This document shows positions 1-64,000 of a stretch of DNA of 64,000 nt, piece by piece. The position numbers were made by a program, and so were the translations under genes. The DNA is from Streptomyces carpinensis (lineage in GTDB: Bacteria; Actinomycetota; Actinomycetes; Streptomycetales; Streptomycetaceae), in contig NZ_MUBM01000205.1 in assembly GCF_002154505.1 (NCBI RefSeq), forward strand, positions 1 to 64,000. The letters are read 5' to 3'. Position 1 is the stretch's first letter, and each line of letters begins with the position of its first letter. The notes beneath the pieces were generated by a model, which saw only the letters and a list, made by a program, of their open reading frames with translations, ran no database searches and had not been told where the DNA came from.

Positions 1-957
1 CCCCACGCCCCGGGCTCCCGACCCGCCACCACGCGTGCCGCCTCCTCCACCGCCGCCCACGCCGCGAGTGCTCAGTCGACGACCGGCCACCCGGCGGCCA
101 CGCAACCCTCGATTCCCACCCCGCGTCCGGCGGAGGCCGCCAGGCTCGACACGTCGTCCCCTCTCCCGCCCCCCATCTCCGTCCGACTCGCACCCAGCCC
201 TCTGCGTCCCCTGCGCTATGAGCTGCGGCGCGCCTCCGGCATCAATACGGGTTTCGTCACCGCCGCCGCCGTCCTCGTCGTCTCCGCCCTCACCGCCCTG
301 ATCATGGGACGGCTCGGCCACACCCCGCAGCCCCGGCTGCTGGCGGCATGGCCGCAGCAGTTCCCCCTGCCACCCGCGGCGCTGGGCGCCGGGCTGCTCG
401 GCGCGTTCGCCTTCGGCGACGAGTTCCGCCACCCCGCGCTGGCCGCGGACCGCGGCACCGTGCCCCGCCGTCTCGGGCTGCTCACCGCCAAGCTCGTCGT
501 GGCCGCCGCCAGCGCGCTGATGCTCGCCTTCCTCACCATCGGCTGCGACGCCGAGGTTCTCTATCTCGTCTACGGACGGGAGCTCACCCAGGTTCCCGGC
601 GACTGGCTCGCTCTGGGCGCGAGTTGGATGGGGCTGGTCGTGGGGTGCGCCTGGGCCGGCGTACTGGCCGCCGGCGTTTTCCGCTCCACCTCCGCCGGGC
701 TCGCGGCGGTGCTCGCCGTACCGGTGGTCGTCGTACCCGTTGTACAGAAGGCTCTGGGCGGGGCGGCCGGGGACGCGGCCGGTCTGCCCGCGCGGCTGCG
801 CCAGACGTTCCTGCTGCAGTGGCCCTTCGGAGGAGACCGCTATCTGGCCGCCGCGGCTCGCGTGATCGCGCAACCTGTGGGCGGCGCGTTGACCTTGTCG
901 CTGGTCGCGCTGCTGGGCGGATATCTGCTGACGGCCCTGCGAAGCAGGCTCCGATGA
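1..957 (+). CDS. ABC-type membrane protein, 3' part only
   Basis: The open frame runs in from the window edge, so the true start is not visible. The first ~70 visible residues are Ala/Ser/Thr/Pro-rich and look like a linker. After that come about six hydrophobic stretches (near 235-300, 370-420, 480-550, 610-700, 715-760 and 890-945) with short loops, typical of an ABC-2-type permease or of the membrane half of a fused ATPase-permease. No Walker motif is visible, so an ATPase domain, if there is one, lies upstream. The gene ends 162 bases before whiH on the same strand. The family is inferred from topology, not from a diagnostic motif. Confidence 0.6.
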   Translation, partial: PHAPGSRPATTRAASSTAAHAASAQSTTGHPAATQPSIPTPRPAEAARLDTSSPLPPPISVRLAPSPLRPLRYELRRASGINTGFVTAAAVLVVSALTALIMGRLGHTPQPRLLAAWPQQFPLPPAALGAGLLGAFAFGDEFRHPALAADRGTVPRRLGLLTAKLVVAAASALMLAFLTIGCDAEVLYLVYGRELTQVPGDWLALGASWMGLVVGCAWAGVLAAGVFRSTSAGLAAVLAVPVVVVPVVQKALGGAAGDAAGLPARLRQTFLLQWPFGGDRYLAAAARVIAQPVGGALTLSLVALLGGYLLTALRSRLR

Positions 958-1084
958 CAACCGATCGCGCTCTTCCGGTCGCGCATTGTGCGCAACTCCT
1001 TACGGAAAGCACATTTCTTTCCAATAAGGCGTCAATTACGACGGAGTGAGCGATCACCCTTTCGTGTGCTTTTCACCAAAGACC

Positions 1085-1112
1085 TCAAGGGAGTTGGAAA
1101 CGACGCCGACAA
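1085..1112 (+). promoter_or_regulatory. Sigma-WhiG-type promoter of whiH
   Basis: TCAA (1085-1088), a 16-base spacer, then GCCGACAA (1105-1112). The flagellar-type sigma consensus used by WhiG is about TAAA-N15/16-GCCGATAA, so the -10 matches at 7 of 8 positions. whiH is a known WhiG target in S. coelicolor. The expected transcription start (about 1119-1121) nearly coincides with the GTG at 1120, so the mRNA may be leaderless or start at the ATG at 1141. Confidence 0.75.
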
Positions 1113-1119
1113 AGGATCC

Positions 1120-2007
1120 GTGAGTACCCTTGCGCACACCATGATGACCGCCGCCCGCAACTCAGACTCAGGTCTGGCCGGCCCGGGCGAACTCGACCGC
1201 TACCCGTACACGGAGGCGCACGTCCCCGACCGCGTCGCAAGCCCCCCCTGGGAGGGTGCGGACCCGGAGCTGGGGCGCGTGGGCCGACGCGCCGGGGGCA
1301 GCCGCGGCCGCGGACTGCACGGCCAACTCGTCCAGCAGCTGGGTCAGATGATCGTTTCCGGGGACCTCGGTGCCGACCGCCCGCTGGTGCCCGAGGAGAT
1401 CGGCCAGCGCTTCGAGGTGTCCCGCACCGTCGTCCGCGAGTCGCTCCGTGTCCTGGAGGCCAAGGGCCTGGTCAGCGCCCGGCCGAACGTCGGAACACGC
1501 GTTCGCCCGGTCAGCGACTGGAATCTCCTCGACGCGGACATCATCGAGTGGCGGGCCTTCGGGCCGCAGCGCGACGACCAGCGCCGTGAGCTGAGTGAGC
1601 TGCGGTGGACGATCGAACCGCTCGCCGCGCGGCTCGCCGCCGGGCATGGGCGTGAGGACGTCCAGCAGCGCCTCTCCGACATGGTCGAGATCATGGGGCA
1701 CGCCCTGGGGCAGGGCGACGCGCTCACCTTCTCCCGCGCGGACACCGAGTTCCACAACTTGCTCATTCAGATCGCCGGCAACCGCATGCTGGAGCACCTC
1801 TCCGGGATCGTCTCGGCCGCCCTACAGGTCTCCGGCGGACCGGTCACGGGCTGCGACCGGCCGAACGAGACGTCCCTGGCGCAGCACGGCCGGATCGTCG
1901 ACGCGCTGGCGGCGGGCGACGGGGCGGCGGCAGAAGGTGCCATGCGTCAATTGCTCACGGTGCATCCCGAGATCGAGCGGGTGGTTCCCGCGCCGCGCGA
2001 GCACTGA
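1120..2007 (+). CDS. whiH: WhiH sporulation transcription factor (GntR/FadR family)
   Basis: 295 residues. An N-terminal extension of ~60 residues precedes a GntR winged helix (about 65-130, with the recognition segment around EIGQRFEVSRTVVRESLRVLEA) and a C-terminal FCD ligand-binding domain containing the usual Asp and His metal ligands (ADTEFHNLLIQIAGN). In Streptomyces WhiH controls sporulation septation in aerial hyphae and represses its own gene. Position immediately upstream of hrdB matches the S. coelicolor order. I chose the GTG at 1120. AAGGA lies only three bases upstream, and the WhiG-type -10 ends eight bases upstream, so the ATG at 1141 is a real alternative. Upstream in-frame ATGs would put the promoter inside the gene and are unlikely. 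Confidence 0.9.
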   Translation: MSTLAHTMMTAARNSDSGLAGPGELDRYPYTEAHVPDRVASPPWEGADPELGRVGRRAGGSRGRGLHGQLVQQLGQMIVSGDLGADRPLVPEEIGQRFEVSRTVVRESLRVLEAKGLVSARPNVGTRVRPVSDWNLLDADIIEWRAFGPQRDDQRRELSELRWTIEPLAARLAAGHGREDVQQRLSDMVEIMGHALGQGDALTFSRADTEFHNLLIQIAGNRMLEHLSGIVSAALQVSGGPVTGCDRPNETSLAQHGRIVDALAAGDGAAAEGAMRQLLTVHPEIERVVPAPREH

Positions 2008-2022
2008 GCCGCGAGCGCTGCC

Positions 2023-2074
2023 TGAGGCCGCGGGAGGACGGCATGGCCGGACCTGCCGTCCTCCCGCGGCCTCA
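2023..2074 (+). terminator. whiH terminator hairpin
   Basis: A perfect inverted repeat with 21-base arms (2023-2043 and 2054-2074) and a 10-base loop. There is no U-run, which is normal for Streptomyces terminators. Confidence 0.85.
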
Positions 2075-2097
2075 CCCGGCCGGTGAGCGGCCTCACA

Positions 2098-2132
2098 GAC
2101 CCCGCCGGATCCTCCGCACAATCGGCGGGGTC
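2098..2132 (+). terminator. Second hairpin downstream of whiH
   Basis: GACCCCGCCG (2098-2107) pairs perfectly with CGGCGGGGTC (2123-2132) around a 15-base loop. It is probably a backup terminator insulating hrdB from whiH. Confidence 0.6.
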
Positions 2133-2268
2133 CCCGCATGGCGAGCGGGCGAGCCCCCGGGGAGTTCCTGCCGGAGTGACCTGTCGCTGGCGACAGGTGA
2201 TCTCGTATGCCCGTTTCTGACAGCTTTTGAGCGCTTACGGGGTGTGACTCGGGCCACGCGGAATGGGC

Positions 2269-2295
2269 GTAACGCTCGGGGAAGCAACGCGATGA
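2269..2295 (+). promoter_or_regulatory. Candidate ECF-sigma promoter of hrdB
   Basis: GTAAC (2269-2273), a 16-base spacer, then CGATGA (2290-2295), lying ~165 bases before the hrdB start. The -35 with AAC and the 16-base spacing fit group 4 (ECF) sigma promoters. In S. griseus and S. coelicolor hrdB is driven by the ECF factor ShbA. Assignment to ShbA here is inference. Confidence 0.45.
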
Positions 2296-2460
2296 CCTAA
2301 GAGGTGACAGCCGCGGAGGGAATACGGTCGCCGTTCACGGCGCTGTGCATCTTCCCCGGCCCCCGCCCGTACCGTCGGCCCAATCCCCAGGCCGGTGGTC
2401 GGCTCCTGTCCGCTGTGGACGGGGCCGGAAGCCGTTTTCCAACGTTCCGAGAGGTTGTTC

Positions 2461-4002
2461 GTGTCGGCCAGCACATCCCGTACGCTCCCGCCGGAGATCG
2501 CCGAGTCCGTCTCTGTCATGGCGCTCATTGAGCGGGGAAAGGCTGAGGGGCAGATCGCCGGCGACGATGTGCGTCGGGCCTTCGAAGCTGACCAGATTCC
2601 GGCCACTCAGTGGAAGAACGTACTGCGCAGCCTCAACCAGATCCTCGAGGAAGAGGGTGTGACGCTGATGGTCAGTGCCGCGGAGCCCAACAAGCGCACC
2701 CGAAAGAGCGTCGCAGCGAAGAGTCCGGCCAAGCGCACCGCCACCAAGACGGTCGCGGCCAAGACGGTGACCACCACCAGGAAGGCCACCGCCAACGCCA
2801 CCCCGGCGGCGCCCGCCGTCGACACGCCCGCCGAGGACGACGCTCCCAAGAAGGCCGCCGCCAAGAAGACGGCCGCCGCGAAGAAGACGGTGGCGAAGAA
2901 GGCGACCGCCACCGCGAAGAAGACGGCGGCCAAGAAGACCGCCGCCAAGAAGGACGACGTCGAGCTTCTCGAGGAGGAGGTGCTCGAGGACCCCAAGGGC
3001 GCGGAGGAGCCGGAGGGCGCCGAGAGCGCCGGTTTCGTGCTCTCCGACGAGGACGAGGACGACGCCCCCGCCCAGCAGGTCGCCGCTGCGGGCGCCACCG
3101 CCGACCCGGTCAAGGACTACCTCAAGCAGATCGGCAAGGTCCCCCTGCTCAACGCCGAGCAGGAGGTCGAGCTGGCCAAGCGCATCGAGGCGGGTCTCTT
3201 CGCCGAGGACAAGCTGGCCAACTCCGACAAGCTCGCACCCAAGCTCAAGCGTGAGCTGGAGATCATCGCCGAGGACGGCCGCCGCGCCAAGAACCACCTC
3301 CTGGAGGCCAACCTCCGTCTGGTGGTCTCCCTGGCCAAGCGGTACACCGGCCGCGGCATGCTCTTCCTGGACCTCATCCAGGAGGGCAACCTCGGTCTGA
3401 TCCGCGCGGTGGAGAAGTTCGACTACACCAAGGGCTACAAGTTCTCCACGTACGCCACTTGGTGGATCCGGCAGGCGATCACCCGAGCGATGGCCGACCA
3501 GGCCCGCACCATCCGTATCCCGGTGCACATGGTCGAGGTCATCAACAAGCTCGCGCGCGTGCAGCGCCAGATGCTCCAGGACCTGGGCCGCGAGCCCACC
3601 CCGGAGGAGCTGGCCAAGGAGCTCGACATGACCCCCGAGAAGGTCATCGAGGTCCAGAAGTACGGCCGCGAGCCCATCTCGCTGCACACCCCGCTGGGTG
3701 AGGACGGCGACAGCGAGTTCGGTGACCTCATCGAGGACTCCGAGGCCGTCGTCCCCGCCGACGCCGTCAGCTTCACGCTCCTGCAGGAGCAGCTGCACTC
3801 CGTGCTGGACACCCTGTCCGAGCGCGAGGCCGGCGTCGTCTCCATGCGCTTCGGCCTCACCGACGGTCAGCCGAAGACTCTCGACGAGATCGGCAAGGTG
3901 TACGGCGTGACGCGTGAGCGGATCCGCCAGATCGAGTCCAAGACCATGTCGAAGCTGCGCCACCCGTCGCGTTCGCAGGTGCTGCGCGACTACCTCGACT
4001 AG
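2461..4002 (+). CDS. hrdB: Principal sigma factor HrdB (sigma-70 group 1)
   Basis: 513 residues, the essential vegetative sigma factor that directs RNA polymerase to housekeeping promoters. The GTG at 2461 has GAGAGG six bases upstream. Residues ~70-180 form a long Lys/Ala-rich then acidic segment, characteristic of actinobacterial HrdB/SigA. Region 1.2 begins near residue 215 ([16 protein letters not shown]). Region 2 spans ~280-345 and includes the -10-reading [10 protein letters not shown]. Region 3 follows, and region 4 is at ~455-513 with the helix-turn-helix [20 protein letters not shown]. Nothing is missing. It is transcribed alone, between the whiH terminators and its own hairpin at 4021-4057. 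Confidence 0.98.
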
Positions 4003-4020
4003 GTCACAGCCATACGGCAC

Positions 4021-4057
4021 CGAAGACCCGGTCCCCTCCACGGGGGCCGGGCCTTCG
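4021..4057 (+). terminator. hrdB terminator
   Basis: Inner arms 4027-4036 and 4042-4051 pair with one G-U wobble around loop TCCAC. Outer arms CGAAG (4021-4025) and CTTCG (4053-4057) extend the stem across single-base bulges. Confidence 0.85.
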
Positions 4058-4124
4058 TGCTGCGGTGCGCGCCACTCTGCCCGACTCTGGGATTTCAAAG
4101 ATCACCACAGAGTGAGGAGTGGGT

Positions 4125-4982
4125 ATGCGACGCCGTATTGCCCGAGTACTGGTCCGGCCGCTCGTCCTCGCGGCCGCTGCGGCCGCGATACCGCTGGTGA
4201 ACGCGGCCCCCGCGGCCGCTGACGGTGTTGTCGGTGGCTTTCCCGTGGATGTGTCGCAGAGCCCGTGGACCGTGGCGCTCTCCAGCCGTGACCGGTTCGG
4301 GGGTACGCGCGCGGGGCAGTTCTGCGGGGGCGTGGCCGTCGGCCGCACCACTGTGCTCACCGCGGCGCACTGTCTGGGCGGCGAGGTGGTCGGCGCGCCA
4401 CCGACACGGGACCTGAAGGTCATCACGGGGCGAACGGATCTGCTCACCAGTGGGGGCAAGGAGATCCACGTGCGCGCCATCTGGGTCAATCCGCGGTACG
4501 ACACGGCCACGAACGCGGGCGATTTCGCCGTGCTCAAACTGGCCCAGCCGCTGCCGCGGAGCGCCGTCATCCCCATGGCGGGCCCGGGCGACCCGGCGTA
4601 CAGGCCGGGCACGAGCGCCGTGGTCTACGGCTGGGGGGACACCACCGGTGCCGCCGCCTACGCCCACTCCCTGCACGCGGCACGGGTGCACGTCCTGCCC
4701 GACGCCCAGTGCCGGCGGGCTTATCCGGGCACCGCCGAGGGCACCTACAAACCCGAGACGATGCTGTGCGCGGGCGAGGCCAGAGGGGGGCGGGACGCCT
4801 GTCAGGGGGACAGTGGAGGCCCGCTGGTCGCCCAGGGCCGACTGATCGGGCTGGTGTCGTGGGGGAGCGGCTGCGGACGAGCGGGGAGCCCAGGCGTCTA
4901 CACCCGCGTGTCCGACGTCGTACGCACTCTCGCTCGTGCCGGTGGCTCCGAGGAGCCGGATCAGGATGCCGGTGACGCCTGA
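4125..4982 (+). CDS. Secreted trypsin-like serine protease (S1 family)
   Basis: 285 residues. The ATG at 4125 has GAGGAG five bases upstream. It starts with a basic n-region and an Ala-rich signal peptide ending near residue 30-33 (NAAPAAADG), followed directly by VVGG, the chymotrypsin-type new N-terminus. The catalytic triad is readable as His82 (TAAHC), Asp133 (GDFAVL) and Ser230 (GDSGGP). Asp224, six residues before the serine, predicts trypsin-like cleavage after Arg/Lys. Cys pairs flank the His and the Ser. The pro-segment is very short. The enzyme is expected outside the cell. It is convergent with the next gene across a shared hairpin. Confidence 0.92.
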   Translation: MRRRIARVLVRPLVLAAAAAAIPLVNAAPAAADGVVGGFPVDVSQSPWTVALSSRDRFGGTRAGQFCGGVAVGRTTVLTAAHCLGGEVVGAPPTRDLKVITGRTDLLTSGGKEIHVRAIWVNPRYDTATNAGDFAVLKLAQPLPRSAVIPMAGPGDPAYRPGTSAVVYGWGDTTGAAAYAHSLHAARVHVLPDAQCRRAYPGTAEGTYKPETMLCAGEARGGRDACQGDSGGPLVAQGRLIGLVSWGSGCGRAGSPGVYTRVSDVVRTLARAGGSEEPDQDAGDA

Positions 4983-5011
4983 CCGGGATCGCCGGTCATG
5001 AGGGCATGAAG

Positions 5012-5050
5012 ACGGGCGGCCGCTCCCGTGTGTCAGGAACGGCCGCCCGT
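5012..5050. terminator. Bidirectional terminator between protease and DUF7455 genes
   Basis: ACGGGCGGCCG (5012-5022) is perfectly complementary to CGGCCGCCCGT (5040-5050), with a 17-base loop. It sits between convergent genes. Confidence 0.75.
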
Positions 5051-5090
5051 TCGCCGGCCTGTGCCGGTAGCTGGCTCGTCGTGCGAGGGG

Positions 5091-5321
5091 TCAGCGCTCT
5101 TCGTCGGACGAGTTTGCCGGAACAGACGTCAGGCGCTCGGTCTCGTCCTGTATCTCGGCGGCGATCTTCTTGAGTTCCGGCTCGAACTTGCGACCGTGGT
5201 GGGCGCAGAAGAGCAGTTCTCCGCCGCTCAGCAGGACGACGCGCAGGTATGCCTGGGCGCCGCAGCGGTCGCAGCGATCAGCGGCCGTCAGCGGGCTCGC
5301 GGGGGTCAGAACAGTAGTCAC
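5091..5321 (-). CDS. DUF7455 small zinc-ribbon-like protein
   Basis: 76 residues starting at a GTG (5321), with AGAGG five bases upstream. The core has CDRCG near residue 17 and a second half-site FCAHHGRK around residue 39, a likely Cys/His metal site. A charged helix and an acidic tail follow. This small protein is widespread next to hrdB/parE in actinomycetes. Its function is unknown. It is divergent from parE across a 439-base spacer. Confidence 0.85.
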   Translation of the reverse strand: MTTVLTPASPLTAADRCDRCGAQAYLRVVLLSGGELLFCAHHGRKFEPELKKIAAEIQDETERLTSVPANSSDEER

Positions 5322-5760
5322 GTCGCCTCTTCTCTAGCTCGACGAGCTGTCGTACCAGGGTCAACATCCAACCAGCCCCAAACGTTCCCGCTCGTGGCAT
5401 TTCCTCGAAAAATCTTTCCGAGAGGCTGTCCGTTGCCGGTTTGGCGGCGAATGTGCCGTATTACGTCTTTGTGTCTTACGGGTTCGCGCTGTCGGTCATG
5501 GTCGGTCCTCCCCGGCCGGGTTGCCGGTTGTTGCATGAGGACGTGCCCGGAGCCTAAATGGTTCATGCCTCGAAAGGAACGTGATATGTGCTTCACTCCA
5601 TCGAGGGATCGAACGTACATGCGACTCTGGACTAGTCTGTGTCGATGCAGAGGGTTGCGTTACAAGGGCTCTACCAGGCCTCGGTACCCTCTGAGCGGCA
5701 ACCGAAGCCGCGCCCTTACCCACCAGGGCCCCACCTGAAATTCAGCGAGGAGCGAACCGC
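5322..5760. other. Intergenic region between divergent DUF7455 and parE genes
   Basis: 439 bases. Minus-strand open frames exist but lack ribosome-binding sites and Streptomyces codon bias. The region is less GC-rich than its neighbours, as promoter regions are. Candidate elements are TTGCAT-N18-TAAATG (5531-5560, plus strand) and a -10-like TAATAC read on the minus strand at 5458-5463. Neither is strong. GAGGAG precedes the parE start by about ten bases. Confidence 0.5.
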
Positions 5761-7884
<2,124 letters not shown>

Positions 7885-7939
7885 CCGCCGGGCCCTACCC
7901 GGGCCTCGGTGCGCGCGACCAGGGCCCTGGCACGCACCG

Positions 7940-7971
7940 CCGGGGCCCTGGTATCCCCGGCCGGGGCTTTT
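7940..7971 (+). terminator. parE terminator
   Basis: CCGGGG (7940-7945) can pair with CCCCGG (7955-7960). Alternatively CCCCGGCCGGGG (7955-7966) folds on itself. Both are followed by CTTTTG, a U-run that is rare in this genome. Confidence 0.6.
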
Positions 7972-7974
7972 GTA

Positions 7975-8065
7975 CGGCGGAGGCACGAGGCTTTGCGCGG
8001 GTGCCGGCGGAGGCACGAGACTCTGCGTGGATGTAGGCGGAGGCCAGCGAGGCTCTGCGTGGACG
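7975..8065. repeat. Three tandem 30-base repeats downstream of parE
   Basis: Three imperfect copies with an exact 30-base period start at 7975, 8005 and 8035. Each carries GGCGGAGGC followed by an ACGAG-like core and a CTSTGCGTGG end. The third has a one-base insertion. No spacers separate them. No protein is supported here. Confidence 0.75.
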
Positions 8066-8100
8066 TCACCGGACGTCCGCGCCCCCAGCTCAGCCCAGCC

Positions 8101-8127
8101 CCGCTCGGCCACGCCCTGGCCGAGCGG
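8101..8127 (+). terminator. Hairpin downstream of the repeats
   Basis: CCGCTCGGCCA (8101-8111) and TGGCCGAGCGG (8117-8127) form a perfect 11-base stem with a 5-base loop. It is probably a second terminator or an insulator for the next operon. Confidence 0.6.
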
Positions 8128-8132
8128 GTGTT

Positions 8133-8150
8133 CTCCACCCGTGGGTGGAG
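8133..8150. promoter_or_regulatory. Palindromic operator candidate upstream of kinase operon
   Basis: CTCCACCCGTGGGTGGAG: perfect 8-base arms around GT, 130 bases before the DUF1453 gene. It suits a dimeric regulator such as the LuxR-type regulator encoded downstream. Autoregulation is inference. Confidence 0.45.
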
Positions 8151-8280
8151 ATCGGCAGGGTCGCGGTTTCCACCCCTGATCCACCCCGGCTCCGATCAGC
8201 CGGACCGCGGTTTTCCGTAGCGTCGAAGGCGTCGGCGGCACCGCGCCGCCGGCCTCTCCTTCCCGCTCACGGAGGCTCTG

Positions 8281-8805
8281 ATGTCCGGGCTCGTCAACGC
8301 GCTGGTGATCGTCGCCGTCGCCGCCCTGGTGATCACCCGGCAGTTCCGCGCACGCCGGCTCGACGCCGATCGACGCTGGTGGCTCCTGCCCGTGATCCTG
8401 GCGTTCGTCGCCCTTCGCGAACCCGGCATGGTCGATGCCCACCACCGCACCGAGTCCGTCGTGCTGCTCGCCGCCGAACTGGTCATCGGCCTGGGCACGG
8501 GAGCCGGCTGGGCCTGGACGACCCGCATATGGGCGGAGCCGGACGGCACGGTGTGGACCAAGAGCAGCAAGGCCAGCGTGGCCGTCTGGATCGGCGGCAT
8601 AGCCCTGCGTGCCGGTCTCTTCGCGCTCGGTGCCGTGCTCGGCGTGCACCAGGACAGCGGGGCCCTGATGTTCGCCCTCGCCGGCACGCTGCTGGTCCGC
8701 TCGGGGATCCTCGTCTGGCGGACGCGTGGGCTGACCTCGGCGTCGGCCACGGCCGCGGCGTACGGTGGCGACGGGCCCCGACCCGCGTGGAAGGAGCGCG
8801 TGTGA
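8281..8805 (+). CDS. DUF1453 (CcdC-like) membrane protein
   Basis: 174 residues with an ATG start. About four transmembrane helices are visible (5-20, 34-52, 60-80, 98-140 including a break), with short cytoplasmic loops and a polar C-terminus. This matches the DUF1453/CcdC-like family. It overlaps the downstream histidine kinase by four bases (GTGA), so the three genes are translationally coupled. It may be an accessory membrane component of the sensor. No enzymatic motif is visible. Confidence 0.8.
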   Translation: MSGLVNALVIVAVAALVITRQFRARRLDADRRWWLLPVILAFVALREPGMVDAHHRTESVVLLAAELVIGLGTGAGWAWTTRIWAEPDGTVWTKSSKASVAVWIGGIALRAGLFALGAVLGVHQDSGALMFALAGTLLVRSGILVWRTRGLTSASATAAAYGGDGPRPAWKERV

Positions 8806-9953
8806 CGGAGAACGCCTGGACGCGCTGGCCCTCGCCGGAGGCGCTGGGACGCGCGGGCATCTCACAGCCTCGACGGCTGCTCAGCCGGGCCGTGCGGCTG
8901 CTGGTGACCGCCACGCTGCTGTGGGGCGCCGTCAGCAGCAGCCGGGTTCCCCTCTGGGGCGCGGTCGCGGCGGCGGTGGGTGTCCTCGTGGCGGCGGCCG
9001 CCGCCTGGGCCTACTTCCGGACCACGCTCGCACACCGGCTCTGGCCCTCCCTGGGACTCATCGCGGTACTGCTGGGCATCGCGGTCGCCGCCCAGACCAC
9101 CGGCTTCACGGTGCCCGCGCTCGTCATCTTCTGCGGTTGCGCGGTCTGCGCGCTGGAGAGAATGCCCCTCGCCGCTGCCACGTCCGTGACGGCCGTCGCT
9201 CTGACCGCTTACAGCGTCGTCAACGACGACAAGTGGCTGACCACCGTCGTCACGAGCGTCGGCCTCGCCCTCGCCGGCTACGTCCTGCGGCTCGATGCCG
9301 AGGCCCGCGGAAACGCCCAGCGGCTCCTCACCCAGGAGCGGGCCGCGCTCGCGGCGGAGGCGGAGTCGGCGGCACTGGCCGAGCGGGCCAGGATCGCCCG
9401 GGAGATCCACGACGTGCTGGCCCACAGCCTCTCGGCGCAGCTCGTGCATCTGGAGGCCGCCCGGCTGCTCCTCGAGCGGGGGGCCGAGCGGGAGCAGATC
9501 CTGGAACGGGTGGTGGCGGCCCGGGGGATGGCCCGCGACGGTCTCGCCGAGACCCGGCAGGCCCTGTCCGCCCTGCGCGGTGACCTGACCCCGCTGGAGG
9601 ACTTCCTCAGCGAGCTCGTCGGGGTGAACGACGGTGCAGAGGTCACCATCTCGGGTGAACGCAGACCGCTGCCCGCCGAGGCCTCGCAGGCCGTGCGCAG
9701 GGTCGCCCAGGAAGCCCTGACCAATGTCCGCAAGCACGCGCCGGGTGCCAAGGTCCGGGTCCGGCTCGACTACGGCGAGCACCAGGTGATGCTGGACGTA
9801 CGGGATTCGGGCGGCAGACCGGGCGAGCTCGCCGGGGCCGGGGGCGGGTACGGTCTGCTGGGCATGCGGGAGCGTGCCGAGCTGCTGGGCGGTTCGCTGG
9901 AGGCGGGGCCGCACGAGGAGGGGTTCGCGGTGACGTTGAAGGTGCCGGTGTGA
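8802..9953 (+). CDS. NarL-type sensor histidine kinase (HisKA_3)
   Basis: 383 residues. The GTG at 8802 overlaps the preceding stop. Residues ~30-165 hold five or six hydrophobic segments and no large extracellular domain, so it probably senses within the membrane. The HisKA_3 phospho-acceptor is His203 in ERARIAREIHDVLAHSLS, followed by the ATPase domain with an N-box-like AQEALTNVRKHAPGA and glycine-rich GGYGLLGMRERAELLGG. It should phosphorylate the LuxR-type regulator encoded immediately downstream with a 4-base overlap. Signal unknown. Confidence 0.9.
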   Translation: MTENAWTRWPSPEALGRAGISQPRRLLSRAVRLLVTATLLWGAVSSSRVPLWGAVAAAVGVLVAAAAAWAYFRTTLAHRLWPSLGLIAVLLGIAVAAQTTGFTVPALVIFCGCAVCALERMPLAAATSVTAVALTAYSVVNDDKWLTTVVTSVGLALAGYVLRLDAEARGNAQRLLTQERAALAAEAESAALAERARIAREIHDVLAHSLSAQLVHLEAARLLLERGAEREQILERVVAARGMARDGLAETRQALSALRGDLTPLEDFLSELVGVNDGAEVTISGERRPLPAEASQAVRRVAQEALTNVRKHAPGAKVRVRLDYGEHQVMLDVRDSGGRPGELAGAGGGYGLLGMRERAELLGGSLEAGPHEEGFAVTLKVPV

Positions 9954-10639
9954 GCGAGGAGGCCGGCAAGAAGCCCGCACGGGTGGTGGTGGCGGACGAC
10001 CAGACCGTTGTCCGGGAGGGCATCGTGATGCTGCTGGGGCTGCTGCCGGGGATCGAGGTCGTGGGGTCCGCGGCCGACGGGGACGAGGCGGTGGAGCTCG
10101 TCGCGGAACTCGCTCCCGACGTGGTCCTGATGGACCTGCGCATGCCTCGGTGCGACGGTGTGGAGGCCACCCGGCGGATCCGGTCGGAACACCCTGGGAC
10201 ACAGGTGGTGGTCCTGACGACCTACGCGGACGACGAGTCGCTGTTTCCGGCCCTCCGGGCGGGAGCACGCGGGTATCTCACCAAGGACGCGGGAGGTGAC
10301 GAGATCGTCCGGGCCGTGGAGAGCGTGCTGTCCGGTGACGCGGGACTGTCGCCCAGCATCCAACGGCGGCTGCTGGAGCGGCTGTCCGAGCCGGAGCCCG
10401 CGCCCCGCCCGACCGCCGCCCCCGAGGCGCCGGACGGACTCACCGCGCGCGAGTGCGAGGTGCTGGTGCTGATCGCCGAGGGCCTGACCAACCAAGAGAT
10501 CGCCCGCCGGCTGCACGTCTCCACCGCGACGGTGAAGACCCACATCAACAACCTCTTCGCCAAGACCGGCCTCAAGGACCGGGCGCAGGCGGTGCGTTAC
10601 GCCTACGCGAACGGGCTGGTGCGGCCGCCGACGAGGTGA
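9950..10639 (+). CDS. LuxR/NarL-family response regulator
   Basis: 229 residues, GTG start overlapping the kinase stop. The receiver domain has the acidic ADDQ pair, phospho-acceptor Asp62 (VVLMDLRMP) and the switch Thr and Lys (LTTY, LTKDAG). A Pro/Ala linker at ~145-160 leads to the GerE-type HTH (LTARECEVLVLIAEGLTNQE onward, ~165-220). It forms a cognate pair with the upstream kinase. Targets are unknown; the palindrome at 8133-8150 is a candidate. Confidence 0.9.
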   Translation: MSEEAGKKPARVVVADDQTVVREGIVMLLGLLPGIEVVGSAADGDEAVELVAELAPDVVLMDLRMPRCDGVEATRRIRSEHPGTQVVVLTTYADDESLFPALRAGARGYLTKDAGGDEIVRAVESVLSGDAGLSPSIQRRLLERLSEPEPAPRPTAAPEAPDGLTARECEVLVLIAEGLTNQEIARRLHVSTATVKTHINNLFAKTGLKDRAQAVRYAYANGLVRPPTR

Positions 10640-10708
10640 ATCACCTGATGGGGTGAAGAGCGCGGAGAAGCGAAGTCCGGGGTCTTCCCGTTCTGTCCAT
10701 CCTGGGGC

Positions 10709-11266
10709 ATGCAGCCAAGCAACAGCCGTCCCCACGGGGGCGGAGGCGGTCCCGAGAACACGTCGGGCCACCACGACGGGCAGGACCCGGCACCCGAGGA
10801 CATGAGGTACCGCGACCCCTGGTACGACGCACTGGCGTCCGGGTGGGGCGAGGGGGACGGTACCGGCCTCCCCGTCGCACCGGTGCCGGCGGCACGCCGG
10901 GAGGGGCAGATCGGGCGGGGCGCCGACGGGGCGGGAGAGGTGTACCTGGAGGTGCAGCGCAGCGCGGCGTTCCAGGAGGTGCGCAGCCGCTACCGGAGGT
11001 TCGTGGTGCCGGCGGTGGCGGTCTTCTTCGTCTGGTACCTGGTGTACGTCGTGGCCGCGACCACCGCCCCGGGGTTCATGGCGCGGCCGGTGGCGGGGGC
11101 GGTGAACGTGGCGATGCTCGCCGGGCTGGGTCAGTTCCTCACCACCTTCCTCTTCGCCTGGTCCTACGCGCGGCACGCGCGGCTGCGCCGGGACCGGGCC
11201 GCGCTGGAACTGCGCTGGGACACCCAGGAACTGACGCGGGGCGCCGCCGGAGGCGGTGCGTCGTGA
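10709..11266 (+). CDS. DUF485 membrane protein, symporter partner
   Basis: 185 residues. A long Gly/Pro/acidic N-terminus (~75 residues) precedes a DUF485 core: an amphipathic stretch (FQEVRSRYRRFVVP), then two transmembrane helices (~103-122 and ~132-152) and a basic tail. DUF485 proteins accompany ActP-type sodium/solute symporters (yjcH-actP in E. coli). The 4-base overlap with the symporter gene supports the same role. The ribosome-binding site is weak. Confidence 0.85.
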   Translation: MQPSNSRPHGGGGGPENTSGHHDGQDPAPEDMRYRDPWYDALASGWGEGDGTGLPVAPVPAARREGQIGRGADGAGEVYLEVQRSAAFQEVRSRYRRFVVPAVAVFFVWYLVYVVAATTAPGFMARPVAGAVNVAMLAGLGQFLTTFLFAWSYARHARLRRDRAALELRWDTQELTRGAAGGGAS

Positions 11267-12855
11267 CCGGTGACCATCAGACCCTGGCGCTGCTGCTGTT
11301 CAGCGTGTTCGTCGCCGTCACGCTGGCCATCACCACCTGGGTGAGCCGCCACCGGCACGGTTCGGCGGAGGAGTTCTATGCGGGCGGGCGGCTGTTCACA
11401 CCCATGGAGAACGGTTTTGCCATCGCGGGCGACTACGCCTCGGCCGCCTCCTTCCTCGGCGTCCCCGGGCTGATCGCCCTGTTCGGCTACGACGGGGTGT
11501 TGTACGTGGTGGGCTTTCTCGTGGGCTGGCTGGTGGTGCTGTTCCTCGTCGCGGAACTCGTCCGCAACTGCGGCCGGTTCACGCTCGCCGACGTGGTCGC
11601 GGCACGGATGAGCGAACGGCCGGTGCGGATCGCGGCGGGAACCTCCTCGGTCACCGTGTCCGTTCTGTATCTGGTGGCGCAGATGGTGGGCGCGGGCAGC
11701 CTGGTGGCCCTGCTCCTCGGACGGTCGGGCGGGGCGGCGCAGGCCTGGACGGTCATCGGTGTCGGCGCGCTGATGGTGATCTACGTCTCGTTGGGAGGGA
11801 TGCGGGCCACGACGTGGATCCAGATCGTCAAGGCGGTCGTACTGCTGGGCGGCACCGTCGTGCTGACCGTGCTCGTCATGGCCCGCTTCCACGGCGACCT
11901 GGACCGGCTGCTGCTCGCCGCGGCCGGGCGCAGCGGCCACGCGGACGCCTTCCTGGCGCCGGGACTGAAGTACGGCGGGGACTGGACGGCCCGCCTGGAC
12001 TTCATCAGTCTCGGGCTCGCGCTCGTGCTCGGCACGGGCGGGCTGCCGCACATCCTGTCCCGCTTCTACACCGTGCCGACCGCGCGGGCAGCGCGTCGTT
12101 CGGCGATCTGGTCCATCGGGCTCATCGGCGGCTTCTACCTGATGGCGATCGTCCTCGGGTTCGGCGCGGCGGCGATCGTCGGACCGGAGGCCGTACGAGG
12201 GTCGAACGCGGCAGGGAACACGGCGATTCCGCTGCTGGCCCTGAAGCTGGGGGGCGGCGCGGACTCCACGGGTGGCACGATCCTGTTCGCGGTGGTGGCG
12301 GCCGTCGCCTTCGCCACCATCCTCGCGGTGGTCGCCGGGATCACGCTCGCCTCCTCTGCGTCCGTGGCCCACGACCTGTACGCGTCGCTGCGACGCCGCA
12401 GCGGCCGGCAGCGCAGCGAGGTCGCCGTGGCGCGGGTCGCGGCCGTCGGCATCGGGGTGGTCGCCATCGCCCTCGGACTGCTCGCCCGCGACCTGAACGT
12501 CGCGTTCCTGGTGGGTCTCGCCTTCGCCGTCGCGGCCTCCGCGAACCTGCCGGTGCTGCTGTACTCGCTGTTCTGGCACCGTTTCACGACCCGTGGCGCG
12601 GTGTGGGCCGTGTACGGCGGGCTGATTCCGGCCCTGGGGCTGGTCGTGCTCTCGCCAGTGGTCTCCGGCAGTCCCGACTCGCTGTTCCCGGGCGTCGACT
12701 TCCAGTACTTCCCGCTGCAGAACCCCGGGATCGTCTCGGTTCCGCTGGGCTTTGTCGCCGGCTGGCTCGGCACCGTCACCTCCACCGAGCCGCCGGACGA
12801 GGCCAAACACGCGGAGACGGAGGTCCGGTCGCTGACGGGAGCGGGCGCCGTGTAG
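11263..12855 (+). CDS. Sodium/solute symporter, ActP-like (SSS family)
   Basis: 530 residues, GTG start overlapping the DUF485 gene. At least twelve hydrophobic helices run from residue 8 to ~510. SSS-family features include EEFYAGGRLFTPMENGFAIAG near the N-terminus, DYASAASFLG, and the TGGLPHILSRFYTVP segment typical of the acetate/pyruvate/propionate branch. It most likely imports a short-chain carboxylate with Na+. The neighbouring DcuS/CitB-type regulators (13-19 kb) also belong to organic-acid-sensing families, but a direct link is inference. Confidence 0.88.
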   Translation: MTGDHQTLALLLFSVFVAVTLAITTWVSRHRHGSAEEFYAGGRLFTPMENGFAIAGDYASAASFLGVPGLIALFGYDGVLYVVGFLVGWLVVLFLVAELVRNCGRFTLADVVAARMSERPVRIAAGTSSVTVSVLYLVAQMVGAGSLVALLLGRSGGAAQAWTVIGVGALMVIYVSLGGMRATTWIQIVKAVVLLGGTVVLTVLVMARFHGDLDRLLLAAAGRSGHADAFLAPGLKYGGDWTARLDFISLGLALVLGTGGLPHILSRFYTVPTARAARRSAIWSIGLIGGFYLMAIVLGFGAAAIVGPEAVRGSNAAGNTAIPLLALKLGGGADSTGGTILFAVVAAVAFATILAVVAGITLASSASVAHDLYASLRRRSGRQRSEVAVARVAAVGIGVVAIALGLLARDLNVAFLVGLAFAVAASANLPVLLYSLFWHRFTTRGAVWAVYGGLIPALGLVVLSPVVSGSPDSLFPGVDFQYFPLQNPGIVSVPLGFVAGWLGTVTSTEPPDEAKHAETEVRSLTGAGAV

Positions 12856-12921
12856 GGCCGACCGGCCCCGACGAACCGCCGAGCCCGCAGCAGTCGTACC
12901 ACCGCGGACGGGGAAACGTGT

Positions 12922-13614
12922 CTACGGCGCCACCCATGCGTACCGGTGCTCCGGGCGCCCGGTGTCGCCGTACTTCAGCGACAGGCGCAGGCGGCCGGCC
13001 TGTTCCAGGTGACGGAGGTAGCGCTGGGCGGTGGAGCGGCTCAGGCCGGTCCGGGCGGCCACCTCGTGGGCCGACAGGGGCTGGTCGGCGCGGTGCAGGA
13101 CACCGCAGATGAGGTCCGTGGTGGGCTCCGAGTGGCCGCTGGGCAGTCCGGGAGAGGAAGGCGCGGGCGTGGTGCGCAGCGCGCCGAATATCCGGTCCAC
13201 CTGCTCCTGTCCGGCCACCCCGTGCCCGCCGACGCGGTCGACGGTGCGGCGCAGCGCGGCGTAGGACTCCAGGCGGGTGCGCAGCGCCGCGAAGGTGAAG
13301 GGCTTGACCAGGTAGTGCAGTGCGCCCAGACGCATCGCCTGCTGCACCGTCGCCACGTCGCCGGCCGCCGTGATCATGATGACGTCCGTGCCCAGGCCCT
13401 GCTCACGCATGCGGTGGACGAGTTCCAGCCCCGTACGGTCGGGCAGATAGTGGTCGAGCAGGACCAGGTCGATACCGCCGCGCTGCACGGCGGTCAGTGC
13501 CTGCGCGGCACTGTGCGCGCGGGCGGTCACCCGGAAGCCGGGAACCTTTCCCACGTACTTGGCGTTGATCTCGGCGACACGGAAGTCGTCGTCGACCACC
13601 AGGACGTCAATCAT
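12922..13614 (-). CDS. CitB/DcuR-type response regulator, copy 1
   Basis: 230 residues. I chose the ATG at 13614 (MIDVLVVDDD) with AGAGG upstream; a longer frame adds a non-receiver leader. The receiver has acidic DDD at 8-10, phospho-acceptor Asp54 (LVLLDHYLP), and Thr/Lys switch residues (MITAAGD, LVKPF). The C-terminal HTH (SAHEVAARTGLSRSTAQRYL) is typical of the citrate/malate-type family. It closely resembles the regulator at 16638-17318, with near-identical C-termini (LKYGDxGRPEHRYxW). It is divergent from the ABC importer genes across a 161-base spacer and has no adjacent kinase of its own. Confidence 0.9.
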   Translation of the reverse strand: MIDVLVVDDDFRVAEINAKYVGKVPGFRVTARAHSAAQALTAVQRGGIDLVLLDHYLPDRTGLELVHRMREQGLGTDVIMITAAGDVATVQQAMRLGALHYLVKPFTFAALRTRLESYAALRRTVDRVGGHGVAGQEQVDRIFGALRTTPAPSSPGLPSGHSEPTTDLICGVLHRADQPLSAHEVAARTGLSRSTAQRYLRHLEQAGRLRLSLKYGDTGRPEHRYAWVAP

Positions 13615-13677
13615 CGGGCCTCTTTCTCCCAAGGCCAGGCGAGCGTTAAGCCCGTGTTTCGGCTCCGTTGTTGTAGC

Positions 13678-13715
13678 GCGAGCAAAACGAGCACAACAGA
13701 TGCTTGCGAGCAAAA
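13678..13715. repeat. Direct repeats in the regulator/ABC-importer spacer
   Basis: GCGAGCAAAA occurs at 13678-13687 and again at 13706-13715, 28 bases apart, in a relatively AT-rich spacer between the divergent regulator and importer operon. The spacing puts both on nearly the same DNA face (not quite three turns). They are candidate binding sites for one or both CitB-type regulators. Confidence 0.5.
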
Positions 13716-13775
13716 GAACGGCTTGCGCCCAGAAGACTGCTGCTGTGGCAGGGACCACACCTACCGTCCCGGGCC

Positions 13776-14591
13776 ATGAGCACAGACACCAGCCCCGCCA
13801 TCGAGCTACGGGGCGCGAGCAAGACTTTCAGGACCCCGTCCGGGGGCCTGCACACCGCTGTGAAGGATCTGGACCTCACCGTTCGGCGGGGTGAGTTCGT
13901 GGCCGTGGTCGGCCCCACCGGTTGCGGCAAGTCGACCACGCTGACCCTGGTCAGTGGCCTCGAGGAGCCCACGCAGGGCGATGTGCTGGTGGCCGGCGAG
14001 CCGGTTCAGGGCGTCGGCGGCAGGGTCGGCTTCGTCTTCCAGCAGGACGCGACCTTCCCCTGGCGTACCGTGCTGTCCAACGTGATGGCCGGACCGCGCT
14101 TCCGCGGCGTACCCAAGGCGGAGGCGAAGGAGAAGGCGCGCGCATGGCTGGCCCGGGTCGGGCTCGCCGCCTTCGAGGACCGCTACCCGCACCAGCTCTC
14201 CGGCGGCCAGCGCAAGCGCGTCGCCCTTGCCGCCACCTTTGTCAACGACCCCGAGATCCTGCTGATGGACGAGCCGTTCTCGGCGCTCGACGTGCAGACC
14301 CGGGCGCTGATGTCGGACGAGCTCCTGGAGCTGTGGGAGGGGACGGGCGCCTCGGTCGTGTTCGTCACCCACGACCTGGAGGAGGCCATCGCGCTGGCCG
14401 ACAAGGTCGTCGTGATGACCGCCGGCCCCGCGACCGTCAAGCAGGTCTTCGACATCGGCCTGCCCCGTCCGCGCAAGGTCGAGCAGGTGCGCCTGCAGTC
14501 GGAGTTCATCGACATCTACCGCGAGATCTGGGAGTCCCTCGGCGAAGAGGTCCGCATCACCCGCGAGAGGGGTGCCGCCAATGTCGCCTGA
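13776..14591 (+). CDS. ABC importer ATP-binding protein (NitT/TauT type)
   Basis: 271 residues. The ATG at 13776 gives the natural start (MSTDTSPAIELRGASKTF), but the Shine-Dalgarno is poor. The nucleotide-binding domain is complete: Walker A GPTGCGKST (~45-53), Q-loop VFQQDATFPWRTV, signature LSGGQRKRVALA, Walker B ILLMDEPFSALD and the switch His (VTHDLEEA). QQDATFPWRTV and the FSALD/DLEEA segments are typical of the nitrate/sulfonate/taurine/thiamine-precursor importer family. It overlaps the permease start by 11 bases. Confidence 0.92.
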   Translation: MSTDTSPAIELRGASKTFRTPSGGLHTAVKDLDLTVRRGEFVAVVGPTGCGKSTTLTLVSGLEEPTQGDVLVAGEPVQGVGGRVGFVFQQDATFPWRTVLSNVMAGPRFRGVPKAEAKEKARAWLARVGLAAFEDRYPHQLSGGQRKRVALAATFVNDPEILLMDEPFSALDVQTRALMSDELLELWEGTGASVVFVTHDLEEAIALADKVVVMTAGPATVKQVFDIGLPRPRKVEQVRLQSEFIDIYREIWESLGEEVRITRERGAANVA

Positions 14592-15444
14592 GGTCCTCAG
14601 CACACCGGTCGCCGAGACGGCGAAGACCCCGGACCGCGCGCTCTCCCGGGCCCAGGCCGCCCGCAGACGCAAGGTCGTCATCACCTCCGCCCGCGTCCTG
14701 CTGCTGGTGGCCGTGCTCGGCCTGTGGGAGGTGCTCTCCCGGGCCAAGGTCATCGACCCGTTCAACTTCTCGATGCCCTCGCAGATATGGGACCAGATCT
14801 GGACCTGGATCACCCACGGCACCGCGCTCGGCTCGCTGGGCGAACAGATCTGGTACACGCTCTACGAGGCGCTGCTCGGCTGGGTCGTCGGTGTCGTGGC
14901 AGGTGTGGTCCTCGGTATCGCGCTGGGTCGCGTCGCGTTCCTCGCCGATATCCTCGGTCCTTACATCAAGGTGCTCAACTCCATACCGAGGATCGTGCTC
15001 GCCCCGATCTTCGTGATCTGGTTCGGGCTCGGCCCGGCCTCCAAGGTCGCCTCCGCCGTGGTCCTCGTCTTCTTCCCGGTGTTCTTCAACGCCTTCCAGG
15101 GCGCCCGCGAGGTCGACCGCAATCTGGTGGCCAACGCCCGGATCCTGGGTGCGAGCGACCGCAGGGTCACGCTCCAGGTGGTCATCCCGTCCGCGACCTC
15201 GTGGATCTTCACCAGCCTCCACGTGAGCTTCGGCTTCGCCCTCATCGGTGCGATCGTCGGCGAGTACATCGGCGCGACCCGGGGCATCGGCCTGCTCGTC
15301 GCGCAGTCCCAGGGCACGTTCAACGCCGCCGGTGTGTACGCCGCGATGGTCATCCTCGCCGCGGTCGCGCTCGTCGCCGAGGGCCTGCTCACCTTCGCCG
15401 AGCGGCGCATCTTCCGCTGGAAGCCCGCGGATTCCGAGCACTGA
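14581..15444 (+). CDS. ABC importer permease (NitT/TauT type)
   Basis: 287 residues from the ATG at 14581, with GAGAGG at 14565-14570. A GTG nine bases earlier sits too close to that site. A cytoplasmic N-terminus of ~35 residues is followed by six or so transmembrane helices. The coupling EAA-like loop reads EVDRNLVANARILGASDRRV. The overall form is the SsuC/TauC/NrtB family, one membrane half that should work as a homodimer with the ATPase and the lipoprotein. Confidence 0.92.
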   Translation: MSPEVLSTPVAETAKTPDRALSRAQAARRRKVVITSARVLLLVAVLGLWEVLSRAKVIDPFNFSMPSQIWDQIWTWITHGTALGSLGEQIWYTLYEALLGWVVGVVAGVVLGIALGRVAFLADILGPYIKVLNSIPRIVLAPIFVIWFGLGPASKVASAVVLVFFPVFFNAFQGAREVDRNLVANARILGASDRRVTLQVVIPSATSWIFTSLHVSFGFALIGAIVGEYIGATRGIGLLVAQSQGTFNAAGVYAAMVILAAVALVAEGLLTFAERRIFRWKPADSEH

Positions 15445-15523
15445 CCCTCACCACTGCCGTATCACCGCTTCTTCGTAGTTCTTCTTCTCCCGCACCGCCC
15501 TCTCACAAGGACGTGAAACCGCC

Positions 15524-16585
15524 ATGCGCAAGTCCGCCAGATTCGCCGCCTCGGCCGTCGCCGGTCTGCTCGCCCTGTCCTCCCTCACCGCCTGCGCCAA
15601 CGACGCGGCCAGCTCGACCGCGAACAGCGGCGGTGGCGGGGGCGGCGGCAAGGGCGAGCACGTCAAGATCATGGTCGGTGGCCTGGACAAGGTCATCTAC
15701 ATGCCGGCGATGCTCACCCAGCGCCTCGGCTACTTCTCCGCGGAAGGCCTCAATGTCGAGCTGCTGAGCGAGCCCGCCGGTGTCCAGGCCGAGACCGCGC
15801 TCGTCTCCGGCCAGGTGCAGGGCGCCGTCGGCTTCTACGACCACACGCTCGACCTGCAGGTCAAGGGCAAGAACGTCGAGTCCGTGGTCCAGTTCTCGCA
15901 CGCCCCCGGCGAGGTGGAGGTCGTCTCCAGCAAGGCGGCCGGCAAGATCGGTTCATCGAAGGACTTCAAGGGCAAGAAGCTCGGCGTCACCGGCCTCGGC
16001 TCCTCGACCGACTTCCTCACGAAGTACCTCGCGGTCAAGAACGGTGTGAACGTCAACGAGTTCTCGCCGGTCGCCGTCGGGGCCGGACCGACCTTCATCT
16101 CCGCCCTCCAGAAGGGCTCCATCGACGCCGGTATGACGACCGACCCGACCGTCGCGACGATCCTGGACAAGAAGGCCGGCAAGATCCTCCTCGACATGCG
16201 GACCCCGGAGGGTTCGCAGGCGGCGCTCGGCGGCCCGTACCCGTCGTCGAGCCTGTACATGCAGACCGACTGGGTCAACGGTCACAAGGACACCGTCCAG
16301 AAGCTGGCCAACGCGTTCGTCAAGACGCTCAAGTGGATGTCCACCCACAGCGCCTCCGAGATCGCCGCCAAGATGCCCGCCGACTACTCCCAGGGCAACA
16401 AGGCGCTCTACGCCGAGGCGATCAAGAGCACGCTGCCGATGTTCACCAAGGACGGCGTCATGCCGGCCGACGGTCCCGCAACCGTTGAGAAGGTCCTCAA
16501 GGCGTTCAACCCCAACATCAAGAACGCCAAGGTGGACCTGAGCAAGACCTTCACCACCGAGTTCGTCGAGAAGGCCACCGGCTGA
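15524..16585 (+). CDS. ABC importer substrate-binding lipoprotein (NMT1/SsuA type)
   Basis: 353 residues. The signal peptide ends in lipobox LTAC with Cys24 as the lipidated residue, then a Ser/Gly-rich tether (a run of seven Gly). The NMT1/SsuA-like fold follows: LGYFSAEGLNVEL, an AVGFYDHTLDLQ segment and a LGVTGLGSSTDF loop. The ligand may be a sulfonate, nitrate, pyrimidine/thiamine precursor or aromatic acid; sequence alone does not decide. The organic-acid-type regulators around it favour an acid ligand (inference). AAGGA lies upstream. Confidence 0.9.
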   Translation: MRKSARFAASAVAGLLALSSLTACANDAASSTANSGGGGGGGKGEHVKIMVGGLDKVIYMPAMLTQRLGYFSAEGLNVELLSEPAGVQAETALVSGQVQGAVGFYDHTLDLQVKGKNVESVVQFSHAPGEVEVVSSKAAGKIGSSKDFKGKKLGVTGLGSSTDFLTKYLAVKNGVNVNEFSPVAVGAGPTFISALQKGSIDAGMTTDPTVATILDKKAGKILLDMRTPEGSQAALGGPYPSSSLYMQTDWVNGHKDTVQKLANAFVKTLKWMSTHSASEIAAKMPADYSQGNKALYAEAIKSTLPMFTKDGVMPADGPATVEKVLKAFNPNIKNAKVDLSKTFTTEFVEKATG

Positions 16586-16603
16586 CATCCGTATGCACAG
16601 GGG

Positions 16604-16637
16604 GACACGGTCTCGTCCCCCGCCCCCGAGCCGTGTC
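16604..16637. terminator. Terminator between importer operon and regulator 2
   Basis: GACACGG (16604-16610) pairs with CCGTGTC (16631-16637). A smaller GGGGA/TCCCC hairpin can form within. The genes on either side are convergent. Confidence 0.6.
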
Positions 16638-17318
16638 TCAGACGCGGGTCGCCCACACGTAACGGTGTTCCGGGCGGCCCGCGTCGCCGTACTTCAGGGT
16701 CAGCCTGGCCCGCCCCGTGCGCTCCAGCAGCTTGAGGTAGCGCTGGGCGGTCTGCCGGCTCACCCCGGTCCGGTCGGCGATCTCCTGGGCCGACAGGGGG
16801 CCCTCGGCCGTCATCAGCGACTGGCGGACGAGTTCGGCGGTGGTGGGGGAGTGCCCCTTGGGCAGCCCGGGATCGGCCGGGGCGGACAGGGCCCCGAAGA
16901 TCCGGTCCACCTCGGCCTGTTCCGCCTCGCCACCGCCGTCCAGCGTGCGGCGCAGCTCCGCATAGGCCTCCAGCTTGACCCGCAGGCCCGCGAAGCCGAA
17001 CGGCTTGACCAGGTACTGCAGCGCCCCGTGCCGCATCGCGGCCTGGACGGTCGCCACGTCCCGCGCCGCCGTCACCATGATCACGTCGGTCTGGTGGCCG
17101 CGCCGACGCATCTCCCGCACGACCGTCAGACCCGTCTCGTCGGGCAGGTAGTGGTCCATGAGGACCAGGTCCAGGCGCGGCAGCGTCTCCAGCCGGCGCA
17201 GCGCCTCGGCTGCGGTGTGCGCCTCGCCCGCGACGTGGAAGCCCGGCACCTTCTCGACATAGGCCGCGTTGACCCGGGCCACCCGGGCGTCGTCGTCCAC
17301 GACCAGGACCTCGATCAT
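16638..17318 (-). CDS. CitB/DcuR-type response regulator, copy 2
   Basis: 226 residues from the ATG at 17318 (MIEVLVVDDD). The receiver has phospho-acceptor Asp55 (LVLMDHYLP) and Lys in LVKPF; the C-terminal HTH is SAQEIADRTGVSRQTAQRYL. The start overlaps the sensor-kinase stop by four bases (ATGA), so this copy is the coupled partner of that kinase. It is a clear paralogue of the regulator at 12922-13614 and has the same orientation; the two bracket the ABC importer. Confidence 0.92.
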   Translation of the reverse strand: MIEVLVVDDDARVARVNAAYVEKVPGFHVAGEAHTAAEALRRLETLPRLDLVLMDHYLPDETGLTVVREMRRRGHQTDVIMVTAARDVATVQAAMRHGALQYLVKPFGFAGLRVKLEAYAELRRTLDGGGEAEQAEVDRIFGALSAPADPGLPKGHSPTTAELVRQSLMTAEGPLSAQEIADRTGVSRQTAQRYLKLLERTGRARLTLKYGDAGRPEHRYVWATRV

Positions 17319-19057
17319 CGCGACTCCTCCTCGGACGTCTCGAGGGCGGCGGTGAGAGAGGGCTGCAGCTCCGCGGATTCCAGGTCCGTGGTTCCCGGGT
17401 CCGCGGTTCCCGGGTCCGCCGGCGTGGGGTCCGCGGACGCGAGGTCCGGCTCGGCCAGCGCCTCGGGCAGCACGACGGTGAACTCCGCGCCGCCGCCGGG
17501 CGCCTCGCCCACCGTCGCCCGGCCTCCCTGCCGCTCGGCGAGCCTGCGCACCAGGGAGAGACCGATGCCGCGCTTGCCGTGTGCCGGCGGCTGCTTGGTG
17601 GACCACCCTTCCGTGAAGATCAGGTCCCGTTGGTCCGCCGGGATCCCCGGCCCCGTGTCGCGCACCCTGAGGACGGCGGTGCGTCCCTCGGCGCGCAGTT
17701 CGACCTCCACGCGCGCGTGCGGGGTCGCCGCCACCGCGTCGAGCGCGTTGTCGACCAGGTTGCCGACGACCGTCACCAGGCCCCGGGGATCGACCAGCCG
17801 GTCCGGCAGCCGGGTCCGGTCCGAGACCCACAGTGCGACCCCGCGCTCGGCCGCGACGGTCGCCTTGCCGACCAGCAGGGCGGCGATCAGCGGGTCCTGG
17901 ATCTTCTCGGTGACCTGTTCCGCGGTGGCTCGGTGGTCGCCGACGACCTCCCCGACGAACTCCACCGCGTCGTCGTACATCTCCAGCTCCAGCAGCCCGA
18001 GCAGCGTGTGCATGCGATTGGCGTGCTCGTGGTCCTGCGCGCGCAGCGCGTCGATCAGTCCGCGGGTGGAGTCCAGTTCCCGGCCCAACTGCTCCAGCTC
18101 GGTGCGGTCGCGCAGGGTGGCGACGGCGCCTCCGTCGTCGGTGGGCATGCGGTTGGCGACCAGGACGCGCTGCCCGCGCACGGTGAGCAGATCCGTGCCC
18201 GTCACCCGCCCGGCCAGCACGTCGGTCGTACGGCCCTCGCCGAGCGCCTCGTCGAGCGACCGGCCGACCGCCTCGTCACCGATGCCGAGCAGGCGCCGGG
18301 CCTCGTCGTTGAGCAGCCGGACACGGCCGTGGCGGTCGAGGGCCACGACGCCCTCCCGGATGCCGTGCAGCATCGCCTCCCGCTCGGCGAGCAGGGCCGC
18401 GATGTCCGAGAAGGCCAGGTCCCTCGTCTGCCGCTGGACCCGCCGGGAGATCAGCCAGGCGGCCAGCGCGCCGACCGCGAGGGCGCCACCGGCGTACGCG
18501 AGCAGCCCCGGTATGGCATCGATCAGTTTGGCGCGGACGCTGTCGTAGGCGATGCCCACCGAGACCGCGCCGATGATGCGGTGGTCGTCGTCGTACAGCG
18601 GCACCTTGCCCCGGGCCGAGCGGCCCAGGGTGCCGGTGTCGATCTGCATGACCTTCCTGCCCGCCAGTGCGGGAGTGGGGTCCGTCGAGACGGTCCGCCC
18701 GATCTGCTTCGGATCGGTGTGCGACCAGCGCACGCCCCGCACGTCCATCACCACGACGTACTCGGCGGAGGTCTCCTTGCGGATCCGCTCCGCCTCCTTC
18801 TGCACGGGGCCGCCGACGGTCGGCGCGGAGTTCTGCAGGTCGTGCGCGACCTGAGGGTTCTGTGCGGTGGTCTCGGCGATGGCGAGCGCGCGGCGCATCG
18901 CCTGGTCGTCCAGCTGATGGCTGAGCGGCGCGAGGAACAGCCCGGTCGCCAGGACCGCCACTCCAGCGGCGATCGCCAACTGCATCAGCAGCACCTGCGA
19001 GAACACCCGCCGTGGCAGGCCGAGGCGCAGGCGGCGCGCGGGGGGAGTGGGGCTCAT
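17315..19057 (-). CDS. DcuS/CitA-family sensor histidine kinase
   Basis: 580 residues from the ATG at 19057. An upstream in-frame ATG adds 18 residues, and neither start has a strong ribosome-binding site. There is a transmembrane helix at ~22-44, an extracytoplasmic PASp/sCache-like domain (~45-180, with YVVVMDVRGVRWSHTDP), a second helix at ~185-205, a cytoplasmic PAS domain (~220-325), and a DcuS-type phosphorylation box RAQDHEHANRMHTLLGL. The ATPase domain has N-box NLVDNALDAV and DTGPGIP. The C-terminal ~40 residues are a low-complexity Asp/Pro/Thr/Gly tail with DPGTADPGTTD repeats. It should sense a carboxylate and phosphorylate the coupled regulator. Confidence 0.9.
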   Translation of the reverse strand: MSPTPPARRLRLGLPRRVFSQVLLMQLAIAAGVAVLATGLFLAPLSHQLDDQAMRRALAIAETTAQNPQVAHDLQNSAPTVGGPVQKEAERIRKETSAEYVVVMDVRGVRWSHTDPKQIGRTVSTDPTPALAGRKVMQIDTGTLGRSARGKVPLYDDDHRIIGAVSVGIAYDSVRAKLIDAIPGLLAYAGGALAVGALAAWLISRRVQRQTRDLAFSDIAALLAEREAMLHGIREGVVALDRHGRVRLLNDEARRLLGIGDEAVGRSLDEALGEGRTTDVLAGRVTGTDLLTVRGQRVLVANRMPTDDGGAVATLRDRTELEQLGRELDSTRGLIDALRAQDHEHANRMHTLLGLLELEMYDDAVEFVGEVVGDHRATAEQVTEKIQDPLIAALLVGKATVAAERGVALWVSDRTRLPDRLVDPRGLVTVVGNLVDNALDAVAATPHARVEVELRAEGRTAVLRVRDTGPGIPADQRDLIFTEGWSTKQPPAHGKRGIGLSLVRRLAERQGGRATVGEAPGGGAEFTVVLPEALAEPDLASADPTPADPGTADPGTTDLESAELQPSLTAALETSEEESR

Positions 19058-19193
19058 GCCCACGACCGTACGTCGGCGGGCGGTGACTGCCCCAGGGGGG
19101 TGTGGCATGGATCTCGTGGCCGGATCCCGGGTGCCCGGCAGCCCGAGCGGCCGGGTCCCGTTCCAGGGGACGCGCGCGGTCACATGCCCCGCC

Positions 19194-20156
19194 TCAGCGG
19201 GCGGGTACCGACCGGGCGACCGTCAGCTCGCGCACCGCGGTCACGTCCATGCGGGTCGGCCCGCCCAGCACCGCCGCGCCGCAGCTCTCCGGGTGGGGCG
19301 GCTCGGCGACGCCCCGCACCACGGTCACGTGCCACCGGCGTCCGTCGGCGTGGGCGACGGTCACCTCCCAGCGCGGTGCGTCGCCGTCGGTGTCCAGGCT
19401 CTCGGTGCGTACAACGCTCAGCGCGTCCGCGCGGTGCTCGCCGGACGCCGTGCGCACCGCCAGCTCCGCCGCCTGTCCGGGCCGTTCCCAGGCGGTGCGG
19501 CCACGGCAGCCCTCCAGGACCACCCGGCCCTCCCGCACGCCGTGCAGGGCGTCCTTGACGGCGTGGGCCTCGGCCCTGCCGTACGCGTACCCGTACGGCA
19601 GGATCAGCAGGGTCGGCGAGAAGCGGTGGCCGCCGAGGTGAGTGACCTCCCAGGCTCCCCGCACCCCGGAGGCGGCGAGTGTGGCCGCGAGCGGCCGGCC
19701 GAGCAGGGCGCAGCACCGGTCGCGCTTGCCGTTGGTGCAGACGAGGGCGAGTGGGTCGCCCGTGTGCGGCCTGCCGCCCAGCGCCGCGTCGAAGCTGTGG
19801 TGATCGCCCCTGCCCAGGGCGGCGAAGTCGAGACCCAGCAACCGCGCGGGGTCGACGGTCATGGCGCTGTGCAGCCATGCGTCGCCCGGAACCGTGTGTG
19901 CGGCATATACATGGCGCACGGACGGGGTGCGGCAGTCGGCGTGCCGCCCCGGGCGGCGGATGAGCGCGACACGGACGCCGGTGCCCTCAGCCGCCCGTTC
20001 CAGGGAGCGCCCCAGGTCCGGGTCGAGGTGGCTGGAGGTGAGCGCCCTGGCGCCCCAGGGGCCGGGCTGCTCCAGCAGCAGCCACGTGGTCGCCGTGGGC
20101 GCGGTGGCGGACATCGGCTCGTGGAGCTGCCGGGAGACGGTCGCGCACGTACTCAC
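19194..20156 (-). CDS. Sucrase/ferredoxin-like family protein
   Basis: 320 residues with a GTG start. The family's conserved segments are present: CTNGKRDRCCALLGRPLA, THLGGHRFSPTLLILP, YGYAYGR and the late Cys in ESCGAAV. Members have a thioredoxin-like ferredoxin fold, and the Cys/His set is compatible with a [2Fe-2S] cluster, though function is not established. A 19-base iron-box sequence directly abuts the start codon. The gene lies 54 bases downstream of the HTH-citrate synthase gene on the same strand, so it may be read both from there and from its own iron-controlled promoter. Confidence 0.85.
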   Translation of the reverse strand: MSTCATVSRQLHEPMSATAPTATTWLLLEQPGPWGARALTSSHLDPDLGRSLERAAEGTGVRVALIRRPGRHADCRTPSVRHVYAAHTVPGDAWLHSAMTVDPARLLGLDFAALGRGDHHSFDAALGGRPHTGDPLALVCTNGKRDRCCALLGRPLAATLAASGVRGAWEVTHLGGHRFSPTLLILPYGYAYGRAEAHAVKDALHGVREGRVVLEGCRGRTAWERPGQAAELAVRTASGEHRADALSVVRTESLDTDGDAPRWEVTVAHADGRRWHVTVVRGVAEPPHPESCGAAVLGGPTRMDVTAVRELTVARSVPAR

Positions 20157-20175
20157 ACAGGCGAGCCTAACCTGA
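20157..20175 (-). promoter_or_regulatory. Iron box (DmdR/IdeR operator)
   Basis: Read on the minus strand, TCAGGTTAGGCTCGCCTGT matches the Streptomyces iron-box consensus TTAGGTTAGGCTCACCTAA at 15 of 19 positions, including the whole AGGTTAGGCTC core. It ends at the base before the GTG start and overlaps the ribosome-binding region, so bound DmdR1 would block expression when iron is plentiful. Confidence 0.75.
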
Positions 20176-20210
20176 GTTGGCGCGCAGCAGTGTTCGGCGC
20201 TCGGAACGAT

Positions 20211-21464
20211 CTACTCCGGCAGTGGCTGCGGAGGCCGTGGACCGACGTACCGGCCACTCGGGCGCATGCGCAGCGGGCGCTCCCCGTACTCCTCCAGGGC
20301 GTGGGCGATCCAGCCCGCCGTCCTGGCCACGGCGAAGATCGTCTCGCTCGCGCTGGAGGGCATGCCGGAGGAGGCGGTGAACACGGCCAGGGCCAGGTCG
20401 ACGTTGGCGTGCAGCGGAGTGTGACGGGCGGTCGTGGCGACGATGTCGCGGGCGGCGGCGAGGGCCGGGGCGGCCCGCGGGATGTCCTCCAGGAGGGCGA
20501 AGAGGGCACGCGCGCGTGGATCCTCGCCCGGGTAGAGGCGGTGGCCGAGTCCGGGGATGCGGCGGCCTTCGCGCAGCTCGTCGGCGATGACGGGCCCGGC
20601 GGAGCCCCGGTCCAGCACCTCGAGGATGAGCCGGTGGGCCAGTCCGCCGGCCGCGCCGTGCAGCGGGCCCTCGAGCACGCCGAGCCCCGCGGAGACGGCG
20701 GCGTAGGCGTGCGCGCGGGCGGAGGCGGCCACGCGCACGGCGAGCGTCGAGGCGGCCAGGTCGTGGTCGACGAGCAGGCCCAGCGCGGTGTCCAGCACGC
20801 GCAGTGAGGCGTCGTCGGCGGGGCGACCGGTCAGCCGTGCCCAGAGCCGGTGGGCGAGCGGGCCCTGGTCGCGGTGGTCGTGCCGGACCGGCGGCAGCGC
20901 GGTGACGAGGGTCGGGATGAGCACGCGCGCGGTGCCGAGCACGGCGTCCTCCGACAGGTCGAACCGCAGCGGGTCCGCCGCGGCGGCCGCGATCGCGGCG
21001 ACCCGCAGCCGGTCGGTGGGCCCCGTGTGCTCGGGCAGGGCGTCCACGGCGCGGCGGGCCACGGCGACGGAGGCGTCGGGCGCGGTGAAGGTGACTCCGG
21101 GGCGCAGCCGCCCGGTCCAGAGCCACTCGGCGATCTCCTCGTAGGTGTGCCGGGCGGCCAGCTCCGCGGCGTCCACGCCGCGGAAGTAGTAGCGGTCCTT
21201 GTCGATGAGGGTGATCCGGGTCCGCACGGACAGCTCCCCGCTGAAGTCCGCGGCGCTTGCGTCCCTCCGCTTGCGGCGGGCGAGCGCCTCGACCTCCTTG
21301 GCGTCGAAGGAGCTGCCCCGGCCGCCCGGACCGCGGCGGCTGCTGAGCTGACCGCGGCTCACGTACGCGTACACGGTCTCGGGCTTCACCCCGAGCAGCT
21401 CGGCGGTCTCCTTGGTGGTCAGCCGCCGCTCCGCGGCGTCGACGGCGGGTTGCTGATCGCGCAT
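20211..21464 (-). CDS. Citrate synthase-like protein with N-terminal HTH
   Basis: 417 residues from the ATG at 21464 (GGTGAG upstream). Residues ~14-45 form a MerR/excisionase-type helix-turn-helix (LTTKETAELLGVKPETVYAY). The citrate synthase fold follows, with RYYFRGVDAAELA, GPLHGAAGGLAHR, GLGHRLYPGEDPRA and LHANVDLAL. Both active-site His positions and the catalytic-type Asp (NVD) are kept. Substrate could be oxaloacetate or another 2-oxoacid. It is divergent from a second citrate synthase gene across 108 bases holding two palindromes, which suggests the HTH may bind there. DNA binding is inference. Confidence 0.88.
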   Translation of the reverse strand: MRDQQPAVDAAERRLTTKETAELLGVKPETVYAYVSRGQLSSRRGPGGRGSSFDAKEVEALARRKRRDASAADFSGELSVRTRITLIDKDRYYFRGVDAAELAARHTYEEIAEWLWTGRLRPGVTFTAPDASVAVARRAVDALPEHTGPTDRLRVAAIAAAAADPLRFDLSEDAVLGTARVLIPTLVTALPPVRHDHRDQGPLAHRLWARLTGRPADDASLRVLDTALGLLVDHDLAASTLAVRVAASARAHAYAAVSAGLGVLEGPLHGAAGGLAHRLILEVLDRGSAGPVIADELREGRRIPGLGHRLYPGEDPRARALFALLEDIPRAAPALAAARDIVATTARHTPLHANVDLALAVFTASSGMPSSASETIFAVARTAGWIAHALEEYGERPLRMRPSGRYVGPRPPQPLPE

Positions 21465-21501
21465 GGAGCTCACCGTATCCGCCTCCGGCCCTTGTGCAAG
21501 C

Positions 21502-21536
21502 ATTGATTCAATCAATATTGACAGCTACTCAGTCAA
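21502..21536. promoter_or_regulatory. Two palindromes between divergent citrate synthase genes
   Basis: ATTGATTCAATCAAT (21502-21516) is a perfect palindrome with 7-base arms. TTGAC-N9-GTCAA (21518-21536) is a second inverted repeat two bases away, and its TTGAC could also serve as a -35 element. This is the most AT-rich stretch nearby. It is probably a shared operator for both genes. Confidence 0.65.
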
Positions 21537-21572
21537 CGCTGGACAGTGCAGATCAAGTCCATGGGAGGAAAC

Positions 21573-22739
21573 ATGTCCAGCAACAGGGCCGCAGCAACTC
21601 TTGTCGACGCGCCGCGGGGACTCGCGGGAGTCGTGGTCACCGACACCCGAATCGGTGACGTCCGCGGGCTCGAGGGCTTCTACCACTACCGCCAGTACTC
21701 GGCCGTCGAACTGGCCCGGACCCGCAGCTTCGAGGACGTCTGGCATCTTTTGGTCCACGGCGGGCTGCCGGACGCCGAACGCGGTGCCGCCTTCGCCGCG
21801 GAGACGGCCGCGCTGCGCAGGCTGCCCGACGAGGTGCGGTCGGCCCTGCCCGCGATCGCGGCGGCGGGCCGGCGTTCCGGCCCGCTGGCCGGCATGCGCA
21901 CCGCGCTGTCCCTGCTGGGCGCGGCGAAGGACTTCCGCCCGGTCTACGACATCGACGCCGACCGTCGCCGCCAGGACACCCTCGTCGCCTGTGCGGCCGT
22001 GCCGACACTGCTCACCGCGCTGCACCGGCTGGCCAAGGGGCTCGCCCCCGTGGAGCCGCGCGAGGACCTCTCGTACGCGGCGAACTACCTCTACATGCTG
22101 ACGGGTTCCGAGCCGGATCCACGGCGGGCGCGGGCGATCGAGCAGTACTTGATCTCAACCATTGACCACGGGTTCAATGCGTCAACCTTCACGGCACGGG
22201 TCATCGCGTCGACCGGGGCGGACGTGGCCGCCTGCCTCGTGGGAGCGGTGGGGGCGCTGTCGGGGCCCCTGCACGGAGGCGCGCCCAGCAGGGCGCTGGA
22301 CACACTGGACGCGATCGGCACCCCTGATCGGATCGACTCCTGGATCTGTGCCCGCGTCCTCGCCGGAGACCGCATCATGGGCTTCGGCCACGCCGTCTAC
22401 CGCACCGAGGATCCGCGCTCCCGCATGCTGCGTGAGATCGCCCAGGGATTCGGCGGGCCGCGGGTCGAATTCGCCGTCGAGGTCGAACGCCGTGTCGAGG
22501 CGATTCTCGCGGAGCTGAAGCCCGGCCGTGAACTCCACGCCAACGTCGAGTTCTACGCGGGCGTCGTCATGGAGCTGTGCGGCCTGCCCCGCGAGATGTT
22601 CACCCCGACCTTCGCCGCGGGGCGGGTGGTGGGCTGGAGCGCGAACGTCCTGGAGCAGGCGGAGGACTCGAAGATCATCAGGCCGGCGGCGAGGTACGTC
22701 GGGCCGGTGCCGCCCGTGAAGGTGCCGGAGGCGGCCTGA
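21573..22739 (+). CDS. Citrate synthase (second, without HTH)
   Basis: 388 residues from the ATG at 21573, with GGGAGG at 21563-21568. Conserved features are VTDTRIGDVRGLEGFYHYRQYSA-type N-terminal residues, GPLHGGAPSRA (His234), GFGHAVYRTEDPR (His273) and LHANVEFYAG. At the position of the usual catalytic Asp the sequence has Glu326 (NVEFY). It should condense acetyl-CoA with oxaloacetate, or propionyl-CoA if it is a methylcitrate synthase. An 11-base-stem hairpin follows. It probably shares control with the divergent paralogue. Confidence 0.9.
   Translation: MSSNRAAATLVDAPRGLAGVVVTDTRIGDVRGLEGFYHYRQYSAVELARTRSFEDVWHLLVHGGLPDAERGAAFAAETAALRRLPDEVRSALPAIAAAGRRSGPLAGMRTALSLLGAAKDFRPVYDIDADRRRQDTLVACAAVPTLLTALHRLAKGLAPVEPREDLSYAANYLYMLTGSEPDPRRARAIEQYLISTIDHGFNASTFTARVIASTGADVAACLVGAVGALSGPLHGGAPSRALDTLDAIGTPDRIDSWICARVLAGDRIMGFGHAVYRTEDPRSRMLREIAQGFGGPRVEFAVEVERRVEAILAELKPGRELHANVEFYAGVVMELCGLPREMFTPTFAAGRVVGWSANVLEQAEDSKIIRPAARYVGPVPPVKVPEAA
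22161..22178. promoter_or_regulatory. Intragenic operator-like palindrome in citrate synthase gene
   Basis: ATTGACCACGGGTTCAAT is self-complementary at 14 of 18 positions and starts and ends like the palindrome at 21502-21516. It sits in a run of codons unusual for this genome (TTG, TCA, ATT, AAT, TCA between 22149 and 22185), as if the DNA sequence itself were constrained. Confidence 0.35.
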
Positions 22740-22750
22740 GGGACGCGTGC

Positions 22751-22777
22751 GGCCTGGTGCCGTTCTGGCGCCAGGCC
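22751..22777 (+). terminator. Citrate synthase terminator
   Basis: GGCCTGGTGCC (22751-22761) pairs with GGCGCCAGGCC (22767-22777), one G-U wobble, loop GTTCT. Confidence 0.75.
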
Positions 22778-22909
22778 TCATCGGTGGCCGTCGAGCAGGG
22801 ACGGGGTGCCGGCTGCTCGCCGGAGGGGCGGTCCGGCTCTGTGGGCGGTTGCGCGTGCGGCCGGTACGGGACGGGACGCTCTCGGGGTGGACGCGGCCTC
22901 GGGTGGGTG

Positions 22910-23146
22910 TCAGGCGTCGGGGATGTCCGCCTTGGCGCGGATCAGGGTCTCCCGGCTCACGACGACGATGCGTTCGTAGTCGGCGCGGGAGGCGTCGGCT
23001 GGCAGCTCCCGCTCTAGCGTCTCGGTGGCCTCGGTGCCGATGACGGCGAAGTTTCCGTCGCTCAGCTCGAAGACGTCCGGGCAGTTGGCTCCTGAGGCAC
23101 TGCCGCGGGCACGGGGAGGCACACCGATGCGGCGCACGATTTTCAA
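22910..23146 (-). CDS. Small conserved actinobacterial protein
   Basis: 78 residues starting at a TTG (MKIVRRIG), with AAGGA ten bases upstream. It contains CPDVFELSDGNFAVIGTEAT and a C-terminal helix (ADYERIVVVSRETLIRAKADIPD). Proteins of this form recur in streptomycetes, often beside DUF6082 proteins, as here (next gene upstream on the same strand). No catalytic motif. I do not know the function. Confidence 0.75.
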   Translation of the reverse strand: MKIVRRIGVPPRARGSASGANCPDVFELSDGNFAVIGTEATETLERELPADASRADYERIVVVSRETLIRAKADIPDA

Positions 23147-23318
23147 GGGGTACCGGTCCTTACCAATGATCTGGGAACACAGTGGTGGTTCAGCAGATTA
23201 ATGGTGTTCCAGAGACCCATGTTGCTGATGCGCGAAAGCGGCCCGTCGTGTCGCCCAGCGTGACTGGGTTGACGCTCTGTGAACCCGGGGCGTCCACGAT
23301 GGTCGCCGCGTGCGCACC

Positions 23319-23870
23319 CTAGGCGGACGGCGGATTGCCCACCACCCACCATTCGTCCGTGTCGGCGTCGTCGAGGTCCTGGATGAGCCCGTCGACCATG
23401 TGGCCGATCCTCGCTTCGTCGGACGACTGCTTCAGCGTGGCGCGCTGTCCTTTGGACGCCTCCCAGTACTCCCGCATCACAGGATTCTGGAAGAGCTCCC
23501 GCGCGTGCCCGTAGAACTCCTCCTGATCCAGCAGTCCGGCCCGGTAGAGGTGGTAGAGGTTGATGTACCAGGCGTTGGCGTAGAGGTACTGACGCCGCTT
23601 CTCCGCCGGGATGCTCGTGTCGTAGGTGTCGATGACCGCGGCCAGGGACGGATCGTCGATCGCCCTCGCCAGCAGTTCCCAGTGCATGCGCTGCTGGTTT
23701 GCCAGAGCTCTGCGCCGGGACGCCAGTTCCTCCAGTTCCAGCCGGCGCGCCTGCAGGCGCTCCGCCTCGAGGCGCCGCTGACGTGCCGCGAGCCCCAGGC
23801 CGGCGCCGGCGAGCAGCAGAGCGGCCGCGGTGGAGCCGAACCTCCCCGCGGTGTTCTTCCGTGTGCTCAT
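23319..23870 (-). CDS. DUF6082 family protein
   Basis: 183 residues, ATG start with a G-rich ribosome-binding site. A short N-terminal hydrophobic helix (~13-28, TAAALLLAGAGLGLAA) acts as anchor. An Arg/Glu/Leu-rich coiled coil (~30-65) and a conserved soluble domain with QYLYANAWYINLYHLYRAG and a MREYWEA segment follow. This matches DUF6082, abundant in streptomycetes and often next to small regulatory or signalling proteins. Function unknown. It probably forms a unit with the 78-residue gene 172 bases downstream. Confidence 0.8.
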   Translation of the reverse strand: MSTRKNTAGRFGSTAAALLLAGAGLGLAARQRRLEAERLQARRLELEELASRRRALANQQRMHWELLARAIDDPSLAAVIDTYDTSIPAEKRRQYLYANAWYINLYHLYRAGLLDQEEFYGHARELFQNPVMREYWEASKGQRATLKQSSDEARIGHMVDGLIQDLDDADTDEWWVVGNPPSA

Positions 23871-24188
23871 GTCAACCCCCGATCAGGCAGCCGTCCGCCG
23901 GTCGTCGGGTGCGGGTCGATTGCAGGGACCGGCGAGCGGTGGGCGGCGCTTGCCGTCTCCCAGGGTGCCGAGCGGCTCTGATCGGCGGGGAGGCGGAGAG
24001 GAGGCGCACGGAGGGAAGCGAGGGTCGCACGCTCCGGCGCCATGTCCAACGTCTGCCCCGCAAGTGCTGCTAACAATCGTTCACTTCGGCGTGATTCGCG
24101 CGGCTCGTATCCTGGGTCGGCATTCAGTTGTCGTAGGTGCACCGCGGCCGTGAGCCGGTGCACGCGTAGGTGTGAGAGAGGTCGCGCG
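23871..24188. other. Divergent spacer between DUF6082 and CobW-type genes
   Basis: 318 bases with no supported gene. A less GC-rich block (24060-24140) contains TATCCT (24108-24113) with TTCGGC 17 bases upstream, a weak promoter candidate for the GTPase gene. No Zur-type palindrome is visible. Confidence 0.45.
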
Positions 24189-25364
24189 GTGAGCCAGCCG
24201 AGCCGGAACCCGGATCCGAACGCGAGTGCCGGCGCGGGCGGGACCGGTGGGCGGATCCCGGTCGTCGTGCTCGCCGGATTCCTCGGCTCCGGAAAGACCA
24301 CCCTCCTCAACCACCTCCTCCACCACAGCGGCGGCAGCCGTATCGGCGCGATCGTCAACGACTTCGGCGCCATCGAGATCGACGCCATGGCGGTCGCCGG
24401 AGCACTCGGCGACTCCACCGTCTCCCTCGGCAACGGATGCCTGTGCTGCGCGGTCGACCCCGGCGAGCTCGACCGGTACCTCGACCGGCTCACCCGCCCC
24501 GAGGTCGGCATCGACGTCGTCGTCGTCGAGGCCAGCGGGCTCGCCGAGCCACAGGAACTCGTCCGCATGCTGCTGGCCAGCGAGAACCCCAGGGTCGTGT
24601 ACGGCGGTCTCGTCGAGGTCGTCGACGCCGCCGAGTTCGACGACACCCGTGCCAGGCACCCCGAGATCGACCGGCATCTCGCGCTCGCCGACCTCGTCGT
24701 GGTCAACAAGGCCGACCGGGTCGACGACGGCGACAGGGTGCTCGGGCTCGTACGGTCCCTCGTCGACCGGGCCGCCGTCGTCCCGGCCTCCTACGGCCGC
24801 GTCGACCCGGAGTTCCTCTTCGACTGCAGGCCGCGCGGGGAGCGCATCGGGCAGCTGTCCTTCGACGACCTGGGGACGAGCGAGGAGGACGATGCGCACG
24901 GCCGCCACGCCGGGCACCTGCACGCCGGCTACGACAGCCTCTCCTTCGTCTCCGACCTGCCGCTCGACCCCCGCCGGCTGATGCGGTTCCTCGACAGCCG
25001 GCCCGACGGCCTCTACCGCATCAAGGGGTACGTCGACTTCGGCCCGCACGACCCGCGCAACCGCTACGCCGTGCACGCCGTGGGGCGCTTCCTGCGGTTC
25101 TACCCGGAGCCCTGGCCCGCGGGCCGGCAGCCGCGCCTCACCCAGCTGGTGCTCATCGGCTCCGGCATCGACGCACCGGTTCTCGGCGAGGAACTCAAGG
25201 CGTGCAAGGAGAACGCCCCGCACGCCGACGAGCACGGCATGTGGGGCGTCCTGCGCTACGTACGAGGCCCCGAGGAACCGGGCCACGACGGACCCGACCA
25301 CCAGGGAGCGGCTCCCGAGGAGCCGGTCCTCGACGAACCGGTCCTCGAGGACCCGATGTCCTAG
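24189..25364 (+). CDS. CobW/COG0523 metal-chaperone GTPase
   Basis: 391 residues. The GTG at 24189 has AGAGG seven bases upstream. The G-domain has Walker A GFLGSGKTT (~30-38), the metal-binding CxCC motif GCLCCAV (~83-89), SGLAEP and NKADRV (guanine specificity). The C-terminal CobW domain is GLYRIKGYVDF onward. A His/Asp-rich stretch (DDAHGRHAGHLHAGYD) may bind metal. Members deliver Zn, Co or Ni to client enzymes. The tail of ~30 residues is a PVLDEPVLEDP-type acidic repeat. The stop overlaps the parC stop on the opposite strand. Confidence 0.9.
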   Translation: MSQPSRNPDPNASAGAGGTGGRIPVVVLAGFLGSGKTTLLNHLLHHSGGSRIGAIVNDFGAIEIDAMAVAGALGDSTVSLGNGCLCCAVDPGELDRYLDRLTRPEVGIDVVVVEASGLAEPQELVRMLLASENPRVVYGGLVEVVDAAEFDDTRARHPEIDRHLALADLVVVNKADRVDDGDRVLGLVRSLVDRAAVVPASYGRVDPEFLFDCRPRGERIGQLSFDDLGTSEEDDAHGRHAGHLHAGYDSLSFVSDLPLDPRRLMRFLDSRPDGLYRIKGYVDFGPHDPRNRYAVHAVGRFLRFYPEPWPAGRQPRLTQLVLIGSGIDAPVLGEELKACKENAPHADEHGMWGVLRYVRGPEEPGHDGPDHQGAAPEEPVLDEPVLEDPMS

Positions 25365-27817
25365 ACCGGTCCCGCCACCGCCGCCACCGTCTTCGTCAGC
25401 GACACGCCCGAGCCGTCGCGGCGCGGGTCGATGTCCGGGAGTTCCGCCGGGTTGCCGTTCTTCTGGGCGGCACGGGCCGGAGTGGCGCCCGCCCAGGCGA
25501 ACGAGAGGCAGTCCTCGCCCTTCAGGAACCGCTGGCAGCGCACACCGCCGGTGGCCCGGCCCTTGCGCGGGAACTGGTCGAACGGCGTCACCTTGGCCGT
25601 CGTCTGCACGGAGTCGTCCAGCGTCCCGCGGGAGCCGGCGACCGTGAAGACCACCGCGTCCACGGCCGGGTCCACGGCCGTGAACGAGATGACCTTGGCG
25701 CCCTCGGTGAGCTTGATGCCCGCCATGCCGCCGGCCGGGCGGCCCTGCGGCCGGACCTGGGCGGCCTGGTAGCGCAGGAGCTGGGCGTCGTCCGTGATGA
25801 AGACCAGGTCCTCCTCCCCGGTGCGCAGCTCGGCTCCGCCGACGATCCGGTCGCCCTCCTTGAGGGTGATGACCTCCAACTCCTCCTTGTTGGACGGGTA
25901 GTCGGGAACCACGCGCTTGACGACACCCTGTTCGGTGCCCAGCGCCAGGCCCGGCGAGGACTCGTCCAGCGTGGTCAGGCAGACCACCGTCTCGTCGTCC
26001 TCCAGGGAGACGAACTCCGCGAGCGGGGCGCCGCCCGACAGGTTCGGCGCCGACCCCGACTCCGGCAACTGGGGCAGGTCGACGACGTTCACGCGGAGCA
26101 GACGACCGGCCGAGGTCACCACACCGATCTCGCCACGGGCGGTGGCGGGGACCGCTGAGGCGATCACGTCGTGCTTGTGCCGCCTGCCGCCCTCCTCGTG
26201 CGGGAGCGGCTCGCCGTCCGCAGTGCGGGCCAGCAGGCCCGTCGAGGACAGCAGGACACGGCACGGGTCGTCCGCCACCTGCAGCGGCACCGTCGCGGCC
26301 GGGACGGCGCCCGTCTCCAGCAGCAGCGTGCGCCGCGGGCTGCCGAACTTCTTGGCGACCGCGGCCAGTTCGACCGAGACCAGCTTGCGCAGCTCCGCGT
26401 CCGAGTCCAGGATCCGGGTGAGCTCCTCGATCTCCGCCGTGAGCCGGTCCTTCTCCGCCTCCAGCTCGATGCGGTCGTACTTGGTCAGGCGGCGCAGCGG
26501 CGTGTCGAGGATGTACTGGGTCTGCACGTCGCTCAGCGAGAAGCGCTCCATCAGGCGCTGCTTGGCCTGCGCGGAGTTCTCGCTGGAGCGGATCAGGCGG
26601 ATGACCTCGTCGATGTCCACCAGCGCCGTGAGCAGGCCCTCGACCAGGTGCAGCCGGTCGCGCCTCTTGCCGCGGCGGTACTCGCTGCGCCGCCGTACGA
26701 CGTCGAAGCGGTGGTCGAGGTAGACCTCCAGGAGCTCCTTCAGGCCCAGCGTGAGGGGCTGGCCGTCGACCAGCGCCACGTTGTTGATGCCGAAGGACTC
26801 CTCCATCGGCGTCAGCTTGTACAGCTGCTCCAGGATCGCCTCCGGCACGAAGCCGTTCTTGATCTCGATGACCAGGCGCAGTCCGTGCTCGCGGTCGGTG
26901 AGGTCCTTGACGTCGGCGATCCCTTGGATCTTCTTCGAGCCGACCAGGTCCTTGATCTTGGCGATGACCTTCTCCGGGCCGACCGTGAACGGCAGCTCGG
27001 TGACGACCAGGCCCTTGCGGCGGGCCGTCACGGTCTCCACGGAGACCGTGGCACGGATCTTGAACGTGCCGCGGCCGGTCTCGTAGGCGTCGCGGATCCC
27101 GGACAGGCCGACGATGCGGCCGCCGGTGGGCAGGTCGGGGCCCGGTACGTGCTTCATCAGCGCGTCCAGATCCGCGTTCGGGTACCGGATCAGGTGCCGG
27201 GCGGCCGCGATCACCTCGCCGAGGTTGTGCGGCGGCATGTTCGTGGCCATGCCGACGGCGATGCCCGAGGCGCCGTTCACCAGCAGGTTCGGGAACGCGG
27301 CGGGCAGGGCCGCCGGCTCCTGCTCCTGGCCGTCGTAGTTGGGGGCGAAGTCGACCGTGTCCTCGTCGATCGACTCGGTCATCAGGCTCGTCGCCTCGGC
27401 CATGCGGCACTCGGTGTACCGCATGGCGGCGGGCGGGTCGTCGTTGCCCAGCGAGCCGAAGTTGCCGTGGCCGTCGACGAGCGGGACGCGCATCGAGAAC
27501 GGCTGGGCCAGGCGCACCAGGGCGTCGTAGATCGACGCGTCGCCGTGCGGGTGGAGCTTGCCCATGACCTCGCCGACGACGCGGGCGCACTTCACGTACC
27601 CGCGCTCGGGGCGCAGGCCCATCTCGTTCATCTGGTAGACGATGCGCCGGTGCACCGGCTTGAGACCGTCCCGGGCGTCCGGCAGGGCGCGGGAGTAGAT
27701 GACCGAGTACGCGTACTCGAGGAAGGAGCCCTGCATCTCGTCGACGACGTCGATGTCGAGGATCTTCTCCTCGTACGGGTCGTCGGGCGGCGGGGTCTTC
27801 GTGCTGCGGCGGGCCAT
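25361..27817 (-). CDS. parC: DNA topoisomerase IV subunit A (ParC)
   Basis: 818 residues, ATG start. Catalytic Tyr134 lies in AAMRYTECR; the quinolone region reads [13 protein letters not shown], with Ala94 at the position of GyrA Ser83 and Asp98 at that of Asp87. GyrA-box-like C-terminal blades run from ~500 to the end. It partners the ParE encoded at 5761-7884 in chromosome decatenation. Its 3' end overlaps the CobW gene stop, leaving no room for a terminator outside the coding sequence. Confidence 0.93.
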
Positions 27818-28483
27818 CGCTGCCGGCTCCTCCTGAACTCTGATCGCTCGCCTACGGGGCGCTCGTGCCGATGCCGACGGGGCGACCGTGCTCAGCCCTC
27901 CGGGCCCTTCACGAGCCGCCCTGTCGACACCGGCGCGCCACTTCGGCTCACTCTTGCTGAAGCGTGTGACGGGATCTGACGCGGACCATTGTGGACCGCC
28001 GCACTGACAAGTCGGACCAGACCCCGCCTCATTCCGCCCACCCGACCGCCCGACCCCGCCCCGCCGAGGGGCCGCTCCGAGCCCCCGACCGCCCTGGCCG
28101 ACGGCTTCCGATCGCCCCTTTCGTCGGCCCTGGACCGCCCCGGCCGACGGCCACGGACTACCCCGGCCGAGCGCTCCCGACCGCCCCGGCCCGCGCCCCG
28201 GCGACCGGCCGTGCCCTCACTGCGCACCGTTCCGTGACGAACCCGACGCCCTCGGTGACGGTGCCCGGTACCGGCATCCGGCGTCCCGCGGTGATCCGCG
28301 ACCGACACCCTCGCCGGCTCCCGTCCGCCCCCTCGTTCCGGAACGTGTCCCGGCTGTCTTTCCCTCTCGCTTTCGGCGTACGGCCTCCGGGAACTTCGCC
28401 AGGGGTCCGTGCGCTTGCATACAGTGGCAGGACTGGCAGGAAAGGGCGGTTTCCAGACCGCCACCGCGATCGAAGGGACGTAC
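27818..28483. other. Spacer between divergent parC and M16 peptidase genes
   Basis: 666 bases. Open frames exist but encode Arg/Pro low-complexity sequence. The middle (about 28070-28200) consists of degenerate copies of a GACCGCCCYGGCCGACGG-like unit. TACAGT (28420-28425) with TTCGCC 19 bases upstream is a possible promoter for the peptidase pair; TTGCAT overlaps it. Confidence 0.5.
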
Positions 28484-29863
28484 ATGCCCATGGGTCACAC
28501 GGCCACAGCCGAGGCAGGCTCCGGCGGCCTGACAGCGACCGAGCACCGCCTGGCCAACGGTCTGCGCGTGGTGCTCTCCGAGGACCACCTGACCCCGGTC
28601 GCGGCGGTGTGCCTCTGGTACGACGTCGGCTCCCGCCACGAGGTCAAGGGACGCACCGGCCTGGCTCACCTTTTCGAGCACCTGATGTTCCAGGGCTCCG
28701 GCCAGGTCAAGGGAAACGGTCACTTCGAGCTGGTGCAGGGCGCCGGCGGCTCGCTGAACGGCACCACCAGCTTCGAGCGCACCAACTACTTCGAGACCAT
28801 GCCCGCCCACCAGCTGGAGCTCGCCCTCTGGCTGGAGGCCGACCGCATGGGCTCCCTGCTCGCCGCCCTGGACGACGAGTCGATGGAGAACCAGCGGGAC
28901 GTCGTCAAGAACGAGCGCCGCCAGCGCTACGACAACGTCCCCTACGGCACCGCCTTCGAGCGGCTGACCGCCCTCGCCTACCCGGAGGGCCACCCGTACC
29001 ACCACACGCCCATCGGGTCCATGGCGGACCTGGACGCGGCCACCCTGGAGGACGCGCGCGCGTTCTTCCGCACGTACTACGCGCCCAACAACGCAGTCCT
29101 CTCGGTCGTCGGCGACATCGACCCGCAGCAGACCCTGGCCTGGATCGAGAAGTACTTCGGCTCCATCCCGTCCCACGACGGCAAGCCGGCGCCCCGCGAC
29201 GGCGTGCTGCCCGAGGTCATCGGCGAGCAGCTGCGCGAGGTCGTCGAGGAAGAGGTCCCGGCGCGTGCCCTGATGGCCGCCTACCGGCTCCCGCACGACG
29301 GCACGCGCGCGTGCGACGCGGCCGACCTCGCGCTGACCATCCTGGGCGGCGGCGAGTCCTCCCGCCTGTACAACCGTCTGGTGCGGCGCGACCGCACCGC
29401 TGTCGCGGCCGGGTTCGGCCTGCTGCGGCTGGCCGGGGCGCCCTCCCTGGGCTGGCTGGACGTGAAGACCTCCGGCGACGTCGAGGTCCCGGTGATCGAG
29501 ACCGCCATCGACGAGGAGCTCGCCCGGTTCGCCGAGGAGGGGCCCACGGCCGAGGAGATGGAGCGTGCCCAGGCCCAGCTGGAGCGCGAGTGGCTGGACC
29601 GGCTCGGCACGGTGGCGGGCCGCGCGGACGAACTGTGCCGCTACGCCGTCCTGTTCGGCGACCCGCAGCTCGCCCTGACCGCCGTCAAGCGGGTGCTGGA
29701 GGTGACGCCGGAGGAGGTCCAGGAGGTCGCCAAGGCCCGTCTGCGTCCCGACAACCGCGCGGTGCTCGTCTACGAGCCGACCGCCGCCGACACGACCGAA
29801 GCGGGCGACGCCCAGGACGCGGACGCCGCGGCCACCGACGACACCGAGGAGGCGGCGAAGTGA
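28484..29863 (+). CDS. M16 zinc peptidase, catalytic subunit
   Basis: 459 residues. The ATG at 28484 has GAAGGGA five bases upstream. The inverted zinc motif HxxEH is intact (His62, Glu65, His66 in HLFEHLMFQ). The second Glu lies in the NERRQRYDN region. Both M16 half-domains are present, and the C-terminus is an acidic Ala/Asp/Thr tail. It is probably a processing or oligopeptide-degrading peptidase that works with the overlapping downstream partner, which lacks the zinc site. No signal peptide is visible, so it should be cytoplasmic. Confidence 0.92.
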   Translation: MPMGHTATAEAGSGGLTATEHRLANGLRVVLSEDHLTPVAAVCLWYDVGSRHEVKGRTGLAHLFEHLMFQGSGQVKGNGHFELVQGAGGSLNGTTSFERTNYFETMPAHQLELALWLEADRMGSLLAALDDESMENQRDVVKNERRQRYDNVPYGTAFERLTALAYPEGHPYHHTPIGSMADLDAATLEDARAFFRTYYAPNNAVLSVVGDIDPQQTLAWIEKYFGSIPSHDGKPAPRDGVLPEVIGEQLREVVEEEVPARALMAAYRLPHDGTRACDAADLALTILGGGESSRLYNRLVRRDRTAVAAGFGLLRLAGAPSLGWLDVKTSGDVEVPVIETAIDEELARFAEEGPTAEEMERAQAQLEREWLDRLGTVAGRADELCRYAVLFGDPQLALTAVKRVLEVTPEEVQEVAKARLRPDNRAVLVYEPTAADTTEAGDAQDADAAATDDTEEAAK

Positions 29864-31248
29864 CCGAGCTCGCCACGATGGACTTCCACCCCCAGCCCAA
29901 GGCGGGCGAGGCCAAGCCGTGGGCGTTCCCGGCGCCCGAGCGTGACACGCTGGACAACGGGATGACCGTCCTGCGCTGCCACCGCCCCGGCCAGCAGGTC
30001 GTCGCCGTCGAGGTGCTGCTGGACGCGCCTCTGGACGCCGAGCCGGCCGGCCTGGACGGTGTCGCCACGATCATGGCGCGGGCCTTCTCCGAGGGCACCG
30101 ACAAGCACTCCGCCGAGGAGTTCGCCGCCGAGCTGGAGCGTGCGGGCGCCACCCTCGACATGCACGCCGACCACCCCGGCGTACGGCTGAGTCTGGAGGT
30201 CCCGGCCTCCCGCCTGGCCAAGGGACTCGGCCTGCTGTCCGACGCCCTCAGGGCGCCCGCGTTCGCCGACTCCGAGGTCGAGCGGCTGGTGCGCAACCGG
30301 CTCGACGAGATCCCGCACGAGCTGGCCAACCCTTCCCGCCGCGCCGCCATGGAGCTCTCCAAGGAGCTGTTCCCTGCCACGGCGCGCATGTCGCGTCCGC
30401 GCCAGGGCACCGAGGAGACCGTCCGCGGCATCGACTCGGCGGCCGTGCGTGCCTTCTACGACCGGCACGTGCGCCCCTCCACGGCCACCGCCGTGGTCGT
30501 CGGCGACCTCACCGGCATCGACCTCGGCGAGCTGCTCGGCGAGACCCTGGGCGCCTGGACCGGCTCGCCGGCCAAGCCGCGGCCCGTGCCGGCGGTGAAC
30601 GCCGACGACACCGGCCGCGTGGTCATCGTGGACCGCCCCGGCGCCGTCCAGACCCAGCTGCTCATCGGCCGTGTCGGCCCCGACCGGCACGACCGTGTGT
30701 GGCCCGCCCAGGTGCTCGGCACGTACTGCCTCGGCGGCACCCTCACCTCCCGCCTGGACCGCGTCCTGCGCGAGGAGAAGGGCTACACCTACGGTGTCCG
30801 GGCGTTCGGCCAGGTGCTGCGCTCGGCCCCCGACGGCTCGGGCGCCGCGATGCTCGCGATCAGCGGCTCGGTCGACACGCCGAACACCGGCCCGGCGCTG
30901 GCGGACCTCTTCACGGTGCTGCGCAAGCTCGCCGCCGGGGGCCTCACCGACGCCGAGCGGGACGTGGCCGTGCAGAACCTCGTCGGCGTGGCGCCGCTCA
31001 AGTACGAGACGGCGGCCGCCGTGGCGAGCACGCTGGCCGACCAGGTCGAGCAGCACCTGCCCGACGACTACCAGGCGACGCTCTATCAGCAGCTCGCCGC
31101 GACAGGCACGGTGGAGGCCACCGCGGCGGTCGTCAACGCCTTCCCGGTGGACCGCCTGGTGGCGATCCTCGTCGGTGACGCGGCGCAGATCAAGGAGCCC
31201 GTGGAGGCGCTGGGCATCGGCCAAGTGACCGTCGTCGCGGCCGAGTAG
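29860..31248 (+). CDS. M16 peptidase-like subunit lacking the zinc site
   Basis: 462 residues, GTG start with a 4-base overlap and GAGGAGG upstream. Where active members have HxxEH the sequence reads GLDGVATIMARAF, so it cannot bind catalytic zinc. The C-terminal substrate-contact Arg/Tyr segment is kept (EEKGYTYGVRAF). This pattern (one catalytic subunit plus one R/Y subunit) is that of mitochondrial processing peptidase-like heterodimers. Translational coupling favours 1:1 assembly. Confidence 0.9.
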   Translation: MTELATMDFHPQPKAGEAKPWAFPAPERDTLDNGMTVLRCHRPGQQVVAVEVLLDAPLDAEPAGLDGVATIMARAFSEGTDKHSAEEFAAELERAGATLDMHADHPGVRLSLEVPASRLAKGLGLLSDALRAPAFADSEVERLVRNRLDEIPHELANPSRRAAMELSKELFPATARMSRPRQGTEETVRGIDSAAVRAFYDRHVRPSTATAVVVGDLTGIDLGELLGETLGAWTGSPAKPRPVPAVNADDTGRVVIVDRPGAVQTQLLIGRVGPDRHDRVWPAQVLGTYCLGGTLTSRLDRVLREEKGYTYGVRAFGQVLRSAPDGSGAAMLAISGSVDTPNTGPALADLFTVLRKLAAGGLTDAERDVAVQNLVGVAPLKYETAAAVASTLADQVEQHLPDDYQATLYQQLAATGTVEATAAVVNAFPVDRLVAILVGDAAQIKEPVEALGIGQVTVVAAE

Positions 31249-31294
31249 CGACCCTCAGGAACGCCGTCCGGCAGTCGGCGGACGGCACGCGCGC

Positions 31295-31332
31295 GTGGGG
31301 CCCTGGTGACCGAAGCGTCACCAGGGCCCCAC
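31295..31332 (+). terminator. M16 operon terminator
   Basis: Perfect 16-base arms (31295-31310 and 31317-31332) around loop CGAAGC. Confidence 0.85.
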
Positions 31333-31487
31333 CATGTCCGAATTGGGCGAGAGGCTGCCCGTCTGCCCTGTGGCTTGCGCTACAAAACCCCGGATCGGTT
31401 TGGGAATTGAAAGCAGCCCCCCTTAGCGTCGGTCAGGCTGTTCGTCGGGCAGTGCGCCGCACCCGCGGCACCGGACAGCCATCGCCG

Positions 31488-31632
31488 AGTCCCCGTACGG
31501 CGCGAGCCAGGGGAGCCGGGGACCCACCCAGTCCCTGGGGTGAATCGGACACCCGCGCGCAGCGAGGGGTCCGTAGGAGACCTTCCTGCTCCGAACCCGT
31601 CAGCTAACCCGGTAGGCGAGAGGGAAGGAAAG
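31488..31632 (+). ncRNA. c-di-AMP riboswitch (ydaO/yuaA type)
   Basis: The conserved blocks of this class appear in order: AGGGGAGCCGGGGACCCA (~31509-31527), CTGGGGTGAATCGGA (~31535-31549), CGAACCCGTCAGCTAACCC (~31592-31610), GGTAGGCGAGAGGGAAGGA (~31611-31629). The outer limits are approximate. It sits in the leader of a cell-wall hydrolase gene, the standard location in actinomycetes, where c-di-AMP binding turns expression off. Confidence 0.92.
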
Positions 31633-31645
31633 GACCAACGTCTAC

Positions 31646-32404
31646 ATGGCGTTCACGCGCGCCACCGGGAAGCATCGCCGCCCCAGCCGGATACACCGCA
31701 CCACCGCCCGCGCCGCGGGTGTCGCGGCCCTCACCACCACCGGTGTCCTCGGCACCCTGGCCGCCGCCCCGGCCCTGGCCGCCGAGGCTCCCGCCCCCGA
31801 GGAGACCGGTCTCACCCCGGTCATCACCATCGGCGACTCCCTCGCCGAGAAGATCGACGCCCAGGCCGCCGCCCAGCGGCAGGCCGCCGAGCAGAAGAAG
31901 GCCGAGGAGGCCGCGCGCCAGAAGGCCGCCGAGGAGGCGAAGAAGGAGCGCGAGGCCAAGGAGCGCGCCGCCCGCGAGGCCGAGCGCAAGCGCCTCAACA
32001 CCTTCGTGTCGCCGATCCCCGGCTCGTACGTCTCCACCGGGTACAAGACCGGCGGCTCCCTGTGGTCCTCCGGCTCCCACACCGGCATCGACTTCCACGC
32101 CGCGAGCGGCACCTCCGTCCACGCCGTCGGTGTCGGCACCGTCGTCCAGACCGGCTGGGGCGGGGCGTACGGCAACCAGATCGTGATCAGGATGGCCGAC
32201 GGCATGTACACCCAGTACGGTCACCTGTCGTCCATCGGCGTCTCGGTGGGCCAGAAGGTCACCCCGGGCCAGCAGATCGGCCTGTCCGGCGCGACCGGCA
32301 ACACCACCGGACCGCACCTCCACTTCGAGGCCCGCACCACCCCGGACTACGGCTCCGACATCAACCCGATCGCCTACCTCCGCAAGCATGGCGTGAACGT
32401 CTGA
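31646..32404 (+). CDS. Secreted M23 peptidoglycan endopeptidase
   Basis: 252 residues. The signal peptide (~1-45, Arg-rich start, cleavage near ALAAEAP) is followed by a charged Ala/Glu/Lys coiled coil (~68-115). The C-terminal LytM/M23 domain has zinc ligands His and Asp in HTGIDF, and HLHFE near the end, plus the usual GYGNQ-like and YGHLSS segments. It should cut peptide cross-links in peptidoglycan. The riboswitch just upstream links its expression to c-di-AMP, hence osmotic and K+ state. Confidence 0.93.
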   Translation: MAFTRATGKHRRPSRIHRTTARAAGVAALTTTGVLGTLAAAPALAAEAPAPEETGLTPVITIGDSLAEKIDAQAAAQRQAAEQKKAEEAARQKAAEEAKKEREAKERAAREAERKRLNTFVSPIPGSYVSTGYKTGGSLWSSGSHTGIDFHAASGTSVHAVGVGTVVQTGWGGAYGNQIVIRMADGMYTQYGHLSSIGVSVGQKVTPGQQIGLSGATGNTTGPHLHFEARTTPDYGSDINPIAYLRKHGVNV

Positions 32405-32428
32405 GCGACCCGCGCAGCCACACTCGAG

Positions 32429-32453
32429 AGCCCCGGCCGACCGTGCCGGGGCT
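32429..32453 (+). terminator. M23 gene terminator
   Basis: AGCCCCGGC (32429-32437) pairs with GCCGGGGCT (32445-32453), then TTCGG; loop of seven. Confidence 0.8.
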
Positions 32454-32603
32454 TTCGGTGTTCCGGACGGGGTGCTGTCCAAAAGATATCCATGGATTCC
32501 GGCCCGCCGTCGGAAATTCCGCCTCATTGGAATAGAGTCACGGAACGGGCGTCCGGTGCGGCGCGCAGCGGGGATTCCGGCGGGATTCAGGCGGAGGTCG
32601 GTC

Positions 32604-33263
32604 ATGCGTATTCCGGCGCACTCGGTGTGCACGGCGATCCGGGACGACATCGTCGCGGGAGTCCACGAGCGCGGCGGCCGGCTCACCGAGGAAGTGCTCG
32701 CACGCCGCTACGGCGTCTCGCGGGTCCCCGTCCGCGAGGCCCTGCGCACCCTGGAGGCCGAGGGTTTCGTGGTGACGCGTCGGCACGCGGGCGCGTGCGT
32801 GGCGGAGCCCACCGAGCAGGAGGCCGCCGACCTGCTGGAGATGAGGCTGCTGCTGGAGCCGCTGGCCGCGGCCCGCGCCGCCCAGCGGCGCACGGAGGCC
32901 CATCTGAAGGTGCTGCGCGGCCTGGTCAGGCTGGGTCAGGAGCGGGCGGCGAGCGGCGGCAGCGAAGAGCTGCGGTCCCTGGGCGGCTGGTTCCACGAGA
33001 CGCTCGCCCAGGCCTGCGGCAGCCCGGCGCTCACGTCCATGCTGACCCAGCTGCGGCACAAGATCGCCTGGATGTACTCGGTGCAGGTCCCGGCCGATCC
33101 CGGGGAGTCGTGGGCCGAGCACGGTGCCATCGTGGACGCGGTGGCGCGCGGCGACGGCGAGCGCGCGCGGGCCCTGACCACCCTGCACACCGGGCGCGCG
33201 ACCGCCGCGCACCGCGTGAGGACCTCGCAACCTCCCGTGAACACATCGGGTGCGCGGAATTAA
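32604..33263 (+). CDS. GntR-family regulator (FadR/FCD subfamily)
   Basis: 219 residues. The ATG at 32604 has GGAGG six bases upstream. The winged helix is at ~5-70 (LTEEVLARRYGVSRVPVREALRTLEAEGF). The FCD effector domain spans ~80-205 with GGWFHETLAQACGS and the metal-ligand-type EHGAIVDAVARGD. It probably responds to an organic acid or sugar acid. No target operon lies adjacent. It faces ptsH convergently, so a link to PTS control is possible but only positional. Confidence 0.88.
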   Translation: MRIPAHSVCTAIRDDIVAGVHERGGRLTEEVLARRYGVSRVPVREALRTLEAEGFVVTRRHAGACVAEPTEQEAADLLEMRLLLEPLAAARAAQRRTEAHLKVLRGLVRLGQERAASGGSEELRSLGGWFHETLAQACGSPALTSMLTQLRHKIAWMYSVQVPADPGESWAEHGAIVDAVARGDGERARALTTLHTGRATAAHRVRTSQPPVNTSGARN

Positions 33264-33581
33264 CACGGGGGCCGTATACAAAGAGGTGAATTCGGTGGAG
33301 GTGTATTCACGCTGCCCTTTTTCGCGGGCGGCTTTCCTGGCGCGTCGGAATTTCGGTTGGTGTGTTGTGCGGTTGATCCGCCGGGTCGATCCGATGAGAC
33401 GGTCTGCTGAATCGATCCGCTAGCCGGGCCGCCGCTGGGCGAGCCGGGAGCGGCGGGACCGTGACCCGTGAGGAAACGGCGAAGCCGCGCCGCCCGGGGC
33501 GGGCGACGCGGCTTCGGTGTCCGATCGAGCGCGAGCGCTCGGCGGGTCGGTCCGGTGGTCGGCCGGGCCGTGACCTTGCGG
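33264..33581. other. Spacer between convergent gntR and ptsH genes
   Basis: GTGAAT (33286-33291) and ATTCAC (33305-33310) form a weak hairpin followed by CCCTTTTT, a possible terminator for the regulator gene. GATCCG recurs three times at 33370-33420. The strong ptsH terminator is at 33481-33515. No gene is supported. Confidence 0.5.
33481..33515 (-). terminator. ptsH terminator
   Basis: GAAGCCGCG (33481-33489) pairs with CGCGGCTTC (33507-33515); inner CGCCC/GGGCG continues the stem after one mismatch, loop GGGGC. Confidence 0.85.
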
Positions 33582-33863
33582 TCAGACCGTCTCGGGCAGC
33601 TCCTCGAGGCCCTCGGAGACCAGCTTGGCCAGCCGGTCCAGGGCGACCTCCGCGCCCTCGGCGTCGGAGGCCAGGACGACCTCCTCGCCGCCCTGGGCGC
33701 CGAGGCCGAGGACGGCCAGCATGGAGGCCGCGTTGACGGGGGTGCCGTCGGCCTTGGCGATCGTCACGGGGACACCTGCGGCCGTGGCGGCCCGGACGAA
33801 GATGGAAGCGGGGCGGGCGTGGAGGCCCTCGGCCCAGCCGACGTTGACGCGGCGCTCAGCCAT
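33582..33863 (-). CDS. ptsH: HPr, phosphocarrier of the sugar phosphotransferase system
   Basis: 93 residues with an ATG start. The active-site His15 sits in the canonical EGLHARPAS. The regulatory-serine region reads NAASMLAVLGLG (Ser47). The length is normal. HPr passes phosphate from enzyme I to EIIA proteins; in Streptomyces the system serves N-acetylglucosamine and fructose. The DasR operator 26 bases upstream ties it to the GlcNAc regulon. Enzyme I and EII genes are not in the window. Confidence 0.97.
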   Translation of the reverse strand: MAERRVNVGWAEGLHARPASIFVRAATAAGVPVTIAKADGTPVNAASMLAVLGLGAQGGEEVVLASDAEGAEVALDRLAKLVSEGLEELPETV

Positions 33864-33888
33864 GTGATGCTGCCCTTCGGTGTATCAG

Positions 33889-33904
33889 GGTTGTCTAGAC
33901 CAGT
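33889..33904 (-). promoter_or_regulatory. DasR-responsive element (dre) upstream of ptsH
   Basis: GGTTGTCTAGACCAGT matches the 16-base dre palindrome ACTGGTCTAGACCAGT at 13 positions, with the TCTAGACCAGT half perfect. Control of ptsH by DasR is established in S. coelicolor. Confidence 0.85.
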
Positions 33905-34051
33905 TTCCCACACGTGAAGCACGGCCCGGAGCGGCACGGTGTCCCGTCCCGGGACGGCGTCGGACCGCGGCCTCGATCCGATGTGTCCTCCCGTGGTTCC
34001 CCCACAGATTGCCTCGCGCCGTTGTCGGACGCTAGCCGTACTCTGGGGCGC

Positions 34052-37000
34052 ATGCAGACCTCGTCGGACCGGCATGAGTATCCCGCCCACTGGGAGGCCG
34101 ACGTGGTGCTGCGCGACGGCGGCACCGCCCGGATCCGCCCCATCACCGCACACGACGCCGACCGGCTGGTCAGCTTCTACGAGCAGGTCTCGGACGAGTC
34201 CAAGTACTACCGCTTCTTCGCGCCCTATCCGCGTCTGTCCGCGAAGGACGTCCACCGCTTCACGCACCACGACTTTGTGGACAGGGTGGGACTCGCGGCC
34301 ACCATCGGCGGCGAGTTCATCGCCACCGTACGCTATGACCGCGTCGGCGCCGGTGGAATGCCCGCTTCCGCGCCCGCGGACGAGGCGGAGGTCGCCTTTC
34401 TGGTGCAGGACGCCCACCAGGGGCGAGGTGTCGCCTCCGCCCTCCTCGAGCACATCGCGGCTGTCGCCCGCGAGCGCGGCATCCGCCGCTTCACCGCCGA
34501 GGTGCTGCCCGCGAACACCAAGATGATCAAGGTGTTCACCGATGCCGGGTACACCCAGAAGCGCAGCTTCGAGGACGGCGTCGTACGCCTGGAGTTCGAC
34601 ATCGAGCCCACGGACCGCTCCCTCGCCGTGCAGCGCGCGCGGGAGCAGCGCGCCGAGGGGCGGTCGGTACGGCGGCTGCTGATGCCCGGCTCGCTCGCCG
34701 TCATCGGAGTGGGCCGCACACCCGGCGGTGTGGGCCGCAGCATCCTGGACCACATCCGCGAGGCGGGGTTCACCGGCCGGCTGCACGCCGTGAACCGCGC
34801 CTTCGACGAGGACCGGCGGGAGATCGACGGGGTTCCGGCCCACCGCTCGGTGCGGGAGATCGACGGACCCGTGGACCTCGCGGTCGTGGCCGTGCCGGCC
34901 GAGCAGGTTCCCGAGGCCGTCACCGAGTGCGGCGAGCACGGCGTCCAGGGACTCGTCGTGATCTCCGCGGGGTACGCGGAGAGCGGCCCGGAGGGGCGTG
35001 AGCGCCAGCGCGCACTCGTGCGGCAAGCGCGCACGTACGGCATGCGGATCATCGGGCCCAACGCCTTCGGGATCATCAACACCTCGCCGGACGTCAGGCT
35101 GAACGCCTCCCTCGCCCCCGATATGCCCCGCCCCGGCCGCATCGGGATGTTCGCGCAGTCCGGGGCGATCGGCATCGCGCTGCTGTCCCGGCTGCACCGG
35201 CGCGGCGGCGGCGTGACGGGCGTCACGGGCGTGTCGACCTTCGTCTCGTCCGGCAACCGCGCGGACGTCTCCGGCAACGACGTCATGCAGTACTGGTACG
35301 ACGACCCCGACACCGACGTCGTGCTGATGTACCTGGAGTCCATCGGCAACCCGCGCAAGTTCACCCGGCTCGCCCGGCGTACGGCGGCGGCCAAGCCGCT
35401 CGTCGTGGTGCAGGGCGCCGGATCGGCCCCACAGGGGCACACCGTCCGGGCGACACGGCTGCCGCACGCGACGGTCTCCGCCCTGCTGCGGCAGGTGGGC
35501 GTGATCCGCGTGGACACCATCACGGAGCTGGTGGACACGGGCCTGCTGCTCGCCCGCCAGCCGCTCCCTCCGGGCCCGCGGGTGGCGATCCTGGGCAACT
35601 CCGAGTCGCTGGGCGTGCTGACGTACGACCGCTGCCTCGCCGAGGGCCTGCGCCCGCAGCCGCCGCAGGACCTGACGACGGCGGCGTCGGCGGAGGACTT
35701 CCGGTCGGCTCTGTCACGGGCGCTCGCGGACGAGACGACCGACGCGGTGGTCGTGACCGCGATACCGGCGGTGGGGGAGGGCGCCGCCGAGGACGCGGCC
35801 CTGGCCGAGGCCCTCCGCTCGGCCACGGAGACGGCGCCCGGCAAGCCGGTCCTGGTCGTCCACGTCGAACTCGGCGGACTGGCGGAAGCGCTCTCTGCCG
35901 CGGCCAGCACAGGTCCCCAGGCCGGCACGGACCCCCAGGTCGACGCGGGTCCGCAGACCGGCACGGGCTCGCGGACCGACGCGAACCCGCAGGTAGGGGT
36001 GGGCCCGCAGCCCGGCGCGGTTCCCCGGCCCGGCACATCACCGTGGTTCGGTTCGGGGCCCGAGGAACACCTGGACCCCGAGACCGGCACGGGACCGAAG
36101 GCAGGCACCCACCCTCACCACGATCCCGCACCACGGCGTGTCGCCGCGGGGGTGGCCGTCCGGCCCTCCGCCGCGGCCCGTGCCGCGGAGTCCGGCCCCG
36201 CGCGGGAGCTGGACGGCCCGTCGCCCGCGCACGCCGGGGCGCGTTCCCTCCTCATCCCGGCCTACCCCGCCGCCGAGCGCGCCGTCCGGGCCCTCGCCGA
36301 AGCCGTCAGGTACGGCCAGTGGCGGCGGGAGGCCGCCGACCCGGGCAAGGTGCCCGAGTACGAGGACATCGACGAGAAGGGCGCCGCCGCGCTCATCGAC
36401 GGGCTGCTCGCCCGCGGGCAGGGCCTCACGCTCGGCACCGAGGAGACCTGCGAGCTGCTCGGCCGCTACGGCATCCCCGTCCGCCGGGCCATCCCCGCGC
36501 CCACCCCCGACAGTGCCGCGGAGGCCGCCCGCGCCCTCGGCTACCCCGTCGCCCTGAAGGCCACCGCCCCGCACCTGCGCCACCGCGCCGACCTCGGCGG
36601 CGTCCGGCTGGACCTGGCCGACGAGGAGCAACTGCGCAGGATCTACGCCGAGTTGACCGAGCTGTTCGGCAAGCCCGAGGAGCTGCGGCCGGTGGTGCAG
36701 ACGATGGCGCCCCGGGGAGTCGACACCGTCGTACGGGCGGTCATCGACCCGGCGGCGGGCGCGGTGCTCTCCTTCGGACTCGCCGGGGCGGCCTCCCAGC
36801 TGCTCGACGACATGGCGCACCGGCTGGTCCCGGTCACCGGCCGGGAGGCGACATCCATGATCCGGTCCATCCGGACGGCCCCTCTGCTGTTCGGCTGGCG
36901 CGGCTCCGACCCGGTCGACACGCCGGCCCTGGAGGAGCTGCTGCTGCGCGTGTCGCGGCTGGTCGACGACCACCCGGAGGTCGTCGCCGTCACCCTGGAA

Positions 37001-37108
37001 CCGGTCGTCGTCGCCCCGCGCGGGGTCAGCGTCCTGGGCGCCGGCGTGCGCCTCGCGCCGCCTCCCGCCCGCGGCGACCTCGGCCCGCGCACGCTCCCGG
37101 CGTACTGA
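34052..37108 (+). CDS. Protein lysine acetyltransferase: GNAT fused to acyl-CoA synthetase-like domain
   Basis: 1018 residues from the ATG at 34052 (weak ribosome-binding site). An N-terminal GNAT domain (~10-185, with the acetyl-CoA loop QGRGVASALLEH) is followed by NDP-forming acetyl-CoA synthetase-like parts: a CoA-binding Rossmann domain (~205-330, GVGRTPGGVGRSILD) and succinyl-CoA-ligase-like domains (~340-615, FAQSGAIGIALL). A disordered linker (~615-730) leads to an ATP-grasp domain (~790-1010). The GNAT-first order matches S. lividans PatA, which acetylates and inactivates acyl-CoA synthetases. The linker has degenerate GPQxGTxPQ-type repeats. Whether the synthetase part is active is not readable. 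Confidence 0.88.
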   Translation: MQTSSDRHEYPAHWEADVVLRDGGTARIRPITAHDADRLVSFYEQVSDESKYYRFFAPYPRLSAKDVHRFTHHDFVDRVGLAATIGGEFIATVRYDRVGAGGMPASAPADEAEVAFLVQDAHQGRGVASALLEHIAAVARERGIRRFTAEVLPANTKMIKVFTDAGYTQKRSFEDGVVRLEFDIEPTDRSLAVQRAREQRAEGRSVRRLLMPGSLAVIGVGRTPGGVGRSILDHIREAGFTGRLHAVNRAFDEDRREIDGVPAHRSVREIDGPVDLAVVAVPAEQVPEAVTECGEHGVQGLVVISAGYAESGPEGRERQRALVRQARTYGMRIIGPNAFGIINTSPDVRLNASLAPDMPRPGRIGMFAQSGAIGIALLSRLHRRGGGVTGVTGVSTFVSSGNRADVSGNDVMQYWYDDPDTDVVLMYLESIGNPRKFTRLARRTAAAKPLVVVQGAGSAPQGHTVRATRLPHATVSALLRQVGVIRVDTITELVDTGLLLARQPLPPGPRVAILGNSESLGVLTYDRCLAEGLRPQPPQDLTTAASAEDFRSALSRALADETTDAVVVTAIPAVGEGAAEDAALAEALRSATETAPGKPVLVVHVELGGLAEALSAAASTGPQAGTDPQVDAGPQTGTGSRTDANPQVGVGPQPGAVPRPGTSPWFGSGPEEHLDPETGTGPKAGTHPHHDPAPRRVAAGVAVRPSAAARAAESGPARELDGPSPAHAGARSLLIPAYPAAERAVRALAEAVRYGQWRREAADPGKVPEYEDIDEKGAAALIDGLLARGQGLTLGTEETCELLGRYGIPVRRAIPAPTPDSAAEAARALGYPVALKATAPHLRHRADLGGVRLDLADEEQLRRIYAELTELFGKPEELRPVVQTMAPRGVDTVVRAVIDPAAGAVLSFGLAGAASQLLDDMAHRLVPVTGREATSMIRSIRTAPLLFGWRGSDPVDTPALEELLLRVSRLVDDHPEVVAVTLEPVVVAPRGVSVLGAGVRLAPPPARGDLGPRTLPAY

Positions 37109-37168
37109 GCGGGTTTCCCGCTACGCGGCGGTGCCTCGCAGTCAGTGCGCCCCCGTAGGATGGACGGC

Positions 37169-37756
37169 ATGGCCAAGACCAGTACGACGACCCAGGGGCT
37201 GCGGGCGGCGATCGAGCGCAGCGGTTACTACCCGGCTCTCGTGGCCGAGGCGGTGGAGGCCGCCGTGGGCGGCGAGCCCATCCGGTCGTACCTGGTCCAC
37301 CAGGAGACCACCTTCGACCAGAACGAGGTGCGCCGCCACGTGACGGTGCTCGTCCTGACCGGCAACCGCTTCATCGTCAGCCACACCGACGAGCAGGCCG
37401 CCGACAGCACCTCCCCGACGCCGTACGCCACGACGTCCACGGAGTCGGTGAAGCTCGGCCGGATCTCGTCGGTCGTGGTCAGCAGGGTGGTGGCCAACCC
37501 GGAGCAGTACACGCCGGGCACGCTGCCCCGCGAGGTCGTGCTGACCATCGGCTGGGGCGCCGTCTCCCGTCTCGACCTGGAGCCCGCCGCCTGCGGCGAC
37601 CCCAACTGCGAGGCGGACCACGGCTACACGGGCAATTCGACGGCGGACGATCTGAGCCTGCGCGTCAGCGAGGCCGGGGACGGCCCCGAGACGGTGCGCC
37701 AGACCCTCGCGTTCGCCCAGGCCGTCTCCGAGGCCACTGCGGACCTGACCCGCTGA
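37169..37756 (+). CDS. DUF5998 family protein
   Basis: 195 residues from the ATG at 37169 with AGGA eight bases upstream (another in-frame ATG at 37160 lacks space for one). It is a soluble beta-rich protein: YLVHQETTFDQNEVRRHVTVLVLT, then a CGDPNCEADHGYTG segment whose two Cys and His could hold a metal. It is conserved in streptomycetes immediately before the phosphodiesterase gene, here with a 1-base overlap (TGATG). The shared unit suggests a joint role; none is known. Confidence 0.82.
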   Translation: MAKTSTTTQGLRAAIERSGYYPALVAEAVEAAVGGEPIRSYLVHQETTFDQNEVRRHVTVLVLTGNRFIVSHTDEQAADSTSPTPYATTSTESVKLGRISSVVVSRVVANPEQYTPGTLPREVVLTIGWGAVSRLDLEPAACGDPNCEADHGYTGNSTADDLSLRVSEAGDGPETVRQTLAFAQAVSEATADLTR

Positions 37757-38946
37757 TGACACAGTCCACCGCGTGGGACCATCCCGAACCCCTGGCCGTC
37801 GAGTCCGCACCCGTCCCCGAGTACGGCTCCGGCTCGCTCGCCGACCTGCTGCCGACGCTGGCCGCGGGCATGGGCGTGCCGGACATGACGGTCGCGATCC
37901 CCGAGCTGACCCCGGTCGACCGGGCCTGCGTCTTCCTGATCGACGGCCTGGGCTGGCAGCAGCTGCGGGCGCACCCCGAGGACGCGCCCTTCCTCACCTC
38001 GCTGCTGGGCAGCTCCCGCGGCGGCACCGGACGCCCGCTCACCGCCGGCTACCCCGCGACCACCGCGACCTCCCTCGCCTCCGTCGGCACCGGCCTGCCC
38101 CCGGGCGTCCACGGCCTGCCGGGCTACACGGTGCGCGATCCCGGGACCGGCGAGCTGATGAACCAGCTGCGCTGGCAGCCGTACACCGAACCGCGCTCCT
38201 GGCAGCCGTACCCCACCGTCTTCCAGCTCGCCCACCGGGCCGGTGTGCACGCCGCCCAGGTGTCCTCCCCGACCTTCGAGAACACCCCGCTGACCCGGGT
38301 CGCGCTCAGCGGTGGAACGTTCCTGGGGCGGCTGACCGGCGAGGACCGCATGGACCTCGCGGCCGAGCAGCTCGCGGCCGGCGACCGCGCCCTGGTCTAC
38401 ACTTACTACTCCGAGCTCGACGGCGCCGGGCACCGCTACGGCGTCGACTCCGACACCTGGCGCGGCCAGCTCATGGCCGTCGACCGGCTGGCGCAGCGCC
38501 TGGCCGAGCAGCTGCCGCCGCGCAGCGCGCTGTACGTCACCGCAGACCACGGCATGGTCGACATCCCGTTCGACGAGCAGCACCGCATCGACTTCGACGA
38601 GGACTGGGAGCTGCGCGCGGGCGTCGCCCTGCTCGGCGGCGAGGGGCGCGCGCGGCACGTGTACGCCGTGCCGGGCGCCGACGACGACGTGCTGACCTGC
38701 TGGCGCGAGGTGCTGGGGGAGCAGTTCTGGGTGGCCTCCCGTGACGAGGCGGTCGCCGCCGGCTGGTTCGGACCGCGGATCGACGACCGCGTGTACGCGC
38801 GGATCGGGGACGTGGTCGCGGCGGCCCGGGACGACGTGCTGCTCATCGCCTCGGAGCGGGAGCCGAAGGAGTCGTCGATGGTCGGCAACCACGGTTCGAT
38901 GACCCCTGCCGAGCAGTTGGTCCCGTTGGTCGAAGTACGCTCCTGA
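37756..38946 (+). CDS. Alkaline-phosphatase-superfamily phosphodiesterase
   Basis: 396 residues from the ATG at 37756. Metal ligands and the nucleophile of the nucleotide pyrophosphatase/phosphodiesterase type are visible: IDGLGW (Asp), GYPATTATS (nucleophile Thr), ELDGAGHRYG (Asp, His), TADHGM (Asp, His) and GNHGSMTP (His). No signal peptide, so it is probably cytoplasmic. Substrate unknown; nucleotides or phosphonates are possible. Translation is coupled to DUF5998. Confidence 0.88.
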   Translation: MTQSTAWDHPEPLAVESAPVPEYGSGSLADLLPTLAAGMGVPDMTVAIPELTPVDRACVFLIDGLGWQQLRAHPEDAPFLTSLLGSSRGGTGRPLTAGYPATTATSLASVGTGLPPGVHGLPGYTVRDPGTGELMNQLRWQPYTEPRSWQPYPTVFQLAHRAGVHAAQVSSPTFENTPLTRVALSGGTFLGRLTGEDRMDLAAEQLAAGDRALVYTYYSELDGAGHRYGVDSDTWRGQLMAVDRLAQRLAEQLPPRSALYVTADHGMVDIPFDEQHRIDFDEDWELRAGVALLGGEGRARHVYAVPGADDDVLTCWREVLGEQFWVASRDEAVAAGWFGPRIDDRVYARIGDVVAAARDDVLLIASEREPKESSMVGNHGSMTPAEQLVPLVEVRS

Positions 38947-39035
38947 CGCCGCCCGCCCCGGACAGCCGACGCCGCAACCGCACGGCGCCCCGACCGCAAG
39001 CCGATCCGACCTCGCCGAAAGGTGCCCGACTTCCC

Positions 39036-39686
39036 ATGCCCGAGCTGGTGTTCTTCTCCGGAACGATGGACTGCGGGAAGTCGACACTGGCTCTCCAGAT
39101 CGAGCACAACCGTTCGACGCGTGGCCTCGTGGGCATGATCTTCACCCGCGACGACCGGGCGGGCGAGGGCAAGCTGTCCTCGCGCCTGGGCCTGGTCACG
39201 GACGCGGTGGAGGTCGAGGACGGCGTCGACCTGTACGCCTACATCGTCGAGCACCTCTCCCAGGGCGGTCGCGCCGACTACGTGATCGCGGACGAGGCGC
39301 AGTTCCTGGCGCCGGAGCAGATCGACCAACTCGCGCGCCTGGTCGACGACCTGGACATCGACGTCTTCGCCTTCGGCATCACGACCGACTTCCGCTCCAA
39401 GCTGTTCCCCGGCTCCCAGCGCCTGGTCGAGCTCGCCGACCGGGTCGAGGTGCTCCAGGTCGAGGCCCTGTGCTGGTGCGGCTCCCGCGCCACCCACAAC
39501 GCCCGTACCGTCGGCGGGGTCATGGTGGTCGAGGGCGCCCAGGTCGTCGTCGGAGACGTCAACCACTCCGCGGACGAGGTCGGCTACGAGGTGCTGTGCC
39601 GCCGGCACCACCGCCGCCGCATGACGGCGGCCTCGGCCCACGCCGCGGCACTGTCACCGGACGTCCTGCCGGTGTCACCCTCCTGA
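39036..39686 (+). CDS. tdk: Thymidine kinase (type II)
   Basis: 216 residues with an ATG start. The P-loop is GTMDCGKST (~9-17), the Walker B-like segment YVIADEAQFLA carries the catalytic Glu, and the zinc site is CWCG with a second Cys/His pair (LCRRHHRRR). The lid region is EALCWCGSRATHNARTV. It phosphorylates thymidine for salvage. It runs in the same direction as the phosphodiesterase gene, 89 bases downstream, and ends 13 bases from the convergent VOC gene. Confidence 0.95.
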   Translation: MPELVFFSGTMDCGKSTLALQIEHNRSTRGLVGMIFTRDDRAGEGKLSSRLGLVTDAVEVEDGVDLYAYIVEHLSQGGRADYVIADEAQFLAPEQIDQLARLVDDLDIDVFAFGITTDFRSKLFPGSQRLVELADRVEVLQVEALCWCGSRATHNARTVGGVMVVEGAQVVVGDVNHSADEVGYEVLCRRHHRRRMTAASAHAAALSPDVLPVSPS

Positions 39687-39699
39687 GCGACGGGCCCGG

Positions 39700-40578
39700 T
39701 CAACGCGGGCTCGAGACAAGGGCGAAACGAGCACCCTCGGGGTCCGCCACCATGGCCACCCGGCCGTGGACGGTGTCCCTTGCCGGGGACAGGACCTGTC
39801 CGCCGAGGCCGGCGACGCGCCCGGCCGCGTCGTCGGTGTCGGCGACTTCGAAGTACGTCATCCAGTGCGGGCCCCGGTCACGGGGCAGGGCGCGGCCCAG
39901 GCCGTGGATTCCGGCGACCGCACGTCCGTCGAGGCACAGCGTCACGTAATCGAAGCCGGACCCGGACTCCGCCGTGGCCGCGGACTCCGCCCCGGCCGTG
40001 GGTCCCCCGGCGCCCGTGGCCGCCGCCTCGGCCCCGGCCTCCGCCCGCTCGACCTCGTAACCGAACAGCGTCTCGTAGAACTTGGCGACGTTCGCGGTCT
40101 CGAAGGTGCGCAGCTCGTTCCAGACGGGCGTACCGGGCACGCCGCCGAGGCCGGTGCCGAGGTGGGCCGCGGCCTGCCACACGCCGAAGACCGCGCCCGA
40201 CGGGTCGGAGCCGATCGCCAGGCGTCCGGCGGATCCCGCGTCCAGCGGCCCCACACCGATCGTGCCGCCGCACAGCCGTACCGTTTCGGCCGTCAGGTCC
40301 GCGTCGTGGGAGGCGAGATACGGCGTCCAGGCGATGGGCAGATGCCGGTCCGGCGGCAGCAGGCCGATGCCCGCCACCTCCCGGCCGTCCAGCAGGGCCC
40401 GCACATAGGGGCCGAGCTGGTCGGGGCCCGGGCGGAACTCCCAGCCGAAGAGCTCCCCGTAGAAGGCCTGGGTCGCGGCCATGCCGTGCACCATCAGGCT
40501 CACCCAGCAGGGCCTGCCGGGTGTGTACCGGGTGTGTGCCCGGCCGCCGTGGCCGGCCGACTCCCGCGCCTCGGTCAT
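39700..40578 (-). CDS. VOC-family (glyoxalase-like) protein, two domains
   Basis: 292 residues from the ATG at 40578 (a GTG six bases earlier is possible). Two vicinal-oxygen-chelate modules: one begins TPGRPCWVSLMVHGMAATQA, the second GTPVWNELRTFETANVAKF; they resemble the hydroxylase-type VOC proteins of actinomycetes. An Ala/Gly/Glu-rich insert (AEAGAEAAATGAGGPTAG and onward) interrupts the second module. Metal ligands are incomplete, so it may bind a small molecule rather than catalyse. Function unknown. Confidence 0.82.
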   Translation of the reverse strand: MTEARESAGHGGRAHTRYTPGRPCWVSLMVHGMAATQAFYGELFGWEFRPGPDQLGPYVRALLDGREVAGIGLLPPDRHLPIAWTPYLASHDADLTAETVRLCGGTIGVGPLDAGSAGRLAIGSDPSGAVFGVWQAAAHLGTGLGGVPGTPVWNELRTFETANVAKFYETLFGYEVERAEAGAEAAATGAGGPTAGAESAATAESGSGFDYVTLCLDGRAVAGIHGLGRALPRDRGPHWMTYFEVADTDDAAGRVAGLGGQVLSPARDTVHGRVAMVADPEGARFALVSSPR

Positions 40579-40845
40579 CGTCACTCTCTTCTCGGCCTCG
40601 CGATGGCCGCGTCGATTCCGCTCCCCGGACCCGAGCCGATGCGCACACCACCGCCCATGTGCGGTTTCCTGACCGGAGGATGCCCGGTGCGCGGTTTCCT
40701 GCCCGTTGCGGCGCGCTTGCCGACGGGTGTCGATCGGCTGTACAGCATGTGTCCGATCCCATACGCGTCGTGATCGGACCCGTCCGGCCGAGCAGATTAG
40801 TCGGACCTGGACGCGGCGGCCACCCCGTGCGCAAGGATGGTGACC

Positions 40846-41697
40846 ATGAACGCCATCATCTCCGCATCCGATCTGGCGGGCGCCCTCGCGGGAACGAACC
40901 CGCCGGTGCTGCTCGACGTCCGCTGGCAGCTCAGCGTGGCCAAGGCGGCCGGCGAGCCGCCCTTCGACGGGCGCGCCGCGTACGAGTCCGGGCACATCCC
41001 CGGTGCCGTCTTCGTCGACCTGGACCGCGAACTGGCCTCCGCTCCGGGCGCGAACGGCCGTCATCCGCTGCCCGGCATCGAGGAGTTCGGCGCCGCGATG
41101 CGCCGTGCGGGCGTCGGCGCCGATCGGCCGGTCGTCGTGTACGACGGCGGGCAGGGCTGGGCGGCGGCACGCGCGTGGTGGCTGCTGCGCTGGACGGGGC
41201 ACCCCGACGTCCGGGTCCTGGACGGGGGACTGGCGGCCTGGGACGGACCGCTGGAGACCGCGGTGCCCGAGCCGGCCGAGGGCGACTTCTCGCCGGTGCC
41301 GGGCGCGGTGGAACTGCTCGACGCCGACGGGGCGGCGGCGTTGGCCAGGTCCGGGGTGCTGCTCGACGCGCGCGCCGGGGAGCGGTACCGCGGGGAGGTG
41401 GAGCCGATCGACCGGGTGGGAGGCCACATTCCGGGTGCGGTGTCCGCGCCGACCACCGAGAACGTCGGTGCTGACGGGCGCTTCCTGCCCGCGGCGGAAC
41501 TCCAGGCGCGCTTCAAGGCCCTGGGCGCGGCCGACGGCAGGGAGGTGGGCGTCTACTGCGGCTCGGGCGTCTCCGCCGCGCACGAGGCCCTGGCCCTGGC
41601 CGTGGCGGGGATTCCGGCGGCTTTGTACGTCGGCTCGTGGTCGGAGTGGTCCTCGGACCCGTCCCGCCCGGTGGCGGTGGGACCGGACCCGCAGTAG
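40846..41697 (+). CDS. Rhodanese-type sulfurtransferase (3-mercaptopyruvate-like)
   Basis: 283 residues. The ATG at 40846 has AAGGA eight bases upstream; an ATG nine bases earlier overlaps that site. Two rhodanese domains (~10-125 and ~150-275). The catalytic loop is CGSGVSAAH, the CGSG(V/T)xA form associated with 3-mercaptopyruvate sulfurtransferases; thiosulfate enzymes usually have CRKGVTA. Substrate preference is inferred from this loop. Confidence 0.9.
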   Translation: MNAIISASDLAGALAGTNPPVLLDVRWQLSVAKAAGEPPFDGRAAYESGHIPGAVFVDLDRELASAPGANGRHPLPGIEEFGAAMRRAGVGADRPVVVYDGGQGWAAARAWWLLRWTGHPDVRVLDGGLAAWDGPLETAVPEPAEGDFSPVPGAVELLDADGAAALARSGVLLDARAGERYRGEVEPIDRVGGHIPGAVSAPTTENVGADGRFLPAAELQARFKALGAADGREVGVYCGSGVSAAHEALALAVAGIPAALYVGSWSEWSSDPSRPVAVGPDPQ

Positions 41698-41723
41698 CGG
41701 CCGGACCGACCCTGCGAGCAACG

Positions 41724-41759
41724 GCAGGAGGGCCGCACCGGACGGTGCGGCCCTCCTGC
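41724..41759. terminator. Bidirectional terminator between sulfurtransferase and sepH
   Basis: Perfect 17-base arms (41724-41740 and 41743-41759). The genes on either side converge on it. The following ~180 bases contain scattered ACGGCC/ACGGTC words and no gene. Confidence 0.85.
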
Positions 41760-41939
41760 TCGTACGGCTTCATCGGGTCGTGCGGCTTCGTACGGTCCCG
41801 GGGTTCGATCAACCGCCTCACACGGTCCGATACGGCCCCGGTCGGGCCGCTACGGCCACTACGCCTCATACAGCCCGATAACGCCCCCACGCGGCCATCA
41901 CGGCCTCGTGCGGCCCATCCAGGCCCCGTACGACCCCGC

Positions 41940-42971
41940 CTACTCCTGCTTCTTGCGGCGGGTGCCGAACACGATCTCGTCCCAGCTCGGGACGGCGGCG
42001 CGGCGGCCGGGCCGGACACCGTCCGCCTCGGCCTGGCGGTCGGTGGCCCCGATGAGCCGGTCGCGGTGGCTGCCGACGGAGCGGGGCATGAGCACGTCCG
42101 CGTAGGCGGACCCGGCCCCGGCGGAGGCCGCGGGAGCCGGCGGCTCCTCGACCGCCGGTTCCTGCTCGGATTCCTCCACGGGTTCCGGTGCGTGCTCGGG
42201 CACCACGAGATCGCCGCGGAAGCTCGGCACCGCCTCCAGCAGGCTGGTCAGCGAGTCGCGTTCGCCCGTGCTCTCCTCGGGCGGTTCCATCGCCTGCGCG
42301 GGCAGTGCGGGACGTTCCCGATCCCGGTCGAAGGAGCGCTCACGCGGCAGCCGGGCGATGCGCGGCACGAACGGGAAGCTCGGCTCGGGGACCCCGAGGT
42401 CGTCGGACTCGCCGATCAGGGCGCGCGCCTCGTCGTCGACGGCCTGCACCAGGCGCCGCGGCGGGTCGTAGGTCCAGCTCGCCGAGTGCGGTTCGCCCGC
42501 GACCCGGTAGACCAGCAGGACCTCCCACGTGCCGTCGTCGCGGCGCCAGGAGTCCCACTGGACGGTGTCCTTCTCGGCGCCGCGCAGCAACAGCCGCTCC
42601 TGGACGGCCTCGCCGAGCAGCGGGCCGGAGTTCTCGCCGGGACGGCGGACCGGGGTCTTGCGGGCCCGCTCGGCCATGAAGGCGCGCTCGGCGAGCACGG
42701 GGCCCTCGAAGCGCCGTACGCGGTCCACCGGGATGCCGGCGAGCTGGGCGACCTCTTCCGCGGTCGCACCGGCTCGTATACGCGCCTGGATGTCACGGGG
42801 GCGGAGATGGCTCTCCACCTCGATCTCGATCTGGCCGAGGCGGGGACGGTCGCCGCGCACGGCGGCGCGGAGCCGTTCGTCGATCGGAAGCGTGTACTCC
42901 GTGCTGTCCGCAGCCTTCAGCACCAGCCGTGTGCCGTCATTGGAGACGGCCACGACACGCAGTTCGGGCAT
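41940..42971 (-). CDS. sepH: SepH, FtsZ-ring assembly protein
   Basis: 343 residues from the ATG at 42971 with GGGAGG upstream. The N-terminal DUF3071 domain begins MPELRVVAVSNDGTRLVLK and contains a helix-turn-helix-like segment (ATAEEVAQLAGIPVDRVRRFEG, ~80-105). A WDSWRRDDGTWEVLLVY block follows, then a long disordered, Pro/Glu-rich region and a short basic end (RAAVPSWDEIVFGTRRKKQE). In Streptomyces SepH binds FtsZ and promotes ring formation for sporulation septa. The single-gene unit and convergent neighbour are as expected. Confidence 0.93.
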   Translation of the reverse strand: MPELRVVAVSNDGTRLVLKAADSTEYTLPIDERLRAAVRGDRPRLGQIEIEVESHLRPRDIQARIRAGATAEEVAQLAGIPVDRVRRFEGPVLAERAFMAERARKTPVRRPGENSGPLLGEAVQERLLLRGAEKDTVQWDSWRRDDGTWEVLLVYRVAGEPHSASWTYDPPRRLVQAVDDEARALIGESDDLGVPEPSFPFVPRIARLPRERSFDRDRERPALPAQAMEPPEESTGERDSLTSLLEAVPSFRGDLVVPEHAPEPVEESEQEPAVEEPPAPAASAGAGSAYADVLMPRSVGSHRDRLIGATDRQAEADGVRPGRRAAVPSWDEIVFGTRRKKQE

Positions 42972-43460
42972 GGGGACCTCCCGGGTGGTGCCTGCCGACG
43001 TCACGTGCGTCGCTGCTTCCGCTAGTCGAGTGTGGCCTGCCCGGGTGCAGCCTGCCACAACCTTGCCGAGTTGCCCGGCGTGTCGGGCGCGGGCCCGGGG
43101 CCGCCGTTATGGCACGGTTACCTGTTCACAACGCTCAGTGACCAACTCCGTCACCCTGTGCAACCAGCCCCCTCCCGGCGGTCCATCAAGGCCCCGGACA
43201 CCCTGGCGGGAGACCGGACCCAGGGCTCGCAACAGTACTCCATTTGGACCACGTGCGTGGATTGGCGCGCCGCCCAACTTCTGGCAAGGGACAGGACTTG
43301 GCTCTCCCTGACCGGTTTTCTCGATCACGAACGTGGCGTACTTCACGTAATCACCAGAAACGGAACTAACGGTTTCGTCTGTACGTCCCTTTCTCGTGCA
43401 GTCGGTCGATCACGTCCTGATGATTCGGCCATGTGCGGGAGAGGCAGGCAAGGTCCGGGT
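42972..43460. other. Divergent spacer between sepH and membrane-protein gene
   Basis: 489 bases, no credible gene. The part nearest the membrane-protein gene (about 43210-43420) is clearly less GC-rich than average and probably carries its promoter. GGTTACCTGTTCAC (43116-43129) faintly resembles GTTAC-type MtrA half-sites, but the spacing is wrong. Open frames through this stretch have no codon bias. Confidence 0.45.
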
Positions 43461-44291
43461 ATGCGCGAAAAGCCCGACAACGGCGGTGAGCAGAGTGCGG
43501 GGGAGGAGGTGAGGAAGAAGAAGCGGATCGACCTGAGCGTGCCTCAGGTCGCGGGCAGCGCCGTAGCCGCGGTGGTGGCCGCGAAGCTGGCCTCCTACTT
43601 CGGCGTCTACGGCACGATCCTCGGGGCCGGCCTCGTCAGTGTCGTCGCCACCTGCGGCGGCTCGGTCTTCCAGCACTTCTTCCGACGCACCGGCGAACAG
43701 CTCCGTGAAGCGGCCGTCGCGACCAGGCCGGTCCCGGCGTCGGTCCCCAGCAGCCCGATGCCGCCGCCCATGGGTGAGTTCACGCCGGGCACCGTGTACC
43801 GGGCCCGAGTCAAGAGCTGGAAGCGGCCCGTGGTCGCGGCCGCCCTCGTGTTCGGGGTCACCATGGCCGGCATCACCGCCTACGAACTGGTGTCGGGCAA
43901 CAGCTTCAGCGGCGGAAACGGCACGACGGTCGGCGACGCGGTGTCCGGCCGGCGCGCGCCGTCCCTCCCGTCCGGCCCGACCGGCGGCGAGACGCCGGTT
44001 CCGTCCGGCTCGCGGACCCCGTCGGCCGGAACCGGTGACGGGATGTCACAGCGTGGGACCGATTCCGGCCGGACGGACAGCGGTACGACGGTGAGCCCGA
44101 CGCCGACGCCGGATGGCACGGGACGTACCGGCACCGGTGGCCAGAGCACCGGCGGGGTGGAGGCGGGGACCACGACCGGAACCGACGCCCCGGCCCCGGA
44201 GCCCACCGCCTCCGCTACGACCCCAGCACCCTCCGCAAGTAGTCGTTCTGGAACCGGCGTTCCGGATCCAGCCGGTCCCGCAGGGCCGTGA
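43461..44291 (+). CDS. Membrane protein with long disordered C-terminal tail
   Basis: 276 residues. The ATG at 43461 has AAGG seven bases upstream. A basic N-terminus (EEVRKKKRIDLSVPQ) precedes a glycine-rich hydrophobic region (~30-70, AGSAVAAVVAAKLASYFGVYGTIL) and a clear transmembrane helix at ~120-140. The last ~130 residues are Ser/Thr/Gly/Pro low complexity, probably outside the membrane. Its last 77 bases overlap the oxidase gene on the opposite strand. No known family recognised. Confidence 0.75.
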   Translation: MREKPDNGGEQSAGEEVRKKKRIDLSVPQVAGSAVAAVVAAKLASYFGVYGTILGAGLVSVVATCGGSVFQHFFRRTGEQLREAAVATRPVPASVPSSPMPPPMGEFTPGTVYRARVKSWKRPVVAAALVFGVTMAGITAYELVSGNSFSGGNGTTVGDAVSGRRAPSLPSGPTGGETPVPSGSRTPSAGTGDGMSQRGTDSGRTDSGTTVSPTPTPDGTGRTGTGGQSTGGVEAGTTTGTDAPAPEPTASATTPAPSASSRSGTGVPDPAGPAGP

Positions 44292-45534
44292 ACTCGCCGA
44301 AGCGCGGATACACCCCGGAGAGGTACTCCGCGTCCCTGGTGTGGATCTTGCCCCAGTGCGGCCGGCCCTCGTGCGCGGTGAGGATCTGCTCCGCGGCGGT
44401 GAAGTACCGCTGGTAGGGCGTGCCCCGGAACATGTGGACCGCGACGTAGGCGCTCTCACGGCCCGAGGCGGTGGACAGGGTGATGTCGTCGGCGGGCGCC
44501 GTGCGCACCTCCACCGGGAAGCTCACGCGCAGGCCGGAGCGGTCCACCATCGCCTTCAGCTCGCGCAGGGCGTCGGGCAGGGCCGCGCGCGGGACGGCGT
44601 ACTCCATCTCCACGAAGCGCACCCGGCGCGGGGAGGTGAAGACCTTGTAGGGGATGTCGGTGTAGGTCCGCGCGGACAGCGCCCGGCTGGAGATACGGGC
44701 GATCGCGGGGACGGTGGCGGGCACCGCGCGGCCGACCCAGTTGGCGACCTGGAAGACGCCGTTGGACAGGAGCTCGTCCTCGAACCAGCCGGCCAGCTGC
44801 CCCACCGGTGCCTCCGGCCCGGCACTGCGGTTGTTGCGCTTGGTGTTGGTGCTGCCGGTGTGCGGGAACCAGTAGAACTCGAAGTGCTCGTTCTCCGCCC
44901 AGAGCTGGTCGAACTCGGCGAGCACCTTCTCCAGGGGCATCGGCTCCTCGCGGGCGGTGAGCAGGAAGAGCGGCTCCACCGCGAACGTGATCGCCGTGAC
45001 GATGCCCAGTGCGCCCAGGCCGATCCGGGCGGCCGCGAAGACCTCGGGGTTCTCCTTGCCGGAGCAGGTGAGCACCGAGCCGTCCGCCGTGACCAGTTCC
45101 AGGCCCTTGATCTGGGCCGCGATCGACGCGGACTCCCGGCCGGTGCCGTGGGTGCCGGTGCTGGTCGCCCCGGACACCGTCTGCTCCATGATGTCGCCCA
45201 TGTTGGTGAGGGACAGTCCCTCACGCGCGAGGGCCATGTTGAGCCTCTTGAGCGGGGTGCCGGCCTCCACGGTGACCGTCATGGCCTCGCGGTCGATGGT
45301 GCGGATGCCCGTCAACAGTTGCGGGCGGATCAAGACACCGTCGGTGGCGGCTATGGACGTGAAGGAGTGCCCGGTACCGACGGCCTTCACCTTCAGGCCG
45401 TCCTCGGCGGCCCTCCGCACGGCCGCCGCCAGTTCCTCGACCGAGGCGGGCGTGACCTCTCGCGCGGGACGGGCGGCGACGTTCCCGCCCCAGTTACGCC
45501 ACGTGCCGTTCTTCGCGCTCGCTGTGCTGCTCAA
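44215..45534 (-). CDS. FAD-linked aldonolactone oxidase (D-arabinono-1,4-lactone oxidase family)
   Basis: 439 residues. The start is a TTG (45534) with GGAGG five bases upstream, inside the end of the MFS gene. The FAD domain (PCMH type) has VGTGHSFTS with the His that commonly carries covalent flavin, and GATSTGTHGTG. The ALO domain ends with the family HWxK motif (RPHWGKIHT) and FGEFTALRDRLDPERRF. It oxidises a sugar lactone or alditol; the exact substrate is open. It is coupled to the transporter gene by a 41-base overlap. Confidence 0.88.
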   Translation of the reverse strand: MSSTASAKNGTWRNWGGNVAARPAREVTPASVEELAAAVRRAAEDGLKVKAVGTGHSFTSIAATDGVLIRPQLLTGIRTIDREAMTVTVEAGTPLKRLNMALAREGLSLTNMGDIMEQTVSGATSTGTHGTGRESASIAAQIKGLELVTADGSVLTCSGKENPEVFAAARIGLGALGIVTAITFAVEPLFLLTAREEPMPLEKVLAEFDQLWAENEHFEFYWFPHTGSTNTKRNNRSAGPEAPVGQLAGWFEDELLSNGVFQVANWVGRAVPATVPAIARISSRALSARTYTDIPYKVFTSPRRVRFVEMEYAVPRAALPDALRELKAMVDRSGLRVSFPVEVRTAPADDITLSTASGRESAYVAVHMFRGTPYQRYFTAAEQILTAHEGRPHWGKIHTRDAEYLSGVYPRFGEFTALRDRLDPERRFQNDYLRRVLGS

Positions 45535-46732
45535 CGAAGCCTCCCCGACCCGGAGCCGGCCTGCTGAGCCGGCGGTACCCGAGGAAACCGACCGCGACCG
45601 CGACGGCCCCGGACACCGCCGGAACCCCGTACCCGGCCCGCGCGCCGGCCGCGTCGATCACCCAGCCGGCGAACGACGAACCGAGCGCCACCCCGACCGC
45701 GAGTCCGGTGCTCACCCAGGTCATGCCCTCGGTCAGGTGCGCGCGTGGTACGTGCTCTTCGACGAGGGCCATCGTCGTGATCATCGTGGGAGCGACGGAC
45801 AGGCCCGCAACGAACAGCGCCACGGCCAGAAACGGCAGGTTTCCGACCAGTAGGAGGGGGATCATACTCACGGCCATCGCGCATATGCCCAGCAGCCAGC
45901 GGCGGGCGGGCGCCCCGGCCGGCCGCAGCAGCCCGAACAGCACCCCCGCCGTGCACGAGCCCGCCGCGTACAGGGCGAGCACGACGCTCGCCGCGCTCTT
46001 GTGGCCCCGCTCGTCGGCGAAGGCCACGGTGACCACGTCGACCGCGCCGAAGATCGACCCGGTCGCCACGAACGTGGCGACCAGCACCTGCAGCCCGCGC
46101 GAGCGCAGCGCCGAACCGCCGCTGTGGTGCTCGCGCGGGTGGGGCTTCGGCTCGGTGGCCTGCTGCGAGGTCAGCCAGAAGACCCCCACGGCCAGGAAAC
46201 ACGCGGCGAGCAGCGGCCCCGCCTCCGGGAACCAGGCCGTGGACAGCCCGATGGAGACGATGGGTCCGAAGATGAAGCAGACCTCGTCCACCACCGACTC
46301 GAACGAGTAGGCGGTGTGCAGGTGCGGGGTCCCGCGGTACACCGCCGCCCAGCGCGCGCGGACCATCGCGCCCAGAGAGGGCACCGAACCGATCCCGGCG
46401 GCGCACACGAACAGCACCCAGTCCGGCCACCGGAAGTACGCGGCGAGCAGCAGCCCAGCCGCCGCCGTCAGCGCGACGAGCGTCGCGGGCCGCAGCACCC
46501 TGCGCTGCCCGTACTGGTCCACCAGCCGCGATATCTGCGGGCCGAGCGCGGCGGCGGCCAGCGCGATGGTGGCCGACAGCGCGCCCGCGAGCCCGTAGCG
46601 CCCGGTGAGCTGGGAGATCATCGTGACCACGCCGATGCCCATCATCGACAGCGGCATACGGCCGAGGAACCCCGCGGCGGAGAAGCCCTTGGAGCCAGGG
46701 GCGTCGAACAGGGCACGGTAGGGGCTGGGCAC
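45494..46732 (-). CDS. MFS transporter
   Basis: 412 residues from the GTG at 46732 (GGAGA four bases upstream). A longer frame begins in the promoter of hemH and is unlikely. Twelve hydrophobic segments, with a typical central loop rich in His/Pro/Arg ([20 protein letters not shown]) between helices six and seven. MFS loop-2-like [16 protein letters not shown] is visible. No substrate can be named. Overlap with the oxidase gene suggests it may move the related sugar acid or lactone. Confidence 0.88.
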
Positions 46733-46856
46733 AGGGTCTCCGGGGTCCGGTAAGGCGCGAACGAGCCGATACAGCTTACGGCTCGGGGGGACCCGGACGC
46801 ACCTGCGAATGCGGGTCGGGATCCCGGCCGTCAGTCCCGGATGGCAGGATCGAGAC

Positions 46857-47984
46857 ATGCCAGACGCGCTCGATGCCACCCCGTACGACGCCCTGCTCCT
46901 GCTCTCGTTCGGCGGCCCGGAGGGCCCGGACGACGTGGTCCCGTTCCTGGAGAACGTGACACGCGGGCGCGGCATCCCGAAGGAACGCCTGAAGGAAGTC
47001 GGGCAGCACTACTTCCTCTTCGGGGGGGTCAGCCCGATCAACGACCAGAACCGCGCCCTGCTGCAAGCCCTCCGCAAGGACTTCGCCGACCACGGCCTGG
47101 ACGTGCCGGTCTACTGGGGCAACCGCAACTGGGCGCCCTACCTGACCGACACCATGCGGGACATGGTCCGTGACGGCCGCCGCCGCATCCTGGTCCTGGC
47201 CACCAGCGCCTACGCCTCCTACTCGGGCTGCCGCCAGTACCGCGAGAACCTCGCCGACTCGCTGGCCGCCCTGGAGTCCGAGGGTCTGGAGCTGCCGAAG
47301 ATCGACAAGCTGCGGCACTACTTCAACCACCCCGGCTTCGTCGAACCCATGATCGACGGTGTGCTGGAATCCCTCGCCGACCTCCCCGCGGACGTCCGCG
47401 ACGGCGCCCACATCGCCTTCACCACCCACTCGATCCCGACCTCGGCCGCCGACACCTCCGGGCCCGTCGCCGACCACGGCGACGGCGGGGCGTACGTGCG
47501 CCAGCACCTGGACGTGGCGCGGCTGATCGCCGACGCGGTCCGTGAGCGCACCGGAGTCGACCACCCCTGGCAGCTCGTCTACCAGTCTCGCTCAGGCGCC
47601 CCGCACATCCCGTGGCTGGAACCCGACATCTGCGACCACCTGGAGGAACGCCACGCCGCGGGCGCCCCGGCCGTGGTCATGGCACCCATCGGCTTCGTCT
47701 CCGACCACATGGAGGTCCTCTACGACCTCGACACGGAGGCCAAGGCCAAGGCCGAGGAACTGGGCCTGCCGGTGCGCCGCTCGGCCACGGTCGGCGCCGA
47801 CCCGAGGTTCGCCGCCGCGGTCCGCGACCTGATCCTGGAGCGCGCCTGCGCGGAGCGCGGCCGGCAGGTCACGCCGTGCGCCCTCGGCGCCCTCGGCGCG
47901 AGCCACGACGTCTGCCCGGTGGGCTGCTGCCCGGCCCGCGCCCCCCGCCCCGCCGCCGCGGGCGCCGACAGCCCTTACGCGTGA
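46857..47984 (+). CDS. hemH: Ferrochelatase (coproporphyrin-type)
   Basis: 375 residues from the ATG at 46857. Conserved: [29 protein letters not shown] at the start, [13 protein letters not shown], the active-site His in TTHSIP, and [17 protein letters not shown]. Actinobacteria insert iron into coproporphyrin III, and the long N-terminal GGPEG segment fits that group. The Cys-rich C-terminus ([14 protein letters not shown]) resembles the [2Fe-2S] site of several actinobacterial ferrochelatases. It is followed eight bases later by the phosphatase gene. Confidence 0.95.
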
Positions 47985-47992
47985 GGACCACC

Positions 47993-48808
47993 GTGACCGA
48001 TTCCCTGCACACGGAACTGCTCCAGCTCGCCCTCCAGGCCGCCGGGCGCGCGGGAGCGCTGCTGCGCGACGGCCGCCCGGCCGACCTCGCGGTGGCCGCC
48101 ACCAAGACCAGCCCGATCGACGTCGTCACCGAGATGGACATCGCGGCCGAGAAACTGATCACCGGCCTGATCTCCGACCGGCGTCCCGACGACGGCTTCC
48201 TCGGCGAGGAGGGCGCCGCCACGGACGGCACCAGCGGCATCCGCTGGGTGATCGACCCGCTCGACGGCACGGTGAACTACCTCTACGGCCTGCCCACCTG
48301 GGCCGTCTCCATCGCGGCCGAGCAGGACGGCGAGCCCGTCGTCGGCGTCGTGACCGCCCCCATGCGCGGCGAGACGTTCCACGCGGTCCGCGGCCGGGGG
48401 GCCTGGGCCACCGGTGCCTGGGCCGGCGAGCGCAAGCTGGCCTGCCGCTCCGCACCGCCTCTGGACCAGGCCCTGATCTCCACCGGCTTCAACTACGTCG
48501 CCGAGGTCCGCACCCACCAGGCCGACGTCGTCCGCCGCCTGATCCCGCTGGTGCGCGACATCCGGCGCGGCGGCTCGGCCGCGATCGACCTGTGCGACGT
48601 GGCCCTGGGCCGCCTGGACGGCTACTACGAGCGCGGCCTGAACCCCTGGGACTACGCCGCGGGCGACCTGATCGCCCGCGAGGCGGGTGCCCGCACCGGT
48701 GGCCGCCCCGGCGAACGTGTGTCCCGCGACCTGACGGTCGCGGCCAGCCCGGAGGTCTTCGAACTCCTCCAGGACCTCCTGGAGGAGTTCGGCGCCTGGC
48801 ACGATTGA
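47993..48808 (+). CDS. Inositol monophosphatase family protein
   Basis: 271 residues. The GTG at 47993 has GAGGA five bases upstream. The metal-binding motifs are complete: GEEGA, DPLDGTVNYLYG and the late WDYAAGDLIAREAG. Candidate substrates are inositol-1-phosphate, histidinol phosphate or 3'-phosphoadenosine phosphate. Tight spacing to hemH makes an operon but does not indicate the substrate. Confidence 0.9.
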   Translation: MTDSLHTELLQLALQAAGRAGALLRDGRPADLAVAATKTSPIDVVTEMDIAAEKLITGLISDRRPDDGFLGEEGAATDGTSGIRWVIDPLDGTVNYLYGLPTWAVSIAAEQDGEPVVGVVTAPMRGETFHAVRGRGAWATGAWAGERKLACRSAPPLDQALISTGFNYVAEVRTHQADVVRRLIPLVRDIRRGGSAAIDLCDVALGRLDGYYERGLNPWDYAAGDLIAREAGARTGGRPGERVSRDLTVAASPEVFELLQDLLEEFGAWHD

Positions 48809-48956
48809 ACCACGCGGGACCGAGGCGGCCCCGTGGACCCAGACCGCTGGGGGCAGCCCCTCCCGAGCTCGCGTAAAGGGCCCACTGTCTGCCGGGCAAG
48901 GGCCGCCCCAGGCCGCGTCTCCTCACGCGCCGGCCGCGAGAGAGCCGAAGGGGCGC

Positions 48957-49072
48957 CTCGGTACCGGCTTGGGCGCCCCGTAGGCGAACGAGCCGGTGAA
49001 CACGTGGCGCGAAGCGCTGAGCACGTTCGTCGTCTCGGTGCCGGCTTGGGCGTCCCGTAGGCGAACGAGCCG
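48957..49072. repeat. Pair of 39-base direct repeats
   Basis: Copies at 48957-48995 and 49034-49072 differ at two positions and lie 77 bases apart (start to start). Each begins CTCGGT and ends GCGAACGAGCCG, with terminal CGGCT/AGCCG complementarity. They lie in a 326-base gene-free stretch between the phosphatase gene and a terminator. Confidence 0.8.
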
Positions 49073-49073
49073 A

Positions 49074-49116
49074 AAGAACGGGACCCCGGCGCTGGATTCG
49101 CCAGGGTCCCGTTCTT
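49074..49116. terminator. Terminator of the 57-residue gene
   Basis: Perfect 13-base arms (49074-49086, 49104-49116) with an inner GGCG/CGCC pair. It serves the small minus-strand gene and possibly the convergent hemH operon. Confidence 0.8.
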
Positions 49117-49134
49117 GTGCGGCCTGCAGGTCGA

Positions 49135-49308
49135 TCAGACGCCGGACACGCCGACCTCCACACCGTGTTCGGCGGCGAGGCGGCGCAGGTCGTCGAGTTC
49201 GGCCAGCTCCACGTCGACGAGGAAGTCGTCGCCCTCGTCACGAGCCCGCGTCAAGTCGGACTCGGTCGCCCTTATGCGCTGCAGAAGTCCTGCGGTGAAT
49301 GCGTCCAT
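49135..49308 (-). CDS. 57-residue conserved small protein
   Basis: Starts at the ATG at 49308 with GAGGGG upstream and ends at 49135. It is a helical, acidic protein beginning MDAFTAGLLQRIRATESDL and continuing with DDFLVDVELAELDDLRRLAA. Codon use is typical of the genome, and it is bounded by its own terminator. Proteins like this occur in other streptomycetes near cutRS, as far as I recall. Function unknown. Confidence 0.8.
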   Translation of the reverse strand: MDAFTAGLLQRIRATESDLTRARDEGDDFLVDVELAELDDLRRLAAEHGVEVGVSGV

Positions 49309-49758
49309 GCTGCGCCCCCTCGTCCTGGGTCGTGGGTCGGTGGCACGGGGGTGTGCCGTTCGGAAGGGGCGATCACGTCTCCACTAGGTGCCCAGCGCTG
49401 CCCTGCTGGGCGGCGACGGTGCCGGACACCCACGCCCACTCTGCGGAAGCGGATCGCGGCGTACCGCTTGGTGGTGCGGTACATGCAGAGCGTGATCGCG
49501 GGGTGTAAAGCCGTCCTCCCCCGGCTCCCCGCCGCGGAAACCTGAACAGCGCGAGAAAATTCGGCATTCCCGGGCCCTTCGTCCGTCTCACACCCGGCTC
49601 TCATGCCGCGCTCACCCCGGTCCGAGGGCAGCCGCCTCCCCGGCTTACAGCCGACTTATGGCGGAAAAGGGCAGGATGGAGGCACACACCCATGGAGACC
49701 CCTGCCCGCGTGCGCCCGAGTGTCGGCCACGCGGGTGGACACAGGAAGGACAAGCGAC
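49309..49758. other. Divergent spacer upstream of cutR
   Basis: 450 bases. GTACCGC (49461-49467) and GCGGTAC (49476-49482) form an inverted repeat with an 8-base loop, a possible operator. GGAAGGA precedes cutR. No gene is supported. Confidence 0.5.
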
Positions 49759-50412
49759 GTGCGCGTACTCGTCGTCGAGGACGAGCAGCTGCTCGCCGAT
49801 GCGGTGGCCACCGGACTGCGCCGGGAGGCCATGGCCGTCGACGTCGTGTACGACGGTGCGGCCGCCCTGGAGCGCATCGGCGTCAACGACTACGACGTGG
49901 TCGTCCTCGACCGCGACCTCCCGCTCGTGCACGGCGACGACGTCTGCCGCAAGATCGTCGAGCTCGGCATGCCCACGCGCGTGCTGATGCTCACCGCTTC
50001 GGGCGACGTCAGCGACCGCGTGGAGGGCCTGGAGATCGGCGCCGACGACTATCTGCCCAAGCCGTTCGCGTTCAGCGAGCTGACGGCACGCGTGCGTGCC
50101 CTCGGCCGGCGCACCAGCGTCCCCCTGCCGCCCGTTCTGGAGCGCGCCGGTATCAAGCTCGACCCCAACCGCCGCGAGGTCTTCCGCGACGGCAAGGAGG
50201 TCCAGCTGGCCCCCAAGGAGTTCGCCGTCCTGGAGGTCCTCATGCGCAGCGAGGGCGCCGTCGTCTCGGCCGAGCAGCTGCTGGAGAAGGCCTGGGACGA
50301 GAACACGGACCCGTTCACCAACGTCGTGCGTGTCACCGTGATGACCCTGCGTCGCAAGCTGGGCGAGCCCCCGGTGATCGTCACCGTGCCCGGCTCCGGC
50401 TACCGGATCTGA
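49759..50412 (+). CDS. cutR: CutR response regulator (OmpR family)
   Basis: 217 residues, the length of S. lividans CutR. The GTG start has GGAAGGA eight bases upstream. The receiver has acidic ED at 7-8, phospho-acceptor Asp51 (VVVLDRDLP), Thr in LTASGD and Lys in LPKPF. The winged helix (~130-217) contains LAPKEFAVLEVLMRSEGAVV and VTVMTLRRKLG. CutRS was first linked to copper and antibiotic control and later to secretion or envelope stress. cutS follows after six bases. Confidence 0.93.
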   Translation: MRVLVVEDEQLLADAVATGLRREAMAVDVVYDGAAALERIGVNDYDVVVLDRDLPLVHGDDVCRKIVELGMPTRVLMLTASGDVSDRVEGLEIGADDYLPKPFAFSELTARVRALGRRTSVPLPPVLERAGIKLDPNRREVFRDGKEVQLAPKEFAVLEVLMRSEGAVVSAEQLLEKAWDENTDPFTNVVRVTVMTLRRKLGEPPVIVTVPGSGYRI

Positions 50413-50418
50413 TCCGCC

Positions 50419-51651
50419 GTGGCAGCGACACCCGCGCCGCCCCAGGCGCCCCCGAAGCCCACGTGGGACCCCAGAAGGCCGGAGCCGCCCTTCCCGTGGC
50501 TGCGTCCGACCATCCGGATACGGCTGACGCTGCTGTACGGCGGCATGTTCCTGATCGCCGGCATCCTGCTGCTGTCGATCATCTACCTGCTGGCCGCCCA
50601 GGCGCTGAACGCGGGCAGCGACCTGCCCTTCAAGATCGTCGAGGGCAAGGTCACCAGCACGATCTGCAATCTGCCGGCCCAGGCCTCGCCCAGCGAGTTC
50701 AACAGCGCCATGAACGCGTGTGTGAACCAGCAGCGCCAGCACGCCCTGGACGACCTGCTGAGCCGCTCGCTGCTGGCACTGCTGGGTCTCGCGGTGATCG
50801 CCTTCGCCTTCGGCTACGCGATGGCCGGACGGGTCCTGTCGCCGCTCGGCCGGATCACCCGCACCGCCCGCGCGGTGGCCGGTTCCGATCTGTCCCGGCG
50901 GATCGAGCTGGACGGCCCGGACGACGAGCTGAAGGAGCTCGCGGACACGTTCGACGACATGCTGGAGCGGCTGCAGCGGGCCTTCACCGCCCAGCAGCGC
51001 TTCGTCGGCAACGCGTCGCACGAGCTGCGCACACCGCTGGCGATCAACCGCACCCTCCTGGAGGTGCACCTGTCCGACCCGGGCGCCCCGGTGGAGCTCC
51101 AGCAGCTCGGCAAGACCCTGCTGGCCACCAACGAGCGCAGCGAGCAGCTCGTGGAGGGCCTGCTGCTGCTCGCCCGCAGCGACAACCAGATCGTCGAGCG
51201 CAAGCCGGTGGACCTGGCCGAGGTGGCCTCGCAGGCCATCGACCAGGTGCACGCGGAGGCCGAGGCCAAGTGTGTCGAGATCCGTGGTGCGCGCAAGCCC
51301 GCAGTCGTCCAGGGCAACGGCGTGCTGCTGGAGCGGATCGCGCTGAACCTGGTGCAGAACGCCGTGCGGTACAACGTCGCGGAAGACGGCTGGGTGGAGG
51401 TCGACACGGACGTCCAGCACGGCCAGGCGGTGCTGGTGGTCACGAACACCGGCCCGATCGTGCCGGCGTACGAGATCGACAACCTCTTCGAGCCGTTCAG
51501 ACGGTTGCGGACCGAGCGGACCGGCAGCGACAAGGGCGTCGGACTGGGCCTGTCCATCGCGCGCTCGGTGGCCCGGGCGCACGGCGGGCACATCTCGGCC
51601 CAACCACGAGAGGGCGGCGGGCTCGTGATGCGCGTCACTCTGCCCGTCTGA
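50419..51651 (+). CDS. cutS: CutS sensor histidine kinase
   Basis: 410 residues, GTG start. Transmembrane helices at ~37-60 and ~117-139 enclose a small extracellular loop with two cysteines, Cys83 and Cys101, which could form a redox-sensitive disulfide. HAMP follows at ~140-190, the phospho-His is His201 (NASHELRTPLAINRT), and the ATPase domain has NLVQNAVRYN and GVGLGLSIARSV. It phosphorylates CutR. The cysteine pair agrees with reports that CutS senses extracellular thiol state. Confidence 0.93.
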   Translation: MAATPAPPQAPPKPTWDPRRPEPPFPWLRPTIRIRLTLLYGGMFLIAGILLLSIIYLLAAQALNAGSDLPFKIVEGKVTSTICNLPAQASPSEFNSAMNACVNQQRQHALDDLLSRSLLALLGLAVIAFAFGYAMAGRVLSPLGRITRTARAVAGSDLSRRIELDGPDDELKELADTFDDMLERLQRAFTAQQRFVGNASHELRTPLAINRTLLEVHLSDPGAPVELQQLGKTLLATNERSEQLVEGLLLLARSDNQIVERKPVDLAEVASQAIDQVHAEAEAKCVEIRGARKPAVVQGNGVLLERIALNLVQNAVRYNVAEDGWVEVDTDVQHGQAVLVVTNTGPIVPAYEIDNLFEPFRRLRTERTGSDKGVGLGLSIARSVARAHGGHISAQPREGGGLVMRVTLPV

Positions 51652-51722
51652 AATCATGACCCCGACAACAGGGATGTTCGCTTTGCGCGGAATTTCCAGG
51701 CACCCGCCCTGGCCGCCCCCTG

Positions 51723-51736
51723 TGTGATCGATCACA
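51723..51736. promoter_or_regulatory. CRP-like palindrome
   Basis: TGTGATCGATCACA is a perfect 14-base palindrome resembling CRP/FNR-family sites, though with a 4-base centre instead of 6. The overlapping GTG-N6-ATCAC is one base off the S. coelicolor Crp motif GTG-N6-GNCAC. Confidence 0.45.
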
Positions 51737-51762
51737 TGCACGGATTTCCGGCCATCTACTCT

Positions 51763-51825
51763 CCGTGATCATGATGAGGGTAGAAAAGCCGGGAAAGTCC
51801 GGGTTTTCAAGGGTCATGATCACGG
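51763..51825 (+). terminator. Nested inverted repeat after cutS
   Basis: Outer arms CCGTGATCATGA (51763-51774) and TCATGATCACGG (51814-51825) match perfectly. Inner arms GAAAAGCCGG (51783-51792) and CCGGGTTTTC (51799-51808) match with one mismatch. It may be the cutS terminator, or two superimposed operators. Confidence 0.55.
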
Positions 51826-51846
51826 GAAGTACACGGTGAGACCGCT

Positions 51847-51878
51847 TTGAACTGCGCCAATAGGACCGTGTACGGTCC
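51847..51878 (+). promoter_or_regulatory. Promoter with overlapping operator, DUF4193 gene
   Basis: TTGAAC (51847-51852), an 18-base spacer, then TACGGT (51871-51876). The palindrome GGACCGTGTACGGTCC (51863-51878, 7-base arms) covers the -10, so a bound repressor would block it. It lies ~165 bases before the gene. Confidence 0.5.
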
Positions 51879-51960
51879 CCATCGCCATCCAAGCCGATCA
51901 CTCTTGAGGAGTCCGGTTGGGTGTCGATTGAGTAACAGACCTTGATGTGAGGCAAAATCT

Positions 51961-51974
51961 CCGCCTCGAGGCGG
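51961..51974. promoter_or_regulatory. Palindrome in the DUF4193 leader
   Basis: CCGCCTCGAGGCGG, a perfect 14-base palindrome, 70 bases before the start codon; it could be a leader hairpin or an operator. Confidence 0.4.
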
Positions 51975-52043
51975 GCACAAGTCCGGCCTCTCACGCGTTA
52001 CGTGCGCTGGAGACACCGCAGACACCCAGAGGGGGAGAGCGAC

Positions 52044-52340
52044 ATGGCAACCGATTACGACACCCCACGCAAGACCGACGACGACGTCGACTCGGACAGC
52101 CTTGAAGAGCTGAAGGCTCGGCGGAACGACAAGTCGACGTCCGCCGTGGACGTCGATGAGTTCGAGGCCGCGGAAGGCCTTGAGCTGCCCGGGGCAGACC
52201 TCTCCAATGAGGAACTGGCCGTCCGGGTACTGCCCAAGCAGCAGGACGAGTTCACCTGCATGAGCTGCTTCCTGGTGCATCACCGCAGTCAGCTGGCCCG
52301 CGAGAAGAACGGCCAGCCGATCTGCCGCGACTGCGACTGA
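52044..52340 (+). CDS. DUF4193 family small zinc-binding protein
   Basis: 98 residues. The ATG at 52044 has GGGGGAG upstream. The acidic N-terminal half (DDDVDSDSLEELKARRNDKS) precedes a C-terminal four-Cys site (CMSC, then CRDCD at the end) separated by ~25 residues, an expected zinc ribbon. DUF4193 proteins are conserved across actinobacteria and may bind RNA polymerase or nucleic acid; that is speculation. Its leader is unusually rich in palindromes. Confidence 0.88.
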   Translation: MATDYDTPRKTDDDVDSDSLEELKARRNDKSTSAVDVDEFEAAEGLELPGADLSNEELAVRVLPKQQDEFTCMSCFLVHHRSQLAREKNGQPICRDCD

Positions 52341-52353
52341 GGCGGGGTCGGCC

Positions 52354-53373
52354 GTGACCGGCTCGACCCCTCCTTGGAAGCGCCGCTTCCCCCGCAGGGG
52401 AGCGGACTCGGGGCCGCACGACGGCTCCCACGGCGCGCGTGACCACGAGCGAGGCCCATCCCGTCCGTCCGATCGGACAGATGCCACGGCATCGACGGGA
52501 TCGGCCTCGCTCGAACAGGTGTCAGGGCGTGGTGACCCCGCCGCCACAGCGGAAGGGCCCGCGCCCGCCGCCGGACGACGGGCCGCGGTGATCCGCAGCA
52601 GGGCCCGGGAAGTCGCCAGGACCGGTGTCCGCATGAGCGGGAGCCGCGCCAGGGCGGCACTGGGGCACCTCGCCGACCGGATCATCGAGATCGCCCCCAG
52701 GGTCCCCGTACGGGACCTCGCCACCCTTCGCCGGCAGTTCCCGGGCCTCGGGCCCGAGCAGCTCGCGGACAGACTGGTGGCCGGAGCGGCCAACGGGACG
52801 TCCACGATCGGAGCGGGGGTCGGCGCGGCCGCGATGCTGCCGGTGCCGCCCGCGATGCCGACCGAACTGGCCGCGGAGATCACCGGGGTCGCGGCGATCG
52901 AACTCAAGCTGATCGCCGAGCTCCACGAGGTCTACGGGGTGCGGCCCCCCGGAAATCTGAAGGTCCGCAGCACCGCGTATCTGTCCTCGTGGTCGGGGGA
53001 GCGCGGGATCGACGTGATGAAGCCGTCGACGATCGACACGGCCCTCGGCGGCCATATGAAGCGCCGGCTGCGCCAGCAGATCATGAAACGCATGGTGCGG
53101 GACCTGCCGAACCTGATGCCGTTCCTGGTGGGCGCCGCCGTCGGCGCCGCCGTCAACCGGCGCGACACCAAGAAGCTCGCGGCCCGCGTCCGCGCGGACC
53201 TGCGGAAGGTCCAGGTCCCGTGGGACGAACTGCCCGCGCTGCCGCCCCTGGAGACCCCCGAGAAGCCGCTGCCGCTGACGGAAACCACCGGAACCGGTGA
53301 CGACACGGCTGGCACCGGTGACGCCGAAACCGGGGACGACACGACCGGCACCGGCAAGGACCGCCGGCCCTGA
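52354..53373 (+). CDS. Uncharacterised actinobacterial protein with glycine-rich helices
   Basis: 339 residues. The GTG at 52354 is 13 bases after the DUF4193 stop, with a G-rich ribosome-binding site. The first ~90 residues are disordered and basic. The core (~135-290) has two glycine-rich hydrophobic stretches, GAANGTSTIGAGVGAAAMLPVPP and NLMPFLVGAAVGAAVNRRDT, resembling EcsC-like proteins that touch membranes. The tail repeats TGTGDDT-type units. No catalytic motif. It is probably cotranscribed with DUF4193. Confidence 0.75.
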   Translation: MTGSTPPWKRRFPRRGADSGPHDGSHGARDHERGPSRPSDRTDATASTGSASLEQVSGRGDPAATAEGPAPAAGRRAAVIRSRAREVARTGVRMSGSRARAALGHLADRIIEIAPRVPVRDLATLRRQFPGLGPEQLADRLVAGAANGTSTIGAGVGAAAMLPVPPAMPTELAAEITGVAAIELKLIAELHEVYGVRPPGNLKVRSTAYLSSWSGERGIDVMKPSTIDTALGGHMKRRLRQQIMKRMVRDLPNLMPFLVGAAVGAAVNRRDTKKLAARVRADLRKVQVPWDELPALPPLETPEKPLPLTETTGTGDDTAGTGDAETGDDTTGTGKDRRP

Positions 53374-53380
53374 CCACGCC

Positions 53381-53397
53381 CGGCCCTCGACGGGCCG
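53381..53397. terminator. Small bidirectional hairpin
   Basis: CGGCCC (53381-53386) pairs with GGGCCG (53392-53397), loop TCGAC, in the 30-base gap between convergent genes. Confidence 0.5.
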
Positions 53398-53403
53398 TGA
53401 CTC

Positions 53404-53877
53404 CTACGCGGCCCCGGGAGCCGCAGCTCGCGCCGCCCGCAGCGCCTCGGCCAGCCGCTCCGGCTCCCGTGAGGACAGGTACAGGTACGGCGTCGGGTCC
53501 TCGGGGTCGGTGACCTCCACGCGCAGCGCCCTGGGGATGTAGGCACGCAGCAGCAGGAAAGCCCGGGTGTCGGCCTTGTAGGTGCGCCAGGCGCGCGCCT
53601 CCTCCGGGTCCAGGACCTCCGCCTCGCCCAGCGCGGTGACCGGGACCTTCGCCTCGCCCGCGATCAGGAAGCCGCCCACGACACGGATGCGTACGGATCC
53701 GTAGGAGCTGGCCACGATCGCCGCGACCGCGGTGCCGCCGACCAGGCCGCCGAGCAGGGGCAGGGTGCCGAAGGGGAGCAGGACCAGGGCGCACGAAACG
53801 CCGATCAGGAAGCTGATCAGCCACCAGGAGCGGGGTGCGGTGAGACGTTCTTCGTACGGCTGGGCGGAAAGCTGCAT
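53404..53877 (-). CDS. DUF3093 membrane protein
   Basis: 157 residues from the ATG at 53877. It starts MQLSAQPYEERLTAPRSWW, characteristic of DUF3093, followed by two closely spaced transmembrane helices (~22-62) and a soluble beta-rich domain ending LYLSSREPERLAEALRAAR. There is no clear Shine-Dalgarno, so the mRNA may be leaderless. The family is conserved near dut in streptomycetes; role unknown. Confidence 0.87.
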   Translation of the reverse strand: MQLSAQPYEERLTAPRSWWLISFLIGVSCALVLLPFGTLPLLGGLVGGTAVAAIVASSYGSVRIRVVGGFLIAGEAKVPVTALGEAEVLDPEEARAWRTYKADTRAFLLLRAYIPRALRVEVTDPEDPTPYLYLSSREPERLAEALRAARAAAPGAA

Positions 53878-53934
53878 GAAGCTAGCTTGGCATGGTGTCG
53901 GCGCTGCCTTCGGGCGCGGGTAAGGTCTGCGCCT

Positions 53935-54519
53935 GTGAGTGGTAGTTCCGCAGCTCTTCAGCCTCCCGCCGATGCCGTGAAACCCGTACGGCATCCCGAC
54001 GCTCCCGCGCCCGGCGAGCTCCTCGGCGCGCACTACGGGGAATGTTTCGGGTGCGGCGGTCAGCAGCCGCACGGGCTGCACCTCCAGGCACGGGCCGGGG
54101 AGGGCGTCAGCATCACCGCCGAGTTCACCGTGCAGCCCGCCCACCAGGGCGCGCCCGGCCTCGCCCACGGCGGGGTCCTCGCGACCGCGCTCGACGAGAC
54201 CCTCGGCTCGCTGAACTGGCTGCTGCGGACCATCGCCGTGACCGGACGGCTGGAGACCGACTTCGTGCGGCCGGTGCCGGTGGGCACGACGCTCCATCTG
54301 GAGGCCGAGGTCACCGCAGTGGCCGGGCGGAAGATCTACTCGCGGGCCACCGGGCGCGTCGGCGGCCCCGACGGGCCCGTCGCGGTCCGCGCCGAGGCAC
54401 TGTTCATCGAGGTGAAGGTCGACCACTTCGTGGAGCACGGCCGCGAGGAGGAGATCCTGGCCGCCATGAACGACCCGGACCAGATCCGCCGGGCGCGCGC
54501 CTTCGAGGTGAACCCGTGA
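53935..54519 (+). CDS. PaaI-type hotdog thioesterase
   Basis: 194 residues from the GTG at 53935 (AAGG nine bases upstream). A CxxC pair (ECFGCGG, ~38-42) precedes the hotdog domain (~45-165) with GLAHGGVLATALDETLG, the usual active-site segment, and FVRPVPVGTTLHLEAEV. It should hydrolyse an acyl-CoA of unknown chain type. The stop overlaps the dut start (GTGA). Confidence 0.85.
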   Translation: MSGSSAALQPPADAVKPVRHPDAPAPGELLGAHYGECFGCGGQQPHGLHLQARAGEGVSITAEFTVQPAHQGAPGLAHGGVLATALDETLGSLNWLLRTIAVTGRLETDFVRPVPVGTTLHLEAEVTAVAGRKIYSRATGRVGGPDGPVAVRAEALFIEVKVDHFVEHGREEEILAAMNDPDQIRRARAFEVNP

Positions 54520-55175
54520 GCCCCATGAACCCCGAAGGTCCCGCGAACCCCGAGGGCCCCATCAGCCCCGAGGGCCCGCAGAACCCGCAGACGCCTGCGA
54601 GTTGCCTGAGCTCTGCGGCTCCCGCCGACCGTGCCCCGCTGAACGTGCTGATCCGGCGCGTCGACCCCGACGTACCGCTCCCGGCCTACGCGCACCCCGG
54701 CGACGCGGGTGCCGATCTGCGCACCACCGTGGCCTGCGAACTGGCGCCCGGGGAGCGGGCCGTACTGCCCACGGGTGTGTCTGTCGCGCTCCCTGAGGGG
54801 TACGCGGCCTTCGTGCACCCGCGGTCCGGTCTCGCCGCCCGGTGCGGTGTCGCCCTCGTGAATGCCCCGGGGACGGTTGATGCCGGGTACCGTGGGGAGA
54901 TCAAGGTGATCGTGGTGAATCTCGACCCGCGCGAGTCCGTGCGGTTCGAGCGCTTCGACCGGATTGCCCAACTGGTCGTCCAGCAGGTCGAGAGGGTCCG
55001 CTTCCAGGAGGTGGCGGAGCTTCCCGACTCGGCGCGGGCCGAGGGGGGCTTCGGGTCCACCGGTGGCCACGCCGCGGTGGACGGCGTGAGCGGCACAAGC
55101 GGTCGGGCCGCCATGGGCGGCCGGACGGGTGGGAATCGATACGCTTCGGTCGTATCCGACCGGGAAGGACAGTGA
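54516..55175 (+). CDS. dut: dUTP diphosphatase
   Basis: 219 residues from the GTG at 54516 (GAGGTG five bases upstream). All five trimeric dUTPase motifs are in order: AGADLRT, HPRSGLAAR, GTVDAGYRGE, RFDRIAQLVVQQV and RAEGGFGSTG. The N-terminus carries an extra ~35 residues with PEGP repeats, and the C-terminus ~35 more Gly-rich residues beyond motif five, so it is longer than the usual ~150-170. It removes dUTP and supplies dUMP for thymidylate synthesis. Confidence 0.95.
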   Translation: MSPMNPEGPANPEGPISPEGPQNPQTPASCLSSAAPADRAPLNVLIRRVDPDVPLPAYAHPGDAGADLRTTVACELAPGERAVLPTGVSVALPEGYAAFVHPRSGLAARCGVALVNAPGTVDAGYRGEIKVIVVNLDPRESVRFERFDRIAQLVVQQVERVRFQEVAELPDSARAEGGFGSTGGHAAVDGVSGTSGRAAMGGRTGGNRYASVVSDREGQ

Positions 55176-55176
55176 C

Positions 55177-55947
55177 GTGTTCGGACGTCGCAAGAAGAAG
55201 GGTGCCGCCGAGGACGCGGCCGGCGAGGCCGAGCAGGTCGTCGACAGTGTCGACACCGAGGCGGACGAAGCGGAGGAAGAGGCCGAGCGCGAGCGGGTGA
55301 GGCTCGAGCCCGAACCGCGGCCCGACGGGCCCTGGGACAGCTCCGAGGTGCGCGACCCGGGCGAGGACCGGGTGGACCTGGGGGGTCTGTTCGTACCGGG
55401 TGTGGACGGCATGGAGTTGCGGGTGGAGGTCGCGGGTGACGCGATCGTCGCCGCGACCGTCGTCCTGCGGGACAGCGCCATCCAGCTGCAGGCCTTCGCC
55501 GCGCCCAAGCGCGAGGGCATCTGGGGCGAGGTGCGCGAGGAGATCGCCACCGGTATCACCCAGCAGGGCGGCATCGTCGACGAGGCCGAGGGGCCGCTGG
55601 GCTGGGAGCTGCGCGCGCAGGTGCCGGTGCAGCTGCCGGACGGTACGGGTGGTTTCCAGGTCGTGCGGTTCGTCGGTGTGGACGGACCCCGCTGGTTCCT
55701 GCGAGGGGTGATCTCGGGGCAGGGCGCGGTGCAGCCGCAGGCGGCCGGGCTGCTCGAACAGATCTTCAGGGACACGGTCGTGGTCCGCGGCGAGGGCCCG
55801 ATGGCACCCCGTGACCCGATCGTCCTGAAGCTGCCGAACGACGCCCAGATGGTGCCCGAGGGCGTCCAGCAGGACGAGGGCCACTCCCGCTTCGCGGGCG
55901 GCATGGGGCAGCTGCAGCGCGGCCCGGAGATCACCGAGGTGCGCTGA
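55177..55947 (+). CDS. DUF3710 family protein
   Basis: 256 residues. The GTG at 55177 starts one base after the dut stop, with GGAAGGA seven bases upstream. It begins MFGRRKKKGAAED, then an acidic coiled segment and a soluble domain (GLFVPGVDGMELRVEV, WELRAQVPVQLPDG, GVDGPRWFLRGVISGQGA). Conserved beside dut throughout actinobacteria. Role unknown. A strong hairpin closes the thioesterase-dut-DUF3710 unit. Confidence 0.88.
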   Translation: MFGRRKKKGAAEDAAGEAEQVVDSVDTEADEAEEEAERERVRLEPEPRPDGPWDSSEVRDPGEDRVDLGGLFVPGVDGMELRVEVAGDAIVAATVVLRDSAIQLQAFAAPKREGIWGEVREEIATGITQQGGIVDEAEGPLGWELRAQVPVQLPDGTGGFQVVRFVGVDGPRWFLRGVISGQGAVQPQAAGLLEQIFRDTVVVRGEGPMAPRDPIVLKLPNDAQMVPEGVQQDEGHSRFAGGMGQLQRGPEITEVR

Positions 55948-55957
55948 CGGACATCCG

Positions 55958-55986
55958 AGGGCCGTACCCCTGCGGGGTGCGGCCCT
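55958..55986 (+). terminator. dut operon terminator
   Basis: 13-base stem (55958-55970 and 55974-55986) with one G-U pair and a TGC loop, followed by TCTTCG. Confidence 0.85.
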
Positions 55987-56113
55987 TCTTCGTCTACAGG
56001 AACCTCCGGTACGGAAACCATCGTGAGGTGCCGTCCGTTGAGGGATTGAAGGGACGGGCGCTGGTCGTGATACTGGCGCACGGTCCACGGGGGAGCACAG
56101 CGGGGAGGGGCAC

Positions 56114-56806
56114 ATGAGCCAGGTCGTCACCGAGACCATGGTGCGCGTCGAGAACGTCCACAAGTCCTACGGGCAGGCGGCGGCAGCCGTGCACGCCCTG
56201 CGCGGGGTCTCCTTCGAGGTGCCGCGCGGCGAGCTCGTCGCCCTCAAGGGCCGCTCGGGCTCCGGCAAGACCACGCTGCTCAACATCGTGGGCGGGCTCG
56301 ACGAGCCGGACCGGGGGAGCGTCCACGTCGACGGCAGCGACCTCTCCCAGCTCGGCGAGGACGGCCTGCTCGCGCTGCGCAGGGACCGTATCGGGTTCGT
56401 CTTCCAGTCCTTCGGCCTCATCCCCATCCTCACGGCCGCCGAGAACGTCGGGGTGCCGATGCGCCTGCGCCGCGCCGACCCGCGCGAGCGGGAGGAGCGC
56501 GTCGAGCTGCTGCTGTCCCTGGTCGGCCTCGCCGACCACGCCAGGCAGCGGCCCGGCGAGCTCTCCGGCGGCCAGCAGCAGCGCGTGGCCATAGCCCGCG
56601 CGCTCGCGAACGACCCCGCGCTGCTGATAGCCGACGAGCCGACCGGCCAGCTGGACGCGGAGACCGGCCTCGCCGTGATGGAGCTGCTGCGCGCAGTGGT
56701 CCACAGTCAGCAGGTGACCGCGCTGGTCGCCACGCACGACCTGACCCTGCTGGACCTCGCCGATCGGGTCCTGGAGCTGCGCGACGGGGAGATAGTCGAA
56801 CACTGA
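56114..56806 (+). CDS. ABC transporter ATP-binding protein, LolD/MacB type, without neighbour permease
   Basis: 230 residues with an ATG start. Walker [11 protein letters not shown]-loop [12 protein letters not shown], signature [15 protein letters not shown], Walker [13 protein letters not shown] and switch His in [14 protein letters not shown] and EPTGQLD place it in the LolD/MacB/FtsE-like group that works with FtsX-type permeases. No permease gene is adjacent on either side in this window, so it is either orphan or teams with a distant partner. Confidence 0.9.
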
Positions 56807-57195
56807 GCCGCGCAGCCGAGTGGCCCGGGCGGCCTGTCACCCGGGCCTCCTGGACCCGCCCACCGGATCGGTCCACCCAGCACGCCCGGCCCCGGTGACA
56901 CTGCCCACCCGGCCCACGGGACCAGCCGACCCAACGCACCCGGCCAAACCCACCAGGCTCACCTGGCCCACCGAATCCCCACGTGGCTGGCCCACCAGGC
57001 CTGCCCACCCGGCCCGCCGAAGCCACCCGGACGGCCCGAGGGACCGCGTTGCGAAAGTCCGCCTGCTCCCGCGGCAGCCGGACGTCAGAGTTGCGTCAAG
57101 GACGGGCTCCTGCCCCCTCCTCATCCCTTTTGCCGTGATTGTTGGCCGTAAGGTCGACGCTGCGTGCATACCTGTGACGGGAAGACAATGAGGCC
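56807..57195. other. Strand-asymmetric spacer upstream of kdpD
   Basis: 389 bases. From about 56820 to 57030 the plus strand is very C-rich and poor in G, built from GGCCCACC and CCCACCCGG words. CTGCCCACCCGGCCC occurs identically at 56901-56915 and 57001-57015. The complementary strand has many GGG runs. No gene, and no clear KdpE site. Confidence 0.6.
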
Positions 57196-59807
57196 ATGGG
57201 ACGCGGCAAGCTTCGGATCTACCTCGGCGCGGCACCGGGCGTCGGCAAGACGTACGCGATGCTCTCCGAGGCGCATCGCCGGGTGGAGCGGGGCACCGAC
57301 TGCGTCGTGGCCTTCGTGGAGCACCACGACCGCCCGCGCACCGAGGTGATGCTGAGCGGCCTGGAGCAGGTGCGGCGCAGGGAGCTGGAGCACCGGGGGA
57401 GCACCTTCACCGAGATGGACGTCGACGCGGTGCTGCGCCGCGCCCCGGCGGTCGCCCTGGTGGACGAGCTCGCCCACACCAACGTCCCCGGCTCCCGCAA
57501 CGCCAAGCGCTGGCAGGACGTGCAGGAACTGCTCGCGGCCGGCATCGACGTCGTCTCGACCGTCAACATCCAGCACCTCGAGTCCCTCGGGGACGTCGTC
57601 GAGTCGATCACGGGGATACGGCAGCGGGAGACCGTTCCCGACGAGGTCGTGCGCCGGGCGGACCAGATCGAGCTGGTCGACATGTCGCCGGAGGCGCTGC
57701 GCCGCCGGATGGCGCACGGCAACATCTACAAGCCCGACAAGGTCGACGCGGCCCTGTCCAACTACTTCCGGCCCGGCAACCTCACGGCCCTGCGGGAGCT
57801 CGCCCTGCTCTGGGTGGCCGACCGGGTCGACGAGTACCTGCAGCGCTACCGCAGCGAGCACCGGGTGTCGAAGATCTGGGGTTCGCGCGAGCGGATCGTG
57901 GTGGGCCTGACCGGTGGTCCCGAGGGCCGCACCCTGATCCGCCGGGCGGCGCGCCTGGCCGAGAAGGGCGCCGGAGGGGAGGTCATGGCGGTCTACATCG
58001 CCCGCAGCGACGGACTGACCGGCGCCTCCCCGAAGGAGCTGGCCCTCCAGCGCACCCTCGTGGAGGACCTGGGCGGCACGTTCCACCACGTCGTCGGCGA
58101 CGACATACCGGCCGCGCTGCTCGACTTCGCCCGCGGGGTCAACGCCACCCAGATCGTGCTGGGCTCCTCGCGCCGCAAGACCTGGCAGTACGTCTTCGGG
58201 CCCGGCGTCGGTGCCACCGTGGCCCGCGAGTCGGGCCCCGACCTCGACGTGCACATCGTCACCCACGGGGAGATCGCCAAGGGACGCGGACTGCCCGTGG
58301 CCCGGGGCGCCCGGCTCGGCCGGGCCCGGATCGTCTCCGGCTGGGTGATGGCCCTCGTGGGACCGGTGGTCCTCGCGCTGCTGCTCAACGGCGTGGAGCT
58401 GGGCCTGGCCAACGACATGTTGCTGTTCCTGACCCTGACGGTCGCGGCGGCCCTGCTGGGCGGGCTGCTGCCGGCCCTCGCCTCGGCAGCCGTCGGATCG
58501 TTTCTGCTGAACTACTACTACACGCCGCCGCTGCACCGGCTCACCATCGCGGACCCCAAGAACATCGTCGCCATCGCGATCTTCGTCGGGGTCGCGGTGT
58601 CGGTGGCGTCGGTGGTCGACCTGGCGGCCCGCCGCACCCACCAGGCCGCCCGGCTGCGCGCCGAGGCGGAGATACTGTCCTTCCTCGCGGGCAGCGTCCT
58701 GCGCGGCGAGACCAGCCTGGAGGCGCTGCTGGAACGGGTCCGGGAGACCTTCGGGATGGAGTCGGTGGCGCTGCTGGAGCGGCGCAGCGACGTGGACCCA
58801 TGGACGTGCGCCGGACGGGTGGGCACGGACCGGCCACTGGAGCGCCCGGAGGACGCGGACGTGGACATGCCCGTCGGCGACCACATGGCGCTGGCGCTGA
58901 CCGGACGGGTGCTGCCCGCCTCCGACCGCCGGGTACTGGCCGCCTTCGCCGCCCAGGCCGCCGTCGTCCTGGACCGCCGGCGCCTGCGCGAGGAGGCCGA
59001 CCGGGCCCGCGCCCTCGCCGAGGGCAACCGCATCCGCACCGCGCTGCTCGCCGCCGTCAGCCACGACCTGCGCACCCCCCTCGCCGGGATCAAGGCGGCC
59101 GTCTCCTCACTGCGGTCCGAGGACGTCGAGTGGTCCGAGGAGGACCGGGCCGAGCTGCTCGAAGGCATCGAGGAGGGCGCCGACCGGCTGGACCACCTGG
59201 TCGGCAACCTGCTGGACATGTCCCGCCTGCAGACCGGCACCGTCACCCCGCTGATCCGTGAGATCGACCTCGACGAGGTGGTGCCGATGGCCCTCGGCGG
59301 AGTGCCCGAGGACAGCGTGGAGCTGGACGTGCCCGAGACGCTGCCGATGGTCGCCGTGGACGCCGGGCTCCTGGAACGCGCGATGGCCAACATCGTCGAG
59401 AACGCCGTGAAGTACAGCCCGGCGGACGAACGGGTCCTGGTGTCCGCCAGCGCCATCGCCGACCGTGTCGAGGTCCGCGTCGTGGACCGCGGCCCCGGCG
59501 TGCCGGACGAGGCCAAGGACCGCATCTTCGAGCCCTTCCAGCGGCACGGTGACGCCCCGCGCGGAGCGGGTGTGGGCCTTGGCCTCGCGGTCGCCCGGGG
59601 CTTCGCAGAGGCCATGAACGGCACCCTCAACGCCGAGGACACACCCGGCGGCGGCCTCACCATGGTCCTCAGCCTCCGCGCGGCCGGCGCGCGCCCGGAG
59701 GCACTCCGCGAGGAGCCGGACCACGGCCGCGAACCGCACCGCCCGGAGTGGGCGCGGCGCTTCGAGGGCGCCGTACACGGCCCCGTACACCCAGAAAGGC
59801 AGGTTTC

Positions 59808-59811
<4 letters not shown>
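57196..59811 (+). CDS. kdpD: KdpD sensor histidine kinase
   Basis: 871 residues with an ATG start. An N-terminal KdpD domain with Walker A-like GAAPGVGKTYAML (~10-22) and DELAHTNVPGSRN; a universal-stress domain (~230-360); about four transmembrane helices (~385-480); a GAF-like region; phospho-His623 in SHDLRTPLAGIK; and the ATPase domain with NIVENAVKYSP and GVGLGLAVARGF. It senses K+ limitation or ionic strength. kdpE overlaps by four bases (ATGA). Confidence 0.95.
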
Positions 59812-60494
<683 letters not shown>

Positions 60495-60540
60495 GCGCAG
60501 TTGACGTGAGCGCGGTTACGGCGCCGTCGGTGTGCACCGG

Positions 60541-60546
60541 TACGCT
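60541..60546 (+). promoter_or_regulatory. -10-like element for leaderless OB-fold gene
   Basis: TACGCT ends seven bases before the ATG at 60553, the spacing for transcription to begin at the start codon. No Shine-Dalgarno is present. No good -35. Confidence 0.4.
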
Positions 60547-60552
60547 TCAGAT

Positions 60553-60951
60553 ATGAGTGCTGTTCCTCGTTCCGAAAAGCCGGTGGGCCGGTTCCGGCGC
60601 ATGCTCGACCGGCTCTCCTCTTCCCAGGAGGACCTGGAGTCCGAGGAGCTGCGGGAGGACGCCGAGACCGCGGGCTGTACGCGGATCGGTGACTGCCACG
60701 ACCGGCAGATCGTCACGGTTACTGGTACCTTGCGCACGGTCACCCTGCGTCCGCGCGCGGGCGTCCCGGCCCTGGAGGCCGAGCTGTTCGACGGGACCGC
60801 CGCACTGGACGTGGTCTGGCTCGGCAGGCGTTCCATCGTCGGTATAGAACCGGGGCGCAAGCTGATCGCATCGGGCCGGATCTCGATGAGCCGGGGCCGC
60901 CGGGTGCTGTTCAACCCCAAGTACGAACTGCGACCCCTCGGACGGGAGTAG
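60553..60951 (+). CDS. OB-fold nucleic-acid-binding protein
   Basis: 132 residues from the ATG at 60553. An N-terminal helix (GRFRRMLDRLSSSQEDLES) precedes an OB-fold: RQIVTVTGTLRTVTLRPRAGVPALEAELFDGTAALDVVWLG-type strands and SGRISMSRGRRVLFNPKYEL. RecG/tRNA-anticodon-like OB proteins of this kind are conserved in actinobacteria before DUF3159. It probably binds single-stranded nucleic acid. Only three bases separate it from the next gene. Confidence 0.83.
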   Translation: MSAVPRSEKPVGRFRRMLDRLSSSQEDLESEELREDAETAGCTRIGDCHDRQIVTVTGTLRTVTLRPRAGVPALEAELFDGTAALDVVWLGRRSIVGIEPGRKLIASGRISMSRGRRVLFNPKYELRPLGRE

Positions 60952-60954
60952 CCC

Positions 60955-61731
60955 GTGACGTCACTCGACAAGCCGACCGAAGAGACGACCGCCGGCGACG
61001 AGGCCAGGGCGGTGACGGAGGCCGCGCTGTTCGAGGCGTTCGGCGGAGTCCGCGGCATGGTCGAGACGGTCCTGCCGGGCCTGCTCTTCGTCACCATCTA
61101 CACGATCAACAAGGACCTGCACTGGTCCGCGATCGCCGCGCTCGCGGTGTCCGTGGTGCTGGTCGCGGTCCGGCTGGCCATGCGGGACACCGTGAAGCAC
61201 GCCTTCAGCGGCGTCTTCGGCGTGGCGTTCGGTGTGGTCTTCGCGATGATGACCGGCAACGCCAAGGACTTCTACCTGCCGGGCATGCTCTACACCCTGG
61301 GCCTGGGGGTGGCGTACATCGTCACCACGCTGGCCGGCGTCCCGCTGATCGGCCTGATCCTCGGCCCGGTCTTCAAGGAGAACCTCTCCTGGCGCACCCG
61401 CAACCCGGGCCGCAAGAAGGCGTACGCGAAGGCCAGCTGGGCCTGGGGCCTGATCCTGCTCGCCAAGTGCGCGATCCTCTTCCCGCTGTACTGGTGGGCG
61501 GACACGACTCAGCTCGGCTGGATCCTGATCATCCTGAAGATCCCGCCGTTCCTGCTTGCGGTCTATCTGACCTGGGTCTTCCTCGCGAAGGCCCCCGCTC
61601 CCATCGACGTGTTCGCGGAGATGGAGGCAGAGGAGAAGGCCGAGGAGGAGCGCAGGGCCGCCCTGGCGGCCGAGCGCGGCGAGACCCCGGACGGATCGAG
61701 CGGCCCCGGCGGCGGCCGCCACCGTCGCTAG
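60955..61731 (+). CDS. DUF3159 membrane protein
   Basis: 258 residues, GTG start. Begins with an acidic ~35-residue head, then five or six transmembrane helices (~38-60, 65-85, 90-105, 115-140, 165-190, 195-215) and an acidic Glu/Ala-rich tail. LRFVTIYTINKDLHWSA-like and WRTRNPGRKKAYAKAS loops are typical of DUF3159. It lies next to TrkA genes, so an ion-related role is possible but only positional. Confidence 0.86.
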   Translation: MTSLDKPTEETTAGDEARAVTEAALFEAFGGVRGMVETVLPGLLFVTIYTINKDLHWSAIAALAVSVVLVAVRLAMRDTVKHAFSGVFGVAFGVVFAMMTGNAKDFYLPGMLYTLGLGVAYIVTTLAGVPLIGLILGPVFKENLSWRTRNPGRKKAYAKASWAWGLILLAKCAILFPLYWWADTTQLGWILIILKIPPFLLAVYLTWVFLAKAPAPIDVFAEMEAEEKAEEERRAALAAERGETPDGSSGPGGGRHRR

Positions 61732-61904
61732 GCGCAGGAGCGGCCGGGCGCCGGGGCGGCCGGGCGCAGGAGCGGCCGGTCGTAGAGGTAGCTCGGCGAA
61801 GGCGCGCTGGACGTAGGAGCCGCTGGGCTCCGCCACCGTCGTGAGCCGAGCCGCAAGGCTGGGCGCCGGCGCCGACTACGACGACGTGAGCGCCACCCGT
61901 GACG

Positions 61905-61946
61905 AGGTGAAGGGGCGCCCGGAGATCTCCGGGCGCCCCTTCACCT
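61905..61946. terminator. Perfect 42-base palindrome, bidirectional terminator
   Basis: 21-base arms meet with no spacer (centre GGAGATCTCC at 61921-61930). It lies between the convergent DUF3159 and trkA genes. Confidence 0.9.
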
Positions 61947-61983
61947 GCGACTTGCCCTGCAACCCGTCGCAGTCCTGGCGGGC

Positions 61984-62661
61984 TCAGCCCTCGGCGTCCT
62001 CCCGGCGCACCGACAGCAGGTCCTCCAACTGGCCCTCGCGGGCCTGCGCCGCCACGAACAGCAGCTCGTCGCCGACCTCCAGCGAGTCGTCCTGGGAGGG
62101 GGTGAGGACACGGGTGCCGCGGATGATGGTGACCAGGGACGTGTCCTCGGGCCACTGGACGTCGCCGACCTGCGTGCCGGCCAGCGCCGACTCCTCGGGC
62201 AGGGTCAGCTCGACGAGGTTGGCGTCGCCGTGGCTGAAACGGAGCAGCCGCACCAGGTCGCCGACGCTCACCGCCTCCTCGACCAGGGCGGACATCAGAC
62301 GCGGCGTGGACACGGCGACGTCCACGCCCCACGCCTCGTTGAACAGCCACTCGTTCTTCGGGTTGTTCACCCGGGCCACGACGCGCGGCACGCCGTACTC
62401 CGTCTTCGCCAGCAGGGAGACGACCAGGTTCACCTTGTCGTCGCCCGTCGCGGCGATCACGACGTTGCAGCGCTGCAGCGCCGCCTCGTCCAGGGACGTG
62501 ATCTCGCAGGCGTCCGCCAGCAGCCACTCGGCCTGCGGCACGCGCTCGACCGAGATGGCGGTCGGCGCCTTGTCGACGAGAAGGACCTCGTGGCCGTTCT
62601 CCAGCAGCTCGCCCGCGATCGAGCGACCGACCGCGCCGGCACCGGCAATGGCGACCCTCAT
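61984..62661 (-). CDS. TrkA-family potassium uptake regulator, subunit 2
   Basis: 225 residues from the ATG at 62661, overlapping the partner stop by one base (TGATG). Rossmann RCK-N domain with GAGAVGRSIAGELLENGHEV and acidic VDK; RCK-C domain from ~140 (LVELTLPEESALAGTQVGDVQW). It binds NAD(H)/ATP and gates a Trk/Ktr-type K+ channel. No TrkH/KtrB gene is present in the window. Confidence 0.92.
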   Translation of the reverse strand: MRVAIAGAGAVGRSIAGELLENGHEVLLVDKAPTAISVERVPQAEWLLADACEITSLDEAALQRCNVVIAATGDDKVNLVVSLLAKTEYGVPRVVARVNNPKNEWLFNEAWGVDVAVSTPRLMSALVEEAVSVGDLVRLLRFSHGDANLVELTLPEESALAGTQVGDVQWPEDTSLVTIIRGTRVLTPSQDDSLEVGDELLFVAAQAREGQLEDLLSVRREDAEG

Positions 62662-63332
62662 CAGTGACCGCTCTCCTCTTCGGGGCCCTCGGCGAACGTC
62701 GCCTCGACCTTCTCCACGTCGTCCGTCCGCATCATCACGTGCACGAGGTCGCCCTCCTGCAGGACCGTCTGCGAGGACGGCAGCATCGCCTCGCCGAGGC
62801 GGGTCAGGAACGCCACGCGGACGCCCGTCTCCTCCTGCAGCCTGCTGATCTTGTGGCCGACCCACTTCGGGGACGCGTGCACCTCGGCCAGCTGGACGCC
62901 GCCGGTCGGATCGCGCCACAGCGGCTCCGCGCCCGAGGGCAGCAGCCGGCGCAGCATCTGGTCGGCCGTCCAGCGGACCGTGGCCACCGTCGGGATGCCC
63001 AGACGCTGGTAGACCTCGGCCCGACGGGGGTCGTAGATGCGGGCCGCGACGTTCTGCACGCCGAACATCTCACGGGCCACCCGCGCGGAGATGATGTTCG
63101 AGTTGTCGCCACTGGAGACGGCCGCGAAGGCCCCCGCCTCCTCGATGCCCGCCTCGCGCAGCGTGTCCTGGTCGAAGCCGATCCCGGTGACCCGGCGGCC
63201 GCCGAACCCGGGACCCAGTCGGCGGAAGGCGGTGGGATCCTGGTCGATCACGGCGACCGTGTGCCCCTGTTGCTCCAGGGTCTGGGCGAGAGCGGAACCC
63301 ACTCTCCCGCAGCCCATGATGACGATGTGCAC
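62661..63332 (-). CDS. TrkA-family potassium uptake regulator, subunit 1
   Basis: 223 residues from the GTG at 63332 with GGAAGGA six bases upstream. RCK-N with GCGRVGSALAQTLEQQGHTVAVID; RCK-C with KWVGHKISRLQEETGVRVAFLTR. It pairs with the overlapping second subunit, an arrangement known as CeoB/CeoC in mycobacteria. RCK-C domains in some bacteria bind c-di-AMP, which would tie this to the riboswitch at 31.5 kb; that is inference. Confidence 0.92.
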   Translation of the reverse strand: MHIVIMGCGRVGSALAQTLEQQGHTVAVIDQDPTAFRRLGPGFGGRRVTGIGFDQDTLREAGIEEAGAFAAVSSGDNSNIISARVAREMFGVQNVAARIYDPRRAEVYQRLGIPTVATVRWTADQMLRRLLPSGAEPLWRDPTGGVQLAEVHASPKWVGHKISRLQEETGVRVAFLTRLGEAMLPSSQTVLQEGDLVHVMMRTDDVEKVEATFAEGPEEESGH

Positions 63333-63486
63333 GACCGTCCTTCCGGTGTCAATAGCTACTGCTCAGCCCCATCAGGGTCTCAGACAGAGGGACAAGCTAC
63401 ACATGCGCGGTCCGGGGTGGGCACCCCCCTGCCGCATGCCGGACGGATTGCGGCGGCCGTGGAGCGGCCGGCCTCGACCGAAGGTC

Positions 63487-63600
63487 CTATTCCGCTTCGG
63501 AGGGCGAACGCCGAGTGATACTGCGCACGCTGCACAGGGTCAGGAATCCGAGGCCGAGCAGCGCCGCGGCGGCGCCGATCAGCTCCGCGGTCGGGGGCAT
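63487..63600 (-). CDS. 37-residue single-helix membrane peptide
   Basis: Starts at the ATG at 63600 with GGAGG four bases upstream, an excellent ribosome-binding site. A single hydrophobic helix (~5-24, ELIGAAAALLGLGFLTL) is followed by a short basic and polar tail ending SPSEAE. It lies upstream of, and in the same direction as, the TrkA genes. It could be a small subunit or regulator of a transporter. No family recognised. Confidence 0.6.
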   Translation of the reverse strand: MPPTAELIGAAAALLGLGFLTLCSVRSITRRSPSEAE

Positions 63601-63782
63601 GAGACCTCCGATGGGTCGGGCTGGGGTCGGTGGAACGGCCGCGAATCGGCGGAGTTCAGCCGAGTTCAGTCATCAAGGCACGGCCGTGCCCCCGCCCACG
63701 GAATCCGTAGCGCTCGCGGCCGCCGATTTCACCCGTGAGGCAGATCTCGGGTGGCAGGTGGGCGACCTCCAGTTCGAAGCTC

Positions 63783-63788
63783 TACGAT
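63783..63788 (+). promoter_or_regulatory. -10 element for APC permease gene
   Basis: TACGAT sits eight bases before the GTG at 63797, implying a leaderless or nearly leaderless mRNA. The -35 is not recognisable. Confidence 0.45.
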
Positions 63789-63796
63789 CCTCTGTT

Positions 63797-64000
63797 GTGT
63801 CCAAACTGACCGACGTGCCCAAACGGATTCTGATCGGGCGCGCATTGCGCAGCGACCGGCTGGGGGAGACCCTTCTGCCGAAGCGCATCGCACTCCCCGT
63901 CTTCGCCTCCGACCCGCTGTCCTCCGTGGCGTACGCGCCCGGCGAGGTCCTGCTGGTCCTGTCCATCGCGGGCGTGTCGGCGTACCACTTCAGCCCCTGG
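63797..64000 (+). CDS. APC-family permease, 5' part only
   Basis: 68 residues to the window end, GTG start. It begins VSKLTDVPKRILIGRALRSD, then LPVFASDPLSSVAYAPGEVLL, the characteristic first-helix motif of large APC permeases (amino acid/K+ transporter group), and LVLSIAGVSAY. The rest lies outside. Its position next to TrkA genes would suit a K+ or amino-acid role. Confidence 0.85.
   Translation, partial: MSKLTDVPKRILIGRALRSDRLGETLLPKRIALPVFASDPLSSVAYAPGEVLLVLSIAGVSAYHFSPW

Follow-up and report, generated by a model that had tools for sequence, protein, structure and literature searches.

A citrate synthase homologue that carries a helix-turn-helix domain at its N-terminus (HTH-CS) very probably regulates genes by binding DNA. 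We base this reading on a conserved palindrome beside its gene, on the co-occurrence of site and gene across genomes, on a site at a CoA-transferase gene in genomes without the divergent partner citrate synthase (hereafter the partner), and on CoA-transferase genes that are divergent from HTH-CS elsewhere. The gene lies in the window, i.e. the whole stretch of 64,000 nucleotides of Streptomyces carpinensis DNA that was analysed. Taken as a whole, it seems likely that HTH-CS is a metabolite-sensing regulator of the partner and of the CoA-transferase. The fusion, the operator, the co-occurrence and the CoA-transferase link come from comparison; what we infer is that HTH-CS binds DNA, how its dimer is arranged, which ligand it reads and the sign of its effect.

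Table 1. Features of the HTH-CS/partner locus, in positions of the window
Feature	Position	Strand	Remarks
HTH-CS (HTH-citrate synthase fusion, SCO5831-like)	20211..21464	-	417 aa; PF12728 + PF00285
Winged HTH (MerR/excisionase/BldC type), residues 15-65	21270..21422	-	PF12728 match; recognition segment GVKPETVYAYVSRG
Citrate-synthase domain of HTH-CS, residues 75-402	20259..21242	-	PF00285 match
H234 / R317 / R401	20763-20765 / 20514-20516 / 20262-20264	-	alignment
A237, Ala replacing the active-site Asn of citrate synthases	20754..20756	-	alignment
H269 / H308 (catalytic His)	20658-20660 / 20541-20543	-	alignment
D356 (catalytic Asp)	20397..20399	-	alignment
Putative -10 of HTH-CS, TACGGT	21472..21477	-	7 nt before ATG; leaderless promoter predicted from conserved blocks
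Palindrome 1, TTGATTCAATCAA	21503..21515	.	longer form ATTGATTCAATCAAT at 21502-21516
Everted half-sites, ATCAATATTGAC	21511..21522	.	RTCAAnnTTGAY on the other strand; spacing constant in most lineages
Palindrome 2, TTGAC-N9-GTCAA	21518..21536	.	overlaps putative -35 of partner
Putative partner promoter, TTGACA-N18-GACAGT	21518..21547	+	TTGACA 21518-21523, GACAGT 21542-21547; predicted from sequence and Streptomyces conservation
Block matching predicted MtrA site TTGACTTAACTGTCCA of S. coelicolor	21540..21556	.	Table 1 of PMC12323332 against spacer consensus, by eye
Partner citrate synthase, SCO5832-like	21573..22739	+	388 aa; PF00285 370 bits; NF009005 347 vs cut-off 332

Domain architecture of HTH-CS

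The sequence-only reading of this locus had placed an HTH at the N-terminus of a minus-strand citrate synthase, and profile searches bear this out in a single protein. The HTH matches PF12728 HTH_17 with 34.1 bits (cut-off 27), i.e. above the gathering score for a winged-HTH DNA-binding protein, and the remainder matches PF00285 Citrate_synt with 209 bits (cut-off 27), which puts HTH-CS in the citrate synthase superfamily. As to other winged-HTH profiles, PF13411 is exceeded (21.7, cut-off 21.6) and PF00376 is just missed (27.8, cut-off 28.2). The fold and the weak family scores are common to HTH-CS and the BldC/MerR/excisionase winged-HTH proteins, but HTH-CS falls outside the BldC family (NCBIfam HTH_BldC 27.6 bits, cut-off 77) and lacks the long dimerisation helix or coiled coil that follows the HTH in the MerR type. 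In the predicted structure one helix (55-70) and a low-confidence linker lead from the HTH to the citrate-synthase domain; the AlphaFold2 model, computed with 38 Streptomyces sequences, has a mean pLDDT of 75 and a pTM of 0.70. None of the PDB matches, representing 60 distinct sequences, spans the HTH, and every one of the 50 Foldseek matches listed is a citrate or a methylcitrate synthase, so that the HTH placement in the dimer is not shown. Against the curated synthase subfamilies and equivalogs the best score of HTH-CS, 159.8 bits for NF009005, stays below the cut-off of 332. The recognition segment G[VI]xxxT[VLI]Y[AST]Y[VA]SRG is present in 132 of the 133 HTH-CS rows of our alignment.

The start codon is the ATG at 21464-21462, which is conserved as the start among orthologues and is preceded by TACGGT. 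The TTG start at 21515 given in the ORF listing was rejected, as the reading frame would then cross the palindromes. The gene order at the locus is two-component system, Suc_Fer-like gene, HTH-CS, and the genome has five Citrate_synt matches in all.

The active site: sensor or enzyme

Besides 126 HTH-CS rows, of which 94 are from Streptomyces, the alignment has 7 more rows of HTH-CS and 122 rows without the HTH, the latter being partner orthologues except L001, L003 and L140. As the sequence-only reading had proposed, both active-site His and the Asp are present in the window protein (H269, H308, D356), together with the substrate Arg residues R317 and R401. In the 126 rows the active-site equivalents, in E. 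coli numbering, are kept as follows: H229 in 126, H264 in 125, H305 in 123, R314 in 126, D362 in 125 and R387 in 125 (one gap). However, retained catalytic residues are no proof of synthase activity. The active-site Asn of the DHxxN motif, which is expected in a functional citrate or methylcitrate synthase, is Ala in the window protein and in 122 of the 126 HTH-CS rows, all actinobacterial, whereas each of the 122 HTH-less rows has Asn. The five non-actinobacterial HTH-CS rows lack this Ala, and three of them keep Asn (L145, L147, L149); since the exceptions are non-actinobacterial, the change marks the actinobacterial branch only. A basic residue after GHxxY is found in only 16 of the 126 rows. 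At three loci of one genus (L114, L116, L118) the catalytic His is A, M and I, respectively, and the operator is still present, while L148 has lost His and Asp and kept the HTH. According to PMC7083601, changing the corresponding His to Ala abolished the activity of Caulobacter CitA. The data thus appear to fit a sensor better than a metabolic isoenzyme, at least in Actinomycetota, and because of the Ala in the actinobacterial members and the three His-less loci with an operator, we think that the citrate-synthase fold probably senses a ligand.

A bifunctional trigger enzyme, i.e. a working citrate or methylcitrate synthase that also represses, is a possibility suggested by analogy, and we consider it rather unlikely. 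PutA, which represses in proline use, is such an enzyme. The near-complete retention of H234, H269, H308, R317, D356 and R401 (123-126 of 126 rows) and the Asn of three of the five non-actinobacterial rows would speak for it, as would the detection of the S. coelicolor homologue, SCO5831, as a protein that is reportedly commoner at high phosphate (PMC9739823 and PMC8981147). On the other hand, the Ala substitution, the scarcity of the basic residue, and the loss of catalytic residues at four loci that retain the HTH all argue against activity. The branches of HTH-CS are also longer than those of the partner: in a tree of 38 rows all 24 HTH-CS rows fall into one branch (support 100/100), and its tips are longer than the partners'.

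Two palindromes in the divergent spacer

HTH-CS and its partner diverge across a 108-bp spacer (21465-21572). The partner is a complete citrate synthase that, unlike HTH-CS, exceeds the cut-off of the NCBIfam subfamily NF009005; its best PDB match is the B. subtilis citrate synthase 2c6x, and GGGAGGA precedes its ATG. The two palindromes that had been noticed in this spacer, shared with a second citrate synthase, were located precisely (Table 1). Palindrome 2 appears to begin on the -35 of the partner, with palindrome 1 immediately upstream of it.

The conservation of these sites was followed in 80 loci of close orthologues, of which 79 have Streptomyces in the title and one reads 'Actinobacteria bacterium OV320'. 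Of these, 78 have TTGAY-N3-RTCAA (all except L017 and L082) and 74 have TTGAY-N9-RTCAA (all except L008, L024, L041, L079, L083 and L084, where L083 and L084 have N8 in place of N9). Wherever both palindromes are present they are 21 bp apart. The spacers of the window and of 78 other loci were then compared, after exclusion of L007 and L047, whose listed matches start off the start codon. TGTYAAnnTTGAYnnnRTCRA is matched in 77 of these 79, and in a column count over the 77 TGTCAATATTGATTGAATCAAT is the best-conserved stretch, with up to 2.0 bits per column. Given that TTGATTNAATCAA is found a single time in the genome of 10.4 Mb and that the palindromes are kept in the orthologue loci, they are not due to chance. 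Loss of the palindromes at orthologues with the HTH would have spoken against the original proposal, and the outcome is mostly favourable, both here and at most of the distant loci described below.

In Streptomyces the palindromes have a constant place on the putative partner promoter, but they can be anywhere from about 41 to 101 nt away from the HTH-CS start. Of the two genes that HTH-CS was suggested to control, the partner is therefore better supported as a target than HTH-CS itself (autorepression).

As to the sign of the effect, we lean towards repression rather than activation. A MerR-type activator acting from between -35 and -10 would agree with the MerR-like DNA-binding domain, with the position of palindrome 2 between the two putative promoter elements of the partner, and with the CoA-transferase site described below, which lies at about -30 to -18, between the expected -35 and -10. 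MerR promoters have a long spacer, beyond the normal optimum, whereas that of the partner reads 18 bp, near the optimum, and HTH-CS is without the MerR coiled coil. Activation of this kind is accordingly doubtful in our eyes.

The operator tracks HTH-CS across genomes and phyla

A conserved operator that follows the gene is expected of an enzyme-derived one-component regulator, and this is what we find. HTH-CS was called in 36 of 61 Streptomyces genomes (best E below 1e-100). The exact TTGATTNAATCAA occurs at 25 places in 24 of the 61 genomes, and its reversed control nowhere. All 24 are among the 36 with HTH-CS, as opposed to 0 of the 25 without it (Fisher p 2e-8); this co-occurrence supports the idea of a palindrome-linked regulator. 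Note that the genomes are related, so that the Fisher tests in this work overstate their independence. The other 12 genomes with HTH-CS lack the 13-mer in its exact form, the only form counted there, and we set this against our best explanation. A comparison of coordinates places 21 of the 25 exact sites no more than about 140 bp from HTH-CS. The remaining four (genomes G018, G298, G310, G327) lie directly upstream of a family III CoA-transferase gene, the same one in each case.

Similar sites precede more distant HTH-CS genes. TCAAnnTTGA or TTGAYn(2-6)RTCAA was found within 160 nt upstream of HTH-CS at 29 of 34 distant loci, with 0.16 expected from first-order resampling. These loci are those among L105-L150 in which the HTH-CS match starts by residue 20; duplicates (L141-L143), the HTH-less L140, and L121, L124, L129-L131, L135, L137 and L147, in which the N-terminal match is missing or split, were excluded. 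Within 160 nt the motif was not found at L118, L120, L138, L146 and L148; at L118 and L120, which have long spacers, it is present farther upstream. Outside Actinomycetota, with looser limits (N2-8, 240 nt) and without a chance control, the motif precedes 15 of 19 HTH-CS loci (18 Pseudomonadota and one Deinococcus, four of which are also among the 34), and it was not found at L148, L229, L230 and L233. Palindrome 1, with altered spacing, thus precedes the majority of the HTH-CS genes that we examined from Pseudomonadota, from one Deinococcus and from other actinobacterial families. The everted RTCAAnnTTGAY has a constant spacing, and the third half-site is 3 bp away in Streptomyces; several actinobacterial families have 4 bp here, Deinococcus has 6 bp and the bulk of the Pseudomonadota 7 bp. 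Such lineage-dependent spacing is not easily allowed by a rigid dimer, and we count it against our best explanation.

From these comparisons we consider it very likely, with high confidence, that HTH-CS acts as a sequence-specific regulator at the palindrome sites. The palindromes might instead be operators of another regulator (MtrA, GlnR or other), with HTH-CS an ordinary isoenzyme whose HTH has a different job. In S. coelicolor MtrA is reported to bind a probe of the SCO5831-SCO5832 intergenic region, and late in growth both genes are higher without MtrA, i.e. its effect on them is negative (PMC12323332). But the predicted MtrA site, as matched by eye, corresponds to the putative -10/leader block of the partner and not to the palindromes, so that we rejected the latter as MtrA sites. 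The exact palindromes are confined to genomes with HTH-CS, and the motif precedes HTH-CS in other phyla, also beside different neighbours. A plain isoenzyme was rejected for HTH-CS since the operator tracks it across genomes, and we judge this alternative improbable. That MtrA acts at the spacer too is counted against our best explanation.

A large regulon was also considered and rejected: in the genome of the window the degenerate TTGAYNNNRTCAA is not enriched, as it has 5 sites and its reversed control 8, which also counts against our best explanation. Beyond the spacer and the CoA-transferase there are 3 such sites: L212 reaches into the beginning of an unrelated ORF, and no clear target emerged for L213 and L215.

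An unlinked CoA-transferase gene as a probable target

The targets named by the sequence-only reading can be widened by a gene outside its view. The partner is kept as a probable target, and a family III CoA-transferase gene is, in the lineage concerned, very likely another one, controlled in trans. Of the genus sample, 10 of the 24 HTH-CS-positive genomes and 0 of the 17 HTH-CS-negative ones have TTGAY-N3-RTCAA upstream of the CoA-transferase (20 of the 61 genomes have no close orthologue and are not in these counts). In the Streptomyces of the class sample the figures are 5 of 10 and 1 of 10 (G057), respectively, which makes 15 of 34 versus 1 of 27 for both samples (Fisher p 2.6e-4, related genomes). 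The site is thus missing in 19 of the 34 Streptomyces with HTH-CS, and present in G057 without it, both of which we count against our best explanation. It starts 30 nt before the gene start in 11 of the 15 cases. Measured from an extrapolated start, it is at -48 in L186 and at -42 in L235, and no start could be assigned for L237 and L238. The genome of the window has TTGATTCAGTCAA at this promoter (G000 contig 612).

Genomes G018 and G112 have neither a partner orthologue nor palindromes beside HTH-CS (L099, L095), and retain HTH-CS along with a perfect TTGATTGAATCAA at the CoA-transferase; the local site is therefore not what retains HTH-CS there. G261, with a degraded partner, has TTGATCGAATCAA beside HTH-CS and TTGATTGCATCAA before the CoA-transferase gene. 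A CoA-transferase gene is also the divergent neighbour of HTH-CS in Azospirillum (43% identity to the Streptomyces protein over 388 columns) and in Comamonas antarctica (42% over 432 columns); GTCAATCTTGAT lies upstream of HTH-CS in both, with RTCAAnnTTGAY between the divergent genes. At nine CoA-transferase loci of other actinobacterial families (37-53% identical) no site was found, the start codon being unfixed by alignment in eight of them.

Distribution and gene neighbours

Among 296 genomes of the class sample, 45 have HTH-CS and the partner, 8 HTH-CS only, 2 the partner only and 241 neither (Fisher p 2e-42, kinship uncorrected). The thresholds (best E <=1e-40 for HTH-CS, <=1e-100 for the partner) were set at visible gaps, and that for HTH-CS excludes more distant HTH-CS paralogues. 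In both partner-only genomes (G015, G251) the locus is at a contig end, and in G251 the first part of an HTH-CS gene (L144) is present. Among the 8 HTH-CS-only genomes G131 is at a contig end and G261 has the degraded partner.

Time and again the gene next to HTH-CS codes for a CoA-transferase or for an enzyme in which an acyl-CoA is joined with a 2-oxoacid, as can be seen from the citrate synthases, homocitrate-synthase-like, HMGL-like and CoA-transferase genes beside it. At L126 and L132 the divergent gene is homocitrate-synthase/isopropylmalate-synthase-like (best NCBIfam match nifV_homocitr, below cut-off), in Deinococcus it is HMGL-like, and in Agrobacterium and Chelatococcus the neighbour is again a citrate synthase. 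In other Pseudomonadota we find DUF2332, a 2-hydroxyacid dehydrogenase, a VOC protein in the same direction and a ring-hydroxylating dioxygenase. The survey covers records with usable annotation, i.e. not the plasmid records L146, L150, L225, L227, L228, L229 and L232. No PF00239 recombinases were found on contigs holding the insertion.

That the pairing reflects a heteromeric complex of the two citrate synthases and not regulation would agree with HTH-CS being present in 45 of 47 partner-carrying genomes of the class sample, but it is very improbable and was rejected as the main reading, since HTH-CS persists without a partner orthologue in 8 of 53 genomes (including G131 and G261), adjoins a homocitrate-synthase-like gene or a CoA-transferase elsewhere, and operator conservation would be left unexplained.

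Comparison with known systems

It is instructive to compare HTH-CS with other regulators built on enzymes. PutA, BirA and NadR are enzyme-derived regulators, and the ROK repressors (sugar kinase) and MocR proteins (aminotransferase) are fold fusions. Like these, HTH-CS combines an HTH with a metabolic enzyme fold as an actual or possible ligand sensor, and it differs from them in that the fold is citrate synthase. HTH-CS would thus belong to a known kind, the enzyme-derived one-component regulators, with the citrate-synthase fold as the new element. In the citR-citA pair of B. subtilis, where CitR is a LysR protein, a regulator gene is also divergent from that of a minor citrate synthase, but here the regulator is itself a citrate synthase homologue. 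The Caulobacter CitA/CitB/CitC system is similar in that a citrate synthase has an activity-independent regulatory role; the locus tags of citB and citC follow one another, and E. coli gltA was not complemented by CitC. The words 'hth' and 'helix-turn-helix' have 0 occurrences in the searched text of this source (PMC7083601).

The S. coelicolor pair SCO5831/SCO5832 (citA3/citA4) is the same gene pair as HTH-CS and its partner, and the neighbours, a Suc_Fer-like gene and a two-component system, are those of SCO5828-SCO5831 (PMC9739823). In PMC12323332, whose searched text has neither 'helix-turn-helix' nor 'DNA-binding domain', the two are regarded as putative citrate synthases; our reading as a regulator differs. 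SCO5831 is called citrate synthase-like in PMC9739823, PMC8981147 and PMC7324645, the last of which has it in a transcript table. In the open-licence PMC literature (subscription papers and preprints were outside our scope) we found no paper on a citrate synthase that binds DNA in such a manner.

Proposed mechanism and implications

We propose that HTH-CS is a one-component transcription regulator in which a MerR-type winged HTH is joined to a citrate-synthase fold. Citrate synthases dimerise through the citrate-synthase domain, and as HTH-CS is expected to do the same, the dimer would set its two HTHs on the TTGAY/RTCAA half-sites. In Streptomyces both palindromes would be bound over the -35 region of the partner so that RNA polymerase is blocked, and in one Streptomyces lineage a similar site would be bound on the promoter of the unlinked family III CoA-transferase. 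The fold may read an oxoacid and/or an acyl-CoA, i.e. oxaloacetate together with acetyl-CoA, propionyl-CoA or a similar acyl-CoA; the ligand in the active-site cleft would cause a domain closure that shifts the HTHs, and DNA would be released (or engaged). Repression that is lifted by the ligand is the sign we favour.

More tentatively, we speculate that HTH-CS represents a regulator family in Actinomycetota, Pseudomonadota and Deinococcota in which the citrate-synthase fold, probably a slowed or dead catalyst in Actinomycetota, serves as a decoy sensor of the acyl-CoA/2-oxoacid of the controlled enzymes; after one ancestral fusion the recognition helix and the TTGAY half-site would have been kept, and the target enzyme swapped. 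The controlled enzymes would in that case be a citrate synthase, a homocitrate-synthase-like HMGL enzyme and a CoA-transferase.

If our reading of HTH-CS as a regulator is true, the citrate-synthase fold gains a role as the sensor of a transcription factor, and there would be a reason why Streptomyces retain an odd extra pair of citrate synthases. The operator and the candidate regulon, i.e. the partner citrate synthase and the CoA-transferase, would then be ready for study in S. coelicolor and its relatives. If HTH-CS senses an oxoacid or an acyl-CoA, entry into the TCA cycle would be tied to gene control in antibiotic producers, and the protein could possibly serve as a metabolite biosensor.

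Variation in the citrate synthase genes

In G101 and G208, two Streptomyces genomes, over 100 kb of inserted DNA interrupts the partner, i.e. the divergent citrate synthase gene, past codon ~38-41, and the left-junction sequence is identical in both. The insert of G208 holds a complete partner-like copy (81% identical). Judged from these sequences, the partner gene looks as if it were used as an attachment site by an integrative element. A search for PF00239 recombinases, the only family sought, found none on the insert-bearing contigs of the two genomes.

Features located in the window
Feature	Window position	Core	Loci
CitA/DcuS-type sensor kinase (sCache_3_2, SPOB_a) and DcuR/DpiA-like response regulator	16638-19183		
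Counterpart, in the partner, of the G101/G208 insert junction	21679-21700	CCGCCAGTA at 21689-21697	L152, L155, L216-L219

HTH-CS, the HTH/citrate-synthase fusion, also varies. In three family f19 genomes (L129, L130 and L131) the protein is lengthened around residue 200 by an in-frame insertion of ~65-145 residues. Only a short fragment (71% identical, residues 281-345) is present in G316 (G316:C76:28506-28694), and the site in the CoA-transferase promoter of the same genome (L172) looks decayed. A second, distant HTH-CS (33% identical) occurs in one Streptomyces (L170, G298:C22:24000-31000), with another citrate synthase nearby in the same orientation; nothing operator-like turned up next to this second HTH-CS.

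Genomic neighbourhood and related systems

In Caulobacter, citB and citC are citrate synthase genes with consecutive tags (CCNA_03757/CCNA_03758), and of the two proteins only CitB complemented E. coli gltA, according to the published study (PMC7083601). Caulobacter CitC may be an HTH-CS.

The sensor kinase/response regulator pair lies downstream of HTH-CS, past a Suc_Fer-like gene, which suggests that the two-component system adjoining the citrate synthase pair is carboxylate-sensing.
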